A DNA stretch of 64,000 nt, taken from Veillonella sp. KGMB01456 (GTDB taxonomy: Bacteria; Bacillota; Negativicutes; Veillonellales; Veillonellaceae). A program made the translations under genes and the position numbers. The stretch is from positions 1 to 64,000 of the forward strand of contig NZ_JALKIG010000003.1 in assembly GCF_023051165.1 (NCBI RefSeq). Direction: 5' to 3'. The notes below the pieces were generated by a model, which saw only the letters and a program-made list of their open reading frames with translations, was not told the origin of the DNA and did not search any database. Shown piece by piece: positions 1 to 64,000 of this stretch (positions within the stretch are counted from its first letter, which is position 1; each line of letters opens with the position of its first letter).

Positions 1-102
1 CAGTATCTATCTAGGTTTACAGCACTTTTTACACACACTTTTTGTCCTATAACTCAAAATTTAATACATTTTGCCGAACAACCGGCAAATAGCTAAAAAA
101 AT

Positions 103-146
103 AGCCTGCATCTGGGGTGATGTACACCTCGGATGTAGGCTTTTTT
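103..146 (+). terminator. intrinsic terminator of an upstream gene
   Basis: The arms AGCCTGCATC and GATGTAGGCT pair with one G-U, enclose a second short GGGGTG/CACCTC stem and are followed by six T. It ends transcription from outside the window, before the moaB-like gene. Nothing else is recognisable in bases 1-100. Confidence 0.8.
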
Positions 147-155
147 GCATTTTCA

Positions 156-184
156 TTGACAATAGTTCATCTGAGAATTACAAA
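156..184 (+). promoter_or_regulatory. candidate promoter for the moaB-like gene
   Basis: TTGACA at 156-161 is followed after 17 bases by TACAAA at 179-184. A second candidate is the extended -10 TGTTATACT at 251-259. Either could serve the gene starting at 323; the choice cannot be made by reading alone. Confidence 0.4.
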
Positions 185-322
185 AACTCAATTTTTACAT
201 AAACTTTACAAATGAAAAGTGTAATGTTGTTAACCACGATTGCCAATTCGTGTTATACTAAGAGTAAAGGCTTTGTAAATTATCAAGATAGTGTAAAATG
301 TATTTGTGTGGAGGAGTCGAAC

Positions 323-820
323 ATGTCCTTACAAGAAGTCTCAGAACGACCTTTGGTACTCGGCGTTTTGACCGTATCGGATACCCGTACACCGGAAACC
401 GATAAGGGCGGCGACACGGTTGTTCAACTAATCGAGGAAGGAGGCCATATTGTAAAAGTCAGGACGATTGTACCTGATGATTTTACAAGAATTTCCGAAG
501 TATTGCAACGTTGGATTGCAATCGAAAGTCTGGATGCTGTTATTTTAACAGGCGGTACAGGCATAGCCAAGCGTGATGTATCGATTGAAGCAGTGGAGTC
601 ACTGTGCACTAAAATAATCCCGGGATTTGGCGAATTATTCAGATATTTAAGCTTCACCGAAGATATCGGTACGAGAGCCATTGCGTCGCGAGCAACGGCC
701 GGTGTAAGTTCCGATGTATTGCTTATTTCATTGCCCGGATCGGTTGGCGCCGTTACACTCGGCATGACCAAATTAGTATTGCCTGAAATTCGTCACTTAG
801 TTTTTGAAATCAATAAATAG
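323..820 (+). CDS. moaB: MoaB/Mog-like molybdopterin biosynthesis protein
   Basis: A 165-residue MoaB/MogA-fold protein. The family binds molybdopterin and adenylylates it on the way to molybdenum cofactor; paralogues of less certain function exist. Visible motifs are VLTVSDTR near the N-terminus, the conserved VILTGGTGIAKRD loop in the middle and LPGSVGAV near the end. I start at ATG 323 because GTGGAGGAG lies 8 bases before it; an upstream in-frame ATG at 212 would add 37 residues without family similarity. No other cofactor genes are near, so the step it carries out cannot be inferred from context. It is followed after 33 bases by the phosphate-transport pair. Confidence 0.85.
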   Translation: MSLQEVSERPLVLGVLTVSDTRTPETDKGGDTVVQLIEEGGHIVKVRTIVPDDFTRISEVLQRWIAIESLDAVILTGGTGIAKRDVSIEAVESLCTKIIPGFGELFRYLSFTEDIGTRAIASRATAGVSSDVLLISLPGSVGAVTLGMTKLVLPEIRHLVFEINK

Positions 821-853
821 CAAGTACCACAATCATATGTTATGGAGGATATT

Positions 854-1483
854 ATGGCTTTTCATTTAAAAGGCAAGGAAGAAAAATTTTTCAACATTTT
901 AAATAATCATGTTTCACTATGCCATGACGCATCCGTTGTTATGGAGCAGGCATTTAAAAATGAATTACCTAAAGAAGAAGCACTCCGCGTAATCGACCAG
1001 AAAGAAAAAGAAGCCGATCAATTGGTAAACCAAACGATTGAACAGTTGCGGTCCACCTTTATTACCCCAATGGATCGTGAAGACATTCAACAACTCATTG
1101 AACAGTTGGATATTACTTTGGATAGTATGAAAGACATTATGGATAAAATGTGTATGTATAACGTAGGTCAACCTACCAAAGGTGCTATCCGTTTAATTGA
1201 AATTGTGCAGAAATGCTTAAAACATATTACAAAATCCATTTCTTATATGAATAGCCTTAAGAAGAATCATGTTCGTGTAGAAGGCCGCGTGCTTGAAGTA
1301 CTTCGTCTGGAAGAAGAAGCTGACGCCGTATATCATGAAGAAATGGCCATTTTATTCCGCGATTGTAAAGATCCGATTGAAATCATCAAATGGAAGGAAA
1401 TCCTTAGCTCCATGGAAGAAGTCATTGACGGTTGCGAGGATTTGGTCGGTACATTCCGCCGGGTTGTGTTGAAGTATGCTTGA
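854..1483 (+). CDS. DUF47/PhoU-like phosphate transport accessory protein
   Basis: A 209-residue, all-helical, charged protein of the DUF47 (PhoU-like, YkaA) family. Such proteins sit in the cytoplasm and are encoded with PiT permeases, whose activity they are thought to modulate. The EKEADQ segment near residue 50 and the E-E-E-A-D-A-V-Y segment near residue 155 match the acidic metal-binding repeats of PhoU proteins. ATG 854 is preceded by GGAGG with 5 bases between; ATG 842 overlaps that ribosome-binding site and is less likely. The last eight bases overlap the next gene, which indicates translational coupling with the PiT transporter. Confidence 0.9.
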   Translation: MAFHLKGKEEKFFNILNNHVSLCHDASVVMEQAFKNELPKEEALRVIDQKEKEADQLVNQTIEQLRSTFITPMDREDIQQLIEQLDITLDSMKDIMDKMCMYNVGQPTKGAIRLIEIVQKCLKHITKSISYMNSLKKNHVRVEGRVLEVLRLEEEADAVYHEEMAILFRDCKDPIEIIKWKEILSSMEEVIDGCEDLVGTFRRVVLKYA

Positions 1484-2477
1484 TCATTGGTTTGTATGGC
1501 TGGTGGTACTCTTAGCATTGGCTTTTGATTATATTAACGGGTTCCATGATACGGCCAACGCCATTGCTACATCCGTATCGACGCGAGCCATTTCACCTAA
1601 AAAAGCGGTTATGATGACGGCGGTCCTCAATTTCGTGGGGGCCCTCGTAAGTACCGGTGTAGCTAAGACCATCGGCGGTGATTTAGTTATGTCCGCCAAT
1701 TTAATTAATGCGGAAGTTATCAGTGCGGCCCTCTTGGGAGCTATCATTTGGAACTTGGTCACCTGGTGGTACGGAATTCCGAGTTCTTCGTCACACGCCC
1801 TTATCGGCGGTGTTATCGGGGCGGTTATGGTAGCTGTCGGTCATGAAGCCCTTAACTTTAACGGCATCGGTAAAATTTTCTTATCACTCGTGTTATCGCC
1901 GATTATTGCCATGATTTTAGGTTATATTATCATGCACATCTTATTGTTCCTGTTCGGTAGTTTCTCGCCGATTGCTTTGAATGACAGATTCCGCAATATG
2001 CAGTTATTATCCGCGACCTTAATGGCGTTTTCCCACGGTTCCAACGATGCGCAGAAGGCAATGGGGATTATTACCTTAACCTTACTCAGCGGCGGTTATA
2101 TCGATACTTTAGATGTACCGACTTGGGTAAAAGTAGCCTGTGCGTCCGCTATGGCCTTAGGTACGGCAGCCGGCGGTTGGCGTATTATCAGCACCATGGG
2201 TACTAAGATTTTTAAACTAGAAAGCATCAACGGCTTTGCGGCCGATTTGAACTCTGCCATTACGATTTTTACCGCTACTTTCTTACACTTACCGGTATCG
2301 ACCACACACGTTGTGAGCGGCTCGATTATGGGGGTAGGGACGGCTAAACGTGTTAAGGCCGTAAACTGGGGTGTAGCGCGCTCCATGGTATTAGCTTGGT
2401 TTGTGACCATTCCGTTAAGTGCCATTATGTCAGGCATAGCCTATTTAGCAATCGATATGATTCGCGAAATTTTATAA
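1476..2477 (+). CDS. pit: PiT-family inorganic phosphate transporter
   Basis: A 333-residue membrane protein of the PiT family, which brings in phosphate (often as a metal-phosphate complex) with H+ or Na+. Both inverted-repeat signatures are present: GFHDTANAIATSVSTRA near residue 22 and FSHGSNDAQKAMG near residue 185. About ten hydrophobic segments are visible. The length is at the short end for bacterial PiT proteins (330-500). It overlaps the DUF47 gene by eight bases, the usual DUF47-PiT pair. A hairpin with a T-run follows at about 2561. Confidence 0.93.
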   Translation: MLDHWFVWLVVLLALAFDYINGFHDTANAIATSVSTRAISPKKAVMMTAVLNFVGALVSTGVAKTIGGDLVMSANLINAEVISAALLGAIIWNLVTWWYGIPSSSSHALIGGVIGAVMVAVGHEALNFNGIGKIFLSLVLSPIIAMILGYIIMHILLFLFGSFSPIALNDRFRNMQLLSATLMAFSHGSNDAQKAMGIITLTLLSGGYIDTLDVPTWVKVACASAMALGTAAGGWRIISTMGTKIFKLESINGFAADLNSAITIFTATFLHLPVSTTHVVSGSIMGVGTAKRVKAVNWGVARSMVLAWFVTIPLSAIMSGIAYLAIDMIREIL

Positions 2478-2517
2478 AAATTCGCTGAATATCTTGTAAA
2501 ATTGAATAGATGTGTTA

Positions 2518-2546
2518 TTGCAATTACACACTGTATTGTCTATAAT
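2518..2546 (+). promoter_or_regulatory. candidate promoter upstream of the rrf2-cydAB operon
   Basis: TTGCAA at 2518-2523, 17-base spacer, perfect TATAAT at 2541-2546. The terminator-like hairpin at 2561-2588 lies directly downstream, so transcripts from here would meet it after about 10-35 bases. It could be an attenuated promoter or simply AT-rich sequence. Confidence 0.4.
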
Positions 2547-2560
2547 GTAAGTAATAGAAA

Positions 2561-2588
2561 AAATGCTCGAGATTTGAGCATTTTTTTG
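2561..2588 (+). terminator. intrinsic terminator after pit
   Basis: AAATGCTC and GAGCATTT form an eight-pair stem around GAGATT, with the right arm running into seven or more T. It separates the phosphate operon from rrf2-cydAB. Confidence 0.75.
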
Positions 2589-2605
2589 TGAACTCAATGT
2601 ATACT

Positions 2606-2626
2606 AAGATTGTATTGTTCAATCTT
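2606..2626. promoter_or_regulatory. inverted repeat before the Rrf2 regulator, possible operator
   Basis: AAGATTG and CAATCTT form a perfect 7-7-7 inverted repeat, 58 bases before the Rrf2 start and just after a possible -10 (TATACT, 2600-2605). The position suits autoregulation of the operon. It does not match the Rex consensus well. The assignment to Rrf2 is inference. Confidence 0.35.
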
Positions 2627-2684
2627 ACAAAAGGGAAAGCAAATTATTGGGATAATGATTCGAATTAGGATTTAGGGGGTCACA

Positions 2685-3149
2685 ATGAAACTTAACCAAG
2701 CAACAGATTATGCATTCCGTATGGTTTTGCATATGTCGCTCCTGCCGAATGGGACTAAAATTACCGGCGGGGAGCTCGCCAAAGCGCAGAAAATTCCGGA
2801 TCGATTTCTTCTCAAAATTATGAGAAATTTAATATCAGGCAATATTATGCAATCGTTCCGCGGTGTAGATGGCGGTTTTGCCTTAGCACGTAAACCTAAA
2901 GAAATCACTTTATTAGATGTTATAGAAGCTGTAGAAGGGGCAACCTATTTGCAGCGGTGTTTGTATGATAGTGAAACTTGTTCCCGTGGTTGTCACGGTA
3001 ATTGTTCGGTACAAGAGCAATTTTGTCAAATTCAAAGCCATTTAGTTAAGGAACTACAAGCTGTGGATTTTGAAACCTTGGCGAAACGTGAGCGAGAAAT
3101 ACATTTACAGAGAGTTTGTCCATCGAAGGCGCAAGCGCGCGATTTATAA
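2685..3149 (+). CDS. Rrf2-family Fe-S transcriptional regulator
   Basis: A 154-residue Rrf2 (IscR/NsrR-type) DNA-binding protein. The N-terminal winged helix-turn-helix is typical (MKLNQATDYAFRMV, then GGFALAR near residues 63-69). Four cysteines at about 92, 99, 103 and 107 lie in the region that binds an iron-sulfur cluster in IscR and NsrR, so sensing of iron-sulfur status, oxygen or nitric oxide is likely. The RBS is AGGGGG before ATG 2685. Only 17 bases separate it from cydA with no promoter visible, so the regulator and cytochrome bd oxidase form one operon. That context suggests it controls the oxidase in response to oxidants (inference). Confidence 0.92.
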   Translation: MKLNQATDYAFRMVLHMSLLPNGTKITGGELAKAQKIPDRFLLKIMRNLISGNIMQSFRGVDGGFALARKPKEITLLDVIEAVEGATYLQRCLYDSETCSRGCHGNCSVQEQFCQIQSHLVKELQAVDFETLAKREREIHLQRVCPSKAQARDL

Positions 3150-3166
3150 GTGAGGAGGTTTTACGT

Positions 3167-4549
3167 ATGATGGAAGCATTACTGTTAGCTCGATGGCAAT
3201 TTGCCTTGACATCGATCTATCACTGGCTGTTCGTTCCTGTTACACTAGGGATGACAGTAGTCGTTGCATGTTTAGAAATTACTTATGTATCGACAAACAA
3301 TGAAGTGTACAAAAAAATGGCAAAGTTCTGGGGGAAATTATTTTTAATCAATTTTGCCATGGGTGTTGTAACCGGTATCGTGCAGGAGTTCCACTTCGGT
3401 ATGAACTGGGCTGAATATTCCCGTTTCATGGGTGATATCTTCGGCGCACCTCTTGCCTTGGAAGCTTTAACAGCTTTCTTCCTTGAATCCACTTTTATGG
3501 GGGCTTGGATTTTTGGCTGGGACAAATTGTCCGCTAAAGCTCATGCGGTTGTAGCCGTATTGGTAGCTATCGGTACCAACTTATCCGCTTTCTGGATTTT
3601 GGTGGCCAGCTCCTTTATGCAGCATCCGGTTGGTTATGTGATTCGTAATGGCCGTGCAGAAATGCAGGACTTCGGCGTTATTTTGAGCAACGGTTATGTA
3701 CCGGGCCAATTCAGCCATATTTTCTTTGCCGGTCTTATGACTGCAGGCGTTATCATCGCATCTATCAGTGCTTGGCACATTCTCCGCAATAATGCGGTAG
3801 ATTTCTACAAACGCTCTATTAAATGGGGCTTAGTTTTCACAATTATCGGTGGTGTTTTGGTTGCCGGTGCCGGTCACTTACATGGCCAGTATGTAACTAA
3901 AGTACAACCTATGAAAATTGCATCCGTTGAAGGTCTTTGGGACACAACTAAAGGTGCATCTTTCAGTTTAGTTGCTTCGATTGATGAAAAAAATCAGGTA
4001 ACTAACAGTGCTATCGAAATTCCTGGTTTACTCAGCTTCATCGCTACTGATGACTTCAACGGTGAAATGAAAGGTATGAAAGACCTTCAGAATGCTGATG
4101 TACAAAAATATGGTCCTGGGGACTATATCCCACATGTAACGTCCATGTACTGGACATTCCGTGCTATGATTTTCTCCGGCTCTTTGGTATTGTTGGTAGC
4201 TATCATTGCTTTCGCAATGAACCGTGCCGGCAAATTGGAACAATCACGCGGTATGTTACAACTCGTATTCTGGATGTTACCATTCCCTTACATTGCTAAC
4301 GCAACCGGTTGGTATGTTGCTGAAATGGGTCGTCAGCCATGGCTTGTTTACGGCTTACAGAAAACAGCTGACGGTGTATCCAGCACTGTAACGGCTGCTG
4401 AAGTTTGGACTACCATTATTGGTTTCTCCGCTGTTTACATTTTGGCAGCGATTGCAGCACTTTATTTAGCGGTTAAACACATTAAAAAAGGTCCTGAAGG
4501 CAATCCGTCTCATGATATCGAAGGAGAGGAGGCAGCATTATGGAAGTAA
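3167..4549 (+). CDS. cydA: cytochrome bd ubiquinol/menaquinol oxidase subunit I
   Basis: A 460-residue subunit I of cytochrome bd, the membrane quinol oxidase that reduces O2 to water without pumping protons. The N-terminal ARWQFALTSIYHWLFVPVTLG carries the haem-ligand histidine, and the GRQPW motif lies near residue 390. About nine membrane segments are visible. The protein is shorter than E. coli CydA (522), consistent with a short Q-loop. ATG 3167 has AGGAGG eight bases upstream. Its end overlaps cydB by ten bases. In an anaerobe this enzyme most likely serves to remove oxygen. Confidence 0.96.
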   Translation: MMEALLLARWQFALTSIYHWLFVPVTLGMTVVVACLEITYVSTNNEVYKKMAKFWGKLFLINFAMGVVTGIVQEFHFGMNWAEYSRFMGDIFGAPLALEALTAFFLESTFMGAWIFGWDKLSAKAHAVVAVLVAIGTNLSAFWILVASSFMQHPVGYVIRNGRAEMQDFGVILSNGYVPGQFSHIFFAGLMTAGVIIASISAWHILRNNAVDFYKRSIKWGLVFTIIGGVLVAGAGHLHGQYVTKVQPMKIASVEGLWDTTKGASFSLVASIDEKNQVTNSAIEIPGLLSFIATDDFNGEMKGMKDLQNADVQKYGPGDYIPHVTSMYWTFRAMIFSGSLVLLVAIIAFAMNRAGKLEQSRGMLQLVFWMLPFPYIANATGWYVAEMGRQPWLVYGLQKTADGVSSTVTAAEVWTTIIGFSAVYILAAIAALYLAVKHIKKGPEGNPSHDIEGEEAALWK

Positions 4550-5559
4550 TTTTACAGAACTTAGACGTAGTGTGGTTCATCCTCGTTTGCGTATTATTCG
4601 CCGGGTTCTTCACACTTGAAGGCTTTGACTATGGTGTAGGCATTTTGCTTCCATTCTTAGGTAAAACTGATGTGGAACGTCGTCAAATGATCAATACCGT
4701 TGGTCCTGTATGGGACGGCAACCAGGTATGGATGATTACGGCCGGTGGTGCAACATTTGCATCCTTCCCACATGTTTATGCTACTTTGTTCAGTGGTTTT
4801 TACTTGGCTTTATTCTTGATGTTAGCTGCTTTAATTGCTCGCGGCGTAGCATTCGAATTCCGTAGTAAAGACAAATCCATTGCATGGCGTAAAACTTTCG
4901 ATTATTGCATTTTCTTCGGTTCTTTAATTCCGGCTCTTCTTTGGGGCGTTACTGTTGGTAACTTGATTCAAGGTACTCCGATTGATGCTCAGATGAACTT
5001 CGTAGGCGGCTTCTTCGATTTACTTAGCCCTTACACAATCCTTTGTGGTTTGGCATTCATCTTGGTATTCGTTTATCATGGTGCTTTGTATACGGCTATT
5101 AAAACAACCGGTCCTATCTCTGAACGTGCACGTGCTACCGCTTTGGTAGAAGGCGTGATTACTGCAGTAGGCGCTCTCGTATTAGTAGGGGCTACTTACT
5201 ACTTCACTGATTTGTTCAACAGCATGATTGCAACAGTTGCGTTTGCTCTTTGCATCGTATTCTTCTTGATTTCTTGGGGCTTCACCCGCGTACGTCGTCC
5301 GGGCGTTGGCTTCACTTTCAGCTGCTTGAGCATTATTTCGGTAACAGCCGCTTACTTTGCAGGTTTGTTCCCACGTATCATGGTTTCCAGCTTAAATCCG
5401 GCTTGGAGCTTAACGATTAAAAATGCTTCGTCTTCCGAATATACGTTGACGTTGATGACGATTGTAGCACTTATCTTTGTGCCAATCGTATTAATCTACC
5501 AAGGTTGGACTTACTGGACATTCCGTCATCGTGTAAGCCCTGACGATTTACACTATTAA
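4540..5559 (+). CDS. cydB: cytochrome bd oxidase subunit II
   Basis: A 339-residue subunit II of cytochrome bd, a polytopic membrane protein that pairs with CydA. The start LDVVWFILVCVLFAGFFTLEGFDYGVG and the segment VGPVWDGNQVW near residue 55 are diagnostic. It overlaps cydA by ten bases, giving translational coupling. No cydX-like small subunit and no cydDC assembly transporter are encoded next to it. A hairpin terminator follows after about 50 bases. Confidence 0.96.
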   Translation: MEVILQNLDVVWFILVCVLFAGFFTLEGFDYGVGILLPFLGKTDVERRQMINTVGPVWDGNQVWMITAGGATFASFPHVYATLFSGFYLALFLMLAALIARGVAFEFRSKDKSIAWRKTFDYCIFFGSLIPALLWGVTVGNLIQGTPIDAQMNFVGGFFDLLSPYTILCGLAFILVFVYHGALYTAIKTTGPISERARATALVEGVITAVGALVLVGATYYFTDLFNSMIATVAFALCIVFFLISWGFTRVRRPGVGFTFSCLSIISVTAAYFAGLFPRIMVSSLNPAWSLTIKNASSSEYTLTLMTIVALIFVPIVLIYQGWTYWTFRHRVSPDDLHY

Positions 5560-5607
5560 TTAAATACTGACTCATTAGAGCCTTCGATTGGATTATAATG
5601 AGATTTT

Positions 5608-5640
5608 GAAAAGCGTGCCGCAAGGTGCGCTTTTCTTTTT
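5608..5640 (+). terminator. intrinsic terminator after cydB
   Basis: GAAAAGCG and CGCTTTTC form the outer stem, with an inner CC-GCAA-GG tetraloop stem, followed by a T-rich tract. It closes the rrf2-cydAB operon. Confidence 0.85.
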
Positions 5641-5820
5641 GTATGGCGGTGCTTTTCCTTTAATATTCAGCCGTAGCTCTTTATATATTTATTCGTATTC
5701 GATATATCAAAAGACCGTTTAAATTATATTATGAGATTACAGATGTCCCCGGAGTGTGGTAAGATAAAGGTAGCAGTTGAAAAATACTCGTAATTAAGAC
5801 ATTAGGGAGGCGTGGTTTAC

Positions 5821-7131
5821 ATGAGTACATATAAGAGTGTTGCATTTGCCAACGATAATCGTGAAAAATTTATAGCTATGCGGCGTGATTTGCATCAACA
5901 TCCGGAACCGGGTTGGTTGGAATATCGGACGGCCGCTATGGCAGCTGATCGCTTGACTGAATTAGGTTATGATTTAAAAGTCGGCAAAGAGGTTGTTAAG
6001 GCCGAATCGCGTATGGGTGTGCCTGAAGACGCCGTTATGAAAGCGGCCATGGACCGAGCCCTTCAAGAAGGGGCTAATCCAAAGTGGGTAGAAGCCATGG
6101 GATATGGTTTTACCGGCATGGTGGCGACCTTGCATTTCGATGACGAGGGGCCTACGGTAGCTTTCCGTGCCGACATCGACTCCAATGATGTTATGGAATC
6201 CACGGCAGACGATCATTTACCGGTTAAAGAAGGGTTTGTATCGAAGCATGAAAAAGCCATGCATGCTTGCGGTCATGATGCCCATTTAACAATGGCCCTA
6301 GGCTTGGCCGAATATATAACGACTCATAAAGAAGGGCTCCACGGCACCTTTAAATTGATTTTACAGCCTGCTGAAGAGGGGGTTCGTGGTGCGAAATCCA
6401 TGGTTGATGCCGGTGTTGTTGATGATGTAGATATCTTCTTCGGCATGCATATCGGGATTAATAAGAATATTGCCGGTTGCCTTGCTTGTTTAAATAACGG
6501 CTTCTTGGCTACGACTAAATTAGACGTAACCTTTAAAGGCTACTCCTCTCATGCAGGCGGGTCGCCGGAGCTTGGCAAAAACTCCTTATTGGCAGCTTGT
6601 ACGGCGGCTTTAAACTTGCAAGCCATTTCTCGTCACTCCAAAGGTAACTCCTGTATTAACGTAGGCGTTTTAGAGTCCGGCACAGGTCGTAACGTTATTC
6701 CGGACAGAGCCTATTTACAGATAGAAACGCGCGGTGCTACCGGTGAAGTTAATGATTATATCTGCAAACGAGCCTATGAAGTGTTAAAAGGTGCGGCCGC
6801 TATGTATGAAAATGAAGTGGACATCAAAGAAATGGGCAGTGCGCCGGCCTGCATTAACTCAGAAGATTTGGCTAAAGAAGTACAGGTTATTGCCAAAGAT
6901 TTAGGTATCTTTAAAGATGTACCGTTAGCCAATGAAGGGGGCGGCAGTGAAGACTGCGCTTACTTCTTGGAACGGGTAATCGGCAATGGCGGACGCGGTA
7001 CCTATATGATTTTAGGTTCCGATATTGCGGCACCGCATCATAATCCTAAGTTCAATATTGACGAAAAGGATATGATTAATGGCATTGCTTTTACGGGCGC
7101 TTTAATTGAATCTTATTTGAAAGAAAAATAA
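5821..7131 (+). CDS. M20-family amidohydrolase, AbgA-like
   Basis: A 436-residue M20D metallo-amidohydrolase, equal in length to E. coli AbgA (p-aminobenzoyl-glutamate hydrolase subunit A) and sharing its RRDLHQHPEPGWLEYRTA opening. Metal-site motifs are HACGHDAH near residue 145, PAEEG near 182 and GMHIG near 210. The family releases glutamate or other amino acids from N-acyl compounds. No AbgB or AbgT partner is nearby, so the true substrate is open. ATG 5821 is chosen because GGGAGG lies ten bases before it; GTG 5812 is too close to that site. A 24-25-bp duplication straddles the stop codon. Confidence 0.85.
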   Translation: MSTYKSVAFANDNREKFIAMRRDLHQHPEPGWLEYRTAAMAADRLTELGYDLKVGKEVVKAESRMGVPEDAVMKAAMDRALQEGANPKWVEAMGYGFTGMVATLHFDDEGPTVAFRADIDSNDVMESTADDHLPVKEGFVSKHEKAMHACGHDAHLTMALGLAEYITTHKEGLHGTFKLILQPAEEGVRGAKSMVDAGVVDDVDIFFGMHIGINKNIAGCLACLNNGFLATTKLDVTFKGYSSHAGGSPELGKNSLLAACTAALNLQAISRHSKGNSCINVGVLESGTGRNVIPDRAYLQIETRGATGEVNDYICKRAYEVLKGAAAMYENEVDIKEMGSAPACINSEDLAKEVQVIAKDLGIFKDVPLANEGGGSEDCAYFLERVIGNGGRGTYMILGSDIAAPHHNPKFNIDEKDMINGIAFTGALIESYLKEK

Positions 7132-7171
7132 GCACAATAAACTTAAGGAAAATAAGCACAATAAACTTAAG
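7123..7171. repeat. tandem duplication across the stop codon of the AbgA-like gene
   Basis: Copies at 7123-7147 (25 bases) and 7148-7171 (24 bases) differ by a single A in a run; a decayed third copy (GTAGAATAAGCGCAC) follows. The first copy contains the last two codons and the stop. Confidence 0.85.
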
Positions 7172-7250
7172 GTAGAATAAGCGCACTAACGTTATGGTGC
7201 AAAATAAAATAGCGTCCGGAGTTTGCAGTAAATTTTTATAGTACATAACT

Positions 7251-7290
7251 AAAAGCGCCTCAGCCAATTTTGGCTGAGGCGCTTTATTTT
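7251..7290. terminator. bidirectional terminator between the AbgA-like and MATE genes
   Basis: AAAGCGCCTCAGCCA and TGGCTGAGGCGCTTT form a perfect 15-pair stem around ATTT, with A/T-rich flanks on both sides. It serves the two convergent genes. Confidence 0.93.
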
Positions 7291-7341
7291 CTATTTTAAA
7301 TTATAAGTGGTAGCTCAATTTGTCTAAACTAATCTTAGTTT

Positions 7342-8706
7342 TTATGTATTTATGATTTTAAACTTTTTGTGTTGGATATACCAGACGCGCCATGTGAAGA
7401 GGGTGGCGGCGATGGCTGTACTGCCTAAGAGGCCAATCCAAATGGCGTATGGCCCGTAGTTTAGTACGAAGGTAAAGAAGGCAGCAATGGGAATGCTGGT
7501 ACCACAGAAGCTGCTTATGGCGATAATCGAGATGATGCGCACATCTTTATAGCCGCGTAGAATACCTTGAATTGGTGTTCCTAAAGCGTCAATAACCGTG
7601 AAAAATACGGCGTAACTAAGGAAGCTGCCGATTAATCCTACCATACTCGGATCATTGGTATAGTAACCGGCGATGCGCGGTAAATTTGTAAAGGTATAGA
7701 GGCAAATACTTAATGCTAATACTACAGCTGTACCACGGGCGATATAAGAATAGGTTTTGGCAGCTAGTAAGTTTTTGGCGCCTACTGCATAACCTACCGT
7801 GATAGTGGCGGCAATACCGATGCTTAAAGGCACACCATAGAATAACGATGTAAAGCTGATAGCAGCCTGATGGGCGGCAATAATTTTAGTACCGTAAACG
7901 GTGGCGGCAATGCCAGCGAGGCTGAAAATACTGCTTTCTGCAAAAATGGCAAGCCCGATGGGGATACCTAAACGTAATTGTTCTCGAATGTAGGTAAAAT
8001 CAAAAGTGAAGCCTTTACGGAATAATCGGTAATTTTTAAAAGTTTTGCCAAAGAGTAATAAAGTTACGAAGGCTAAGAAATTAAACCAGTAAGCTACAGT
8101 AGTAGCAATGCCGGCACCAAGCGCTCCTAAGGCAGGAAAGCCGAAATAACCGAGTATAAGAGCGTAATCAAGGAAAATATGAACACCCAGGCCACAGAGG
8201 ATAATATACATGGTGTAGCGTGTATAACCATGACAATCGACGGTATTACGCAAGACACAGGTTAAAATAAGTGGCAACAGGCCCCAAGCAATGGCCTTTA
8301 AATAGAGCCAACAAATTTCGTAGGCGGCCGGCTCCAAATTCAAACTTAATAATAATGGGTCAAGGACAGTTACGCCTAAGAAAATTAAGAGTAAAAAGAA
8401 ACAGACACTTAAAATAAGCCCGTGATATATAATTGTAGGGATATTATCTTTATGATTCGCGCCTAAGAGCTGTGCAATGATAGGGGAGATACCCAGATGA
8501 ATCCCCAATATGCCGAAATAACAGGCTGTCCATAGATTAAAGCCTACAGACATGCCGGCTAAATCCACCGTGCTGAATTGGCCCGTAAGGACTACTGATA
8601 CGAAGGATCCGCCGGTTATAGCGAATTGCGTCAAAATAATGGGGATTGTTAACGCGACAAAGTGTTTTATTTTATCAAATAGTGTTGTTGAAATTGGTTG
8701 TTCCAT
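7342..8706 (-). CDS. MATE-family multidrug/metabolite exporter
   Basis: A 454-residue, very hydrophobic protein with about twelve membrane helices in two similar halves, the layout of MATE (NorM/DinF-type) Na+- or H+-coupled antiporters. Recognisable are the N-terminal AFPTIL-like segment (VALTIPIILTQFAITGGSF) and the PIQGILRGYKDV motif near residue 375. It exports organic cations or metabolites; the substrate cannot be read. The ATG is preceded on the minus strand by GAGGTAG. Upstream lies a structured leader with a nine-T run just before the ribosome-binding site, which suggests conditional expression. Confidence 0.9.
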   Translation of the reverse strand: MEQPISTTLFDKIKHFVALTIPIILTQFAITGGSFVSVVLTGQFSTVDLAGMSVGFNLWTACYFGILGIHLGISPIIAQLLGANHKDNIPTIIYHGLILSVCFFLLLIFLGVTVLDPLLLSLNLEPAAYEICWLYLKAIAWGLLPLILTCVLRNTVDCHGYTRYTMYIILCGLGVHIFLDYALILGYFGFPALGALGAGIATTVAYWFNFLAFVTLLLFGKTFKNYRLFRKGFTFDFTYIREQLRLGIPIGLAIFAESSIFSLAGIAATVYGTKIIAAHQAAISFTSLFYGVPLSIGIAATITVGYAVGAKNLLAAKTYSYIARGTAVVLALSICLYTFTNLPRIAGYYTNDPSMVGLIGSFLSYAVFFTVIDALGTPIQGILRGYKDVRIISIIAISSFCGTSIPIAAFFTFVLNYGPYAIWIGLLGSTAIAATLFTWRVWYIQHKKFKIINT

Positions 8707-8720
8707 ACGTTTGCTACCTC

Positions 8721-8816
8721 AAAAAAAAACACACCAAAGTATCTATCTTCTAAGACCTACGATAGACGCATTGATGCATTAATGCCGCTTACCCGCATCC
8801 GGTGACACAAGGTAAG
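8721..8816 (-). promoter_or_regulatory. structured leader of the MATE gene, unassigned
   Basis: On the minus strand the 110 bases before the MATE start contain stems CTTACC/GGTAAG (8811-8816 with 8788-8793) and TCTATC/GATAGA (8761-8766 with 8743-8748), then nine T (8729-8721) and the RBS. A ten-codon reading frame (MHQCVYRRS, 8779-8750) ends at the second stem. No known riboswitch class fits my reading. It may be an attenuator or a leader-peptide device. The rest of the gap to 8970 shows nothing further. Confidence 0.35.
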
Positions 8817-8976
8817 ACTGTGTATTACTAAATTTTAAAACTAAAAGCTTTTATCTGTCTGTTATTCTAACATAGAATATATGAAAAGTCCATAGTCATG
8901 ACTAATAGACGAATGTCCACTATTTTGATGAGTGGGTGATGTCATAATAATAGATAAATGACAATAAAAAATAATA

Positions 8977-9017
8977 ACGAAAACGCCCCGTTCTTAAGGA
9001 ACGGGGCGTTTTCGTTA
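8977..9017. terminator. terminator after the PepT-like gene
   Basis: AACGAAAACGCCCCGTTC and its complement form a stem of 18 pairs around TTAAG, with A/T runs inside the outer arms. It lies just beyond the stop of the minus-strand peptidase gene and ends the dcuC-peptidase unit. Confidence 0.93.
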
Positions 9018-9033
9018 TACAGATTTAATGTTA

Positions 9034-10152
9034 CTATTTAGCTGCTTCCACAATAATTTGTAAAGCTAAGCGGGCGGAATTATATAAATCTTCTTCCTTA
9101 ATGCATTCTTCTTTCGTATGCACATTGGTCATACCAACACCGAGAACGGCTGTCGGTACACCATAGGCATTGAAGAAGCTGGCATCACTGCCGCCGCCGG
9201 ATTCAACTACATTAACGGTGAAGCCCAATTCTTCGGCCGCTTTGGAAGCGAGGCGAATTGTTTCGGAATCTACCGGCACATCGAACGGATCGTAAGCCGG
9301 TAATACTTCTACTTTAATGGACGTATTAGTGTCTTTAGCGCCCTGTTCGAAAATAGCTACCACTTCGTCGGTTAATTTAGCTAATTTTGCTTTATTACGG
9401 CTGCGGGTTTCCATAAAGATAACCGCTTCTTCCGCTACGATATTGGTAGCACGACCACCACTGATGGTACCGATGTTGCAAGTCGTTTCTTCGTCGATAC
9501 GGCCTTGCGGTAGTTTTATTAAAATATGACCGGCCGCAACGATGGCGTTAATGCCTTTTTCCGGAGCGTTGCCGGCATGAGCCGCTTTACCGGTGATGGT
9601 GGCACGTACTTTGTTCTGGCCCGGTGCTTTATGTACGATACGGCCCGGTGCACCGGAGGTATCAAAAGTATAACCCAATTTAGCTTTAAGTAAGGACGAA
9701 TCCATATTCTTAGAGCCGTTTACACCGCCTTCTTCAGCGATAGTAAAGACAACCTGTATATCGCCATGAGGGAGATTGTCTTCTTTAACAACACGCAAGG
9801 CTTCTAGGATAGCTACCACACCGGCTTTGTCGTCACCCCCGAGGATTGTAGTGCCGTCCGAAGTAATGAGGCCGTCTTTAATTTGTGGTTTAATATTGGC
9901 GCAAGGTTCTACGCAGTCCATGTGAGCGGTGAGCATAATCATAGGGGCGGAAGGAACATTTCCTTTAAGAGTTGCCACTAAGTTACCTGCATTGCCACCC
10001 AATTTTTCACCGGCATTATCTTCTTCAACGGTAAAACCGAAAGCTTCTAAACGCTTGGTCAATAAGTCGGCGATTTCACGTTCTTTAAGGGTGGAGCAAG
10101 GAATTTGAATCAATTCTAAGAATTCATCAAGGATACGCTTTTCTTGGATCAT
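9034..10152 (-). CDS. PepT-like M20 metallopeptidase
   Basis: A 372-residue M20B peptidase related to peptidase T, which removes N-terminal residues from tripeptides in the cytoplasm using two zinc ions. Zinc and catalytic motifs are TAHMDCVEP near residue 76, GGDDKAGV near 105, AEEGG near 140, FDTSG near 163 and VHTKEE near 347. It is shorter than PepT itself (about 410) and fits the 'peptidase T-like' group. The RBS AGGAGG precedes the ATG. It lies 124 bases downstream of dcuC on the same strand and may be co-transcribed with it. The shared terminator follows at 8977-9017. Confidence 0.85.
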   Translation of the reverse strand: MIQEKRILDEFLELIQIPCSTLKEREIADLLTKRLEAFGFTVEEDNAGEKLGGNAGNLVATLKGNVPSAPMIMLTAHMDCVEPCANIKPQIKDGLITSDGTTILGGDDKAGVVAILEALRVVKEDNLPHGDIQVVFTIAEEGGVNGSKNMDSSLLKAKLGYTFDTSGAPGRIVHKAPGQNKVRATITGKAAHAGNAPEKGINAIVAAGHILIKLPQGRIDEETTCNIGTISGGRATNIVAEEAVIFMETRSRNKAKLAKLTDEVVAIFEQGAKDTNTSIKVEVLPAYDPFDVPVDSETIRLASKAAEELGFTVNVVESGGGSDASFFNAYGVPTAVLGVGMTNVHTKEECIKEEDLYNSARLALQIIVEAAK

Positions 10153-10276
10153 GAGAACCTCCTAAACATAATGTGAGAGAATAAAATAAAGAAATTGTAT
10201 AATGTGAGAGTTTTCAGTTATAAATAATTAATAGTACCGGTTAATATAGTAATGAATAGGGGATGCAAATTTCAAC

Positions 10277-11560
10277 TTAGAATAAAATAAGGAATGTAAT
10301 AACGCCAACCAACATTGGCACGATATTACGTTTGGCAAGCTCCATAGGACCTACATTGGCGAGGGATGCACAAATAATGGCCGCACCCGCTACCGGTGAA
10401 GTAGAACGACCGATAGCCCCTGAAATCTGTGCCAAGGAGCCAAGGTCGACCATGTTCATGCCGAAGCTGGCTGCATGCGGTGTGATGGCACCGTTGAAGG
10501 CAAGCGCTGCTGCGTCGCCGGAACCGCTTAAGATAGCGATAATGAACGGACCGAAGCTGCCGGCAATTTTAGCGATGGATTGAGAATCCTTCATATACGT
10601 TAATAACGCATCGGTAAGGCCCATGGCCTGCATGCCTTTGGTGAAAACCGCAGCGGCGATGATAAGACCGATGATGCTGCCGTAGGCATCGCCCATGCCC
10701 TTGAAGAAGTCTTTCGTTACTTCTTGCGGATTGGCGCGGGCAATAATGAGAGCTACTACACAGCCGATAATCATAGCGGCCGGTACGCTTACTTTAGCAA
10801 TCCCCATATCTTTGAGCGCAGCAATGTTTAAGTTGGTTACAACTAAAATAACGAGCGGCACAATCGGTGCCATAGCTTTAAGACCGTTAACTTTGAATTT
10901 ACTTACGATAGAAGCGGTACCTTGTTCTGCTAACGCTTCTTGGCGAGCCTTGCTTGGGCCTTCCTTGCGAAATGCCGTTACTAAGGTAAGTGATACGGCT
11001 ACTACTAAGGATGCGATGATGGCCGGTAAGGCAGTTTCAAGGACAACGAACATAACATCTACATTGGCCATCTTGGAAATGAAGGCCACATGCGTATTGC
11101 CGGGGCTGATGGCACTGCCCCAAGTGCCGGCTAAGATAGCGGCACCGGCCATGGCCGGATGTACGCCGGCCGCAATTAAAGCGGGAATCAAGATACTGCC
11201 GATAGCCGCAGCGGCACCGGCTGCACTGGTAACGGCGATGTTGAGCCACCAGGTTACGAGCATGGCAAGCGGAATGATAATGGCATGGCTTTTAGAAATA
11301 AGGCCTGATAATGCATGCACTAAATGTTGGTCACATTCCGTATGCTTCATAACGAAAGCAAAGCCCATTACGGTACAAATAGTTGGGACTAAGGAACCGT
11401 GAATCATGGTTTTGACAAACGAATCCATGAATTGGCCCATTACGCCGCCGATGAAACACATAAGTGCGCCGGCTACAAGTAGAACGGTGCGGGTTTCATA
11501 CTTTCTAATGATGGCGGCAAATGCGATGATTACGATAATACCACCTGTCAGTTGCATCAT
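10277..11560 (-). CDS. dcuC: DcuC-family anaerobic C4-dicarboxylate transporter
   Basis: A 427-residue transporter with about twelve membrane helices. The C-terminal signature GSGDAAALAFNGAITPHA followed by GRSTSPVAGAAIICA is that of DcuC, which in enteric bacteria exports succinate or exchanges it for fumarate in anaerobic growth. This suits an organism whose energy metabolism turns over malate, fumarate and succinate. ATG 11560 is preceded by GGAGGTG at a good distance; a GTG at 11569 lies inside that site. It runs away from tag and towards the peptidase gene. Confidence 0.88.
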   Translation of the reverse strand: MMQLTGGIIVIIAFAAIIRKYETRTVLLVAGALMCFIGGVMGQFMDSFVKTMIHGSLVPTICTVMGFAFVMKHTECDQHLVHALSGLISKSHAIIIPLAMLVTWWLNIAVTSAAGAAAAIGSILIPALIAAGVHPAMAGAAILAGTWGSAISPGNTHVAFISKMANVDVMFVVLETALPAIIASLVVAVSLTLVTAFRKEGPSKARQEALAEQGTASIVSKFKVNGLKAMAPIVPLVILVVTNLNIAALKDMGIAKVSVPAAMIIGCVVALIIARANPQEVTKDFFKGMGDAYGSIIGLIIAAAVFTKGMQAMGLTDALLTYMKDSQSIAKIAGSFGPFIIAILSGSGDAAALAFNGAITPHAASFGMNMVDLGSLAQISGAIGRSTSPVAGAAIICASLANVGPMELAKRNIVPMLVGVITFLILF

Positions 11561-11771
11561 AGGTAACACCTCCGTAAGAAATACCCCCTACTATATAACA
11601 TGGTATAATACTACTATAGGCTAAATTAGAAAAAAATGCCACATTTAAATGATAAAATATAATTTTGATTATGTTAATTTTGCATACATTATGAGTGTTT
11701 TCAATGGCGTATATGATTTGAGTATTTGCAATTATGTTTAAAATATGCTACTTTACGGTGGAGGTAGACGT

Positions 11772-12344
11772 ATGACAACCGGCAGAGAATGTGCGTGGGC
11801 TAAACGCAGCTTGGAAGAGCAAGTATATCATGATACCGAGTGGGGCGTGCCAACCCATGAGGATTCCGTTTTGTTTGAGTTTTTAGTACTGGAAACTATG
11901 CAGGCCGGACTCAGTTGGACGTTAGTACTAAAACGTCGCGAAGCCATGCGTGAAGCATTTGATGGTTTCGATATAAATAAAGTGGCGGCCTATACGCCGG
12001 ACAAAGAGTCTCAATTATTGGAGAATCCGAATATTATTCGGAATCGACTTAAGATTGCTTCACTTCGTAAAAATGCCTTGGCATTTAAGAAAATTCAGGC
12101 CGAGTTCGGATCTTTTGATGCGTATATCTGGGCGTTTACGAACGGCGAAAGTTTAGTTGGTCACTGGCAAACAGAAGCGGACGTGCCGGCTATAACACCG
12201 TTGGCGGAGCAAATCAGTAAGGATTTGAAGAAACGCGGTTTTACCTTTGTGGGACCTACGATTGTATATTCTTTTTTACAGGCTATCGGCATGGTAAACG
12301 ACCATATTGTGAGTTGCCCTTGTTATGAACGTTTAACAAAGTAG
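11772..12344 (+). CDS. tag: DNA-3-methyladenine glycosylase I
   Basis: A 190-residue Tag enzyme, which cuts 3-methyladenine out of alkylated DNA to start base-excision repair. The N-terminal CAWAK and YHDTEWG and the C-terminal NDHIVSCPCY supply the Cys-His-His-Cys zinc ligands of the family, and FEFLVLETMQAGLSW is the substrate-pocket motif. The start ATG 11772 has GGTGGAGGT upstream; an in-frame ATG at 11745 would place that site inside the gene. It is followed after eight bases by the AraC regulator, so both may be co-transcribed, although no functional link is apparent. Confidence 0.95.
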   Translation: MTTGRECAWAKRSLEEQVYHDTEWGVPTHEDSVLFEFLVLETMQAGLSWTLVLKRREAMREAFDGFDINKVAAYTPDKESQLLENPNIIRNRLKIASLRKNALAFKKIQAEFGSFDAYIWAFTNGESLVGHWQTEADVPAITPLAEQISKDLKKRGFTFVGPTIVYSFLQAIGMVNDHIVSCPCYERLTK

Positions 12345-12352
12345 GAGGAATC

Positions 12353-13447
12353 ATGCAATTTTATAATTTTTTATACCAACATGGACATATAGCCTTCAGC
12401 CAATATATTTATCGGATTGGCACGTATCATTATAATTGGCATCCGGAGATTGAAGTGCTCTTAGTACTGCAGGGAGCGGTCGAGGTATGTCATGACAATG
12501 AGTACACCAATTTGGGCCCCGATGATTTTATTATCTTGCCGCCGCAGTGTGGGCATGCTACGTTGGCTTTGGAGCCGGATACGATAGCTATGGTGTTACA
12601 TTTACATCCGCAAATGCTGGCGCAATATGACAAGGAATTTAGGCAATCCAGTTTCTTTTTGGCCACCGATGAAATGACTCGATACGATTCAGGGTATGAC
12701 AAGTTGCGGACACAACTTAGTGAATTGATGCGGCAGTTGGCTAAACATAAAGTTGATGAGGTTACGACCATTAATGTGGTAGAAGAACCGGATATTGCAA
12801 TAGAAAGGGAATTTTTAGGTATTCTCCATTGTTTAATCGATTTGTTAAAGCCTGTTTCCTATATGCCTCAGGGAAATCCGGTGGCCTTGCAACAGGCGGC
12901 TACCTTTGAAAAAATGATTACTTACATTGATCAACATTATAAAGAACCGTTGACTTTGGGGGAGATAGCCGATATTGGCGGCTATACCGAAAGTTATGCG
13001 TCGCAATTTTTTAAACGGCAGTTGGGCATTTCGTTTAAGGCCTATGTACTGCGCATGCGCTTAAGAGAGGCAGCGGTACAGTTAGTTAATACGAAGCAGC
13101 AAATCGTAGACATTGCCAATGAATGTGGCTTTTCTGATGTGAAAGCCTTTAATACGGCCTTTCGCAAGCATTTTCATACGACGCCGACGGAATATCGTCA
13201 GGTAGCCGGCAAGGTAGAGCGTCATACGATGATGGATAATTGGAAGGAATATATTGCCGTCGATGATGCGGGGATTAATGAGCGGTTAGAGACTTATAGA
13301 AAAAAAACGACTGAAAATGAGGCGACCCCGACTGATAAAGGCGCGCATCCTATGAGTGAGTCAAGCAGCGCTGATGCTGAATTGGTGGCCGCTCGTGAAC
13401 AATTACGTCTCGCATTAGCTACTTTGGATGAAATTTTAGATAAATAA
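12353..13447 (+). CDS. AraC-family transcriptional regulator
   Basis: A 364-residue regulator with an N-terminal cupin sensor domain (YNWHPEIEVLLVLQGAVEV near residue 25; DDFIILPPQCGH near 57) and two C-terminal helix-turn-helix units (LGEIADIGGYTESYASQFFKR near 200; IVDIANECGFSDVKAFNTAF near 250). A tail of some 80 residues beyond the DNA-binding domain, with a helical LRLALATLDEILDK end, is longer than usual. RBS AGGAGG precedes the ATG. It stands upstream of the transporter and ttdAB, so it may sense a carboxylate and control them, but 294 bases separate them and this is inference. Confidence 0.9.
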   Translation: MQFYNFLYQHGHIAFSQYIYRIGTYHYNWHPEIEVLLVLQGAVEVCHDNEYTNLGPDDFIILPPQCGHATLALEPDTIAMVLHLHPQMLAQYDKEFRQSSFFLATDEMTRYDSGYDKLRTQLSELMRQLAKHKVDEVTTINVVEEPDIAIEREFLGILHCLIDLLKPVSYMPQGNPVALQQAATFEKMITYIDQHYKEPLTLGEIADIGGYTESYASQFFKRQLGISFKAYVLRMRLREAAVQLVNTKQQIVDIANECGFSDVKAFNTAFRKHFHTTPTEYRQVAGKVERHTMMDNWKEYIAVDDAGINERLETYRKKTTENEATPTDKGAHPMSESSSADAELVAAREQLRLALATLDEILDK

Positions 13448-13624
13448 ATACGGCTATCTAAAAAAAGTGGAAGTTGGCATTTTTTTATATTATTTGAAAT
13501 AAGAATACGGTCATATGATAAGTAGGGAGTGATGATAATAGCCGGTTTTTAAAAATAAAAGCCGGTTGTTTTTTTATATCATTTGCATTAAAAGTATATA
13601 ACAAATCGCATAATAAAGAGTAAT

Positions 13625-13639
13625 TGATAATAATTTTCA
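13625..13639. promoter_or_regulatory. Fur-box-like sequence before the DASS transporter and ttdAB
   Basis: TGATAATAATTTTCA differs at one base from the 7-1-7 Fur consensus TGATAATNATTATCA. It lies 102 bases before the transporter start and upstream of possible -10 elements at about 13668 (TATATG) and 13676 (TATAAT). The iron-sulfur enzyme encoded downstream makes iron control plausible. The remaining sequence from 13448 is AT-rich, with only a short direct repeat of GCCGGTT. Confidence 0.45.
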
Positions 13640-13741
13640 TAGCGTAATTTGGATAGCTGAATTATGGTATATGCGTATAATGAAAGTATCGAATGCATTC
13701 ACAGTATCACCAATACAATTAGTGTACGAGAGGAGACAAAG

Positions 13742-15010
13742 ATGGATGGTGTTATTGTAACCCTAGTTCTTTTAGTTTTTGCCATTATCATGTTCGTTTG
13801 GGAGAAAATCCCCTTGTCCATAACCGCTATGACGGTAGCCGTTTGCTTGACCTTGACCGGTGTGCTCACACCGAAAGAAGCATTCTTAGGCTTTGTGGAT
13901 TCCAATGTATTGCTCTTTATGGCCATGTTCATTGTAGGGGCCGCCTTTTTCGATACCGGCGTGGCTCATGCGGTGGGCGGTTTAATCAATCGTTTTGCCA
14001 AAACGGAACGTCAGTTAATTATTGCCGTAATGTGTATCACGGGTCTTATGTCTACATTCTTATCCAATACGGGTACAACCGCCGTATTGATTCCACTGGC
14101 CATGGATCTTGTGCAGCGCACCGGCATTAAGGCAACGAAACTGTTAATGCCTTTAGCTATTGCCGCATCTGCCGGTGGTAATGTGAGTCTCATCGGTTCA
14201 CCGGGCAACATGATTGCTCAATCCGGTTTGGCACAGCAGAATTTGGCCTTCGCCTTCTTCGACTATGCCTTGGTAGGTTTGCCGGTATTGCTCGTAGGTA
14301 TTGCGTACTTCGCTTTAATCGGTCATAAGTTATTGCCGGAAGAGCCAACTCACACACCGGCTACGGAGTATACGACTGACGCCGATTACAGTAAAGTGGC
14401 CATGTGGCGCAAAGTATTTGCTGCCGGTACCTTGGTTGCGACCGTACTGGGGATGATTTTTGAATCACAATTGGGCATTAAATTACACGTTATTGCCTGG
14501 ATTGGGGCTTTATTCCTCGTAGCGACGCGCACGATTTCTGAAAAAGTAGCCGTTAATGCTATTGATATGAAAACGATTTTACTCTTTGTAGGTTCCTTGG
14601 CCTTAGCTCAGGCTCTTGTGAAAACCGGCGCCGGTGCTATGATTGCGGATACGATTATTCAGAGCCTCGGTGATAATCCGTCGCCGTTTATGTTATTGGC
14701 CGTTGTATTCTGTATCGCTGCTATTTTGACTCAGTTCATGTCCAATACAGCGACGACTGCTTTATTGGTGCCAATCAGCTTGGCCTTGGCACAGCAGGTT
14801 GGGGCCGACCCGAAAGCGGTACTTATGGCGACCGTTATAGGCGGTTCCGTAGCCTTTGCTACACCAATCGGTTGTCCGCCGAATACGATGGTATATAACG
14901 TAGCAGGCTATAGTTTTATGGACTATGTCAAAGTAGGTGGTCCTTACATAATCTTAGCAATGATCACTTCACTCATTTTATTACCGATTTTCTTCCCGTT
15001 TTACCCTTGA
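13742..15010 (+). CDS. DASS (SLC13) family dicarboxylate transporter
   Basis: A 422-residue transporter with about eleven membrane helices. Both halves carry the SNT motif that binds Na+ and substrate in this family: LSNTGTTAVLIPL near residue 100 and MSNTATTALLVPI near 330; CPPNTM near 375 follows. Members move succinate, malate, fumarate, tartrate or citrate. ATG 13742 follows GAGGAGA; upstream in-frame codons from 13664 look non-coding. It precedes ttdA by 104 bases, as the tartrate/succinate exchanger TtdT accompanies ttdAB in enteric bacteria, so tartrate, malate or fumarate are the likely substrates (inference). Confidence 0.87.
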   Translation: MDGVIVTLVLLVFAIIMFVWEKIPLSITAMTVAVCLTLTGVLTPKEAFLGFVDSNVLLFMAMFIVGAAFFDTGVAHAVGGLINRFAKTERQLIIAVMCITGLMSTFLSNTGTTAVLIPLAMDLVQRTGIKATKLLMPLAIAASAGGNVSLIGSPGNMIAQSGLAQQNLAFAFFDYALVGLPVLLVGIAYFALIGHKLLPEEPTHTPATEYTTDADYSKVAMWRKVFAAGTLVATVLGMIFESQLGIKLHVIAWIGALFLVATRTISEKVAVNAIDMKTILLFVGSLALAQALVKTGAGAMIADTIIQSLGDNPSPFMLLAVVFCIAAILTQFMSNTATTALLVPISLALAQQVGADPKAVLMATVIGGSVAFATPIGCPPNTMVYNVAGYSFMDYVKVGGPYIILAMITSLILLPIFFPFYP

Positions 15011-15114
15011 TTTTAAGCGGCAAAACATTTTTGATAAAAATTTTTCTAGGTTTTTCTATATGTACAGATTGTAATTTGGGATCGGTACATCCCATAAGTT
15101 AAAGGAGGATATGT

Positions 15115-16014
15115 ATGGATAAGGAAAAAATGAGTCAACGAATGACTCAAATTCTTGCGGATTTTGTAGGCTATTTTTCTAAAGTATTGCCGGATGATGT
15201 TGACGCTAAATTAAAAGAATTGGCAGCGGACGAAAAGAATCCGTTGGCAAAAACGATTTATGACACAATGCACAAGAATATGGAATTGGCTAAAGAATTG
15301 AGCCGTCCATCCTGTCAGGATACAGGCGTATTGCAGTATTGGGTAAAATGTGGTGCCAACTTCCCGTTAATCGGCGAATTGGAAACTATTTTGCGCGATG
15401 CTACCTATCAGGCTACGCAGGAAACTCCATTGCGTCATAACTGTGTAGAAACATTTGACGAATTCAACACGAAGAAAAACATCGGCTTAACGGCTCCATA
15501 CATTCTTTGGGACATTGTTCCTGACCGTGACGATGTAGAAATTTACCCTTACATGGCCGGCGGCGGTTGCTCCTTGCCGGGCAGCGGTAAAACTTTAATG
15601 CCGGGCGAAGGTTACGAAGGGGTTGCCAAATTCGTACTCGATTTGATGACGTCTTACGGCTTAAATGCATGCCCACCGTTATTGGTAGGCGTAGGTATTG
15701 CTACCTCCATTGACACCGCAGCTTTATACTCCAAAAAAGCGATCATGCGTCCGGTAGGTTCTCATAATCCTAATAAAAACGCAGCGTATATGGAACAATT
15801 GTTGGAAGATGGCATCAATGCCCTTCATTTAGGACCGCAAGGTATGGGCGGCGACAAATCCGTTATGGGTGTTAATATCGAAAACGGTACCCGTCATCCT
15901 TCCGTTTTGAGCGTAGCTGTTAACGTTGGTTGCTGGAATCACCGTCGTGGTCACTTAGTGTTTACTAAAGATGGTCAGTGTACTGTTTTATCGCATAGTG
16001 GGGTGAAATACTAA
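15115..16014 (+). CDS. ttdA: L(+)-tartrate dehydratase/class I fumarase alpha subunit
   Basis: A 299-residue alpha subunit of an oxygen-sensitive [4Fe-4S] hydro-lyase. It resembles E. coli TtdA closely in length (303) and sequence: RPSCQDTG near residue 63, [11 protein letters not shown] near 144, [15 protein letters not shown] near 183, and [13 protein letters not shown] near 258. The three cysteines in these blocks are the expected cluster ligands. The two-subunit class I fumarases share the same fold, so the enzyme may dehydrate tartrate to oxaloacetate, or malate to fumarate; the second would suit the organism's pathway. The RBS AAAGGAGG is strong. Its stop overlaps the ttdB start. Confidence 0.87.
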
Positions 16015-16631
16015 TGGAAAAGAAAATCTTAACAACACCGATTTCCGCAGAAGATTTAGAAGGCATTAAAGCCGGTGATATTGTATATTTAACGGGCCAC
16101 ATTACAACTTGCCGTGACGTAGCTCATCGCCGTTTGATTGAATACGGTCGTGAACTGCCGGTTGACGTTCGCAACGGTGCTATTTTGCACGCCGGTCCGA
16201 TTGTAAAAACTATCGATGAAGCTAACGGTAAATACGAAATGATTTCCGTAGGTCCTACGACCAGTATGCGTATGGAAAAATTCGAATACGATTTCGTAAA
16301 ACATACCGGTGTTCGCCTCATCGTCGGTAAAGGCGGTATGGGCCCGGGCACTCAAAAAGCTTGTCAGGAATTCAAAGCGTTGCACTTGGTATTCCCGGCC
16401 GGTAATGCCGTATTGGCCGCTACAGAAGTAGAAGAAATCGAACAAGCTAACTGGAAAGAGTTAGGCATGCCGGAAACATTGTGGACTTGCCGTGTTAAAG
16501 AATTCGGTCCATTGATCGTGTCCATCGACACCTATGGCAACAACTGGTTCGAACAGAAAAAAGTGGAATACAACGAAACGAAAGAAAAAGTGCTTGCTGA
16601 AATTAACAAACACGTAAGCTTCATTAAATAA
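16014..16631 (+). CDS. ttdB: L(+)-tartrate dehydratase/class I fumarase beta subunit
   Basis: A 205-residue beta subunit, close to E. coli TtdB (201) along its whole length: [20 protein letters not shown] at the start, [18 protein letters not shown] near residue 26, [11 protein letters not shown] near 80, [13 protein letters not shown] near 107. The beta subunit completes the active site of the hydro-lyase. It shares one base with the alpha-subunit stop (TAATG), so translation is coupled. As with ttdA, tartrate or malate/fumarate could be the substrate. Confidence 0.88.
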
Positions 16632-16755
16632 GAATTCGTTTATACCTAATTATTTATTAACCCGTTCATGGTGTTAACCATATACATCGTTTACTGCTAA
16701 TTGCGATGCATAAGGGAGAGCCATACGAGGTTACAATTTTATACTCGCTGCAAAG

Positions 16756-16780
16756 GTCGTCCCGCAAGGGGCGGCTTTTT
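16756..16780 (+). terminator. intrinsic terminator downstream of ttdB
   Basis: GTCGTCCC and GGGGCGGC form an eight-pair stem with a GCAA tetraloop, followed by five T. It lies about 125 bases after the ttdB stop. The rest of the 16632-16970 gap shows no convincing gene. Confidence 0.85.
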
Positions 16781-16970
16781 GCATTTTAATAATAATTTTC
16801 AGCAAGGCCTCTTGAAATGTAGTATACTGTTTTTAGAATATAATGTAATAGTCAAATCGCCGGTTGAGATTGCCATAGTGGATGGCTGGAATTAGTTGCA
16901 GTATTTGGCCGGTAGGGGATTACATTAAACGTATTAATGGTGATTAGGTATAGCTACAGGAGGTTTCATT

Positions 16971-17348
16971 ATGAATATAGAAGTGGGATTAAAGGGTGAG
17001 GCAACAGTGGTTGTTAATGAGCACAATATTGCCAAAACGATGAAAAGCGGTGCTCTTGAAGTATTCGCTACGCCTGCAATGTGTGCCCTTATGGAAGAAG
17101 CGGCGGTAGCCGCTTTGGCCGGTAGATTACCGGATGGTGACGGTACGGTGGGTATTTCCCTCAGTATTTCCCACGATAAGGCATCGGCTATGGGTGCTCA
17201 GATTCGTGCGGAAGCGAAGGTATCAGCTGTGGATGGCCGTAAAATCAGCTATGAAGTGGCTGCTTATGAAGGCGATACTTGTATTGGGAAGGGAACGCAC
17301 GAACGATTTGTCATCAACAACGAAAAGTTCATGAGTAAGTTAAAATAG
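16971..17348 (+). CDS. FlK-like hotdog-fold thioesterase
   Basis: A 125-residue single-domain hotdog protein similar to fluoroacetyl-CoA thioesterase FlK and its housekeeping relatives. The catalytic residues of FlK appear to be kept: Thr in FATPAM (about residue 34), Glu in ALMEEAA (about 42) and His in SISHDKASAMG (about 68). It probably hydrolyses a short acyl-CoA in the cytoplasm; the natural substrate is unknown. RBS AGGAGG precedes ATG 16971. It stands alone, with a tandem repeat array directly after it. Confidence 0.85.
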   Translation: MNIEVGLKGEATVVVNEHNIAKTMKSGALEVFATPAMCALMEEAAVAALAGRLPDGDGTVGISLSISHDKASAMGAQIRAEAKVSAVDGRKISYEVAAYEGDTCIGKGTHERFVINNEKFMSKLK

Positions 17349-17366
17349 GAAGTTTAATGGTGATGT

Positions 17367-17475
17367 GCCGGAAACATAATGACGTCGAGCCGGAAACATA
17401 ATGGCGCCGTGCCGGAAACATTATGGAGCTAGTGTTGGAAACATAATGGCGCTAGTGTTGGAAACGAAACATAAT
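17367..17475. repeat. degenerate 22-23-bp tandem repeat array
   Basis: About five copies begin at 17367, 17389, 17411, 17434 and 17457, each built on (G)CCGGAAACATAATGG or TTGGAAACATAATGG plus a variable tail. The last copy has an inserted GAAAC. The array begins 18 bases after the thioesterase stop and is not coding in an obvious frame. Confidence 0.9.
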
Positions 17476-17548
17476 TTCTGTAATATTGAATTATTTTCTC
17501 AATAAAAATGTCCGGATGGAGCTGGAATGTAGCTGTGGCTACCGTTTT

Positions 17549-17595
17549 AAAAGAGGATGAGGTATACAATAAAGATACCCCATCCTCTTTGTTTT
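17549..17595. terminator. terminator-like hairpin after the repeat array
   Basis: AAAGAGGATGAGGTAT and ATACCCCATCCTCTTT pair over 16 positions with one mismatch, and a T-rich stretch follows. It probably ends the thioesterase transcript. Confidence 0.85.
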
Positions 17596-17685
17596 ACAAA
17601 GGTTGTAGACTTTTAGTGCACATCGATAACTATCGTTTAAGTGAAAGCTATAGGTTCTTTGCTTAAATTTCATAATTGAAAATAA

Positions 17686-17704
17686 CTGTCAATTATATTG
17701 ACAG
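17686..17704. promoter_or_regulatory. perfect 19-bp palindrome overlapping a -35 element
   Basis: CTGTCAATTATATTGACAG is a perfect 8-3-8 inverted repeat. Its right half contains the TTGACA of the promoter for the DUF3793-flavodoxin operon, the classic place for a repressor operator. The half-site TGTCA/TGACA is not a Fur site; a CRP/FNR-family, MarR or TetR protein could bind, which I cannot decide. Confidence 0.7.
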
Positions 17705-17726
17705 AACAGCGCTTTGATTGTATGAT
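17698..17726 (+). promoter_or_regulatory. sigma-A promoter of the DUF3793-flavodoxin operon
   Basis: TTGACA at 17698-17703, exactly 17 bases, TATGAT at 17721-17726. This is among the best promoters in the window. The 140 bases to the first gene form a leader with an AGTAGCT/AGCTACT hairpin near 17770-17790. Confidence 0.75.
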
Positions 17727-17870
17727 GAATTAAGAAGATAGTTAGCTTAATTATTTTAAAACCAAGTCATAGTAGCTTGGTAAAAGCTACTATTCATAAA
17801 TCCGGATTTACTAGTATGACAGCCTTGAGAGCAAGTGTTCTCCTGAAAACATTGAGAGGCAGGGTGAACT

Positions 17871-18440
17871 ATGGTAAGCGAAATAGATTCTATTATCGGT
17901 TATCATTGTGCGCCGGCAATACGGGGAATCAAGGTGGCGAATCTTGTGGCCATTCCACGAGATATGGATTTGCATTTGACAACGGCTTTGTCGGCGTATA
18001 ATGAGAAATTTAATGATCGCGGCTTGTTCTTTTATGAACTGTGTCATTGCGATCGGCGAAGATTATTGTTGGTGTTCCGCAAACGAATGTTAGAGGAATA
18101 TTTACGTCGTCCCGAACATGCTGCGTTTTTAAAACTCTACGGCTATTTGCCGACGGAATCTTTGGAAACGTGGTTTGAGCGCTTAAAAGGTCGTTTGGAA
18201 GAACGGATGGACTTTCCTCATGAAATCGGTCTGTTCTTGGGCTATCCACTCCACGATGTACGCTCTTTTATTCGTATGAAAGGCGCGGGCTATAAGCTTT
18301 GCGGCGAATGGAAAGTCTATGGCAATCCTATGTCCGCCATGCATTCGTTTCACTGTTTTCGGGCATGCAGAAATTACTGTCATACCCAGCTTTTAAATGG
18401 TAAACAATTAGAGTCTTTGGTAGCCGTAACGGCATGCTAG
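17871..18440 (+). CDS. DUF3793 family protein
   Basis: A 189-residue protein of the DUF3793 family, whose function is unknown. Family hallmarks are HCAPAIRGIKVANL near residue 12, ELCHCDRRRLLLVFR near 56, and FPHEIGLFLGYPLHDVRSFI near 114, then GEWKVYGNP near 143. It is soluble and has a conserved Cys-His-Cys in the CHC motif that might bind a metal. It lies 14 bases before a flavodoxin gene behind a shared promoter. This pairing suggests a role linked to electron transfer or low iron, which is inference. The ATG at 17871 has only a modest ribosome-binding site. Confidence 0.85.
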   Translation: MVSEIDSIIGYHCAPAIRGIKVANLVAIPRDMDLHLTTALSAYNEKFNDRGLFFYELCHCDRRRLLLVFRKRMLEEYLRRPEHAAFLKLYGYLPTESLETWFERLKGRLEERMDFPHEIGLFLGYPLHDVRSFIRMKGAGYKLCGEWKVYGNPMSAMHSFHCFRACRNYCHTQLLNGKQLESLVAVTAC

Positions 18441-18454
18441 TAGGAGGTAATCAC

Positions 18455-18874
18455 ATGATTGGTGTAATTTATTGGTCTGGTACAGGTAACACACAAGCAA
18501 TGGCAGAAGCAATCGGTAAAGGTATTGCCGGTGCAGGTCAAGAAGTAGTCGTTAAATCCGTGTCTGAAATTTCCGCTGATGAAGCAGCTGCTTTTGACAA
18601 ATTAGCTTTAGGTTGTGCTGATATGGGTGCTGAACAGTTGGAAGAAATGGAATTCGAACCATTCTACACAGCTTTGGAACCTAAATTATCCGGCAAAAAA
18701 GTAATTCTTTTCGGCTCCTATGGTTGGGGCGGTACTTGGCTCGAAGATTGGGCTGAACGCGTAAAAGCAACCGGTGCTGAAATCGTAGCTGATAACTTGC
18801 CTGTTTTCGGTGCTCCTGATGATGCTGCTTTGGCAGACTGCGAAGCACGCGGTAAAGCATTGGCTGACGCATAA
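18455..18874 (+). CDS. short-chain flavodoxin
   Basis: A 139-residue flavodoxin of the Megasphaera/Clostridium type. It has the FMN-phosphate loop YWSGTGNTQAM at residues 6-16, GCADMGAEQLEEMEFEPF near 50 and the flavin-binding FGSYGWGG near 86. Such flavodoxins carry low-potential electrons and replace ferredoxin when iron is scarce. RBS AGGAGG lies before ATG 18455. The promoter region upstream has a clear operator-like palindrome, so expression is probably conditional. Confidence 0.95.
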   Translation: MIGVIYWSGTGNTQAMAEAIGKGIAGAGQEVVVKSVSEISADEAAAFDKLALGCADMGAEQLEEMEFEPFYTALEPKLSGKKVILFGSYGWGGTWLEDWAERVKATGAEIVADNLPVFGAPDDAALADCEARGKALADA

Positions 18875-18934
18875 AATTAGAATAAGCAATAACTTAAAAT
18901 AGTACATAGCAAAGTTTTGTTGTGTAAATATATT

Positions 18935-18966
18935 AGGGGGCTGTAATTGTAAGATTACAGCCTCTA
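18935..18966. other. hairpin without T-run after the flavodoxin gene
   Basis: GGCTGTAAT and ATTACAGCC pair perfectly around TGTAAG and extend outward by G-U and G-C pairs. No T-run follows, so it is not a canonical terminator. It may protect the 3' end of the flavodoxin mRNA. Confidence 0.45.
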
Positions 18967-18993
18967 AGCATATATAGGTAAGAGGATACTAAT

Positions 18994-19122
18994 CTGCTGG
19001 ATACGGTGCAGAATTTGAAAGCTGAAAATGAGGCGTTAAAAGAGCGAGATAATGCGCAAGATAGTATTATTGCTCAGCTACGCCAAGAATTGGATGCCCT
19101 CAAGGATAGTTTGAATAAATAA
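18994..19122 (+). CDS. possible 42-residue coiled-coil micro-protein or gene remnant
   Basis: An open frame encodes a heptad-like peptide containing VQNLKAENEALKERD and IIAQLRQELDALKDSL. An in-frame stop lies at 18976. No ATG is available; CTG 18994 lies seven bases after AGAGGA, and GTG or TTG occur further in. The strong coiled-coil pattern is not expected from random sequence, so this is either a real small protein with a non-ATG start or the tail of a lost gene. No family is recognised. Confidence 0.35.
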   Translation: MLDTVQNLKAENEALKERDNAQDSIIAQLRQELDALKDSLNK

Positions 19123-19189
19123 AATAAATATGGAAGGATATATAATACAATTTTAAAATGGGGTTGTGATAAAATATATCCTCAGACAT

Positions 19190-19235
19190 AAAAATGCGGT
19201 TTGAAGACAAGTTGCTTCCAACCGCATTTTTAATT
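19190..19235. terminator. bidirectional terminator before the aminotransferase 3' end
   Basis: AAAAATGCGGTT and AACCGCATTTTT pair over 12 positions, with an inner GAAG/CTTC stem. T-runs on both strands serve the minus-strand aminotransferase and anything arriving from the left. Confidence 0.88.
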
Positions 19236-19240
19236 TATTT

Positions 19241-20407
19241 TTATTTTTTCAAACCGTTAATGAATCGTTCAATTCGGTTCAACGCTTCCTGAATGGTTTC
19301 GCGAGATGATGCGTAGGAGCAGCGGATGCGTCCTTTACCGCATTCGCCGAAAGCGGAGCCAGGTACTACGGCTACGTGTTCCTGTTGTAACAACTGAACG
19401 GCGAAATCAAAGTCACTTAAGCCGCAACTTGAAATATCAGGGAATACATAGAAGGCACCTTCCGGAACCGCGATGGGAAGCCCCATCTTTTGGAAGCCTG
19501 CAACAATTAAATCGCGCCGTGCTTCGTATTCTTCACGCATAGCAACTACGCTGTCGTCGCATTCGTTGAGTGCCACGATGGCGGCATGTTGAATCGGGGT
19601 AGCCGGTGCAACAATGCTGTACTGGTGAATTTTGATAGCCTGTTCAATAATTTCCGCAGGAGCCAAGAGGAAGCCGATACGTAAACCGGTCATAGCGTAA
19701 GCTTTGGAGAAACCGTTTAAAATAAGGGTGCGTTCTTTCATGCCCGGTAAGGCGGCAATGCTCGTATGAGTGCGACCATAGGTTAATTCGGAATAAATCT
19801 CATCACTTACAACGATGAGGTCATGTTTTTTTACAACCTCCGCAATGCCTTCCAGTTCTTCCCGTGTTAAAATGGCGCCGGTCGGATTACTTGGGTACCC
19901 CATGAGTAACACTTTAGTTTTAGGAGTAACCGCTTTTTCAATGGCAGTCGGTGTAATTTTGAAGCCTTCTTCCAAATGAGTCGGCACCATGACAGCCACG
20001 CCTTTATTTAGTTTGACTTCCGCTGCATAGGCCACATAGGATGGATCCGGAATGAGGACTTCGTCCCCTTCATCTAGCAATACACGCATAGCTAAATCGA
20101 TGGCTTCGCTGGCGCCGACGGTGAGCATCATTTCGTTTTCGGTATAGTCAACGCCATAGCGCTTGCCGTACCATTTTCGAATGGCCGTGAGAAGCGGTAA
20201 TAAGCCGGCGTTACTGGTATAACTTGTTTCTTTATTTTCAAGGCTTTTGATAGCGGCGTCCAGTACTTTCTGCGGTGGTGCATAGTCCGGTTCGCCAACG
20301 CCTAATGACAGCACATTATCCATGGATAAGGCCATCTCCCAAATTTTACGAATGCCTGAAGCAGGCAATTCTTGTGCTGTTTTTGAGATGTAATTGTTCC
20401 AATTCAT
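19241..20407 (-). CDS. class I PLP-dependent aminotransferase (aspartate-type)
   Basis: A 388-residue fold-type I aminotransferase close to the Bacillus/Thermus group of aspartate aminotransferases and PatA/YugH. The PLP-binding lysine is in NGFSKAYAMTGLRIGF near residue 230. Other family blocks are LGVGEPDY near 36, YPSNPTG near 170, VSDEIYSELTY near 200 and RCSYASS near 365. It probably moves amino groups between aspartate or another amino acid and 2-oxoglutarate; the exact donor cannot be told. The RBS AAGGAGG precedes its ATG. It is alone on the minus strand. Confidence 0.9.
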   Translation of the reverse strand: MNWNNYISKTAQELPASGIRKIWEMALSMDNVLSLGVGEPDYAPPQKVLDAAIKSLENKETSYTSNAGLLPLLTAIRKWYGKRYGVDYTENEMMLTVGASEAIDLAMRVLLDEGDEVLIPDPSYVAYAAEVKLNKGVAVMVPTHLEEGFKITPTAIEKAVTPKTKVLLMGYPSNPTGAILTREELEGIAEVVKKHDLIVVSDEIYSELTYGRTHTSIAALPGMKERTLILNGFSKAYAMTGLRIGFLLAPAEIIEQAIKIHQYSIVAPATPIQHAAIVALNECDDSVVAMREEYEARRDLIVAGFQKMGLPIAVPEGAFYVFPDISSCGLSDFDFAVQLLQQEHVAVVPGSAFGECGKGRIRCSYASSRETIQEALNRIERFINGLKK

Positions 20408-20643
20408 AGTATGTTCCTCCTTAAATACGACTCAACATGATAGGCAAATCTTCTGTATCACATTGAGGCTCTCTTTTCTCTTTTTATAGTTTATCATAAA
20501 ATACTTATAACAAGTAGTAATTTGTTGAAGGATTAGCCATATTGAAAGGCTGTATATAGAAATTTATTGAATTATTATCTATAATAAATGGTCGATTTAT
20601 TGTAAAATAATACATTAGAGATGTATGTAAAAAGGAGGCAAAA

Positions 20644-21780
20644 ATGGAGACCTTGTGTAATGAGCGGTTTGTGGTGACCTATCAGATAGAAGCGCCGAGC
20701 TATGAAGAGGCGAAAGCCGTTGCTTGGGGTGTACAAGTGGAACAAACCATTGAATTTCCTTATGATTTTGTAACGAATGAAGATATTAAACGCGATATAG
20801 TAGGGCGCCTTGAATCGTTGGAACCTACCGGTGACGGCAAATATTATTTGGCTCGCATTTCCTATGGTGTGGAATGCAGTGCTTTTGAAGCTACGCAATT
20901 TTTGAATGTGGTGTTTGGTAATTCGTCTTTGCAGCCTCATATTTGGGTGGTGGATATTGACCTTGCGCCATCGCTGATTGATTGCTTTAAAGGACCACGA
21001 TTTGGTTTAAACGGTATCCGTGAATTGGTGAAAACACCAAAGCGCGCTATGATACAAGCGGTTATTAAGCCGATGGGAATATCACCGGCTCAATTGGCGG
21101 ACATGTGTAAAGCCTATGTGCAGGGTGGAGCCGATGTGATTAAAGATGATCACGGCATTACGAATCAACCGTTCTGTACGTTTGAAGAACGAATTAAACG
21201 TTGTGCGGCCGCTGTAGCTGAAACAAATGCGCAAACCGGGCAGCATACGCTGTATGCCGCCAATGTATCGGCCGACGGTGAAGCGGTGTTGGAGCGAGCT
21301 CATTATGCTAAAGCCATGGGCGCTACGGCGTTAATGGTGGCACCGGCTTTAGTTGGTTACGGGTGGCTCCATCGTTTGGCTACGGATGATGAATTAGGCT
21401 TGCCGATTATTACGCATCCGGCCATGATGGGCGGGTTTGTATTACCGGGGATTTCCGGTATTGCCGACTACTTATGGATGGGCTTATTGCCGCGTTTGTT
21501 TGGTTCCGATATGTCGATTTTTGTGTCCTATGGCGGCCGTTTTACCTTTACGGCGCAGCAATGCCAACGTATTTCCGCCTACTGTACGAATCCGATTGAA
21601 GGTTTGAAAGCTACGTGTCCTTCACCGGGCGGTGGTGTTACGGAAAAACGTTTGCCGGAGTTACTGGATATTTACGGTCCGGATACGATGTTCTTGGTCG
21701 GTGGCGATATGTTCCGTCGCGGTCCCGATTTGGCGGCCAATATGAAGGCTTTTGTTGAGTTATTAGCTCAGCACAGTTAA
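20644..21780 (+). CDS. RuBisCO-like protein (form IV)
   Basis: A 378-residue member of the RuBisCO large-subunit superfamily. It has an N-terminal ferredoxin-like domain and a TIM barrel with IKPMG (Lys142, matching Lys175 of RuBisCO) and GGADVIKDDHG (Lys167 and Asp169, matching Lys201 and Asp203). THPAM follows with His258, then the phosphate-binding SPGGG (327-331) and LVGG (351-354). Position 170 is His where RuBisCO has metal ligand Glu204, and the loop-6 region (SYGGRF) seems to lack Lys334, so CO2 fixation is unlikely. Known relatives are enolases or sugar-acid decarboxylases. The gene has RBS AAGGAGG and lies 99 bases before larE. Its reaction is unknown. Confidence 0.88.
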   Translation: METLCNERFVVTYQIEAPSYEEAKAVAWGVQVEQTIEFPYDFVTNEDIKRDIVGRLESLEPTGDGKYYLARISYGVECSAFEATQFLNVVFGNSSLQPHIWVVDIDLAPSLIDCFKGPRFGLNGIRELVKTPKRAMIQAVIKPMGISPAQLADMCKAYVQGGADVIKDDHGITNQPFCTFEERIKRCAAAVAETNAQTGQHTLYAANVSADGEAVLERAHYAKAMGATALMVAPALVGYGWLHRLATDDELGLPIITHPAMMGGFVLPGISGIADYLWMGLLPRLFGSDMSIFVSYGGRFTFTAQQCQRISAYCTNPIEGLKATCPSPGGGVTEKRLPELLDIYGPDTMFLVGGDMFRRGPDLAANMKAFVELLAQHS

Positions 21781-21879
21781 ATTTACAGGCGGTGGCAGAA
21801 TCTTAGTTTGAACTGTGTGAGAACAGTTTGTTTATGACGTGCACCAACTGTTTTATACAAAGAGAAAGAGAGACAAAAA

Positions 21880-22713
21880 ATGAGTTCAAGTGAGTTGAAT
21901 ACTGAATTGCAGACTAAACTGTCTGCCTTGGAAGCTGCTTTACAGCGTATGGGGAGCGCTGTAGTGGCGTTTTCCGGCGGTGTAGACAGTACCTTTTTAG
22001 CGGCGGTGGCCCATAAAGTATTGGGCGATAACGCACAGGCGTTTACAGTGAGTTCGCCAACCTTACCGGAGGAAGAAATTGAAGATGCCAAACGCTTTGC
22101 CAAGGCTATAGGTATCAAGCATACGGTAGTGGAAATTAACGAATTGGAGATGCCCGATTTTACGCGCAACGATCCGGACCGTTGTTATTATTGCAAAAAA
22201 AATCGTTTTCAGAAGTTAATCGACTGGGCTAAAGAACAGGGGATTAACGGCGTGCTTGACGGTGGTAATTTGGATGATAAAAAAGACTATCGCCCCGGTA
22301 TGCGCGTTTTGGAAGAGCTTGGCACCGTTCGCAGTCCTTTGTTGGAAAACGGCTTTACCAAGGATGATATTCGCGCCGTAGCGAAGGCTTGGGGCTTAGA
22401 AGTATGGGATAAACCAAGTTCGCCATGCTTGGCTACGCGTATTCCTTACAATCATGAGATTACCGGCGAAGCGTTGACGATGATTGAAAAAGGCGAAAAG
22501 TATTTGCATCAATTCATTGACGGTCCTTTGCGGGTGCGATACCATGAAGGTATGGCACGCATTGAAGTAAGTCGTGAAGATTTTCAGATTTTTGCCGATG
22601 ATGAACGGCGTGAAGCGATTCGTAAAGCGTTTGAAGAATTCGGCTTCACCTATGTGAGTGTCGATTTACAAAGCTTCAAGAGCGGTAATTTGAATCGTGA
22701 AGTGAAACAGTAA
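21880..22713 (+). CDS. larE: LarE-type ATP-dependent sulfur transferase
   Basis: A 277-residue PP-loop ATP pyrophosphatase of the LarE family, which adds sulfur to a pyridinium dicarboxylate during synthesis of the nickel-pincer cofactor of lactate racemase. The SGGVDS loop is at residues 32-37. Cys102 and Cys105 (RCYYCKK) and Cys183 (SPCLATR) form the three-cysteine pattern of LarE proteins that carry a [4Fe-4S] cluster, unlike the single sacrificial cysteine of the Lactobacillus enzyme. No larA, larB or larC occurs in the window. The start ATG 21880 has a weak GAGAG site. It follows the RuBisCO-like gene. Confidence 0.9.
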   Translation: MSSSELNTELQTKLSALEAALQRMGSAVVAFSGGVDSTFLAAVAHKVLGDNAQAFTVSSPTLPEEEIEDAKRFAKAIGIKHTVVEINELEMPDFTRNDPDRCYYCKKNRFQKLIDWAKEQGINGVLDGGNLDDKKDYRPGMRVLEELGTVRSPLLENGFTKDDIRAVAKAWGLEVWDKPSSPCLATRIPYNHEITGEALTMIEKGEKYLHQFIDGPLRVRYHEGMARIEVSREDFQIFADDERREAIRKAFEEFGFTYVSVDLQSFKSGNLNREVKQ

Positions 22714-22766
22714 TACCGACAAAGCAACAAAGCGAAAGTAAGGGAATTAAGATATAAAATAAGGAA

Positions 22767-22794
22767 AAGTAAGAAGTAAGAAGTAAGAAGTAAG
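22767..22794. repeat. 7-bp tandem repeat abutting the walJ ribosome-binding site
   Basis: Four perfect copies of AAGTAAG run into AAGGAG (22795-22800), which serves as ribosome-binding site for the next gene. Copy-number change would alter the leader, not the reading frame. Confidence 0.9.
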
Positions 22795-22805
22795 AAGGAG
22801 TTATT

Positions 22806-23675
22806 TTGGAAGACAAAGAAGTGACAAATTTAATGACGGATCGAGCCCGTGCTATAGCGGCGGCTTACGAAACTTTAGAGTCTTCGGAAGCTCCGTTTGC
22901 CGTACATGTGTTGGCCAGTGGCAGTCAAGGTAATGCAACGCTAATAACCTACAAAAATACCACAATTTTGGTAGATGCCGGCATCAGTGCCCGGCGTATC
23001 ACCAACGGCCTTAAAGCGGTAGGTTTAGGTCTCGATAAATTAAGTGCTATCTGCATTACTCATGAGCACACCGACCATATGGCGGGACTGCCGCAATTAC
23101 TCAAACAGTGCAATGTGCCTGTCTATACCAGAGCGGGTACGATGCGTGAACTCGTAAATCGTAAGAACCTTGACACCAAGGCCTTTTGCGTTTTGACGAA
23201 GAATAATTTCACCATCGGTGATTTACAAATAGAAACGTTCCGTACCAGTCATGATGCGGCGGATCCTATGGGGCTCAGTTGTTATAACGGTAAGCATAAA
23301 TTGACCTTTATGACCGATACGGGGCTGGTGGATGACACTATGTTAAAAAACATGGATGAAAGTGATTTGTTGGTTTTAGAAGCAAATTACGATCCGCAAA
23401 TGCTCAAGTACGGCCCGTATCCTTTTGATTTGAAAAAACGTGTAGCCGGTCCTTACGGCCATTTAAGTAATGAACACGCGGCGCAAGCATTACTCATGAT
23501 GAAGCGTCCCGAACATTTGCAAGTAGTTATGGCTCATCGCTCCGAAAAGAATAATGAACAAGCTGTAGTAACCGACACGGTGACCACGGCATTAACGGCG
23601 GAAGGGCTTATAATGAAGCAGGATATAACAATTTTTCACGGTCAACCGAAAGAAATGGTAACGATCCGTGCGTAG
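22806..23675 (+). CDS. MBL-fold metallo-hydrolase, WalJ/YycJ-like
   Basis: A 289-residue metallo-beta-lactamase-fold protein of the YycJ/WalJ group, which in Firmicutes accompanies the WalRK system and is a probable nuclease. The metal-binding THEHTDHMAGL lies near residue 83, FRTSHDAADP near 148, DTGLVDD near 175 and GHLSNEHAA near 220. TTG 22806 is taken as start because AAGGAG lies five bases before it; ATG 22833 is the alternative and has only a poor site. It is followed after 26 bases by an HtrA protease, the same neighbour order as yycJ-htrA in other Firmicutes, but without walRK. Confidence 0.88.
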   Translation: MEDKEVTNLMTDRARAIAAAYETLESSEAPFAVHVLASGSQGNATLITYKNTTILVDAGISARRITNGLKAVGLGLDKLSAICITHEHTDHMAGLPQLLKQCNVPVYTRAGTMRELVNRKNLDTKAFCVLTKNNFTIGDLQIETFRTSHDAADPMGLSCYNGKHKLTFMTDTGLVDDTMLKNMDESDLLVLEANYDPQMLKYGPYPFDLKKRVAGPYGHLSNEHAAQALLMMKRPEHLQVVMAHRSEKNNEQAVVTDTVTTALTAEGLIMKQDITIFHGQPKEMVTIRA

Positions 23676-23701
23676 CTGATTCTTAAGTCAGGAGGTTTAT
23701 T

Positions 23702-24823
23702 ATGGATAACAAAAGAAGAGGCTTATTTATTCTGTTAGCTGTAGTGCTCATTATTGCGGGTACTGTAGGCGGTTATTTGACGGGTAATTTTTTTGGTAAC
23801 ACTAAGAGTATCACCCAGGAAACTACGGCGGTCAATGCCGATGGTACTAAAAAATCGGTACCCCTTTCCGATAACCGCAATACGGCGATAGTGTCGGCGG
23901 TTAAGAAGGCAGGACCGGCTGTGGTAGGCATTACCACTAAAGTGTATGATCGTAATATTTTTGACCAACAAGTATTGGTTGGTGAAGGCGTAGGCTCCGG
24001 GGTTATTATCGATAAAGCGGGCTACATCGTAACTAATTATCACGTAGTGGCGCAGGCGAATAATCGCAAGGTTACTGTGTCCTTAAGTGATGGTTCTTCA
24101 CAACCCGGTACCATTGTGGGTGTCGATCCGTTGACCGACTTAGCGGTTGTTAAAATTGACCCGACCGAAAATATGCCGGTAGCTACTTTGGGTGATTCTG
24201 ACCAATTGCAGGTTGGTGAACCGGCTATCGCCATCGGTAATCCGTTAGGCTTAGAATTCCAAGGAACTGTTACGGCCGGTGTTATCAGTGCTTTGCATCG
24301 GACAATCAATATGGAATCGCAACGATTCCCGCTTATTCAAACGGATGCGGCGATTAATCCGGGGAATTCCGGCGGTGTGCTCGTTAATGCAGATGGCGAC
24401 GTTGTGGGCATTAACAGTGCTAAAATTTCGCAGACCGGTATTGAAGGCATGGGTTTCTCTATTCCTATCAATGAAGTAAAACCGATTGTTAAAGAACTGA
24501 TTGAAAAAGGTAAAGTAGTTCGTGCGTATTTGGGGTTAGGCCTTTTGGATAAACAAAATGCGGCGAAATACGGCTTACAACTTAAAACAGACGGTTTATT
24601 GGTAGCGCGCGTTTATAGCGACGGACCGGCCGCTAACAGCGATATCAATGAAGGTGATATCATCACAGCGGTAGGTGAGAAATCTATTACCAACTTAATG
24701 CAGTTGAAACAAATTTTAGATAATCATAAACCGGGCGAATCGTTGGATCTTACGGTGCTCAGCAATGGTGCTGAACACACGGTGTCCATTACTCTTGGCA
24801 CATTGCCGGATTCAACGAATTAA
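23702..24823 (+). CDS. htrA: HtrA/DegP-like serine protease with PDZ domain
   Basis: A 373-residue membrane-anchored protease that degrades or refolds damaged proteins outside the inner membrane. An N-terminal signal anchor (residues 7-28) is followed by a trypsin-like domain with His114 (TNYHVV), Asp146 (LTDLAVV) and Ser223 (NPGNSGG). A single PDZ domain at about 270-365 follows, with YLGLGL at its start. RBS AGGAGG is clear. The walJ-htrA-rlmH order is conserved in many Firmicutes, where HtrA answers envelope stress. Confidence 0.95.
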   Translation: MDNKRRGLFILLAVVLIIAGTVGGYLTGNFFGNTKSITQETTAVNADGTKKSVPLSDNRNTAIVSAVKKAGPAVVGITTKVYDRNIFDQQVLVGEGVGSGVIIDKAGYIVTNYHVVAQANNRKVTVSLSDGSSQPGTIVGVDPLTDLAVVKIDPTENMPVATLGDSDQLQVGEPAIAIGNPLGLEFQGTVTAGVISALHRTINMESQRFPLIQTDAAINPGNSGGVLVNADGDVVGINSAKISQTGIEGMGFSIPINEVKPIVKELIEKGKVVRAYLGLGLLDKQNAAKYGLQLKTDGLLVARVYSDGPAANSDINEGDIITAVGEKSITNLMQLKQILDNHKPGESLDLTVLSNGAEHTVSITLGTLPDSTN

Positions 24824-24856
24824 TAAAATTACGGGGAGGCAGGTGGAATCTGAGTT

Positions 24857-25333
24857 ATGAAATTTACCGTATTAGCCGTAGGCAAGCTTAAAACCGCTTA
24901 TCTGCGCGATGGGGTGGCCGAATTTGTGAAACGCCTTACGGTATATGGCGGTGTGACAATTACGGAATTGAACGAGAGTAAATTGCCCAGTGCCGATGAT
25001 AGCAAACGTCAGGCTATTGTGGCGGAGGAAGGGGAACGATTGCTCAAACAAATAGACCCGAAGAGCTTTGTCGTTTTACTGGACGTGAAGGGCAAAACCA
25101 TGTCGTCGGAGGCCTTGGCAGAAAAGATTGCCGACTTGGAAGTGCAAGGTATCAGTGAGATGACTTTTATCATCGGTGGTGCCTTTGGGGTGTCGGAAGG
25201 GCTTAGGTCGCGAGCCGATTTAAGATTATCTTTCAGCCCCATGACCTTCACCCATCAAATGGTGCGGCTCTTATTGGTAGAACAGATTTACCGCGCTTGT
25301 AAAATTAATCGTCATGAACCTTATCATTGGTAA
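24857..25333 (+). CDS. rlmH: 23S rRNA (pseudouridine-1915-N3)-methyltransferase
   Basis: A 158-residue SPOUT methyltransferase, of normal length for RlmH, which methylates pseudouridine 1915 of helix 69 in 70S ribosomes. Seen are MKFTVLAVGKLK at the start, FIIGGAFGVSEGLR near residue 103 (knot and S-adenosylmethionine site) and the C-terminal HQMVRLLLVEQIYRA and HEPYHW. It continues the walJ-htrA-rlmH order. Confidence 0.97.
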   Translation: MKFTVLAVGKLKTAYLRDGVAEFVKRLTVYGGVTITELNESKLPSADDSKRQAIVAEEGERLLKQIDPKSFVVLLDVKGKTMSSEALAEKIADLEVQGISEMTFIIGGAFGVSEGLRSRADLRLSFSPMTFTHQMVRLLLVEQIYRACKINRHEPYHW

Positions 25334-25355
25334 GGGAGCAGATGGAGGTAATAGA

Positions 25356-26285
25356 GTGACAGATAAAGTAGATACAACGAATAATGAAGCAAATGCCAAT
25401 TTCAGTGGCATGCCGAGTCTGGAAACGCTCTGGCAGGTGCAACAGAACGAGGGCAGTGACGGATTTTATAGAACCTATATTGAGGCCGCTAAGACGGCGC
25501 AGACAATCATTCACAATAATTTGGCCTTATTGCAGCAACAGGCCGCTGTATTGGCCGAAGCTGTAGCCGCTCTTGATATGCAGGTAGCGGTTGCGGCGGA
25601 GCTGAAAGAACGGAATGATTTTTTGCAAAAAACGTTGGAAGAGGTTGCAAATACAACCCGCATAGTGAATTCAACCTTAGGGGCCTACGCTGATGCGGCT
25701 ATGTCCATTCAAAAGTTGGAAAAAGGCAATTTTACACCGCAATACATTATGCATCGCAAAGAAGAGTTGGGCATGCAAAGCGGCGATTTGACGAAGTTAT
25801 TGGTCGAGTTCAGTCGCTATGCACAGACCTTTTTGGACGCCTTGGCAAATGAAAGCAAAACGGCGAGCCTCATCAAAACAGAAGGTACGGCGGGCGATGC
25901 AAATCATAAGGTATTGAAGGTAGCTTATCAGTCATGGCTCCAACGATCCTTTGATGTAAATAAAATTCTGGAAGGGCGTCTCGTATTCATCAGCGGCCTT
26001 TTGGAGTCTTTGAAAAAGGATCTTACCACACTTCAAGTAAGTCAGATGGAACTTGATGTGCAGGAGCGTGCCAGGCAGGTTGCGGCGCGACGCTATAAGA
26101 AACAGGTGGAAGATGTAAGAGACTATGACGACTTGGAAGGGCAGTACCGCAATCGTTATGATGAGGACGGCAATTTAATCGGCGTCGACGAAGGCGGTGA
26201 GGGTGGCAATCGTCGCGGCTGGCAGGTTGTCATTGTATTTGCCGTTATTGTGTTGGCAGTGATTGCTTATTTTGTACTAAAATAA
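25356..26285 (+). CDS. tail-anchored coiled-coil protein of unknown function
   Basis: A 309-residue protein without a family I can name. Its first 250 residues are rich in Ala, Gln, Glu and Leu and look like long helices or coiled coils. A charged, glycine-containing linker (about 260-285) leads to one C-terminal membrane segment (VVIVFAVIVLAVIAYFV), so most of the protein would face the cytoplasm. GTG 25356 is chosen as start because GGAGG lies seven bases upstream; the upstream in-frame ATG lies inside rlmH. It is 22 bases after rlmH and probably co-transcribed. A 23-bp duplication begins at its last codons. Confidence 0.7.
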   Translation: MTDKVDTTNNEANANFSGMPSLETLWQVQQNEGSDGFYRTYIEAAKTAQTIIHNNLALLQQQAAVLAEAVAALDMQVAVAAELKERNDFLQKTLEEVANTTRIVNSTLGAYADAAMSIQKLEKGNFTPQYIMHRKEELGMQSGDLTKLLVEFSRYAQTFLDALANESKTASLIKTEGTAGDANHKVLKVAYQSWLQRSFDVNKILEGRLVFISGLLESLKKDLTTLQVSQMELDVQERARQVAARRYKKQVEDVRDYDDLEGQYRNRYDEDGNLIGVDEGGEGGNRRGWQVVIVFAVIVLAVIAYFVLK

Positions 26286-26337
26286 AGAGTTGTTTTGTAC
26301 TAAAATAAAGAATTGTTTTGCACTAAATAAAGATAAA
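26270..26337. repeat. 23-bp tandem repeat starting in the last codons of the coiled-coil gene
   Basis: Copies at 26270-26292 and 26293-26315 are nearly identical (TTTTGTACTAAAATAAAGA core), and a third, decayed copy begins at 26316. The first contains the final codons and stop. The pattern mirrors that after the AbgA-like gene. Confidence 0.88.
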
Positions 26338-26519
26338 AATAAATTATAAAGCAGGATTTTACGAGTATATTGTCAAAGATATATATAAGTTGTAATTGCG
26401 ATTAGTGCAGAATTAAGAATTATGGAATAAATGATTTAAAGTTTTTACAATCAGCCTTAGAATTCGATGTTTTTACATTCAGCACTAATAGTAAATTTTA
26501 TAGTGAGGGAGGTAATCCT

Positions 26520-26975
26520 ATGTTAATCGCTGAAGCTATGAACAAATATCCCGCAACAATCAGTAAAGAGTTGTCAATCAATGAAGCAGCTAAGTTGCTT
26601 GTTAAATATCAGGTAGCCGCTTTGACCGTAGTGGATGAAGATAATAAATTAATCGGCATCATCACAGAAGGGGATTTACTTTATAAAAAGATTCGCCCTC
26701 ATGCACCGCACTATGTCAATGTTTTGGGCGCCAGCATCTATTACAGTGGCATTGGCGAATACAATGCACAGTTCAAGAAACTCTTGGCCGCTCATGTAGA
26801 AGAATTAATGACTACCGAAGTTATTACGTGCTCGCCAAAAGATGAAGTGGAAGGTGTAGTGGCCACTATGCTGGAAAAACATTTGAAGACCGTGCCCGTA
26901 GTTGATGAAACTAACACGGTAGTGGGCGTATTCAGTCGTCGCGATGTAATGGAATTGATTGCGAAAGAAAATTAA
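26520..26975 (+). CDS. two-CBS-domain protein
   Basis: A 151-residue protein made of a tandem pair of CBS domains (residues about 7-60 and 95-148), which usually bind adenosine nucleotides and regulate a partner. Typical blocks are VVDEDNKLIGIITEGDLL and VVDETNTVVGVFSRRDVM, one in each domain. It has no catalytic domain, as in other stand-alone CBS proteins. RBS GGGAGG is before the ATG. The target is unknown; the gene lies alone between the coiled-coil protein and trigger factor. Confidence 0.92.
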   Translation: MLIAEAMNKYPATISKELSINEAAKLLVKYQVAALTVVDEDNKLIGIITEGDLLYKKIRPHAPHYVNVLGASIYYSGIGEYNAQFKKLLAAHVEELMTTEVITCSPKDEVEGVVATMLEKHLKTVPVVDETNTVVGVFSRRDVMELIAKEN

Positions 26976-26987
26976 AATAAAATCGCT

Positions 26988-27032
26988 ACTTTTATCACAT
27001 AAAATTGCATACATTCAAATTTTATGATAAGA
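26988..27032. other. imperfect inverted repeat before tig
   Basis: TTATCACATAAAATT and AATTTTATGATAA can pair with a two-base bulge around a loop of about ten. It lies between the CBS gene and trigger factor without a T-run. It could be a weak terminator or an operator near the tig promoter. Confidence 0.35.
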
Positions 27033-27096
27033 TAAGGAATGCAATATTATAAAACAGAAATTTTGGGCATTTAGCCCTCAAGGAGGACATATTTTC

Positions 27097-28404
27097 ATGA
27101 ATGCAACTGTAACCCCTGTTGATCAACATAAGGTAACCTTAACAATCGAAGTACCTGCTAAAGACGTAACCAAAGGTATTCAGCAAGCTGTAAAACGCAT
27201 TGCCGGCCAGGTAAATATTCCGGGCTTCCGTAAAGGTAAAGCACCTCGCCGTATTTTAGAAATGAACTTCGGCAAAGAAGCTATTTTGGAAGAAGCTTTT
27301 GACGTAATTGCCGGTCGCGCTTACCAAGAAGCTTTGACTGCTAATGAAATCATTCCTGTAAGTGAACCTGAAATCGAACGCGTAACGTTTGAAGAAGGTA
27401 AAGATTTAGTATTCAAAGCAACTCTTACTAAACGCCCTGAAGTTACTCTTGGCGAATACAAAGGCCTTGAAGCTGAAAAACAGGATGCTACGGTAACTGA
27501 TGAACAGATTCAGGAACAGTTAGATAATATCCGCAACCAGCAAGCTAAAATGGTAGTAGCTGATGCAGATGCTAAATTACAGAAAGATGACTTTGCTGTT
27601 ATCGACTTTGCCGGTTCTATCGACGGCAAACCTTTTGACGGTGGCGAAGGTAAATCCTACCCGCTTCAAATCGGTTCCGGCAGCTTCATCCCGGGTTTTG
27701 AAGACCAATTGATCGGTCACGCAGCCGGCGATGATGTAGAAGTTAAGGTAACCTTCCCTGAAGATTACTTTGTAAAAGAATTGGCTAACAAAGAAGCTGT
27801 ATTCAAAGTTCATGTTCACGATATTAAACGCAAAGAATTACCTGAATTGAACGACGAATTTGCTAAAGAAGCCAGCTCTTATGAAACTATGGAAGAATTA
27901 AAAGCGGATCTTCGCAAAAACATGGAAGAAGACGCTGCACATCGTGCTATCGATGCTTACAATGCTGCTATTATTGAACAAGCAGTTAAAAACGCATCCG
28001 TAGATATTCCTGAAATCATGGTTGACGATCGCGTTGAACAGATGATTCAAGAAATGGCTATGAATTTGGAAAGCCGTGGCTTGAAATTGGAAGACTACTT
28101 GAAATTCTCCAACAAAACTATGGAAAGCCTTCGCGAAGAATACAAAGCTAATGCAGCTGAAAACGTTCGCGCCGATTTAGTATTGGAAGCCATTGCTAAA
28201 GCTGAAAATGTAGAAGTAAAACCAGAAGATATGAACATGGAAATCTACATGATGGCTCAACAATTCGGGGCAGATCCTAAAGAAGTTATGAATATTATTG
28301 TTAAAGAAGGCCGTGTAGCTATGTTGAGAAATTCTGTAGCTCGTAAAAAAGCCGCTCGTTTAATTATCGAACAGGCTAAAGGCGCAGAATCCGAGGAAAA
28401 ATAA
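27097..28404 (+). CDS. tig: trigger factor
   Basis: A 435-residue ribosome-associated chaperone and prolyl isomerase. The ribosome-binding signature GFRKGKAPRRI is at about residue 42. The FKBP-type domain (about 155-245) shows FAVIDFAGSIDGKPFDGG and IPGFEDQLIGH. The helical chaperone domain makes up the rest. RBS AAGGAGG precedes the ATG. The order tig-clpP-clpX-lon is conserved in many bacteria and puts nascent-chain folding beside proteolysis. Confidence 0.98.
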   Translation: MNATVTPVDQHKVTLTIEVPAKDVTKGIQQAVKRIAGQVNIPGFRKGKAPRRILEMNFGKEAILEEAFDVIAGRAYQEALTANEIIPVSEPEIERVTFEEGKDLVFKATLTKRPEVTLGEYKGLEAEKQDATVTDEQIQEQLDNIRNQQAKMVVADADAKLQKDDFAVIDFAGSIDGKPFDGGEGKSYPLQIGSGSFIPGFEDQLIGHAAGDDVEVKVTFPEDYFVKELANKEAVFKVHVHDIKRKELPELNDEFAKEASSYETMEELKADLRKNMEEDAAHRAIDAYNAAIIEQAVKNASVDIPEIMVDDRVEQMIQEMAMNLESRGLKLEDYLKFSNKTMESLREEYKANAAENVRADLVLEAIAKAENVEVKPEDMNMEIYMMAQQFGADPKEVMNIIVKEGRVAMLRNSVARKKAARLIIEQAKGAESEEK

Positions 28405-28447
28405 TCCACGGGCTATATAGGTACATGGACCCATGAGGTAAAATTTT

Positions 28448-29041
28448 ATGTATGTACCAATCGTTGTAGAACAAAGCGGACGTGGCGAACGTTCCTATGA
28501 TATTTATTCTCGCTTGTTAAAAGACAGAATTGTCTTCTTGGGCGGCCCTATCAATGATGATGTGGCTAACCTTGTCATTGCACAATTACTGTTCTTGGAA
28601 GCGGAAGACCCTGATAAAGACATTCATTTGTACATTAACAGCCCCGGTGGTGTAGTAACTGCCGGCATGGCGATTTATGATACAATGCAGTATATTAAGC
28701 CGGATGTATCTACCATTTGTGTAGGTTCCGCAGCCAGCATGGGTGCTGTATTATTGACAGCCGGTGCTAAAGCTAAGCGTTATGCATTGCCACATGCCCG
28801 CGTGATGATTCACCAACCGCTTGGCGGCGTACAAGGTCAGGCTTCTGAAATTGAAATTCATGCTCGTGAAATTTTGCGTATGCGTGAAGAATTGAATGGC
28901 TTATTGGCATCTCACAGTGGGCAGCCGATTGATGTTATCGCCCGTGATACGGATCGCGACAACTTCATGAGTGCCGAAGATGCTGTGAAATACGGTTTAA
29001 TTGATGAGGTATTGACTCGTCCTGTAGCAACAGACAAGTAA
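28448..29041 (+). CDS. clpP: ATP-dependent Clp protease proteolytic subunit
   Basis: A 197-residue serine peptidase that forms the tetradecameric Clp chamber. The triad is Ser97 (GSAASMGA), His122 (MIHQPLGG) and Asp171 (DTDRDNFMS). The N-terminal propeptide is short. It follows tig by 43 bases and is followed after 15 bases by its unfoldase clpX, so the complex is made from one unit. Confidence 0.98.
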
Positions 29042-29056
29042 TTAGGAGGACTCAGC

Positions 29057-30307
29057 TTGAAAAAAGACGAAAAAGAAACGTTGCGTTGTAGCTTCTGCGG
29101 GCGCACCGGCGACGAAGTTCGTAAATTAGTGGCAGGTCCTAATGTATATATTTGTGACGAATGCGTAGAAGTTTGTCAGAATATTATTGATGAGGAACTT
29201 GGTCATAGTGATGAAGCAGGGTTTTCATTAAAGCATGTACCTACGCCTCATGAAATTAAGGCTTATTTGGATGAATATGTAATTGGTCAGGAGGCTGCTA
29301 AAGTCTCCTTGGCCGTTGCTGTTTATAATCACTATAAACGGTTGCAGGTAAATAATACCGTGGATGATGTAGAATTACAGAAAGCCAACGTGTTGTTTAT
29401 CGGACCAACCGGTAGCGGTAAGACGTTATTGGCACAGACTTTGGCAAAAATGCTGGAAGTTCCGTTTGCCATTGCTGACGCTACCAGCTTAACCGAAGCC
29501 GGTTATGTAGGTGAAGATGTAGAGAACATTTTGCTCAAACTCATTCAGGCCGCTGATTATGATGTGGCCAAAGCAGAGCGCGGCATTGTGTATATCGATG
29601 AGATTGACAAGATTGCTCGTAAATCTGAAAATCCGTCCATCACCCGCGATGTATCCGGTGAAGGTGTGCAGCAGGCATTGCTAAAAATATTGGAAGGTAC
29701 GGTTGCATCTGTGCCACCGCAAGGTGGGCGTAAACATCCGCACCAGGAATTAATCCAAATTGACACCACGAATATATTGTTCATTTGCGGCGGTGCATTT
29801 GATGGCCTGGAAAAGGTTATTTCTAAACGCACGGCTAAGAAGACATTAGGATTTGGTGCCGATATTCAAAAACAGGAAGAAAAAGACGTATCTGCTATTT
29901 TGAAGGAAGTTGTTCCGGAAGATTTGCAGAAATTTGGTCTGATTCCTGAATTTATCGGACGTTTGCCTGTTATGGTAACGCTCGATCCTTTAGATAAGGA
30001 AGGCTTAATTCGCATTTTAACAGAGCCTCGCAATGCATTAACGAAACAATACGAAAAGATGCTCTCTTTGGAAGATGTATCCTTAACGTTTGAGAAAGAT
30101 GCTTTAGAGGAAATTGCGGCTGAAGCAATGAAGCGTAATACGGGAGCTCGTGGATTACGATCCATCATTGAGAAAGTAATGAAGCAAGTTATGTATGATA
30201 TTCCTTCGCAAAAGGGTGTTACCGATTGTATCATTACCCGTGATGCTGTGAAAGGCACAGCTGAACCTATACTCAAGAATGAGTCTGCCGTAAAGGGCAT
30301 GAATTAA
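29057..30307 (+). CDS. clpX: ATP-dependent Clp protease ATP-binding subunit ClpX
   Basis: A 416-residue AAA+ unfoldase that feeds substrates to ClpP. The N-terminal zinc-binding domain has CSFCG and [16 protein letters not shown] (Walker A) is near residue 117 and [10 protein letters not shown] (Walker B) near 178; the pore loop GYVG lies between and the C-terminal domain has the arginine sensor GARGLR. It uses a TTG start at 29057, supported by AGGAGGA seven bases before it; no ATG fits. A hairpin terminator separates it from lon. Confidence 0.97.
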
Positions 30308-30317
30308 TTGTAAGTCT

Positions 30318-30353
30318 AAGAAACTCATTTCCTTTGGAATGAGTTTCTTTTTG
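30318..30353 (+). terminator. intrinsic terminator between clpX and lon
   Basis: AGAAACTCATT and AATGAGTTTCT pair over 11 positions around TCCTTTGG, followed by a T-rich run. Only 28 bases lie between it and the lon start, so some read-through or a promoter inside is needed for lon. Confidence 0.85.
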
Positions 30354-30380
30354 TAAATATAAACTTGAAAAGGAGCCTAT

Positions 30381-32693
30381 ATGAGTGAGACGAATTTTTC
30401 GCTGCCTTTAGTACCGTTACGCGGTATGGTAGTGTTCCCAAAAGTAGAAGTTCGACTGGACATCGGTCGTGACAAATCCATTCGGGCCGTTGAAGAAGCC
30501 ATGGCTAATGAGCGTTTGCTCGCCGTATCCGCTCAATTAGATGACGAAGTGGAGAACCCGACACAAAAGGATATTGCCGAAGTAGGGACCATCGTCAAAA
30601 TCAAACAAATGCTACGCTTGCCGGGGGGCTTGGTTCGCATTTTAGTTGAAGGTATTGCCCGCGCTAAAGTGGTTGATATAGATGAAAGTGGCGTATATTA
30701 TCGCGCCACTATGGAAACATTGGTTTCCCAGTATGACGATCATGTAGAAATTGAAGCTTATCGTCGTCTGGCTCAGTCCAATTTCTTGAAATGGGCCGAA
30801 GAAACCAAACTTGTTACGGAAGATGAAATTCGTCGTGTTATGGAGCGCACCGACGCATCCGAAACGGCTGACCAAATTGTACAATTCTTACAGACGGAAC
30901 TCGTTACGCGTCAAAGCTTTTTGAGCGAACTCAATGTGTTACGTCGTTTAAATATGGTTGTAGGCGCCTTAAATATGGAACTTCAAATCTCTGATTTGGA
31001 AAACTCCATTAATAACCAAGTGCGTCAACAGATGGAAAAAGCGCAGAAAGAATATTTCTTGCGTGAAAAAATCCGCGTAATTCACAATGAATTGGGTGAT
31101 AAATCCGATCCTGATGAAGAAGCGGAAGAATTGCGTGAACAGCTTAAGAAAATCAATGTGTCCGACGAAGTGCGTGAACGTATTGAAAAAGAAATCAGTC
31201 GTTACAGCCGCATGCCATCCATGATGCCGGAAGCGAATATTTTGCGCAATTACCTCGATTGGGTATTGTCCCTACCTTGGGATAAAGTAAGCGAAGACCG
31301 TCTCGATATCGGCGAAGCGGCTAAAATTTTAGACCATGATCACTATGGCCTCAAAAAGGTCAAGGAACGTATCTTGGAATTCTTGGCGGTTCGTAAATTA
31401 TCCGATTCCTTGAGTGGCTCTATTCTTTGCTTGGTAGGACCTCCGGGAGTTGGTAAAACATCCTTGGCTACATCTATTGCTAAAGCTATGAATCGTAAAT
31501 TTATCCGCGCTTCCTTAGGCGGCGTTCGTGACGAAGCGGAAATCCGCGGTCATCGTCGTACCTACATCGGCGCGTTACCGGGCCGTATGATTCAGGGCCT
31601 TAAGAATGCCGGTACAAGAAATCCTGTATTCTTGTTGGATGAAATTGATAAATTGGCATCCGACTACAAAGGCGATCCTTCGTCCGCATTATTGGAAGTG
31701 CTCGATCCTGAGCAGAACAAGACGTTCAGCGATCATTTTATTGAAATTCCGTTTGACTTCTCCGATGTATTCTGGATTACGACGGCCAATGTACCGGGCA
31801 ATATTCCGGCACCTTTGATGGACCGCATGGAAGTGATTGAATTATCCAGCTACATGGAAGATGAAAAATTGGAAATCGCTAAACGTTATTTGGTACCGAA
31901 ACAAATTAAGAAAAACGGTTTAAGCGGTCATAATGTGAAATTATCCGATGCGGTACTTCGTAAAGTAATTTCCGAATATACTCGCGAAGCCGGTGTTCGT
32001 ACTTTGGAAAAAACGATTGCCAAGATTTTCCGCAAATTGGCTTTTGAAATTATCAACGGTTCGGAAGCAACGCCGCGTGTAACTGTTAAAAACTTGTCCA
32101 ACTATTTGGGTGCGCCAATCTATTTGGAACAGGAACGGGAGAAGAATGCTCAAGTAGGTCTCGTTTGCGGCCTTGCTTGGACATCCGTGGGCGGTGTAGT
32201 ACTTCCTTGTGAAGCGACTACGATGCCCGGCAGCGGCAAGTTGTCCTTAACCGGCAGCCTCGGCAAAGTCATGCAGGAATCCGGTCAAGCCGCCTTATCC
32301 TACATTCGTCATAATGCTAAGGAGTTAGATATTCCGGCAGACTTCCATAAAACTATGGATTTACATGTACATTTACCGGAAGGGGCCACCCCTAAAGACG
32401 GTCCGTCGGCCGGTATTACCATGACATTGGCTATTGTATCGGCTTTAACAAACCGTAAAGTTCGTTCCGATTTAGCTATGACCGGCGAAATTACTTTGCG
32501 CGGTCGCGTCTTGCCGATTGGCGGTTTGAAAGAAAAATTACTGGCAGCTTTACGCTACGGTATTAAAGAAGTATTGATTCCGCAAGGCAATATTAAGGAC
32601 CTTGAAGAGATGCCGACATCTGTTATTGAAGGCCTTAAAATTACGCCGGTAAAAACAATGGATGAAGTGTTAGCAAGAGCATTTGTAAAATGA
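30381..32693 (+). CDS. lon: ATP-dependent Lon protease (LonA)
   Basis: A 770-residue LonA protease. The N-terminal LAN substrate domain begins [13 protein letters not shown]. The AAA+ domain has GPPGVGKTS near residue 354 and FLLDEIDK near 417. The peptidase domain has the Ser676-Lys719 dyad in PKDGPSAG and [10 protein letters not shown]. It removes misfolded and some regulatory proteins. RBS AAGGAG is present. Its stop overlaps the engB start (ATGA), tying proteolysis genes to the next operon members. Confidence 0.98.
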
Positions 32694-33385
32694 TGAAGCA
32701 GAAGAAAAACACACCAAGACAACCAAAACCTGTATATACCCGTAAAGAGCCGCAAGGACCTCGTATTATTGCGTCCAAATATGTGGCTTCTGCCGTACGC
32801 CCCGACCAATATCCGGAAGGGGATACGGTGGAAGTGGCCTTCTTGGGGCGCTCCAATGTGGGCAAATCTTCTTTGATTAACTCGCTGTGCAATCACCGAG
32901 GCCTTGCCTTGGTGAGCGGCCAGCCCGGTAAAACGAAGACGATAAATTTTTTCACAATTACGTCCAAAGAGGATATCAGTGAAACCGAAGAACGCCGTTA
33001 TGAGTGGTTCTTGGTGGATTTGCCGGGTTATGGGTACGCAAAAACTGATAAGAGTAATCGAAATATATGGTCTTCCTTTATTGCCGATTATATTTTACAA
33101 TCAGAACGACTGATGTTGCTCTGTTTGTTGGTAGACGGCCGTCATCCGGAATTACCAATCGATCAAGAAGCCTTCAATTGGCTTCGTGAGGCGGGGGTAC
33201 CGTTACAAATTGTGGTGACGAAGGTTGATAAATTAAACAGTAAGGAACGACAACAAAACATGCGCTTTATTAAGGAGAATTTCCCTTGTGAAGCACCGGC
33301 TATTCCGTACAGCTCGCTTAAGCATACGGGCCGTGAATTGTTGTTAAAGCGTATTAATCAAGTGATTGTGGGGGTCGACGAATGA
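32690..33385 (+). CDS. engB: ribosome biogenesis GTP-binding protein EngB/YsxC
   Basis: A 231-residue GTPase needed for assembly of the large ribosomal subunit. G1 is [11 protein letters not shown]2 the [10 protein letters not shown] segment, G3 VDLPGYGYA and G4 TKVDKL. Residues 1-30 form a basic, proline-rich extension before the usual domain. It overlaps lon by four bases; lon-engB is a conserved pair in Firmicutes. It also overlaps the next gene by four bases. Confidence 0.96.
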
Positions 33386-34353
33386 GTTTGGAAAAAGAAC
33401 TGGCATTAATTGAACAAGTAAAAGCAGACCTCGTAAAAGTGGAAGCCTATTTGGCGGAGTCCTTGCAAACCGGTTCTGAAGATTTTAACCGCTTAATTCG
33501 CCCCATTTCGGCGGCCGGCGGTAAACGCTTAAGGGCTCGGTTATGTCTGCTTATAGCCGGTGCCGGTAAAGCATCGGAAGCGGATCGTGTCCGTATTGCC
33601 GCAGCTGTAGAAATGCTGCATTTAGCCACATTGATTCATGATGATGTACTCGATCAGGCTGCCGTGCGCCGTGGCGCCACAGCCATTCATTGCAGTAAGG
33701 GCAATAAGGTAGCCATTTTAAGCGGTGACTACTTATTTGCCAAAGCGTTTGACGTGGTGGCACAAATTGGTTCGGTAGCATGTTTGCATGTTTTTTCGTT
33801 TATTATTTCCGCCTTGGTGGAAGGGGAATTCATGCAGATGGAAGATGTGTATCGTCTCGATCAGGGCATTGAACGTTATTTGACGAAGACCCAAAAGAAA
33901 ACGGCTGATTTTATAGAAGCTTGTTTGGAATTGGGCGGCATTCTCGGTAAATGGTCGGAAACCGACATTCGTTTATTAAAACAATACGGTCATGGCCTGG
34001 GGATGGCATTCCAGATTACCGACGATATCATGGATTATGCTGCTACCGCTGAAACAACGGGCAAACCTGTAGGCAAAGACTTACGTGAAGGTCTCATTAC
34101 CTATCCGTTATTATCTGTCATTAACGAGGCCAATAAAGCGGAAGTCACTAAAGCCGTGCAAGCTATTGCCGACGGTCAGGCGCCGGATGAACTGATTGCT
34201 TATGTGGCGGCTCAAGGCGGGGTGGCCAATGCAGAAGCATTGGAAGCCGATTATCGTCGTGATGCTCACGAAGCATTAGAGGCTTTGCCTGATTTTGCCG
34301 GTAAAGCTGTCCTTTATGAAGTATTGGATTCATTGGCTGATAGAAAGGTGTAA
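33382..34353 (+). CDS. trans-polyprenyl diphosphate synthase
   Basis: A 323-residue IspA/IspB-type prenyltransferase that extends allylic diphosphates with isopentenyl units. Both aspartate-rich motifs are present: LIHDDVLDQA near residue 90 and ITDDIMDYA near 213; GGKRLRARL (substrate binding) is near 47. The length suits long-chain synthases that make the quinone side chain (heptaprenyl or octaprenyl). The chain length cannot be read with certainty. It overlaps engB by four bases and is three bases from tatC. Confidence 0.92.
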   Translation: MSLEKELALIEQVKADLVKVEAYLAESLQTGSEDFNRLIRPISAAGGKRLRARLCLLIAGAGKASEADRVRIAAAVEMLHLATLIHDDVLDQAAVRRGATAIHCSKGNKVAILSGDYLFAKAFDVVAQIGSVACLHVFSFIISALVEGEFMQMEDVYRLDQGIERYLTKTQKKTADFIEACLELGGILGKWSETDIRLLKQYGHGLGMAFQITDDIMDYAATAETTGKPVGKDLREGLITYPLLSVINEANKAEVTKAVQAIADGQAPDELIAYVAAQGGVANAEALEADYRRDAHEALEALPDFAGKAVLYEVLDSLADRKV

Positions 34354-34356
34354 TAT

Positions 34357-35280
34357 ATGGAATCGTTTCAGGTACGTGATTTTAATGACCCGAAACGAAA
34401 GCCTTCCTTGAATAGTGTTTTGGCGCAAAAAGAACGCCTAAAGGCAGCCGAACGAATTCGCCGCGGTGAAGTAAATGACGAAACATCGGCTGAGGAGTTG
34501 AAGGCTGTATCCGGTGATGTAGCGACTGTTGATCTTGCTGCGACTGAGTCGCAGTATACACCGCTGGAAGAGCAGATTATGGCTGAAAATAAAGCCATGT
34601 CCTTAGTAGGTCACCTGGGTGAACTGCGTAAGCGGATAATTATTTCGGTCCTCGCTATTTTGGTGGGCTTTTGTGTCGCCTATTATTATGTAGATGATAT
34701 ATTGGCCATGATTGTGGCGCCGGCCGGTAAGTTGTACTATATGCGCCCGACGGAAGCTTTTTTTACCTATATGAAAGTAGCTTTTGTGGCCGGCGTTATT
34801 GCAGCCTCACCGGTGTGGCTCTATGAAATATGGGTCTTTGTTATTCCGGCACTAACACAACAAGAGAAAAAGTTAACCAATTGGTTCTTACCGTTTGCGA
34901 TTATGCTGTTTGCTATTGGCATCGTGTTTTCTTATGCTTTGGTATTACCGGTGGCCATTAAATTTTTCATTGGTTTTGCCACCGATGAATTGCAGCCCCT
35001 ATTTTCTATCGGGCAATACTTAGATTTTGTCATAGCATTTGTGCTACCTTTCGGATTCATATTCGAATTGCCCATTGTTATGATTATTTTGGCCAAACTG
35101 AATCTGATTACGTCGGATTTTTTGCGCTCCAAACGAAAAATCTTTATCTTCCTGTCCTTTGTTATAGGGGGCTTCATATCGCCGACACCGGATATGTTTT
35201 CGCAGACTATGATTGCCATGCCGATGATTATTCTTTATGAACTAAGTCTTTGGATGGTAGCCAAGGTGATGAAACGGTAA
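34357..35280 (+). CDS. tatC: Sec-independent translocase TatC with N-terminal extension
   Basis: A 307-residue TatC, the core receptor that recognises twin-arginine signal peptides. The conserved domain starts at MSLVGHLGELRKRI (about residue 81) and has six membrane segments; FVAGVIAASPVWLYEIW and FGFIFELPIVMIIL are typical. The first 80 residues are hydrophilic, charged and without a membrane segment, an unusual extension on the cytoplasmic side. ATG 34357 has AAAGGTG upstream; an internal ATG nearer the domain exists but without a good site. No tatA is in the window. Confidence 0.93.
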   Translation: MESFQVRDFNDPKRKPSLNSVLAQKERLKAAERIRRGEVNDETSAEELKAVSGDVATVDLAATESQYTPLEEQIMAENKAMSLVGHLGELRKRIIISVLAILVGFCVAYYYVDDILAMIVAPAGKLYYMRPTEAFFTYMKVAFVAGVIAASPVWLYEIWVFVIPALTQQEKKLTNWFLPFAIMLFAIGIVFSYALVLPVAIKFFIGFATDELQPLFSIGQYLDFVIAFVLPFGFIFELPIVMIILAKLNLITSDFLRSKRKIFIFLSFVIGGFISPTPDMFSQTMIAMPMIILYELSLWMVAKVMKR

Positions 35281-35287
35281 GTAAAAA

Positions 35288-35316
35288 TTGACAGGTTGGA
35301 CATTTTTAGATATTAT
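35288..35316 (+). promoter_or_regulatory. promoter of the valS T-box transcript
   Basis: TTGACA at 35288-35293, 17-base spacer, TATTAT at 35311-35316. It lies directly after tatC and about 75 bases before the T-box element. Confidence 0.75.
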
Positions 35317-35394
35317 GAGTATAGATACAGTTGTTTAAATTCTCGTATATCAGGTAGGGCCTGATTACCGTATGATTACAGCCGTATTAATTGA

Positions 35395-35645
35395 TATTTG
35401 TATAACAAAGCTGAGATAAGGAAAAATCTTCTCATAGCGTGGCAGAGAGCGTTGGTAAGGTGCGAGCAACGTACGTGAAAGGAAGAGGGTAGCCTTTGAG
35501 CTGACTTGATGAAGCAATCTTTGGATTGTGTGTAGTTTTGTCCGGTTAACCCCGTTAGAGGTAATGAGTGATTGCAACGGCAATAATCTAGGTGGTACCG
35601 CGGAAGTTAAGCCCTTTCGTCCTAATGGACGAGAGGGCTTTTTTT
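35395..35645 (+). promoter_or_regulatory. T-box riboswitch (valine-specific) controlling valS
   Basis: The invariant GGTGGTACCGCGG lies at 35591-35603 and is followed by the terminator GCCCTTTCGTCC/GGACGAGAGGGC with a T-run (35611-35647). Upstream sequence folds as a long Stem I. The triplet GTA at 35489-35491, followed by G in the GAGGGTAGCC segment, is the probable specifier, a valine codon that matches the gene downstream. Uncharged tRNA-Val would stabilise the antiterminator and allow valS expression. Confidence 0.93.
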
Positions 35646-35668
35646 ATATCATAGAGGAGGAACTTGAG

Positions 35669-38326
35669 ATGAGTGAGTTCAAGAATTTAACAACCTATAA
35701 TCCGGGGGAAATTGAGCAGAATTGGTATGAATTTTGGGAAAAACAGGGATACTTCCACGAAGAAGTAGATGAAAGTAAAAAGCCGTTCAGTATCGTATTG
35801 CCACCGCCTAATGTAACGGGGCAACTTCATATGGGGCATGCGCTCGACAATACCTTGCAGGATATTCTGATTCGCTTCAAACGTATGCAGGGCTACAATG
35901 TGCTTTGGATGCCGGGTACCGACCATGCCGGTATTGCTACGCAGGTAAAAGTAGAACAGAACCTCAAAGAAACAGAAGGCAAGTCTCGTTATGATCTTGG
36001 CCGTGAAGAGTTCGTTAAACGTGTTTGGCAATGGAAAGAAGAATATGGCAGCACTATTGTTAAACAGATTCGCAGCTTAGGCGCTTCCTGTGACTGGACC
36101 CGTGAACGCTTTACCTTGGACGAAGGCTACTACAAAGCTGTTCGCGAAGTATTCGTAAGCTTATATGAAAAAGGTCTTATTTATCGCGGTGAACGCATTG
36201 CCAACTGGTGTCCTAGTTGTCATACCGTTCTTAGTGACATTGAAGTTGAGCACAGTGATGAAGCAGGCCATTTATGGTTCATCAAATATCCTGTAGTCGG
36301 TGAAGAAGGTCGCTTCGTAACGGTTGCTACAACCCGTCCGGAAACTATGTTCGGTGACGTGGCCGTAGCCGTTAACCCTGAAGATGATCGTTATAAAGAT
36401 ATTATCGGTAAAACATTGTTATTGCCATTCGTAAATCGTGAAATTCCGGTAATTGCCGATGATTATGTAGATCCAGGCTTTGGTACGGGCTGTGTAAAAA
36501 TTACACCGGCTCATGACCCTAACGACTTTGAAATGGGTCAACGTCATAACCTCGAATCTATCGTAGTTATGAATCTTGATGCGACGATGAACAGCGAAGC
36601 CGGTCATTTTGAAGACATGACCCGTGAAGCCGCTCGTAAACAAGTAGTAGCCGAACTTAAAGAACAGGGCCTCCTTGCCAAAATCGAAGACCATGAACAC
36701 AGTGTAGGTCATTGCTCCCGTTGTAATACCATCGTAGAACCGCTCGTATCGAAACAGTGGTTTGTAAAAATGGCACCCCTTGCCGAACCTGCTTTAAAAG
36801 TTGTTAAAGATAAAGACATCGAATTCGTACCGGAACGTTTCACCAAAACGTACACTAATTGGTTAGAAAACATCCGTGACTGGTGTATTTCTCGTCAGTT
36901 ATGGTGGGGTCACCGCATTCCTGCTTGGTATTGCGATGATTGCGGTGAAGTGATTGTATCCAAAGATGACGTTACGGAATGTCCTAAATGTGGCGGTCAT
37001 GTTCATCAGGAAGAAGACGTACTGGATACTTGGTTCAGCTCCGCTTTATGGCCGTTTGCGACTATGGGCTGGCCGGAACAGACCAAGGAATTGGCTCATT
37101 GGTATCCGACTAGTGTAATGGTAACCGGTTATGACATTATTTTCTTCTGGGTAGCCCGCATGATTTTCATGGGTCTTGAATTTGAAAAAGAAATTCCGTT
37201 TAAACATGTATTCATTCATGGTCTCGTACGCGACAGCCAAGGTCGTAAAATGAGTAAATCTTTAGGCAACGGTATTAATCCGCTTGATGTAATCAACGAA
37301 TACGGCGCCGATGCACTTCGCTTTACGTTGGTAACCGGCAATACACCGGGGAATGATATGCGTTTTTACATGGAACGCGTAGAAGCTAATCGAAATTTTG
37401 CAAATAAGATTTGGAATGCCGCAAAATTTGTTATAATGAACTTAGATAATTACGATCCTGAGTTTGTTCCTAGTGAAGAAGACTTTACGTTGGCAGATCG
37501 CTGGATTATTGATACCTACAATAATGCTGTGGCCACCATCACCAATAATTTCGATAAATTTGAGTTAGGTGAAGCAGCTGCCGGTGTTTATGACTTTATT
37601 TGGAACAGCTATTGCGATTGGTTTATCGAATTGGCTAAGCCGCGTCTTTATAATAAAGAAGGCGGTCGTGACCGTGCGGTAGTTCAATACTTATTGGTAA
37701 CTATTTTGCGTCATATGCTCGAATTGTTGCATCCGTTTATGCCATTTGTTACAGAACACATCTGGCAACATCTCCCTCATGAAGGGGGAAGCATCGTAGT
37801 GGCTCCATGGCCAACGGCTTTACCGTTCGCTGATCAGAGCACCGCTGCTGCGCAAATGAACATCATGATGGATGCCATTAAAGGGATTCGTAACATGCGC
37901 GCCGAAATGAATGTACCGATGGGTAAACGCAGCGCTGTTATTTTAGCTGTCACTGATGAATCGCTCCGCACCATGGTAAGCGAACATCAAGATTACTTTA
38001 AGACTTTGGGCTGGGCTGAATCGGTAACTATTTTGGGTGCCGATGATGCGAAACCTGAAAATGCTACCGTAACGGTAGTTAACGGTCTTGAAGTATATCT
38101 CTTACTCAAAGACTTAATCGACGTAACCAAAGAACGGGAACGTTTGACAAAAGAAAAAGAAACACTTAAGAAGGAAATTGCTCGTTTAGAAGGTAAATTA
38201 GGTAATCCGGGCTTCGTGGCCAAGGCTCCGGCAGATGTAGTTGCAAAAGAACAAGCCAAATTGGCTGAATATCAGCAAAAACAACAAGCTGTTATTGAAC
38301 GTGAAGAATTTCTTAAAACCTTATAG
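35669..38326 (+). CDS. valS: valyl-tRNA synthetase
   Basis: An 885-residue class Ia synthetase that charges tRNA-Val. The HIGH signature is HMGH in [14 protein letters not shown] near residue 48, and KMSKSLGNG lies near 525. The editing domain with [10 protein letters not shown] is near residue 213, a zinc-type CDDCG...CPKCGG pair near 425, and the C-terminal coiled coil (about 815-885) completes it. ATG 35669 follows GGAGG; the frame upstream belongs to the T-box leader. folC follows after nine bases. Confidence 0.98.
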
Positions 38327-38335
38327 GAGGTAATC

Positions 38336-39619
38336 ATGACGTACGCAGAGGCAGTGGCCTATTTAGACAGTTGTGCATCCTTTGGCATCAAACCCGGTTT
38401 GGAACGCATTCATGCGTTATTGGACGAATTGGGGCATCCTGAACGGGCCTACAAAACCGTCCATGTGACGGGGACCAACGGTAAAGGTTCCGTTACGGTG
38501 TATATCGATTCGGTACTCACCACCAGCGGACACCGTTCCGGTCGTTTCACATCACCCCATTTAATCAGTTATACGGAACGCATTGCGGTAAATGGTCGCA
38601 ATATTACCGAAGAAGCGTTTGGTGAATTGATTGCAAAAGTAAAAGACGCTGTAGCTAAAATTGAAGCGAAAGGATCGGAATCACCGACTCAGTTTGAAGT
38701 ATTGACGGCAGCTGCTTTCTTGTTCTTCATGGAACAGCAGGTTAACTATGCAGTCATCGAAGTAGGCCTCGGCGGTTTATTGGATTCAACGAATGTGATT
38801 TTCCCCGAAGTATCCGTAATCACCAATGTATCCATGGACCATCAGGCGTATTGCGGTAACACCCTCCGTGAAATTGCTACCCATAAAGCGGGCATTATTA
38901 AACCGGGAATTCCCGTAGTGACGGCGGCTCAAGGGGAAGCCTTGGCTGTTATTAAGGATAAAGCCAAAGAATTGAATTCTAAAGCGTATGTGTTTAACGA
39001 AGATTTTTCAATCAGCAGTCGCACTGTCACTGAAGATGGTCAGATGATTACCTTGGAAGATAAGAGTGGTCATAAAGATATGCTGTTTACCAAAATGGTA
39101 GGCGTTCATCAAGCTGTTAATATGGCCTGTGCCTTTCGTGCCGTTCGCGTTTTAATGGAACGTGATGAAGTAATCAGCGAGGAAACGTTGCGCGAAGGCT
39201 TGGCTCGGGCTCATTGGGCCGGCCGTTTTGAAATCATCAAAAAACTAGACCGTACCTTTATTTTTGATGGTGCCCATAATGCGGGCGGTGCCGAAGCATT
39301 CCGCTTAACGTATGAAGAAGTATTTAAAGACAGACAGAAAACGGTAGTGTTGTCCGTCTTAAAAGATAAAGAAGTCAAAACAGTTGTAGAGGATTTGGTA
39401 AACCCTTACGATACTGTAATTACGGTGCCGGCTCCGACGCCGCGCACATCCACACCGGAAGAATTGGCTGAATTTGTGCCGGGTGTAGCTCAGACGGCTC
39501 AAACTGTCAGTGAAGGCATGCAAAAAGCCATGGCCGCTACCCAGGCCGGCGATATTATTGTAGTAGCCGGTTCCTTGTATATTTTAGGTGAAGCAGAAGA
39601 GTGGTTAAAAGCTCAGTAA
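38336..39619 (+). CDS. folC: bifunctional folylpolyglutamate/dihydrofolate synthase
   Basis: A 427-residue Mur-ligase-family enzyme that adds glutamate to dihydropteroate or tetrahydrofolate. The P-loop VTGTNGKGSV is at about residue 43, TSPHLISYTERIAVNG near 77, EVGLGGLLDSTN near 143 and FDGAHNAGGAEAF near 307. RBS AGGAGG precedes its ATG. valS-folC is a conserved Firmicute pair. Whether it has both activities cannot be told from sequence alone. Confidence 0.96.
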   Translation: MTYAEAVAYLDSCASFGIKPGLERIHALLDELGHPERAYKTVHVTGTNGKGSVTVYIDSVLTTSGHRSGRFTSPHLISYTERIAVNGRNITEEAFGELIAKVKDAVAKIEAKGSESPTQFEVLTAAAFLFFMEQQVNYAVIEVGLGGLLDSTNVIFPEVSVITNVSMDHQAYCGNTLREIATHKAGIIKPGIPVVTAAQGEALAVIKDKAKELNSKAYVFNEDFSISSRTVTEDGQMITLEDKSGHKDMLFTKMVGVHQAVNMACAFRAVRVLMERDEVISEETLREGLARAHWAGRFEIIKKLDRTFIFDGAHNAGGAEAFRLTYEEVFKDRQKTVVLSVLKDKEVKTVVEDLVNPYDTVITVPAPTPRTSTPEELAEFVPGVAQTAQTVSEGMQKAMAATQAGDIIVVAGSLYILGEAEEWLKAQ

Positions 39620-39630
39620 AGGATGAAGTA

Positions 39631-40905
39631 ATGACAGGTGCAGTATCTATTGACGGGGGCCGTCCGTTGCAACATTATATTACACGACTCCTGTATGCCG
39701 TGGTGTTGGTTATGCCTTTACATCCGTGGCTCGGGGATGCACTGGTCATTATTGCTCTTTTGCTCAGCGTTTGGGATACCTTGCGTTACAGACCATTGTC
39801 AAAACCCGCATCGTGGCTTCAGTGGTGCGTGTTGGGCTTTATGGGGTGGAGTTTATTATCAGCCCTCGGATCAGCTCGGCCGATGTGGACAACGGCCAGC
39901 TGGCTTTATAATGTAGGCATGTACGGCGGTATTTATTTCCTCACCTATCGCTATTTGCGCGAGCCCGAGCAGTGGCGTGTTTTCTTGCGTATTTTCATGT
40001 GGTCGGCCTTCATTGTTTGTTTGGTTGGCGTCTATCAATATATGACGACGTCCATGGAATTATTAAAACAGTGGGTGGATGCGGCGCATTTTCCGCTCTT
40101 GAAGCGGCGAATGTTTGCTACATTGCAAAATCCGAATTTATTCGGTGAATATTTATTAATTGTATTGTCCATGGTAGGAACGGGAATTTTTCAAGGCCTT
40201 AAAGAAAAGCGTTGGCGCTTATTGGCCTGGATGGTGCTGATGGCATTGTTTTTCCTGATTTGTATGACCCTAACCTATTCGCGGGGCATATGGCTTAGCT
40301 TTGCCTGTGTTGTGGTGTATTGGGGGCTGACTATCGATCGGCGCTTGCTTTTATCGTTATTAATAATCCCTATTGTTCTTTTTGGCTACCATGGGGAAGT
40401 GGCATCAAGGCTTTGGTCCCTGTTCGACGGTAACGATACATCCGCTGTGTTGCGCTGGGCTTTATGGGACAGTACAACCTATATGATTGCGGATTATCCG
40501 ATTCTGGGGATCGGTTGGGATGCCTTCTGGTTTGAATATCCACATTATAATTACTACATTCAGGCCCCTGATGTGATAATTTATCATGCCCATAACATGT
40601 TTTTAAATATGTTGGCAGAAATAGGAATTCCCGGCGCACTCTTCTATTTTGTCGCAATATATGGCCATGCTGTGTATGCTTTGCGTTTGCCGAAAGCAAC
40701 TATAAGTAACATCGTGAAGTATGGTATCGGTGCCGTTGTAGTAGGCATAACGGTTAGCGGCTTGTTTGACCATGATTTGTTTAGTCATCAGGTATCGGTA
40801 ATTTTTTGGCAACTCTTAGGTTGGGCTTCATCCGTTTTATATACTTATAAAAAACGGGGGAACAAACCACTTGAGAATGAACTGACAACAGATATAAAAA
40901 ATTAA
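39631..40905 (+). CDS. O-antigen-ligase/polymerase-like membrane protein
   Basis: A 424-residue protein with about eleven to twelve membrane segments, of the Wzy_C/O-antigen ligase family. The conserved block lies in the segments NPNLFGEYLLI, TYSRGIWLSF and GIGWDAFWFEYP, followed by HAHNMFLNMLAEIGIPG (about residues 315-335), typical of the large periplasmic loop. Such proteins join glycans to lipid A core or other carriers, consistent with a diderm cell. ATG 39631 with AAAGGA upstream is favoured over a GTG inside folC. It is 11 bases after folC. Confidence 0.87.
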   Translation: MTGAVSIDGGRPLQHYITRLLYAVVLVMPLHPWLGDALVIIALLLSVWDTLRYRPLSKPASWLQWCVLGFMGWSLLSALGSARPMWTTASWLYNVGMYGGIYFLTYRYLREPEQWRVFLRIFMWSAFIVCLVGVYQYMTTSMELLKQWVDAAHFPLLKRRMFATLQNPNLFGEYLLIVLSMVGTGIFQGLKEKRWRLLAWMVLMALFFLICMTLTYSRGIWLSFACVVVYWGLTIDRRLLLSLLIIPIVLFGYHGEVASRLWSLFDGNDTSAVLRWALWDSTTYMIADYPILGIGWDAFWFEYPHYNYYIQAPDVIIYHAHNMFLNMLAEIGIPGALFYFVAIYGHAVYALRLPKATISNIVKYGIGAVVVGITVSGLFDHDLFSHQVSVIFWQLLGWASSVLYTYKKRGNKPLENELTTDIKN

Positions 40906-41071
40906 TATATTCGATTAGCAAGTTAATTCGTGTACTTACTAAAGTCGCTGTAATTAATAGACAAACATTGATATATTGGATTGAAATATTCTGATGTAAA
41001 TGATTAAAAAAATTGATAATCTAATTTATTGATAACCGATAATTTTAGATATTTGGTTAACAATAAACCTG

Positions 41072-41119
41072 AAAAAGTATAGGTATGATGAGATTAATTC
41101 ATCATACCTATACTTTTTT
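41072..41119. terminator. strong terminator after the O-antigen-ligase-like gene
   Basis: AAAGTATAGGTATGATGA pairs with its complement across a short loop, with A-runs and T-runs on both sides. It closes the valS-folC operon. The AT-rich 40906-41070 stretch shows nothing else. Confidence 0.92.
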
Positions 41120-41148
41120 GTATATGAAATATCATTTATGCATATTGG

Positions 41149-41177
41149 TTGACAAAGGAAAATAATTCTTCTAAACT
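41149..41177 (+). promoter_or_regulatory. candidate promoter of the propionate operon
   Basis: TTGACA at 41149-41154 with a 17-base spacer to TAAACT (41172-41177). A TATAAT at 41194-41199 is an alternative -10. About 180-200 bases of leader separate them from the CoA-transferase gene; I see no known riboswitch there. Confidence 0.5.
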
Positions 41178-41383
41178 TAGCCATAGTTTAAAGTATAATT
41201 CTTTAAACAACATCTAATTATGTCGATGAAAGAGAAGATTTTCGATACGGTAAACTGTGAATAAAAATAAAAAAATATTCACAAAAAAAGAGGATATTTT
41301 AAACTTTTGTCGAATATGTATTAGTGTTGGAATGCGGAAGTACAATTTAATGTCATTCAAACTTTTTAAAGGAGATGGTAGTG

Positions 41384-42886
41384 ATGATTAACATCCTCGA
41401 TCGCGTACAAGGCAGTGCTCTTCAAGCTAAAATCGTTACAGCTGAAGAAGCAGCTTTGTTGATCAACCCGGGCGACCATGTGGGTATTAGTGGTTTTACC
41501 CCATCCGGTTATCCGAAAGCAGTTCCTTTGGCCTTAGCTAAACGAATGGAAAGCGATCCATTTCAAATTGACTTGTGGACAGGCGCTTCAGTTGGTGATG
41601 AAGCTGACGGTGCTTTAGTTCGAGTTAATGGGATTGCCCGTCGTTTCCCTTACCAGACAAATGGTGATATGCGTAAAGCATTGAACGCTGCGAAAGTACG
41701 TTATAATGATATGCATCTCAGCCATGTAGCTCAGAATGTTCGCTATGGTTTCTTCGGCGACTGCGATGTAGCCATCGTAGAAGCTGTATGCATCCGTGAA
41801 GACGGTGGTATTATTCCTTCCACATCGGTTGGTAACACACCTACCTACATTCATAAAGCTAAGAAAGTTATTGTTGAAGTCAATGTATCGCAACCTATGA
41901 GTTTAGTAGGTATGCATGATATCTACGAACCATTGGATCCTCCATATCGTCAACCATTGCCTATTACAGGCCCTGGTAACCGTGTGGGTACTCCTTATAT
42001 CCCATGTGATCCTGAAAAAATCGTAGCTATCGTACCTTGCGATATTACCGATAAAACTCGTCCTTTGGCAGCTATTGATGATGATGCTAAAGCAATGAGC
42101 CAACATTTAATCGAATTCTTCCAGAATGAAATTAAACATGGCCGTTTACCTAAGAATTTATTGCCGTTACAATCCGGTGTAGGTTCGGTAGCAAATGCTG
42201 TTATCAGTGGTTTGGCACAAGGTCCGTTCACTAACCTTTCAATCTTTACCGAAGTAATTCAAGATGGCATGTTTGACCTTATTGATGCCGGTAAAGTTGA
42301 AGTATGTTCCGGTACGGCATTATCGCCATCTCCGGACGGCTTAAAACGTTTCTATGACAACGTTGATTTGTACTCGAAGAAAATTATTCTTCGTCCGCAA
42401 GAACTTTCCAATAGTCCTGAATTAGCTCGACGCCTCGGCGTTATTGCTATGAATACAGCTATTGAATTTGATATTTTTGGTAATGTAAACTCCACTCATA
42501 TCATGGGTAGCAAGATGATGAACGGTATCGGCGGTTCCGGCGACTTCGCTCGTAACGCATATATCTCCATCTTCTGTACTAATTCGGTAGCGAAAGATGG
42601 TGCTATCAGCTCCGTTGTTCCAATGTGCTCGCACATTGACCATACAGAACACGATGTAATGGTATTCTGTACTGAACAAGGTGTGGCTGACTGCCGTGGT
42701 TTGTCACCTGAAGAACGTGCTCGCTTAATCATTAAAAACTGTGCACATCCGGATTACAAACCAATGTTAGAAGATTACCTCGAAAGAGCCATTGTAGCGA
42801 CAAAACACGCCCATACACCGATTTTGCTCGACGAAGCTCTTTCTTGGCATAAACGTTTCCAAGAAACTGGAAGCATGAAGAAGTAA
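41384..42886 (+). CDS. acyl-CoA:carboxylate CoA-transferase (propionyl-CoA:succinate type)
   Basis: A 500-residue protein of the acetyl-CoA hydrolase/transferase family (Cat1/ScpC). Its catalytic glutamate is expected in [16 protein letters not shown] (about residue 287), and [12 protein letters not shown] near 387 is the conserved CoA-site loop. Encoded first in the propionate cluster, it most likely moves CoA from propionyl-CoA to succinate, linking the end and start of the pathway; acetyl-CoA could also be a donor. ATG 41384 is preferred (AAAGGAG nine bases upstream); GTG 41381 and ATG 41375 are alternatives. Codon choice suggests high expression. Confidence 0.88.
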
Positions 42887-42914
42887 AGGTATATTTAGGA
42901 GGATGATGAAAATT

Positions 42915-44561
42915 ATGGCTAACGAAGCTCTAAAAGCTAATCTCGCCAAATACGAGGCAGAAGTTGCAGAAAAGATTGCTAAATTCCCAGAACGTAAAAA
43001 CTTGAAGTACAATCGTTTATACACTCCACTTGACATCGAAGGTTTCGACTACGAAAGAGATTTAGGATTCCCTGGTGAATATCCTTACACTCGTGGTGTA
43101 CAACCTACAATGTACCGTGGCCGTTTCTGGACAATGCGTATGTATGCCGGTTTCGCAACTGCTGAAGAATCTAACAAACGTTATCGTTACCTTATCGAAT
43201 CCGGTGCTACCGGCCTTAGCTGTGCATTTGACTTGCCAACTCAGATCGGTTATGACTCCGATGACGCTATGGCTGAAGGCGAAGTTGGTAAAGTAGGGGT
43301 AGCAATTGACTCCTTGAAAGATATGGAAATCTTGTTCGACGGCATTGACCTCGGTAAAGTTTCCACTTCCATGACAATCAATGCTCCTGCATCCGTTCTT
43401 CTTGCTATGTACATTGCAGTAGCTGAAAAACAGGGCGTACCTGCATCCGCTTTGATGGGTACTATCCAGAACGATATTCTTAAAGAATATGCCGCTCGTG
43501 GTACTTACATTTTCCCACCAAAACCATCCATGCGCTTGATTACCAATATTTTCGAATATTGCTCTCAGAATGTACCAAAATGGAACACAATCTCCATTTC
43601 CGGTTACCATATTCGTGAAGCCGGTTCCACTGCTGCACAGGAAATCGCATTCACAATCGCTGACGGTATTGCTTACGTAGAAGCTGCTTTGAAAGCCGGC
43701 TTAGACGTTGATGCTTTCGCTGGTCGTTTATCCTTCTTCTGGAATGCTCATAACAACGTACTTGAAGAAGTTGCTAAATTCCGTGCGTCCCGTCGTTTAT
43801 GGGCTCACATCATGAAAGAACGTTTTGGCGCTAAAAAAGCTAAATCCATGATGCTTCGTGTACATACTCAGACTGCCGGTTCCATGTTGACTGCACAACA
43901 AGTTGATAACAACATCGTTCGTGTAGCTTTACAGACTGCCGCTGCTGTAATGGGTGGTACTCAGTCCTTACATACTAACTCCCGTGACGAAGCTTTGGCT
44001 CTTCCTACAGAAGCTTCCGTACAGGTTGCTCTTCGTACTCAACAGATCGTTGCTTATGAATCCGGCTTAGCTGACGTAATTGACCCATTGGGCGGTTCCT
44101 ACTATGTAGAAGCTATGACTAATGCAATTTATGATGAAGCTGCTGAATACATTAAGAAAATCGACGAAATGGGCGGCGCTGTAGTTGCTATTGAAAAAGG
44201 TTACATCCAGAAAGAAATTCAGGAATCCGCTTACAAATGGCAGATGGAAGTTGAATCCGGTCTCCGCACTATCGTAGGCGTTAACAAATTCCAGGTTGAA
44301 GAAAAACCTGTTGAAGGTCTTCTTCGCGTAGACGCTTCCGTAGGTGTTAACCAGGCTAAGAAAACTCAGCAAGTTCGTGCAGAACGCGACAACGCTGCAG
44401 TTGAAAAAGCATTGACAGCACTTAAAGAAGGGGCAAAAGATGAAAATGTTAACCTTATGCCATTAATTCTTGATGCAGTTCGTACTTATGCAACATTAGG
44501 CGAAATTTGTAACGTATTACGTGAAGTATTCGGCGAATACCAAGCTCACTCCACGTTATAA
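42915..44561 (+). CDS. methylmalonyl-CoA mutase, large (catalytic) subunit
   Basis: A 548-residue catalytic barrel of methylmalonyl-CoA mutase, without the B12-binding domain. Compared with Propionibacterium MutB, Tyr77 matches Tyr89, Arg195 matches Arg207 and His232 matches His244 (SISGYH). The Tyr/Arg pair separates true methylmalonyl-CoA mutases from isobutyryl- and hydroxyisobutyryl-CoA mutases. The enzyme rearranges succinyl-CoA and (R)-methylmalonyl-CoA. AGGAGG at 42897-42902 is 12 bases before ATG 42915; ATG 42906 or 42903 are possible but very close. The separate small subunit follows after 46 bases. Confidence 0.95.
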
Positions 44562-44607
44562 TTCTCAAGTATAATTAGCGTAACGATTAGTTCGGAGGTA
44601 ATCTATC

Positions 44608-45003
44608 ATGGCAGAAAAACGTATTCGTGTATTAGTAGCAAAACCAGGTCTTGACGGTCATGACCGTGGTGCTAAAGTTGTAGCTCGCGCACTTCGCGAT
44701 GCTGGTTTTGAAGTAATTTATACTGGTCTTCGTCAGACGCCGGAACAAATTGTTGCAGCAGCTGAACAGGAAGATGTTAATGTTGTTGCATTGAGCCTTC
44801 TTTCCGGTGCTCACAACACATTATTCCCTAAAATCGTTGAAATGTTAAAAGAAAAAGGTATGGGCGACGTTCTTGTAGTAGGCGGCGGCGTAATTCCTGA
44901 TGCTGATATCCCTGGTCTTAAAGAAGCAGGCGTTGCAGCAGTATTTACTCCTGGCACTCCTACAGGCGACGTAATCGAATTTATCAAAGCTAACGTAAAA
45001 TAA
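44608..45003 (+). CDS. methylmalonyl-CoA mutase, small (cobalamin-binding) subunit
   Basis: A 131-residue B12-binding domain. The DGHDRG motif puts His18 as the lower cobalt ligand, and SLLSGAH and GGGVIPDAD are the other cofactor-contact segments. It corresponds to the C-terminal part of fused mutases, so the active enzyme here is a two-piece complex with the preceding protein. RBS GGAGG is present. A hairpin lies in the gap after it, before meaB. Confidence 0.96.
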
Positions 45004-45017
45004 GATGTTTTTTAGTA

Positions 45018-45049
45018 ACAGGCTCGGATTTTTACAAGTCTGGGCCTGT
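45018..45049. other. intra-operon hairpin between mutase small subunit and meaB
   Basis: ACAGGCTCGGA and TCTGGGCCTGT pair over 11 positions with two G-U pairs around a ten-base loop. There is no T-run, so it is not a standard terminator; it may stabilise the highly expressed upstream mRNA and lower meaB output. Confidence 0.55.
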
Positions 45050-45075
45050 CACTATATAAGAAGGCGGTGCAACCA

Positions 45076-46017
45076 ATGGATTTAGTCAAAGAACTATTAA
45101 ACGGTTCCCGACTGGCCTTGGCGAGAGCCATCACTGCAGTCGAAAGTGAATATGATGAAGCAATCGACATTATGAAAGCGATTTATCCTAAAACGGGTCA
45201 TGCTCGTATTTTAGGTGTTACCGGGGCTCCCGGCGCCGGTAAGAGTACCTTGACTGATAAAATTGTTAAACAATACTTACAGCAAGGTAAAAAAATCGGT
45301 ATCGTTGCGGTGGATCCGACCAGTCCGTTCTCCGGTGGTGCCATCTTGGGTGACCGTATTCGAATGAATGATTTGACGTTAAACGAAAATGTATTCATTC
45401 GCAGTATGGGTACTCGTGGCAGCTTAGGCGGATTATCTAAGAAAACATCTGATGCAGTTAAGCTGATGGATGCGTTCGGTATGGATCTTGTTATTATTGA
45501 AACCGTAGGTGTTGGTCAATCAGAAGTCGATATCGTCAAAAATGCCGATAGCGTTTTGGTTGTACTTGTACCGGGTCTCGGTGATGATATCCAAGCTATT
45601 AAGGCCGGTATTTTGGAAATCGGCGATGTATTCGCCATTAACAAAGCTGACCGCGATGGCTGTGATAAACTGAACGTTGAAATTGAAATGATGCTCGACT
45701 TAGACTCCCGTGAGGTTAAATGGCGTCCTCCTATTAAACGTACCATTGCGAGCAAAGACGAAGGTGTTGATGAATTAGTCGAAGCGTTGGATGAACATTT
45801 TGAATTCTTGGAAGACAGCGACGAATTAACTGTTCGCCGTCAGGATAGAACAAGAAATGAAATTATCGCGATGATTAATGAACAAATCGGACGTCGTGTT
45901 GCCGATGTAGTGGTAGCGAGTGACGACTTTAATAGCCAAGTTGACGCTGTTAACCAGCGTCAAAATGACCCATATACAGTGGTCAACAAAGTCTTGGCAG
46001 ATGTTTTAAAAATTTAA
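45076..46017 (+). CDS. meaB: methylmalonyl-CoA mutase-associated GTPase MeaB
   Basis: A 313-residue G3E GTPase (MeaB/ArgK/YgfD) that protects methylmalonyl-CoA mutase and gates loading of adenosylcobalamin. Walker A is GAPGAGKSTL near residue 50; DPTSPFSGGAILGDR and ETVGVGQSE are the other switch segments, and NKAD is the guanine motif. ATG 45076 has AAGGCGG eight bases before it; a GTG at 45067 overlaps that site. It lies inside the mutase operon, as expected. Confidence 0.96.
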   Translation: MDLVKELLNGSRLALARAITAVESEYDEAIDIMKAIYPKTGHARILGVTGAPGAGKSTLTDKIVKQYLQQGKKIGIVAVDPTSPFSGGAILGDRIRMNDLTLNENVFIRSMGTRGSLGGLSKKTSDAVKLMDAFGMDLVIIETVGVGQSEVDIVKNADSVLVVLVPGLGDDIQAIKAGILEIGDVFAINKADRDGCDKLNVEIEMMLDLDSREVKWRPPIKRTIASKDEGVDELVEALDEHFEFLEDSDELTVRRQDRTRNEIIAMINEQIGRRVADVVVASDDFNSQVDAVNQRQNDPYTVVNKVLADVLKI

Positions 46018-46064
46018 TGATACCAGCCTTCTAAGGCCTATCAAATGCAAAGGAGATTTTAACC

Positions 46065-46487
46065 ATGGCATTTAAAGTATTAAACGTAGATCACATCGGT
46101 ATTGGTGTTAGTGATTTAGCAGCAACTAAAGAATTCTACAAAAACACATTAGGTATTGAACATCTTCCTGAAGATGAAGTAGTAGAAGAACAAAAAGTAA
46201 AAGTAAGCTTCTTCCCATGTGGCGACGCTGAATTGGAATTCTTGGAATCCACTACTCCTGATGGCCCTATTGGCAAATTTATCGAAAAAAATGGTGGCCG
46301 TAACGGTATCCAACACGTTGCTTTACGTGTAGACAACATCGAAGCTGCAATCGCTGATTTAATGGAAAAAGGCGTTCGCATGATCGACGAAAAACCTCGC
46401 TACGGTGCAGGCGGATCTGCTATTGCTTTCATTCATCCAAAAGCAACTGGTGGCGTTCTTCTTGAACTTTGCCAGAGAATGAAGTAA
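46065..46487 (+). CDS. mce: methylmalonyl-CoA epimerase
   Basis: A 140-residue vicinal-oxygen-chelate protein that interconverts (R)- and (S)-methylmalonyl-CoA. Metal ligands are visible in VDHIGIGV (His10), the ELEFLE strand, QHVALRV (His near 84) and LLELCQ (Glu near 134). It joins the mutase product to the decarboxylase substrate. RBS AAGGAG is before the ATG; mmdA follows after 47 bases. Confidence 0.96.
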   Translation: MAFKVLNVDHIGIGVSDLAATKEFYKNTLGIEHLPEDEVVEEQKVKVSFFPCGDAELEFLESTTPDGPIGKFIEKNGGRNGIQHVALRVDNIEAAIADLMEKGVRMIDEKPRYGAGGSAIAFIHPKATGGVLLELCQRMK

Positions 46488-46534
46488 TATAAGATATATA
46501 ATTTATTTATATAAAACTCTATGGAGGTGTAGTG

Positions 46535-48064
46535 ATGGCAACAGTCCAAGAAAAGATTGAGTTGTTACACAAAAAGTTAGAAGTTGTGAAACTTGGCGGC
46601 GGGGAAAAACGTATTGAATCCCAGCACAACAAAGGCAAAATGACTGCCCGCGAACGTATCGCTAAGTTATTTGACGAAGGTAGCTTCGTTGAATTGGATC
46701 AATTTGTTAAACATCGTTGTGTAAACTTCGGTCAAGACAAAAAAGAATTACCTGGTGAAGGTGTAGTAACCGGTTGGGGTACTATCGACGGTCGTTTAGT
46801 GTATGCTTTCGCTCAAGACTTCACAGTAGAAGGTGGCTCCTTAGGTGAAATGCATGCTGCTAAAATCGTTAAAGTACAACGTTTAGCCATGAAAATGGGC
46901 GCTCCTATTATCGGTATTAACGATTCCGGCGGAGCTCGTATTCAGGAAGCTGTTGACGCATTGGCAGGCTATGGTAAAATCTTCTTCGAAAATACCAACG
47001 CATCCGGTGTTATCCCTCAGATTTCCGTAATCATGGGACCATGCGCAGGCGGTGCAGTTTATTCTCCTGCATTGACTGACTTCATCTACATGGTTAAGAA
47101 CACTTCCCAAATGTTCATCACCGGCCCGGCTGTAATTAAATCGGTAACGGCTGAAGATGTAACGGCAGAAGCACTTGGTGGTGCTATGGCACACAACAGT
47201 GTATCCGGTGTTGCTCACTTTGCTGCTGAAGACGAAGATGATTGCATCCAACAGATTCGTTACTTGTTAAGCTTCTTACCAAGCAACAATATGGAAGATG
47301 TACCGCTCGTTGATACCGGCGATGATCCAAACCGTATTTCTGAAGAACTTAACACATTATTGCCAGACAACAGCAATATGCCTTATAATATGTTAGACGT
47401 AATCTCTGCTGTTGTAGATAATGGTGAATACTATGAAGTTCAACCTTTCTATGCAACTAATATTATTACATGCTTCGCTCGTTTCAACGGCCAAAGCGTA
47501 GGTATTATTGCTAACCAGCCAAAAGTAATGGCAGGTTGTCTCGATATTAATGCATCCGATAAATCTTCTCGCTTTATCCGCTTCTGTGATGCATTCAATA
47601 TTCCAATCGTTAACTTCGTAGACGTTCCTGGTTTCTTGCCTGGTACTAACCAAGAATGGGGCGGTATCATTCGTCATGGTGCGAAAATGTTATACGCTTA
47701 TTCCGAAGCTACAGTACCTAAGATTACAGTTATTACTCGAAAAGCATACGGTGGTTCTTATCTCGCTATGTGTTCTCAAGACCTCGGTGCCGATCAAGTA
47801 TATGCATGGCCTACATCTGAAATCGCAGTTATGGGTCCTGCAGGTGCAGCTAATATCATCTTCCGTAAAGATGCAGACAAAGATGAAAAAACTGCCAAAT
47901 ATGTTGAAGAATTTGCTACACCATACAAAGCAGCTGAACGCGGTTTCGTTGACGCTGTAATCGAACCTAAGGTTACTCGTCCTGCAATTATTAATGCACT
48001 CGCTATGCTTGCAAGTAAGAGCGAATCTCGCGCAGCTAAAAAACATGGTAACATTCCATTGTAA
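46535..48064 (+). CDS. mmdA: methylmalonyl-CoA decarboxylase alpha subunit
   Basis: A 509-residue carboxyltransferase subunit, the same length as V. parvula MmdA and very similar to it over the parts I remember. It moves the carboxyl group from (S)-methylmalonyl-CoA to biotin on the gamma subunit. Diagnostic segments are GKMTARERIAKLFDEGSFVELD, in two parts, GINDSGGARIQEAVDAL and VPGFLPGTNQEWGG. ATG 46535 lies seven bases after GGAGG. The enzyme complex sits on the inner face of the membrane. Confidence 0.97.
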   Translation: MATVQEKIELLHKKLEVVKLGGGEKRIESQHNKGKMTARERIAKLFDEGSFVELDQFVKHRCVNFGQDKKELPGEGVVTGWGTIDGRLVYAFAQDFTVEGGSLGEMHAAKIVKVQRLAMKMGAPIIGINDSGGARIQEAVDALAGYGKIFFENTNASGVIPQISVIMGPCAGGAVYSPALTDFIYMVKNTSQMFITGPAVIKSVTAEDVTAEALGGAMAHNSVSGVAHFAAEDEDDCIQQIRYLLSFLPSNNMEDVPLVDTGDDPNRISEELNTLLPDNSNMPYNMLDVISAVVDNGEYYEVQPFYATNIITCFARFNGQSVGIIANQPKVMAGCLDINASDKSSRFIRFCDAFNIPIVNFVDVPGFLPGTNQEWGGIIRHGAKMLYAYSEATVPKITVITRKAYGGSYLAMCSQDLGADQVYAWPTSEIAVMGPAGAANIIFRKDADKDEKTAKYVEEFATPYKAAERGFVDAVIEPKVTRPAIINALAMLASKSESRAAKKHGNIPL

Positions 48065-48145
48065 TTTTTAGAATGTAAAACTTAGTTTTGATTTGGAGTA
48101 TCAAAATTCTTATTCTTTATTGTTAGATAGAAAGAGGAATTTATT

Positions 48146-48484
48146 ATGGGAGGAAACGAAAGTGCTATGAACCCGTGGCTATTTATGGCAATCAATATGA
48201 CTGTCGTATTTGCCGTGTTGGTTGTATTAGGTGCAATCATGGTCATTACTCATAAACTTGACCCTACAAAAAAAAAGCCTAGTGAACCGGCCAAAAGCGT
48301 AGCGCCAGCAGCTGCTCCTGTGACTGCAGCAGCGCCAGTGGTAGCTAATGATGAACCTGTAGTAGCCGCTATTACGGGAGCCATCGTGGCTATGGGTTAC
48401 TCGTCAGATCAAATTGCATCAATTCGTCCGGCTACAACCAGCCGTAACTGGACACTAGATGGCAGACTAAGTGGTAGATACTAG
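48146..48484 (+). CDS. mmdD: methylmalonyl-CoA decarboxylase delta subunit
   Basis: A 112-residue subunit with one N-terminal membrane segment (about 10-35), an Ala/Pro-rich linker and a C-terminal domain (AAITGAIVAMGYSSDQIASI). It corresponds to OadG/MmdD proteins that hold the complex together. The C-terminal domain is repeated in the next small gene. The V. parvula protein is about the same size. Confidence 0.93.
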   Translation: MGGNESAMNPWLFMAINMTVVFAVLVVLGAIMVITHKLDPTKKKPSEPAKSVAPAAAPVTAAAPVVANDEPVVAAITGAIVAMGYSSDQIASIRPATTSRNWTLDGRLSGRY

Positions 48485-48510
48485 TCAAACGTAATCTAGG
48501 AGGTGTAAAC

Positions 48511-48684
48511 ATGAGCAAGACGGAATCTAAAACCGGTAGCAACAAAGTCAATGATGAAGTAGTTGCAGTAATTGCCAGCGCTATTAGTGCTATGGGTTAC
48601 TCGGTTAATCAGATTGCCAGTATTCGTCCAAGTGTAAATATTTATAATTGGAAATTGGACGGACGTTTGCGCATGAGTCGTTAA
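48511..48684 (+). CDS. mmdE: methylmalonyl-CoA decarboxylase epsilon subunit
   Basis: A 57-codon gene with a clear AGGAGG seven bases before ATG 48511. Its product (start MSKTESKTGS) resembles the C-terminal domain of MmdD just upstream: VIASAISAMGYSVNQIASIRP and the WKLDGRL ending against GAIVAMGYSSDQIASIRP and WTLDGRL, so the two arose by partial duplication. In V. parvula the 55-residue epsilon subunit stabilises the complex. It lacks any membrane segment. Confidence 0.94.
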   Translation: MSKTESKTGSNKVNDEVVAVIASAISAMGYSVNQIASIRPSVNIYNWKLDGRLRMSR

Positions 48685-48748
48685 TTGTAATATTGTGATG
48701 AAGAATTAGCAATTAGCATTGAAGTTTATATGTTTGGAGGATAACAAA

Positions 48749-49135
48749 ATGAAAAAATTTAGCGTAACTGTAAATGGTACTGTATATGATGTTGAAGTTA
48801 ATGAAGTAAAAGCTGGCGGCGCAGCTCCAGCTCCAGCAGCAGCTCCTGCACCTAAAGCAGCTCCGGCTCCAGCACCTGCAGCAGCTCCAGCTCCTAAAGC
48901 AGCAGCTCCTGTAGCAGCTGGTGCAACTACAGTTAAAGCTCCAATGCCTGGTAAAATTTTATCTGTTGCCGTTTCAGCTGGCCAAGCAGTTAAAAAAGGC
49001 GACCTTTTATTAGTTCTTGAAGCTATGAAAATGCAGAACGAAATCTACGCTCCACAGGACGCTACTGTATCTGAAGTTCGCGTATCCGCTAACCAGACTG
49101 TAGCTACCGGCGAAGACATGGTAGTTTTAGGCTAA
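48749..49135 (+). CDS. mmdC: methylmalonyl-CoA decarboxylase gamma subunit (biotin carrier)
   Basis: A 128-residue biotin carrier protein. The C-terminal biotinyl domain has EAMKMQN, whose lysine carries biotin. A long Ala-Pro-Lys linker (about residues 25-60) gives the arm flexibility between the alpha and beta subunits. ATG 48749 follows TTGGAGGA; the upstream TTG at 48719 has no ribosome-binding site. The low-complexity linker shows as GCAGCTCC-type DNA repeats. Confidence 0.96.
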   Translation: MKKFSVTVNGTVYDVEVNEVKAGGAAPAPAAAPAPKAAPAPAPAAAPAPKAAAPVAAGATTVKAPMPGKILSVAVSAGQAVKKGDLLLVLEAMKMQNEIYAPQDATVSEVRVSANQTVATGEDMVVLG

Positions 49136-49200
49136 TAAAATATTTGTAGTGAATTGTTGATTATATCAGTAATTAAGTTCTCTGAGAAAGGAGATCACAC

Positions 49201-50322
49201 ATGGATGCATTTATCGTAGCGGTCTCTTCAGTTTGGACAGACAGTGGGTTCGTCAACTTCAACTGGGGTAATGCTGTTATGATTTTAGTAGGTTTACTAT
49301 TATTATACATGGCATTTGCTAAAGAATTTGAACCATTATTGCTCTCGCCAATCGCATTTGGTTGTATACTCGCCAACATTCCTCGCAATGGTTTTGAAGA
49401 AGGGGTTATGGCCCTTATCAGCGCCGGGGTTGCTAATGAAATCTTCCCTCCACTTATCTTCTTAGGTGTAGGTGCGATGACTGACTTCGGTCCTTTAATT
49501 GCTAACCCTAAAACATTGTTCTTAGGGGCAGCAGCTCAAATCGGTGTTTTCGTTGCGTTAGCCGGTGCTATGGTGATTGGTTTCACTGCACCACAGGCAG
49601 CTGCAATTGGTATTATTGGTGGTGCTGATGGTCCTACATCCATTTACTTGGCTACTAAATTGGCACCAGAATTACTCGGTGCTATCGCCGTAGCGGCCTA
49701 TTCTTATATGTCCTTAGTACCATTAATCCAACCACCGGTAATGAAGTTGTTAACAACGCAGAAGGAACGTGAAGTTGTTATGGAACAGCTTCGTGAAGTT
49801 TCTCGTTTTGAAAGAATTGCATTCCCAATCCTTTCCACTATCTTCATTTCCTTGTTATTACCATCCATCACTTCCTTGTTAGGTATGTTGATGTTAGGTA
49901 ACTTGTTCCGTGAATCCGGTGTAACTGAACGTTTATCCGATACTTCTCAAAACGCTTTGATCAATACCGTTACCATCTTCTTGGCAACAGGTACCGGTCT
50001 TACTATGAATGCTGAACACTTCTTAACAATTGAAACCATTAAGATTATCATCTTAGGTTTAGTTGCGTTCATCTTCGGTACAGCCGGTGGCGTATTGTTC
50101 GGTAAAATCATGTACATGTTGGATGGCGGTAAAACAAACCCACTCATTGGTTCCGCCGGTGTATCCGCGGTTCCAATGGCAGCTCGTGTATCTCAGGTAG
50201 TAGGTGCTAAAGCAAACCCTGCCAACTTCTTGTTGATGCATGCTATGGGTCCTAACGTAGCCGGCGTTATCGGTACTGCAGTTGCAGCCGGTACTATGCT
50301 TGCCATGTTGGGTGCTAAGTAA
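49201..50322 (+). CDS. mmdB: methylmalonyl-CoA decarboxylase beta subunit (Na+ pump)
   Basis: A 373-residue membrane subunit, the length of the V. parvula protein, which decarboxylates carboxybiotin and drives Na+ out of the cell. [20 protein letters not shown] (about residues 138-157) carries the essential aspartate of the family, and [18 protein letters not shown] near 316 is the second conserved membrane block. RBS AAAGGAG is present. A G/C-rich hairpin terminator follows directly. Confidence 0.97.
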
Positions 50323-50336
50323 TTAAATATTGAAAT

Positions 50337-50376
50337 GCTGGCTTGGGGGGATTCTCCCCCCCAAGGTTAGCTTTTT
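50337..50376 (+). terminator. intrinsic terminator of the mmd operon
   Basis: CTTGGGGGG and CCCCCCAAG form a very stable stem around ATTCT, extended by GCTGG/TTAGC pairs, followed by five T. Confidence 0.92.
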
Positions 50377-50508
50377 ACTTGTCGATTTACAGTAATGTGA
50401 AGAGATACTTTGACAATAGGTTCTGCTCGAAGTATTCTTTGGGGATATTACAGATTAGTATCGATAAATCGTATTGCATTTATAATTTAATGTAGAGGTG
50501 ATTTAGAC

Positions 50509-50766
50509 TTGTTCTCCATAGAATTGAAAATTTTAATTTCTTTCGCGTGGGCACTTATTGTCTTTTTAGTTGTAGCCTTAATTATCGGACCTGAGCGTAA
50601 AGCTCAATGGTTCCAACGTCGTAAAAAGTATTCCTTCTTTAATCGACGGGGTGTTATTAGTGAACTCTTATTTTTTGGCTATCCCAATACTAAGGAGGGC
50701 ATTTTTATAACAACAGGCATGGCTGTTGCCATCGGGGCGGTTGTCTTTGGTCTGTATCATTTATAG
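50509..50766 (+). CDS. small membrane protein with two predicted helices, unknown function
   Basis: An 85-residue protein with hydrophobic segments at about 8-27 and 65-83, separated by a basic loop (RRKKYSFFNRR). It starts with TTG 50509, preceded by GAGGTG at a fitting distance; no ATG is available. I do not recognise a family. It stands between mmdB and a DASS transporter, 145 bases before the latter, so it could be an accessory of either (inference). Confidence 0.65.
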   Translation: MFSIELKILISFAWALIVFLVVALIIGPERKAQWFQRRKKYSFFNRRGVISELLFFGYPNTKEGIFITTGMAVAIGAVVFGLYHL

Positions 50767-50911
50767 TCCTTAGTATGAGGTAGGATATTCTGATTATATG
50801 TAATCGGATAGTTGAAAAGATATAATTGAATAATCGAAGTTCACTTCCTGAAATAAGGGTCCTATTAATACGTTTAGTGAATATTGATGTATTAAAAGGA
50901 GATGACTTTAC

Positions 50912-52210
50912 ATGGATGCTGCAGTACAAACGTTGATCGTACTCGCTGTTATGGCGGTTTTCTTTGTAACTGAAATTATCCCACTTGCTATTACCTCCTT
51001 GGGTGGTGCCATTGCTTTAGCATTGATGGGTATCATTAGTAGTAAAGAAGCTTTTTCCGGCTTATCCGATAGTACAGTAGTATTATTCGCCGGTATGTTC
51101 GTTGTAGGCGGTGCTTTATTCTACACCGGTTTAGCCCAGAAAATTGGGGAAACCGTAGTATCCAAAGCCGGTACCAGTGAAAACGGCTTGATGTTCGCAA
51201 TCATGGCTGTTACAGCCGTCATGTCCGCATTCTTGTCTAACACCGGTACAGCTGCTGCTTTATTACCGGTAGTAGTTGGTATCTGTGCGGTTGCTAAAAT
51301 TCCTGCCAGCCGTCAGTTAATGCCATTAGCATTCGCTGCCGGTATCGGTGGTATTATCACAATGGTTGGTACACCTCCAAACATTATCGTTAACGGTGCC
51401 TTATCCAAAGCCGGTATTGAACCATTCGGTTTCTTTGAATTTGCTTGGATTGGTATTCCTTTGACTGTTGCCACTATCGCTTTCATGATGTTCATCGGTA
51501 AACACTTCTTACCTAAACATCAGATTACCGATGTTGGTGATGTTGAACAAGAAGTAGCTGCTGAAGATATTTCTAACGATCCTAAGAAACAATTATACTC
51601 CGGTTTAATTCTTTTAACAGTTATCGTATTGATGATCTTAGGCGATCCATTGAAATCCATTGGTATTAACTTACCATTGAGCTTGGTAGCCGTTATGGGC
51701 GCTTTAGCTTGTGTACTTACCGGTTGCTTGGAAGAAAAACAAGCTTACACTTCGATTGACTGGGTAACCATCTTCTTGTTCGCAGGTATGATGCCTGTAG
51801 CAGGTGCTATGGATAAATCCGGTGCCGGTCAATTAATCGCTGACTCAGTACTTGGCGTTATGGGTTCCGATCCTAGCCCTTACTTCGCAACAGCAGTATT
51901 GTTCTTATTATCTTGCGTTATGACTCAGTTCATGTCCAATACCGCATCTTGTGCATTGCTTGGTCCTATCGGCATCGCAATTGCAAAAGGTATGGGTGCT
52001 GACCCTCATGCCGTATTAATGGCTATCGGCGTTGCTGCATCTTGTGCTTTTGGTACACCTGTTGGTACGCCTCCAAACACATTGGTACTTGGCCCTGGTC
52101 AATACAAATTCATGGACTATGTTAAAGCCGGTGTTCCATTGATCGTTGTATGCTTCATCGTAAGTATCTTGATCATTCCAATGGTATGGCCTTTCTTCCC
52201 TGGTAAATAA
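50912..52210 (+). CDS. DASS (SLC13) family Na+/dicarboxylate transporter
   Basis: A 432-residue transporter with about eleven helices and both SNT motifs (LSNTGTAAALLPV near residue 110; MSNTASCALLGPI near 345), plus TPPNIIV and TPPNTLV at the ends of the two scaffold halves. It is a paralogue of the protein at 13742-15010. Placed right after the Na+-exporting decarboxylase genes, it probably imports or exchanges succinate or another C4-dicarboxylate with Na+ (inference from position). RBS AAAGGAG precedes its ATG. Confidence 0.87.
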   Translation: MDAAVQTLIVLAVMAVFFVTEIIPLAITSLGGAIALALMGIISSKEAFSGLSDSTVVLFAGMFVVGGALFYTGLAQKIGETVVSKAGTSENGLMFAIMAVTAVMSAFLSNTGTAAALLPVVVGICAVAKIPASRQLMPLAFAAGIGGIITMVGTPPNIIVNGALSKAGIEPFGFFEFAWIGIPLTVATIAFMMFIGKHFLPKHQITDVGDVEQEVAAEDISNDPKKQLYSGLILLTVIVLMILGDPLKSIGINLPLSLVAVMGALACVLTGCLEEKQAYTSIDWVTIFLFAGMMPVAGAMDKSGAGQLIADSVLGVMGSDPSPYFATAVLFLLSCVMTQFMSNTASCALLGPIGIAIAKGMGADPHAVLMAIGVAASCAFGTPVGTPPNTLVLGPGQYKFMDYVKAGVPLIVVCFIVSILIIPMVWPFFPGK

Positions 52211-52265
52211 TTACCGGTCAGAAAGTAACTTTAGTTGAGATAATACTAAAAAATACTTTATAATT

Positions 52266-52308
52266 AATGTTGAGGCGGTGCGCTTTACGTGCTGCTTCAA
52301 CATTTTTT
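52266..52308 (+). terminator. intrinsic terminator after the DASS transporter
   Basis: AATGTTGAGGCGGTGC and GTGCTGCTTCAACATT pair along 16 positions with a few G-U pairs, followed by six T. Confidence 0.88.
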
Positions 52309-52345
52309 ATTTTATTGAACGGTATTTTTATGGGAGTTTATGATT

Positions 52346-52990
52346 ATGAAGATTTTTGGAAAGGCTGAATCAAAACGTAGTATAACGGCTGCTTTTGTTA
52401 TAGCCTTCTTCTGTATTTTATTATTGATTGCTATGGGCTGGACCATATCCAGAAGTATTGCCAAGGGCATTATTATCTTAGATGAATTATTTGTTGAAGT
52501 GGTGGCTTTATTTGTCATTTTAAAGTCCGCTGTTGCACAATATACATATCTATTAACTGGAGATAAATTGGTTATTGTCGAGAAAATCCTGTTTTACACT
52601 AAAAAGATGGAAATTCCGTACAATATGATCGATGGGGTGTATGCTCATAAGACCGAATTCATCAGCAAATTCCGTTTGCGTTATAAATATCGGAAATGTT
52701 CAACGGTAGATAATCGTCCTATTTGGGCGTTAATATATTCCATTGTTAACGGTAAGAAGATTAAAAATGGTCGTGTATTGTTAAAAGCCGATCCGGCTTT
52801 TTTTGAGGCATTCGATCGCTTTGTGCCGAATAGAATCTGTGCACCGCAAGCCGATGTCATGTTATATTCTTATGCAAGACGTGATGCTGTAATGCATGAT
52901 GAGTCGGTAGAAGAATATTTTAAGAAACTATCAGGCGCGTCTGAAGAGTCGACTGATACAGCACATACGGAAGAGGAGGGCAGTCGCTAA
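52346..52990 (+). CDS. membrane protein with bacterial PH-like domain
   Basis: A 214-residue protein with two N-terminal membrane segments (about 14-35 and 45-62) followed by a region resembling bPH domains (YLLTGDKLVIVEKILFYTKKMEIPYNMIDGV, in parts). The strand pattern with KMEIPYNMIDGV is typical of such domains. A basic patch and an acidic tail follow. ATG 52346 is preferred, nine bases after GGGAG; ATG 52340 is closer than usual. It is one base from the next gene. Function unknown. Confidence 0.65.
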   Translation: MKIFGKAESKRSITAAFVIAFFCILLLIAMGWTISRSIAKGIIILDELFVEVVALFVILKSAVAQYTYLLTGDKLVIVEKILFYTKKMEIPYNMIDGVYAHKTEFISKFRLRYKYRKCSTVDNRPIWALIYSIVNGKKIKNGRVLLKADPAFFEAFDRFVPNRICAPQADVMLYSYARRDAVMHDESVEEYFKKLSGASEESTDTAHTEEEGSR

Positions 52991-52991
52991 G

Positions 52992-53393
52992 ATGAATCAT
53001 GAAGAATTAACCAAAAGACGTAAGGAACTGATTGATGAACGAGCCGCCCGTTTAGAGGAATGGCGTAAGCTAATTCAATTGGAGGATCGGCCTCCGCTGG
53101 CTATCTCCCTCATTGGTTTTATTTTAATTGCTGCCGGTACCGTCATGGTATATTTGGTGGAACATCCAAGTATTTATGAACCGATGTTTTTAGGTGGCTT
53201 AGCATTAATGCTCATAGGGGCGGCTGTTTTTTATAATAGTAAAATTACAGTAGATGGTCGATTTAAACGTAAACAAAGATTGCGTACCATTGTGGAAGAG
53301 CTGAATGAACAAATTCGTGATGCTTCACAAGAATTAGGGTTGCCGAATCCTAAAATTAAATTCCCTAAAGATCACAGTAAACGCAAAAAGTAA
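52992..53393 (+). CDS. small two-helix membrane protein, unknown function
   Basis: A 133-residue protein with charged ends and two adjacent membrane segments (about 36-54 and 59-75). No family is recognised. It begins one base after the PH-like gene and almost certainly shares its transcript; the ribosome-binding site GAGGAGGG lies inside that gene, about ten bases upstream. The two may form one membrane unit. Confidence 0.65.
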   Translation: MNHEELTKRRKELIDERAARLEEWRKLIQLEDRPPLAISLIGFILIAAGTVMVYLVEHPSIYEPMFLGGLALMLIGAAVFYNSKITVDGRFKRKQRLRTIVEELNEQIRDASQELGLPNPKIKFPKDHSKRKK

Positions 53394-53587
53394 TTGATAA
53401 TGCTAGTCATTTGAAATTGAGCATGGTTCACATCTTAAATGAGAATGCACTGTGGGCCTATGGTTGGACAAAAACTTAAAAATGTATATTGAAAATGTCT
53501 ATCAATAACCCGTAAAGTGGCATTCCTACTATGTAAATAAGTCAATTTAACTTGCGTAAAAATAATAAGAAATCATTCTCCATAAGT

Positions 53588-53616
53588 TTGACAAGAAGGA
53601 AAAATCGTGCCATAAT
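53588..53616 (+). promoter_or_regulatory. promoter of the ferredoxin gene
   Basis: TTGACA at 53588-53593, 17 bases, CATAAT at 53611-53616. The leader carries the inverted repeat GATAATT-CAGA-AATTATC (53653-53670), either a hairpin or an operator. The sequence from 53394 to 53587 shows nothing else. Confidence 0.75.
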
Positions 53617-53697
53617 GAGAATATAAAGTTAAGGTAAGTTCCTTAAAGAAATGATAATTCAGAAATTATCCGGTATATTATGTGGAGGTGTCCAACT

Positions 53698-53865
53698 ATG
53701 AGATTGATCGGTGACGAATGTATTAAATGTGGTTCTTGTGCTTCTGTATGCCCAGTAGGCGCTATCAGCGAAGGCGAACTCAAATACGAAATCAATGAAA
53801 CTTGCATCGACTGCGGTTCTTGCGAATCCGTATGCCCTGTAGGCACTATTCATCCAGCTGAATAA
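53698..53865 (+). CDS. 2[4Fe-4S] ferredoxin
   Basis: A 55-residue clostridial-type ferredoxin. Two cluster motifs are complete: CIKCGSCASVCPVG and CIDCGSCESVCPVG. It carries low-potential electrons in the cytoplasm, for example from pyruvate:ferredoxin oxidoreductase. TGGAGGTG lies before ATG 53698. It is monocistronic, between its own promoter and terminator. Confidence 0.97.
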   Translation: MRLIGDECIKCGSCASVCPVGAISEGELKYEINETCIDCGSCESVCPVGTIHPAE

Positions 53866-53877
53866 TCTTGGATGCTC

Positions 53878-53908
53878 AAAGCCCTCTAGATAGAGGGCTT
53901 TTTTTCTT
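53878..53908 (+). terminator. intrinsic terminator of the ferredoxin gene
   Basis: AAGCCCTCTA and TAGAGGGCTT pair perfectly around a two-base centre (GA), followed by seven T. Confidence 0.92.
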
Positions 53909-54044
53909 GCCCTTTTTTATATAGAGTAGACCAAACCGAGCGTTTTATGTCATAATACATAGTAAAGGAAATGCCCTAATGATATGGAATACAGGCATTT
54001 TAGAATAAACTGGCTAGACTATAAACTGATAAAGGATGGATAGA

Positions 54045-54488
54045 GTGTATATTATAATTGGTATTGCATGGTTCGTATTAGATCAATTGACAAAGCAATG
54101 GGTGCAGGCATCGTTCTTGCTGGGGGAATCCCTACCGGTCATACCTAATGTCTTTCATTTGACATATATTTTAAATAAAGGCGCAGCCTTTGGCATATTG
54201 GCGAATCAGCGACTTTTTTTCTTGGCTATAGTCGTTGTCTTACTCGGTGCGTTATGGTATTTTCGCCGATATATTTTAAACGGCGATGTTTTTACAAAAC
54301 TGGGGACCGCCTTATTGGTTAGCGGTGCTCTGGGCAATGGCTGGGACCGATATCACTTGGGCGCCGTAGTGGACTTCTTTGATTTTCGTATATGGCCCAT
54401 TTTTAATGTAGCCGATATCGGGATTTGTGTCGGTGTGGTGCTATTGGCAATTCATGTTTGGCGAACACCGCATGAAGGAGGTAAGTAA
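54045..54488 (+). CDS. lspA: lipoprotein signal peptidase (signal peptidase II)
   Basis: A 147-residue aspartic protease of the inner membrane that removes signal peptides from prolipoproteins. Four membrane segments are seen. The catalytic aspartates lie in GAVVDFFDF and FNVADIGI; NKGAAFGI is the other conserved block. I take GTG 54045, eight bases after AAAGGA; ATG 54036 overlaps that site and would add three residues. The lspA-rluD pair is a conserved order, and the genes overlap by one base. Confidence 0.95.
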   Translation: MYIIIGIAWFVLDQLTKQWVQASFLLGESLPVIPNVFHLTYILNKGAAFGILANQRLFFLAIVVVLLGALWYFRRYILNGDVFTKLGTALLVSGALGNGWDRYHLGAVVDFFDFRIWPIFNVADIGICVGVVLLAIHVWRTPHEGGK

Positions 54489-55501
54489 TGAAATCAGATA
54501 CTTTACATACTATGGATGAATCTTTGCAATATATGGATGAATCTTTGGATACGATGGAAGCAGTGGACGGTAATGCAGGAATTGATAAGACGATTACCTT
54601 AACCGTTCCGGACGATAAAGAAGGGGAACGACTAGATGTATATTTAACATCGATTATGGAAGGGTCTCGCAGTTATGTACAACAATTGATTAAAAGCGGG
54701 GCTGTCACGGTTAATCAAAAAGCGGCCAAAAGTAATTTAAAGCTTACGGCCGGTTCAAAGATTTTTGTGGCCGTGCCGAAGCCGCAAGCGGTTGAAGTAA
54801 AACCGGAAGATATTCCTCTCGACATCCTCTATGAAGATCACGATATTATTATCATCAATAAACCGCGTGGTATGGTAGTGCATCCGGCGGTAGGTAATTA
54901 TACGGGCACACTGGTAAATGCTTTATTATTCCATTGTAAGGATTTATCGGGAATTAATGGTGAAATTCGTCCGGGCATCGTTCATCGACTCGATAAAGAT
55001 ACATCGGGCGTCATGATGGCAGCGAAGAATGATTTGGCTCACATCGGTTTGGCTGAACAGGTAAAAGCCCATTCGGCAACGCGTACCTATTATGCATTGG
55101 TACACGGCAATATTGTGGAAGAACGAGGCACGATTAAGGCGCCTATCGGACGTCATCCGAAAGACAGAATGAAAATGGCCGTTGTGTTTGAAAACAGTAA
55201 GGAAGCGATTACACATTTCACGGTTGTAGAACGATTCGGCAAACATACCTTGGTTCAATGTGTACTGGAAACAGGCCGGACACATCAGATTCGTGTTCAT
55301 TTTGCTCATATCGGCCATCCGGTGGTCAACGATCCGTTCTACGGCTATCGTAAGATGGATTTTCCTATTGAAGGGCAAGCCTTACATTCCTTCAGTTTAG
55401 CCTTGAAACACCCTATTTCGGGACAGGATATGTATTTTGAAGCGCCGTTACCGGAGGACTTTTTAGCTTGCTTAGACTATGCTAAAACTCATAATGTATA
55501 A
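54488..55501 (+). CDS. RluD-family pseudouridine synthase
   Basis: A 337-residue RluA/RluD-type enzyme. An S4 RNA-binding domain (about 40-105, ERLDVYL...SRSYVQQLIKSGAV) precedes the catalytic domain with HRLDKDTSG (Asp near 170) and LETGRTHQIRVH near 260. It modifies uridines in 23S rRNA, the usual target of the lspA-linked member. The N-terminus carries a duplicated heptapeptide (MDESLQY/MDESLDT) encoded by a 16-bp direct repeat and is not part of the usual fold. pyrR follows after ten bases. Confidence 0.94.
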   Translation: MKSDTLHTMDESLQYMDESLDTMEAVDGNAGIDKTITLTVPDDKEGERLDVYLTSIMEGSRSYVQQLIKSGAVTVNQKAAKSNLKLTAGSKIFVAVPKPQAVEVKPEDIPLDILYEDHDIIIINKPRGMVVHPAVGNYTGTLVNALLFHCKDLSGINGEIRPGIVHRLDKDTSGVMMAAKNDLAHIGLAEQVKAHSATRTYYALVHGNIVEERGTIKAPIGRHPKDRMKMAVVFENSKEAITHFTVVERFGKHTLVQCVLETGRTHQIRVHFAHIGHPVVNDPFYGYRKMDFPIEGQALHSFSLALKHPISGQDMYFEAPLPEDFLACLDYAKTHNV

Positions 55502-55511
55502 GGAGTCAGCT

Positions 55512-56030
55512 ATGCAGGAAAAACGAATTCTAATGGATGAACAGGCTATGATGCGGGCCATTCGCCGCATTAGCCATGAAATTTTAGAACGTAATAAAGG
55601 CCTGGAACATGCACTCATTTTAGGCATTGAACGGCGCGGCATTTATTTAGCGGAGCGTTTACAAGCTCAGATTGAAGCTATCGAAGGCGTGCATATTGAT
55701 GTGGCAACTATCAACGTGGCTATGTACCGTGATGACAGAACGACCAAGGGCAAAGAAGGGCCGCCGTTCACGTTAGATACGACGGGGAAACTGGTTATTT
55801 TGGTAGATGATGTTCTCTATACGGGGCGAACCATTCGTTCCGCCCTTAATGCCTTAATGGAAGTGGGCAGACCGCGGGCTATTCAATTAGCCGTACTCGT
55901 TGACCGAGGACACCGCGAATTGCCGATTCGCGCCGATTATGTGGGGAAAAATATTCCTACATCTCATATGGAAACCGTGCGCGTAAATGTTAAAGAGCAG
56001 GACGGGGAAGATAGCGTTACTATTTCGTAA
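55512..56030 (+). CDS. pyrR: bifunctional PyrR: pyr attenuation regulator/uracil phosphoribosyltransferase
   Basis: A 172-residue PyrR. The PRPP-binding loop is VILVDDVLYTGRT near residue 96, and GIERRGIYLAERL near 39 and LVDRGHRELPIRADYVGKN near 132 are conserved. It binds pyr mRNA leaders in response to UMP and has uracil phosphoribosyltransferase activity. ATG 55512 follows AAGGAG. In Firmicutes pyrR usually heads the pyr operon after lspA-rluD, but here no pyr genes follow. Confidence 0.96.
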   Translation: MQEKRILMDEQAMMRAIRRISHEILERNKGLEHALILGIERRGIYLAERLQAQIEAIEGVHIDVATINVAMYRDDRTTKGKEGPPFTLDTTGKLVILVDDVLYTGRTIRSALNALMEVGRPRAIQLAVLVDRGHRELPIRADYVGKNIPTSHMETVRVNVKEQDGEDSVTIS

Positions 56031-56075
56031 GATTGAAAATATGATAATAGCAGGAAGCTTCGGTTGATGGCAAAT

Positions 56076-56115
56076 AAAAGGACATTGCCTTATTTTGGCA
56101 ATGTCCTTTTGGTAT
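56076..56115. terminator. bidirectional terminator between pyrR and tmcAL
   Basis: AAAAGGACATTGCC and GGCAATGTCCTTTT form a 14-pair stem around TTATTTT, with A and T runs included on both strands. Confidence 0.9.
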
Positions 56116-56160
56116 GTATATTTCTTAACGTCATAGCAGCAATATAGAACTATGAAACAC

Positions 56161-57387
56161 TTATTTTTTTATATACCAAGGCGTAAAGTAGAAATCTTCG
56201 CCGCCTTGTCGTTTGATTGGATTGGTTAGGCACAGCTTTTGAATATCTGTAGCTCGTTGGTCCAGTGCAGCTAATTCAGCGGTGAGGCCGGAGGCCGTAT
56301 TTATAAAAGGAGCCCACTTCTGGATGAGGGGCACCGTAAACTCTTTACGTTGCAGCCAAGGTCTGGCTTCATCGGTAAAACCAAGGAGGCGTGCATATTG
56401 CGGCCCTTCTGTGTGAGCTTCATTTTGTAATTCCCTAGTAATGCCAAGGACCGTATAAGAAGCCATGCGATCAAGGCGGGCATAGGAATAACGCTTCGAT
56501 TTTAATTGCTCACGCGCTTCCGGCCAAGATGCTTTTTGACTGACCGAAGTCCAAATTTGGTGGAGACCTTCTTTAAAATCGGCTAATGCCTCTAATTGAG
56601 CGGCCCCTTGTTTTCGGCTTTCATAGAGCACGAGGTCATAGTATCTGGCTAAATCAGAATAAGCGCCCGATTCGACAGACTCTTTATATTCGCCTTGTAA
56701 ATTAGCTGAAATATAGGGGGATACGTTATCCGTTGAAGGAAAATCGGTGAGCGCGTCGAGATTTCTGATTTGGCGGCGCAAGGCTGTGCCGGATGGCCAG
56801 TTACTTGCGAGTTTGTCACTATGATGTTCACCTTCCCGCAAAATGGGGATGATATTCATCGCTAAGCCATATTGATGAATGGCTTTGGTATATTCGAGAC
56901 CAAGCAAGGCGTTTGGTTGATTGACGATAGCCGCCGCATCCGGACATTCAGTAATAATAGCTTGGCGTAAAGCGGTACCGTAAAATTCACCCTTTTTCAG
57001 CGCTTCACGGCAGGCCGTTTGTACGGTACTGCTCAGGCTAAGGCGGGCGATTTTTTGTAATAAAGAGGCATCTTCCGTTTCGGTGCCGAAAGCGAGGGCG
57101 CGAGCTCCTAATCGGTGCAATAATCTGACCCCGCCGGCGGCAAACCGTTCGGCGTTGGCCGTAGCGTACACCGTAGGAAGTTCGATGACAGCGTGAGCGC
57201 CGTTTAATAGAGCCCAACGGGCCCTGGTGAATTTATCAAAAAGAGCCGGTTCGCCGCGTTGCACGAAGGAACCGCTCATAACAACAAGACGCAGTGCATC
57301 GGGATAGCGTTTTGCCAATTCTTTCAGTTGATGTTCGTGCCCTTTGTGAAAGGGGTTATATTCGGCAATGATTCCGATACAATTCAT
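56161..57387 (-). CDS. tmcAL: tRNA(Met) cytidine acetate ligase (TmcAL/YlbM)
   Basis: A 408-residue nucleotidyltransferase-like enzyme that uses acetate and ATP to form N4-acetylcytidine at the wobble position of elongator tRNA-Met. The start GIIAEYNPFHKGHEHQL holds the HxGH nucleotide-binding motif; VVMSGSFVQRGEPA near residue 35 and VIELPTVYA near 66 are diagnostic of the family. The ATG follows AAGGAG on the minus strand. The gene is convergent with pyrR and divergent from the lipoprotein gene. Confidence 0.93.
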   Translation of the reverse strand: MNCIGIIAEYNPFHKGHEHQLKELAKRYPDALRLVVMSGSFVQRGEPALFDKFTRARWALLNGAHAVIELPTVYATANAERFAAGGVRLLHRLGARALAFGTETEDASLLQKIARLSLSSTVQTACREALKKGEFYGTALRQAIITECPDAAAIVNQPNALLGLEYTKAIHQYGLAMNIIPILREGEHHSDKLASNWPSGTALRRQIRNLDALTDFPSTDNVSPYISANLQGEYKESVESGAYSDLARYYDLVLYESRKQGAAQLEALADFKEGLHQIWTSVSQKASWPEAREQLKSKRYSYARLDRMASYTVLGITRELQNEAHTEGPQYARLLGFTDEARPWLQRKEFTVPLIQKWAPFINTASGLTAELAALDQRATDIQKLCLTNPIKRQGGEDFYFTPWYIKK

Positions 57388-57580
57388 AATGTTACTCCTT
57401 TGAAAATTTACGTGTTATTTATTTCATTATAGCACAGAATGAGAGGGCGTATTTTCAGTTGTAGAGAGGCAATTTTTTTGAAAAAACTTAATTTTTACAA
57501 TAAAATTACAGTAAATATACATATGAATAAAAATAATAGTGAATATGTCTAAAAAGAGGCGTGCAAGTAATTGCAAAGAA

Positions 57581-57589
57581 TGGTATAAT
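57581..57589 (+). promoter_or_regulatory. extended -10 promoter of the lipoprotein-ackA operon
   Basis: TGGTATAAT, an extended -10 (TGnTATAAT), lies 48 bases before the lipoprotein start. No good -35 is visible, as is usual for this class. Confidence 0.55.
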
Positions 57590-57636
57590 TTAAACGTACG
57601 CTTTACTTGTACAGACGTTTTGAATCGAGGGATATT

Positions 57637-58197
57637 ATGAAGAAATGGTTCACTGTTTTTTGCATGGCTTTGCTGATGCTTGCGATTAGCGGCTGTGGCA
57701 GTGATAATGCATTGGATTCTTATAGTTTCGGTCATAAAGTAATTAAGAGCGGCAACTCGGAAATTACCGTTGCCTTGCCTTACGATATAGGTGTTCAGCC
57801 TAATACGACCAAAAATGCGTTGGGGTATCCTGTAACGACGTATTTAGGGGCCGATAAAAACTTCCTGGTTTCCATTGAAGCCATCTCCCCGAAAGCGGGT
57901 CAACCTTTGCCGACAGCAGCGGCTTATGGTGCTGAATCTAAAGCTTTTTATGAAAAAAGCTTCGGCAACAATTTGACATGGTCGGATGAGATGAAAACGG
58001 TAGACGGTGTTCAAGCCTTTATCTCGTCAGCTACACTGGTAGCTAACAAAATCCAAATTCGTTTCTTTCAATACACATTTGCCGATAAAGGTGTATTGTG
58101 GAATATAACCTATCAGTATCCTGTTGACAGCACAATGGGAGCTCAGATTTCTGACCTTGTGGTAGGAAAAATTCAAATTACTAAGAAAGAGGGATAA
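57637..58197 (+). CDS. putative lipoprotein of unknown function
   Basis: A 186-residue secreted protein. A lipoprotein signal peptide ends at the lipobox LAISGC (Cys about residue 20), so LspA, encoded 3 kb upstream, would process it. The mature part is a mixed strand/helix domain without a family I can name. ATG 57637 with GAGGGA upstream is chosen; an upstream TTG would spoil the signal peptide. It ends three bases before acetate kinase, an odd but tight pairing. Confidence 0.8.
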   Translation: MKKWFTVFCMALLMLAISGCGSDNALDSYSFGHKVIKSGNSEITVALPYDIGVQPNTTKNALGYPVTTYLGADKNFLVSIEAISPKAGQPLPTAAAYGAESKAFYEKSFGNNLTWSDEMKTVDGVQAFISSATLVANKIQIRFFQYTFADKGVLWNITYQYPVDSTMGAQISDLVVGKIQITKKEG

Positions 58198-58200
58198 GTA

Positions 58201-59415
58201 ATGAATGTTTTAGTAGTAAACTGTGGTAGTTCTTCTTTAAAATACCAACTCATTGACATGGACAATGAAGCGGTATTAGCTAAAGGACAATTTGAAAAAA
58301 TCGGTGCGGAAGATGCTATCTTCACTCACAAACGTCCGGATGCTGAAAAGTTGGAACGCGTAGAACCAATTTTGGACCACAAACAAGCGCTTAAAATTTT
58401 GCTCGACATCTTGATTGATGCAGAATTCGGCGTAATTTCTTCCATGGATGAAATTGATGCAGTTGGTCATCGTGTGGTTCATGGTGCTGAAAAGTTTGCT
58501 GACTCCGTGTTGATTACACCGGCCGTTATGGAAGCTTTAGAAGAATGTGCTAAAATTGCACCGCTTCATAACCCACCAAACATCCAAGGTATCGAAGCTT
58601 GCGAAGCTATCATGCCAAAAGTACCTCAGGTAGCTGTATTTGATACGGCTTTCCATCAGACTATGCCTGCTGAAGCATTCCTTTACGGTTTGCCATACGA
58701 AGCATACACTGAACTCGGTGTTCGTCGTTACGGCTTCCACGGCACCAGCCATAAATACGTGGCTCAGCGCGTAGCTGAATTAATGGGCAAACACATGAGT
58801 GATTTGCGCATCATTTCTTGTCACCTTGGTAACGGTTCCAGTGTGGCTGCTATTAAAGCCGGTCGTTCCATCGATACTTCCATGGGCTTCACGCCATTGT
58901 CCGGTTTGATTATGGGTACTCGTTGCGGCGATATCGACCCTGCTATCGTTCCTTTCTTGATGGATAAATGGGATATGACATACCATGAAATCGACGCCAT
59001 CATGAACAAGAAATCCGGTGTATTCGGTATTTCCGGTGTGTCCAACGACTTCCGCGTAATCGAAGAAGCGGCTGAAGAAGGCAACAAACGTGCTCAGTTG
59101 GCACTTGATATGTTCCACTACAAAGTTCGCTCCACAATCGGTGCTTATGCAGCTGTTATGGGCGGCGTAGACGTAATCGTATTCACAGCCGGTATCGGTG
59201 AAAACGGTATTGGTAACCGTGACGCTATTTGTAACGGTCTTGAATACCTCGGAACTCGTCTTGATCGTGAACGCAACAACGTACGCGGTAAAGAAACTGA
59301 AATCAGCGTAGAAGGTTCCAAAGTTAAAATCTTCGTAGTTCCTACTAACGAAGAAATCATGATTGCTCGTGATACTAAACGTATTACTGCAAGTCTTGTG
59401 ATGAAAAACTGGTAA
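58201..59415 (+). CDS. ackA: acetate kinase
   Basis: A 404-residue ASKHA-family kinase that turns acetyl-phosphate and ADP into acetate and ATP, a main energy-yielding step in lactate fermenters; propionate is often also accepted. Seen are [12 protein letters not shown] at residues 7-18, [12 protein letters not shown] near 178, and [12 protein letters not shown] near 206, then FTAGIGENG near 327. It starts three bases after the lipoprotein stop. Phosphotransacetylase is not in the window. Confidence 0.97.
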
Positions 59416-59458
59416 TATAATAGTCTGATTGACGATTGTAAAATCTAATGATGATATG

Positions 59459-59497
59459 CTCGCGCAGTACCTTTCGAGGTACTGCGCGTTGTAGTTT
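59459..59497 (+). terminator. terminator-like hairpin after ackA
   Basis: CGCGCAGTACCT and AGGTACTGCGCG pair perfectly around TTCG; the T-tract that follows is interrupted. Probably ends the lipoprotein-ackA transcript. Confidence 0.75.
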
Positions 59498-59525
59498 ACG
59501 GCATATTCGGGGGTAAACATAACTG

Positions 59526-60119
59526 ATGAAAATATATTTGGCATCGGCGTCGCCGCGGCGCCGTGATTTATTGGAACAATTACACATTGAATTTGAAGTT
59601 GTGACGAGCACCTATGAAGAGCATAATGAGGAGTTTGAGAGTCCCTATGAATTGGTGGAAGCGCAGGCTTTGGGGAAGGCCTTGGCGGCGTTGGTTCCGG
59701 AGACCGGGGTCGATAAAACTTATGTGGTTATTGGTTCCGATACGATTGTGGCTCATAAGGGCCATGTGTTGGGCAAACCGGCTAATGAAAAAGAGGCCGT
59801 TCAGATGCTCCGTGAATTGTCTGGTGATACACACGAAGTGGTGACCGGGGTGGCGCTTTGTTATTACGATGGAGACAAGGAGTTAATTAAGCAAGAGGTG
59901 TTTCACGTCGTAACAAAGGTTCTTTTTTACTCGCTTAGTGATGCGGAAATAAAAGCGTATGTGGCTACCGGTGAACCACTCGATAAAGCCGGTGCTTATG
60001 GCATACAGGGGAAGGGGGCTTATTTAGTAGAGCGCATTGAAGGTTCTTATACGAATGTGGTTGGCCTTCCGGTGGAAGTGGTAGCGCGATATTTACGGCG
60101 CATGGGGGCGCCGGACTAA
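59526..60119 (+). CDS. maf: Maf-family nucleoside triphosphate pyrophosphatase
   Basis: A 197-residue Maf protein, which hydrolyses dTTP/UTP or modified nucleotides and restrains septum formation when overproduced. The start IYLASASPRRRDLLEQL is the signature; GSDTIVAHKGHVLGKP (about 69-84) holds the active-site aspartate, and GAYGIQGKG near 157 is conserved. The order maf-radC-mreBCD is a classic conserved cluster. Confidence 0.95.
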   Translation: MKIYLASASPRRRDLLEQLHIEFEVVTSTYEEHNEEFESPYELVEAQALGKALAALVPETGVDKTYVVIGSDTIVAHKGHVLGKPANEKEAVQMLRELSGDTHEVVTGVALCYYDGDKELIKQEVFHVVTKVLFYSLSDAEIKAYVATGEPLDKAGAYGIQGKGAYLVERIEGSYTNVVGLPVEVVARYLRRMGAPD

Positions 60120-60123
60120 CAGC

Positions 60124-60188
60124 GTGAATTAGGTTAGTGAATTAGCTTGGTAATTTAGGTTAGTGAGTTGGGTTAGTGATTTAGGGGG
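60124..60188. repeat. 13-bp tandem repeat array running into the radC ribosome-binding site
   Basis: Five consecutive 13-base units start at 60124, 60137, 60150, 60163 and 60176, with consensus GTGAATTAGGTTA. The last one degenerates to GTGATTTAGGGGG and so provides the ribosome-binding site of radC. Confidence 0.9.
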
Positions 60189-60192
60189 ACAT

Positions 60193-60891
60193 ATGATTAA
60201 GACATATACAGGCGTTGTCAGAGAATGGCAGCCATGGCAGAAACCACGTGAAAAATTTTTAACTTTGGGAGCCGCCGGCGTAAGCACGGTTGAGTTATTG
60301 GCGATTTTACTCAGAACGGGACGACAGGGGTCATCCGTATTGGATTTGGCCAAAGAAGTCCTTGATACAGTAAGTCATGGCGCGTATGGACTGAATGATA
60401 CGACCGTAGGTGCTTTACAAAAGATTAAGGGCATCGGTCGCGATAAGGCGGTTACCGTTTGTGCGGCCATTGAATTGGGGCGTCGTCTCGGTCAGCTGCG
60501 AGTGAAGGAGCATTTTGAAGATTTCAGTAGCCCTAAAGCGGTGGCATCCTATATTATGGAGCGCTTGCGTTATGAAAAAGAAGAGCATTTCTGTGCCGCC
60601 TTTTTAACTTGTAAAAATAAATTAATTGATGTGGAAACCATCTCAATCGGCGGTTTAACCGGTAGTTTGGCAGAGCAGCGTACCGTGTTTCGTCAAGCTA
60701 TGCAGGCCAATGCGGCGAGCCTCATTTTAATTCATAACCATCCATCCGGTGATCCGGAACCCAGTTCTGAAGATATCGGTATTACGAAACTGTTTATTAA
60801 AGCGGGCAAGCTGATGGGCATTCCCGTGCTGGATCATGTAGTTATCGGTGATGGCCGCTATACCAGTCTCTGTGAGAAGGGACTATTATAG
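60193..60891 (+). CDS. radC: RadC/JAB-domain protein
   Basis: A 232-residue RadC-family protein. An N-terminal helix-hairpin-helix region (KIKGIGRDKAVTVCAAIELG near residue 85, in parts) precedes a JAB1/MPN metalloprotease-like domain with HNHPSGDPEPS near 182. The family has no settled function in DNA repair. ATG 60193 follows AGGGGG, itself the end of a 13-bp repeat; an upstream GTG at 60163 lies inside the repeats. Confidence 0.93.
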   Translation: MIKTYTGVVREWQPWQKPREKFLTLGAAGVSTVELLAILLRTGRQGSSVLDLAKEVLDTVSHGAYGLNDTTVGALQKIKGIGRDKAVTVCAAIELGRRLGQLRVKEHFEDFSSPKAVASYIMERLRYEKEEHFCAAFLTCKNKLIDVETISIGGLTGSLAEQRTVFRQAMQANAASLILIHNHPSGDPEPSSEDIGITKLFIKAGKLMGIPVLDHVVIGDGRYTSLCEKGLL

Positions 60892-60990
60892 GTTACAGAA
60901 GGCTTTGCGAAAATGGCTGATGAAAATTGCTGCATTCTTTGCTAAAAAGCTCTTTTATAGAAAAAATTGTCTAAACGAATTCACGGTAAA

Positions 60991-61080
60991 TGCTATAATA
61001 AAGGGACAGGCTGAGTATAAAAAGGAAGATTTGAAAATGAATTTTTGGCGATGAGATTTATGTTTGCCGGGCCTGTTTTT
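60991..61080 (+). promoter_or_regulatory. possible short leader transcript before mreB
   Basis: An extended -10 (TGCTATAAT, 60991-60999) is followed by a putative 75-base RNA whose start (GACAGGC, 61005) can pair with its end (GCCTGT at 61071, then TTTT). Inside is a five-codon frame MNFWR with AAGGAAGA before it. It may be a small RNA or attenuator. The rest of the 60892-61199 gap holds the mreB promoter. Confidence 0.35.
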
Positions 61081-61137
61081 ACAAAAATACAGCAGTATGA
61101 ATAGGGCGTGATAATTAGAGAACAAGCGCCGATTTGG

Positions 61138-61167
61138 TTGATTTATCCTTACTGCCGATAGTATAAT
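61138..61167 (+). promoter_or_regulatory. promoter of the mreBCD operon
   Basis: TTGATT at 61138-61143, 18-base spacer, perfect TATAAT at 61162-61167, 33 bases before the mreB start. Confidence 0.6.
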
Positions 61168-61199
61168 ATAGGGATGAGTAAAGTAAGGAGACTAAACAT

Positions 61200-62237
61200 A
61201 TGATTCGTATTTTTTCGTCCTTAGGACGAGATTTAGGCATAGATATTGGAACCGTGAATACCCATGTACATGTGCAGGGGCGCGGGGTCGTATTGTCCGA
61301 ACCGTCACTGGTGGCTACCGATACGAAACAGGAAGGTATCGTAGCTGTTGGTGCCGATGCGGAACGACTTTTGCTTAGAACCCCTGACATGCTGGATGAA
61401 CTTCGCCCGTTGCGCGACGGTTTTATTGTAGATTATCGTGTTATGCTCACTATGTTGCGCCACTTCATGAGTAAGGCGTCTCGTACCGTAGGTCGTACGC
61501 GTGTTATTATGGCCGTGCCTTGCGGTATTACAGATGTGGAAAAACGAGCCATGACGGACGCTATTATTCAGGCCGGAGCGCGCGAAGCGTACTTGGTGGA
61601 AGCACCGGTGGCGGCTGCTTTAGGCTGTAATTTGCCGGTATTTGAAGCATGTGGCAGTATGGCTGTAGATATTGGCGGCGGTACCACTGATATCGGCGTT
61701 ATGTCCTTAGGGGGCAAGGTTATTGCTCACTCCGCACGTATTGGCGGTCATGATTTTAATGAAGCTATATTACAATATATTAAAAATACCTATTCCGTAA
61801 TGGTCGCTGTAGAAACGGTGGAAGGTATTAAAATGGAACTGGGAACGGCCTTGCCGCCACAGGAAGAATTGGAAGTTTCTTTCATGGGGCGCGATATTGC
61901 CAATGGTCTGATGAAACGAATTATTATTCGTAAATCGGAAGTTTACCAGGTTATGCAGGACACATTACAACGGATTGTAGATGAAATTAAATCCGTTGTG
62001 GAACAGACGCCACCTGAATTGGCAGCGGATATTATGGAGCGCGGTATGACTTTAACCGGTGCTACGGCACTTATGGAAGGCCTTGGTCAGCGCATTAGTG
62101 AAGAATTGGGGATTCCTGTGCAGGTACCGCCGGAACCGGGGTATGCGGTGGCGGTTGGTTTGGGCCAAGCGTCCAAAGAATTTGCACGGATGGATCGTTT
62201 TATTATTGCATCGAAAAATCGGAAAGGAAGGGCGTAA
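61200..62237 (+). CDS. mreB: rod-shape-determining protein MreB
   Basis: A 345-residue bacterial actin that polymerises under the inner membrane and positions wall synthesis. DLGIDIGTVNTHVHVQGRG is phosphate-1; VDIGGGTTDIGVMSLGG (about 157-173) is phosphate-2; TLTGATALMEGL near 285 is the adenosine motif. AAGGAG is upstream. The last base of its stop is shared with the mreC start. Confidence 0.97.
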   Translation: MIRIFSSLGRDLGIDIGTVNTHVHVQGRGVVLSEPSLVATDTKQEGIVAVGADAERLLLRTPDMLDELRPLRDGFIVDYRVMLTMLRHFMSKASRTVGRTRVIMAVPCGITDVEKRAMTDAIIQAGAREAYLVEAPVAAALGCNLPVFEACGSMAVDIGGGTTDIGVMSLGGKVIAHSARIGGHDFNEAILQYIKNTYSVMVAVETVEGIKMELGTALPPQEELEVSFMGRDIANGLMKRIIIRKSEVYQVMQDTLQRIVDEIKSVVEQTPPELAADIMERGMTLTGATALMEGLGQRISEELGIPVQVPPEPGYAVAVGLGQASKEFARMDRFIIASKNRKGRA

Positions 62238-63154
62238 TGTTTTCATCAGAACGACGGTTAATAGTCGTAGTAGGATTATGCTGCGTATTTTTAGCGCTCT
62301 TAGGCTATGCGTGGAAACAACGAACTGCTATTCCGTATGTAACGGTACCGTTGGAGCGAGTAACAACACCGTTTACTTATGGCGCTTCGCGATTTTTAGG
62401 ATCCATTCATACCGGCATTGCCGTTATTGATACAGCTATTAATGGTACTAAAGAAATAGACGCTATTCGTGAAGAAAATGCACAATTACTGCAACGCGTA
62501 ACAAACTATGATGAAGTAGTAGCTGAAAACATGCGTTTACGTCAGTTATTGTCTTTTCAGAACAATCATCCTCAATTTGATATGATGGCGGCGACTGTGG
62601 TGACCCGCGATGTGGGGACTTGGACCAATACCTTTACTATTGATCGCGGTAGTGAAGACGGTTTGGAACCGAATATGCCAGTTGTGATTCCCGGTGGGGT
62701 AGTTGGTTTTATCAGCGACGTATATACTCATTCAGCTCGCGTACAGACCATACTTGATCCGCGTACGGCTATCGGCGTTATCGTACAGCGTCCAGAATCG
62801 CGTGTAGCGTCAATTGTTAAAGGTAACGGTAGCAATCCGGATGAGCCTTTATTGGTTAACGTGGCTCGCGATGGCGACGTATTGAATGGCGATACCTTGA
62901 TTACCTCCGGCTACGGCGGGATTTACCCGAAAGGTCTCTTGGTTGGTCATGTAACGCGAATTGATAATGATTCGGAAGGTTTTGTTAAAAACGCGGTCGT
63001 ACAATTATCGGCCGATTTACGCAATGTAGAAGAAGTATTCGTTATTATGCGCTCTCGCGAAGGCGAATTGGATAAGCCAAGCTTAACTCCAAAATTGGTA
63101 CCGCAAACACAGCGTGACCAAGTTGAAGGGGTAAAAGGAGCGACGCAGCAATGA
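62237..63154 (+). CDS. mreC: rod-shape-determining protein MreC
   Basis: A 305-residue bitopic protein with one N-terminal membrane anchor (about 8-25), a coiled coil (about 70-110, EENAQLLQRVTNYDEVVAENMRLRQLL, in parts) and a C-terminal beta domain with IDRGSEDGLEPNMPVV and DPRTAIGVIVQR. It links MreB to PBP2 in the periplasm. It overlaps mreB by one base and mreD by four. Confidence 0.95.
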   Translation: MFSSERRLIVVVGLCCVFLALLGYAWKQRTAIPYVTVPLERVTTPFTYGASRFLGSIHTGIAVIDTAINGTKEIDAIREENAQLLQRVTNYDEVVAENMRLRQLLSFQNNHPQFDMMAATVVTRDVGTWTNTFTIDRGSEDGLEPNMPVVIPGGVVGFISDVYTHSARVQTILDPRTAIGVIVQRPESRVASIVKGNGSNPDEPLLVNVARDGDVLNGDTLITSGYGGIYPKGLLVGHVTRIDNDSEGFVKNAVVQLSADLRNVEEVFVIMRSREGELDKPSLTPKLVPQTQRDQVEGVKGATQQ

Positions 63155-63642
63155 GAACTCTAATATACATACTCATGGGTATATTTACCTTTTTGATTCA
63201 AGCCGATGTATTGCCCATGCTCTTTAGGCAAGGGTGGATACCGAATTTGATTCTGGTTTGGGTTATTGTATTATCTTTGCTCAAAGGCCGTCGTATCGGC
63301 CTTATGGCCGCTATTACAGGCGGTTTAGTCCATGATATTTTGATCTCGAATTCTTTTGGACTTCACTTATTCCCATATATCGCCGTTGCTTACATTGTGA
63401 GCATCTGGTCATTCAGCGTATACGAAGAGCAGTGGTATATTACCTTTGCGTGGGTTTCCGTAGGTACTTTGGCGGATATTATTTTCCGCATTGGTATGCT
63501 CTGGTTGGGGCGTGAAGATATTCTCGTAGGTTCGTATTTATGGCATCATATTTGGCCTGTTTGGTGGCTCAACGGGCTCTTGGGCATTATGATTCATGAA
63601 ATTTTATGGAACATGGAGGAGAAAGACGAATATATTTGGTAG
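63151..63642 (+). CDS. mreD: rod-shape-determining protein MreD
   Basis: A 163-residue integral membrane protein with about five helices, the usual MreD size. It overlaps mreC by four bases. The segment GRRIGLMAAITGGLVHDIL near residue 48 is typical of the family. It completes the MreBCD complex. Confidence 0.92.
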   Translation: MRTLIYILMGIFTFLIQADVLPMLFRQGWIPNLILVWVIVLSLLKGRRIGLMAAITGGLVHDILISNSFGLHLFPYIAVAYIVSIWSFSVYEEQWYITFAWVSVGTLADIIFRIGMLWLGREDILVGSYLWHHIWPVWWLNGLLGIMIHEILWNMEEKDEYIW

Positions 63643-63662
63643 TCAATTAAGGAGGCATCGGC

Positions 63663-64000
63663 GTGCTTGAAGCATTATATAAAAAGAATAAAAAAGGCCG
63701 TTTTGATGCCTTAATGTATATAGTCAGCGCTATATTTGTTATTCTTATTATTCGCTTATTTTATCTGCAGATTATGGATGGCGAATATTACCACACCAAG
63801 GCGGAAGGCAATCGCCTGCGCATGGTGTCGGTAACGGCGGCGCGCGGGGTCATGTATGATCGTAACGGTCAGATTGTAGCCGGTTCACGGCCAGCTTATA
63901 CGGTATCCATTGTACCAACCGGGCAGGATATCGATCCGGGCGAACTCAACCGTTTGGCCACAATGCTTAATATTAAGCCGGACGTGATTCAAAGTAAAAT
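63663..64000 (+). CDS. mrdA: penicillin-binding protein 2 (MrdA), 5' part only
   Basis: The first 112 codons of a class B PBP cut by the window end. GTG 63663 follows AAGGAGG. A membrane anchor (about 18-37, IVSAIFVILIIRLFYLQIM) is followed by TAARGVMYDRNGQIVAGS, the start of the PBP dimerisation domain. Behind mreBCD this is expected to be the elongation transpeptidase PBP2. The catalytic domain lies outside the window. Confidence 0.9.
   Translation, partial: MLEALYKKNKKGRFDALMYIVSAIFVILIIRLFYLQIMDGEYYHTKAEGNRLRMVSVTAARGVMYDRNGQIVAGSRPAYTVSIVPTGQDIDPGELNRLATMLNIKPDVIQSK

Follow-up and report, generated by a model that had tools for sequence, protein, structure and literature searches.

R. 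palustris RLP1 and the RLP of R. rubrum, both RuBisCO-like proteins (RLPs) of the 'DeepYkr' kind, are 5-methylthioribulose-1-phosphate (MTRu-1P) 1,3-isomerases, with kcat values of 1.3 and 1.2 per second, respectively (PMC5893883). The MTA-isoprenoid pathway is oxygen-independent and operates anaerobically in R. rubrum, where the MTXu-5P sulfurylase Rru_A2000 is a cupin (PMC4958253). Veillonella and Dialister were named in 2018 among the species with homologues of RLP, cupin, MtnP and MtnA (PMC5893883), and a Veillonella 'RuBisCO Form IV ... involved in methionine salvage' has served as a strain marker (PMC4384745). As the Veillonella gene set is already contained in the 2018 survey, the RLP described here is a new example of a kind already known and predicted.

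The gene lies in a stretch of 64,000 nucleotides from Veillonella sp. KGMB01456, analysed as a whole and referred to below as the window. We propose, with a probability of roughly 0.85, that its product is a DeepYkr-type isomerase, which would convert MTRu-1P into 1-methylthioxylulose-5-phosphate (MTXu-5P) within an oxygen-independent MTA-isoprenoid shunt. The reactions assigned to it are predicted by analogy with those of R. rubrum and R. palustris, while the gene content, clade, residues, fold and co-occurrence were observed here.

The RLP gene and its active-site residues

The RLP gene (window positions 20644-21780, plus strand) starts with ATG and encodes a protein of 378 amino acids, predicted to be a 5-methylthioribulose-1-phosphate 1,3-isomerase from its reading frame, its Pfam match, its similarity to the solved structure 3qfw and its position in the tree. 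Pfam RuBisCO_large (PF00016) is the sole Pfam family matched by the protein (98 bits, cut-off 30), and no second PF00016 gene was found in the host genome. The protein is 97% identical to its counterpart in V. ratti, a species to which the host genome is near. The presence of the gene in 46 of 60 related genomes marks it as conserved and not as a chance reading frame.

Residues were numbered through an alignment with spinach RbcL. Lys142 (codon 21067-21069; this and all following codons are on the plus strand) aligns with spinach Lys175, the run Lys167-Asp168-Asp169-His170 (21142-21153) with Lys201, Asp202, Asp203 and position 204, and His258 (21415-21417) with His294. The SPGGG loop (residues 327-331; 21622-21636) falls on the phosphate loop S379-G380-G381, and the VGG loop (residues 352-354; 21697-21705) on G403-G404. 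The earlier note on this DNA had listed Lys142, Lys167, Asp169, His258 and both loops as kept, had placed His170 at Glu204 and had read the protein as a form IV enzyme. These points hold: it is a form IV RLP with altered catalytic residues. It had also thought loop-6 Lys334 missing. There is indeed no lysine; the position is not simply lost, however, but is held by an invariant arginine, Arg299 (21538-21540). Thus, neither Glu204 nor Lys334 is restored by the alignment.

Lys142, the KDDH run, His258 and Arg299 are each identical in 80 of 80 named homologues, a set biased towards His at position 204 since one of the two search patterns used to collect it contained KDDH. The structure 3qfw and the Veillonellales homologues, which were retrieved without that pattern, both carry His204 and Arg334 as well, and 3qfw also has the complete KDDH run. 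On this sequence comparison, His204 and Arg334 are normal features of the RLP clade and no pointer to an undescribed reaction, which removes the puzzle of a metal-site histidine combined with a loop-6 arginine. A literature search returned nothing specific on position 204 of RLPs. With bona fide RuBisCO (forms I-III) the protein has the fold, Lys201 and Asp203 in common, but it lacks Lys177, Glu204, Arg295, His327 and Lys334. Such an identity is ruled out by the gap at Lys177 and by the replacement of Glu204 by His, His327 by Ile and Lys334 by Arg; Arg295 is replaced by Pro.

Closest structure, fold and phylogeny

The best sequence match was the solved R. palustris RLP 3qfw (E = 6e-71, compared with 4e-39 for MtnW), which also ranked first by profile search and by structure comparison. 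A second R. palustris RLP has been solved as 2qyg and is titled rlp2, from which we infer that 3qfw is RLP1 or its orthologue. An AlphaFold2 model of the Veillonella RLP (pLDDT 93.6) found its best structural matches among RLPs, with Z = 47.4 and 1.6 Å over 348 residues for 3qfw. MtnW structures came next at Z = 45-46, a difference so small that the fold alone cannot separate the DeepYkr type from MtnW. In a maximum-likelihood tree, a check that the earlier note had proposed, the window RLP lies in a Veillonellales clade (98/86) nested in a clade defined by H204 and R334 (97/95), and MtnW forms a separate clade (100/96). Long branches for spinach and 3qfw leave the exact placement of 3qfw unsure. 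With 3qfw taken as RLP1, the protein groups with the R. palustris RLP1 type rather than with MtnW.

The DeepYkr RLP1 proteins of R. palustris and R. rubrum resemble the Veillonella RLP in length (~378 amino acids), fold, H204 and R334. Sequence identity to 3qfw is only 34-38%, and the likeness to the R. rubrum enzyme, Rru_A1998, is drawn through 3qfw. The Veillonella host differs in belonging to the Veillonellaceae and in its obligately fermentative metabolism.

MtnW of the YkrW clade (Bacillus and Geobacillus), the 2,3-diketo-5-methylthiopentyl-1-phosphate enolase of canonical methionine salvage, has the fold and Lys175, Lys201, Asp203 and His294 in common with the RLP, and the two top NCBIfam models for the RLP are MtnW models. 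The scores, however, are far under the curated cut-offs (193 vs 409 and 145 vs 514 bits), the RLP stands outside the MtnW clade, it has His170 for Glu204 and Arg at position 334 where MtnW has Ser or a Gly-type residue, and the host genome holds no class II aldolase-type MtnB to supply the substrate. We regard an MtnW function as extremely improbable. The 3-oxo-isoapionate-4-phosphate decarboxylase OiaX belongs to the same superfamily, but this apionate RLP is ruled out by a score of 86 bits against a curated cut-off of 700. The earlier note was thus right to set both of these enzymes aside. It had considered these two known roles only, and a third, that of the DeepYkr MTRu-1P isomerase, had been left out. 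The different reaction which it expected holds insofar as the enzyme most likely does not carboxylate, but the known DeepYkr reaction fits sequence, structure and genome content.

Pathway genes in the host genome

The note had further observed that no methionine-salvage genes are adjacent to the RLP, which is true of the neighbours examined, but such genes are present elsewhere in the genome. MtnA (TIGR00512, E = 3e-130; G000:C2:119136-120134) and MtnP, which scores above its curated family cut-off, are encoded in one cluster, mtnP-mtnA-ahcY-amidohydrolase, which is broadly conserved among relatives; ahcY is what we take the third gene to be from its own sequence and not from a family search. 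A cupin gene (G000:C30:11467-11910) matches Rru_A2000/3jzv at E = 2e-38, and an O-acetylhomoserine sulfhydrylase scores 633 bits. The MTA-isoprenoid partners MtnP, MtnA and MTXu-5P cupin are therefore all encoded in the host genome, unlinked to the RLP. Together with the sulfhydrylase they are likewise found in the genomes with DeepYkr RLP1; in R. rubrum, however, the RLP and cupin genes are adjacent, whereas rlp, cupin and mtnPA occupy three separate sites in Veillonella.

No match to the class II aldolase family (PF00596) was obtained in the host genome, which leaves no candidate for MtnB of canonical salvage or for Ald2 of the DHAP shunt, and by this search both routes look absent. With no such aldolase, no rival consumer of MTRu-1P was found, and the RLP is the sole candidate found for that step.

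In the proposed route, MtnP would phosphorolyse methylthioadenosine, MTA, a waste product of SAM that contains sulfur, and MtnA would yield MTRu-1P. The RLP would then enolise MTRu-1P by means of the retained Lys175/Lys201/Asp203-type residues and shift the carbonyl in a 1,3-isomerisation that involves no CO2 or O2 chemistry, with Arg in the place of loop-6 Lys334. The cupin would free the methylthio group, leaving 1-deoxyxylulose-5-phosphate (DXP), and O-acetylhomoserine sulfhydrylase would remake methionine from methanethiol.

Co-occurrence among relatives and the supply of DXP

Among 60 relatives, the RLP is present in 46 and the cupin in 45, and the two agree in 59. The single mismatch is G028 (L030:8480-9580), which has the RLP and in which neither the cupin nor an N-terminal Dxs piece was found. 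One genus, represented by 14 genomes, has neither gene in any of them; since this joint absence is confined to that genus and may be a single joint loss, we treat the co-occurrence as supportive rather than strong.

Dxr is present in every relative with an RLP. The host dxs frame (L158:7996-9819, on G000:C26) is interrupted by an in-frame TGA (L158:9331-9333, corresponding to G000:C26:23330-23332), whereas the V. ratti frame is uninterrupted; the host gene could be broken, or the assembly could be in error. An N-terminal Dxs piece was not found in 27 of the 46 RLP-bearing relatives, including G017 (taken as V. parvula SKV38). Two members of this group, G038 and G049, have a full-length frame that may encode a divergent Dxs. 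Against this background, the MTA-isoprenoid shunt could matter for DXP supply. Ten of the 14 RLP-less relatives, however, also have Dxr and no N-terminal Dxs piece. As Dxs is missing equally often in these genomes, another source of DXP must exist, and we claim no link to the RLP; for the same reason the idea that the RLP stands in for a missing Dxs was rejected. The ten genomes (G030, G033, G036, G039, G043, G045, G051, G053, G057 and G058) have Dxr and no recognisable Dxs, RLP or cupin, while in G041, G047, G055 and G059, from the related genus of RLP-less genomes, Dxs was found and Dxr was not.

These data bear on a second substrate for the same isomerase chemistry. If the main substrate in the cell were 5-deoxyribulose-1-phosphate, derived through MtnP and MtnA from the 5'-deoxyadenosine of radical-SAM enzymes, one isomerisation would give DXP directly, with no need of a cupin, and would feed isoprenoids, thiamin and PLP. 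MtnP/MtnA-type enzymes of other bacteria accept 5-deoxy substrates, and both proteins are encoded in the host genome. The universal presence of Dxr alongside the RLP, the interrupted dxs of the host, the unrecognisable Dxs of many RLP-bearing relatives and the apparently cupin-less G028 would all suit such a route. We nonetheless consider it unlikely, if well short of negligible: the cupin, needed for the methylthio substrate only, accompanies the RLP almost throughout the order, Dxs is missing just as often where there is no RLP, and our literature search found no record of a DeepYkr RLP accepting a 5-deoxy sugar. The preferred assignment, MTRu-1P isomerisation, would place the MTA-isoprenoid shunt on firmer genomic footing in anaerobes that are common in the mouth and gut and that in some cases have no recognisable DXP synthase. 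A separate study reported 181 species in which Dxs alone is missing, mostly unexplained (PMC10663253).

A split transketolase linked to the RLP in other phyla

Of 80 RLP loci fetched, 53 have a split transketolase beside the RLP, all of them outside Veillonella (tktC in 53, tktN in 49, identified on representatives; within the range L083-L148). These loci come from Clostridium, Chloroflexota, Nitrospirota, Spirochaetota and Proteobacteria, with the transketolase just upstream of the RLP, and they include mtnA in 18 cases and mtnK in 11. In Clostridium ljungdahlii (L105:1683-7104), the genes run sugar ABC transporter, mtnK, mtnA, tktN, tktC, rlp. SAM riboswitches were seen downstream of the RLP in three transketolase-linked loci from Clostridium and a related Firmicute (L116:7248-7360, L127:7452-7552 and L105:10411-10521).

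In the 36 transketolase-RLP genomes tested, no cupin match was convincing (best E = 1e-6), whereas the cupin was present in five of the six RLP genomes tested in which the transketolase neighbour is absent. With the Veillonellales added, 36 genomes have the transketolase only, 19 the cupin only and two neither. Three independent contrasts between cupin and transketolase were supported and none went against the pattern, a number too small for significance.

In the numbering of E. coli TktA, the ThDP catalytic glutamate E411 is retained in the RLP-linked subunits (50/50), as are H473 and H261. They differ at H26, which is Tyr (47/47), at H100, which is Met or Leu (47/47), and at D469, which is Gly (50/50). 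In transketolase these positions line the substrate channel, and H100 makes contact with the donor C1 hydroxyl. Loss of H100 would fit a donor that lacks this hydroxyl, for example a 1-methylthio- or 1-deoxy-ketose. The RLP clade may have two alternative downstream enzymes, the cupin in Veillonella and R. rubrum, and a dedicated split transketolase-like ThDP enzyme in many other phyla. The latter would act on the product of the RLP, a 1-methylthio- or 1-deoxy-ketose 5-phosphate, and split it into glyceraldehyde-3-phosphate and a two-carbon unit, possibly freeing methanethiol, in an undescribed oxygen-free salvage of methionine or 5-deoxyribose. We give this proposal even odds; if true, a new salvage pathway would be defined by a split transketolase whose substrate-site residues are altered. 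A search of the open-access literature found no paper that ties a transketolase to RLPs of this kind.

The host's own split transketolase (G000:C6) was considered as a partner of the RLP and rejected: it belongs to a housekeeping cluster of the ftsEX type, its identity to the RLP-linked type is 31-38%, and it has His at the usual positions.

Gene neighbourhood and other features of the window

The gene larE lies directly 3' of the RLP (window 20644-22713), an arrangement also seen in L022, L025, L032 and L035, with overlapping ends in some genomes. A further reaction of the RLP, for example one tied to this LarE sulfur transferase, would be in keeping with the adjacency of the two genes in three families of the order, in two of which their ends overlap. 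Yet the host genome has larC, the ordinary partner of LarE, many relatives with the RLP have no LarE above the cut-off, and the gene content is better explained by the MTA route, so that we hold a reaction of this sort to be quite improbable. The presence of larC and the many RLP-bearing relatives without LarE suggest that the adjacency is likely inherited, though it is kept in three families.

Upstream, a divergent aminotransferase gene (19241-20407) was examined as a possible MtnE and rejected, as it matches generic aminotransferase models only, none of them above the cut-off; it is not kept beside the RLP in many relatives. In one family the RLP is preceded by a glycosyltransferase, which was taken as unrelated. 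In L022 (6972-10569), the RLP of which is the same as that of Megasphaera paucivorans (L082), the RLP gene is closely preceded by genes for a nicotinate phosphoribosyltransferase and an ADP-ribosylglycohydrolase-like protein.

No riboswitch was found near the window RLP, the sole find being a T-box leader far off (35404-35627, plus strand; Rfam RF00230, 106 bits). A tartrate-dehydratase-like pair (15115-16631) is followed by the gene of a small protein that belongs to FlK, the fluoroacetyl-CoA thioesterase family (16971-17348; PF22636, E = 6e-33). A DUF3793 protein and a flavodoxin are encoded by overlapping genes (17871-18874), which are also found side by side in other Veillonella.
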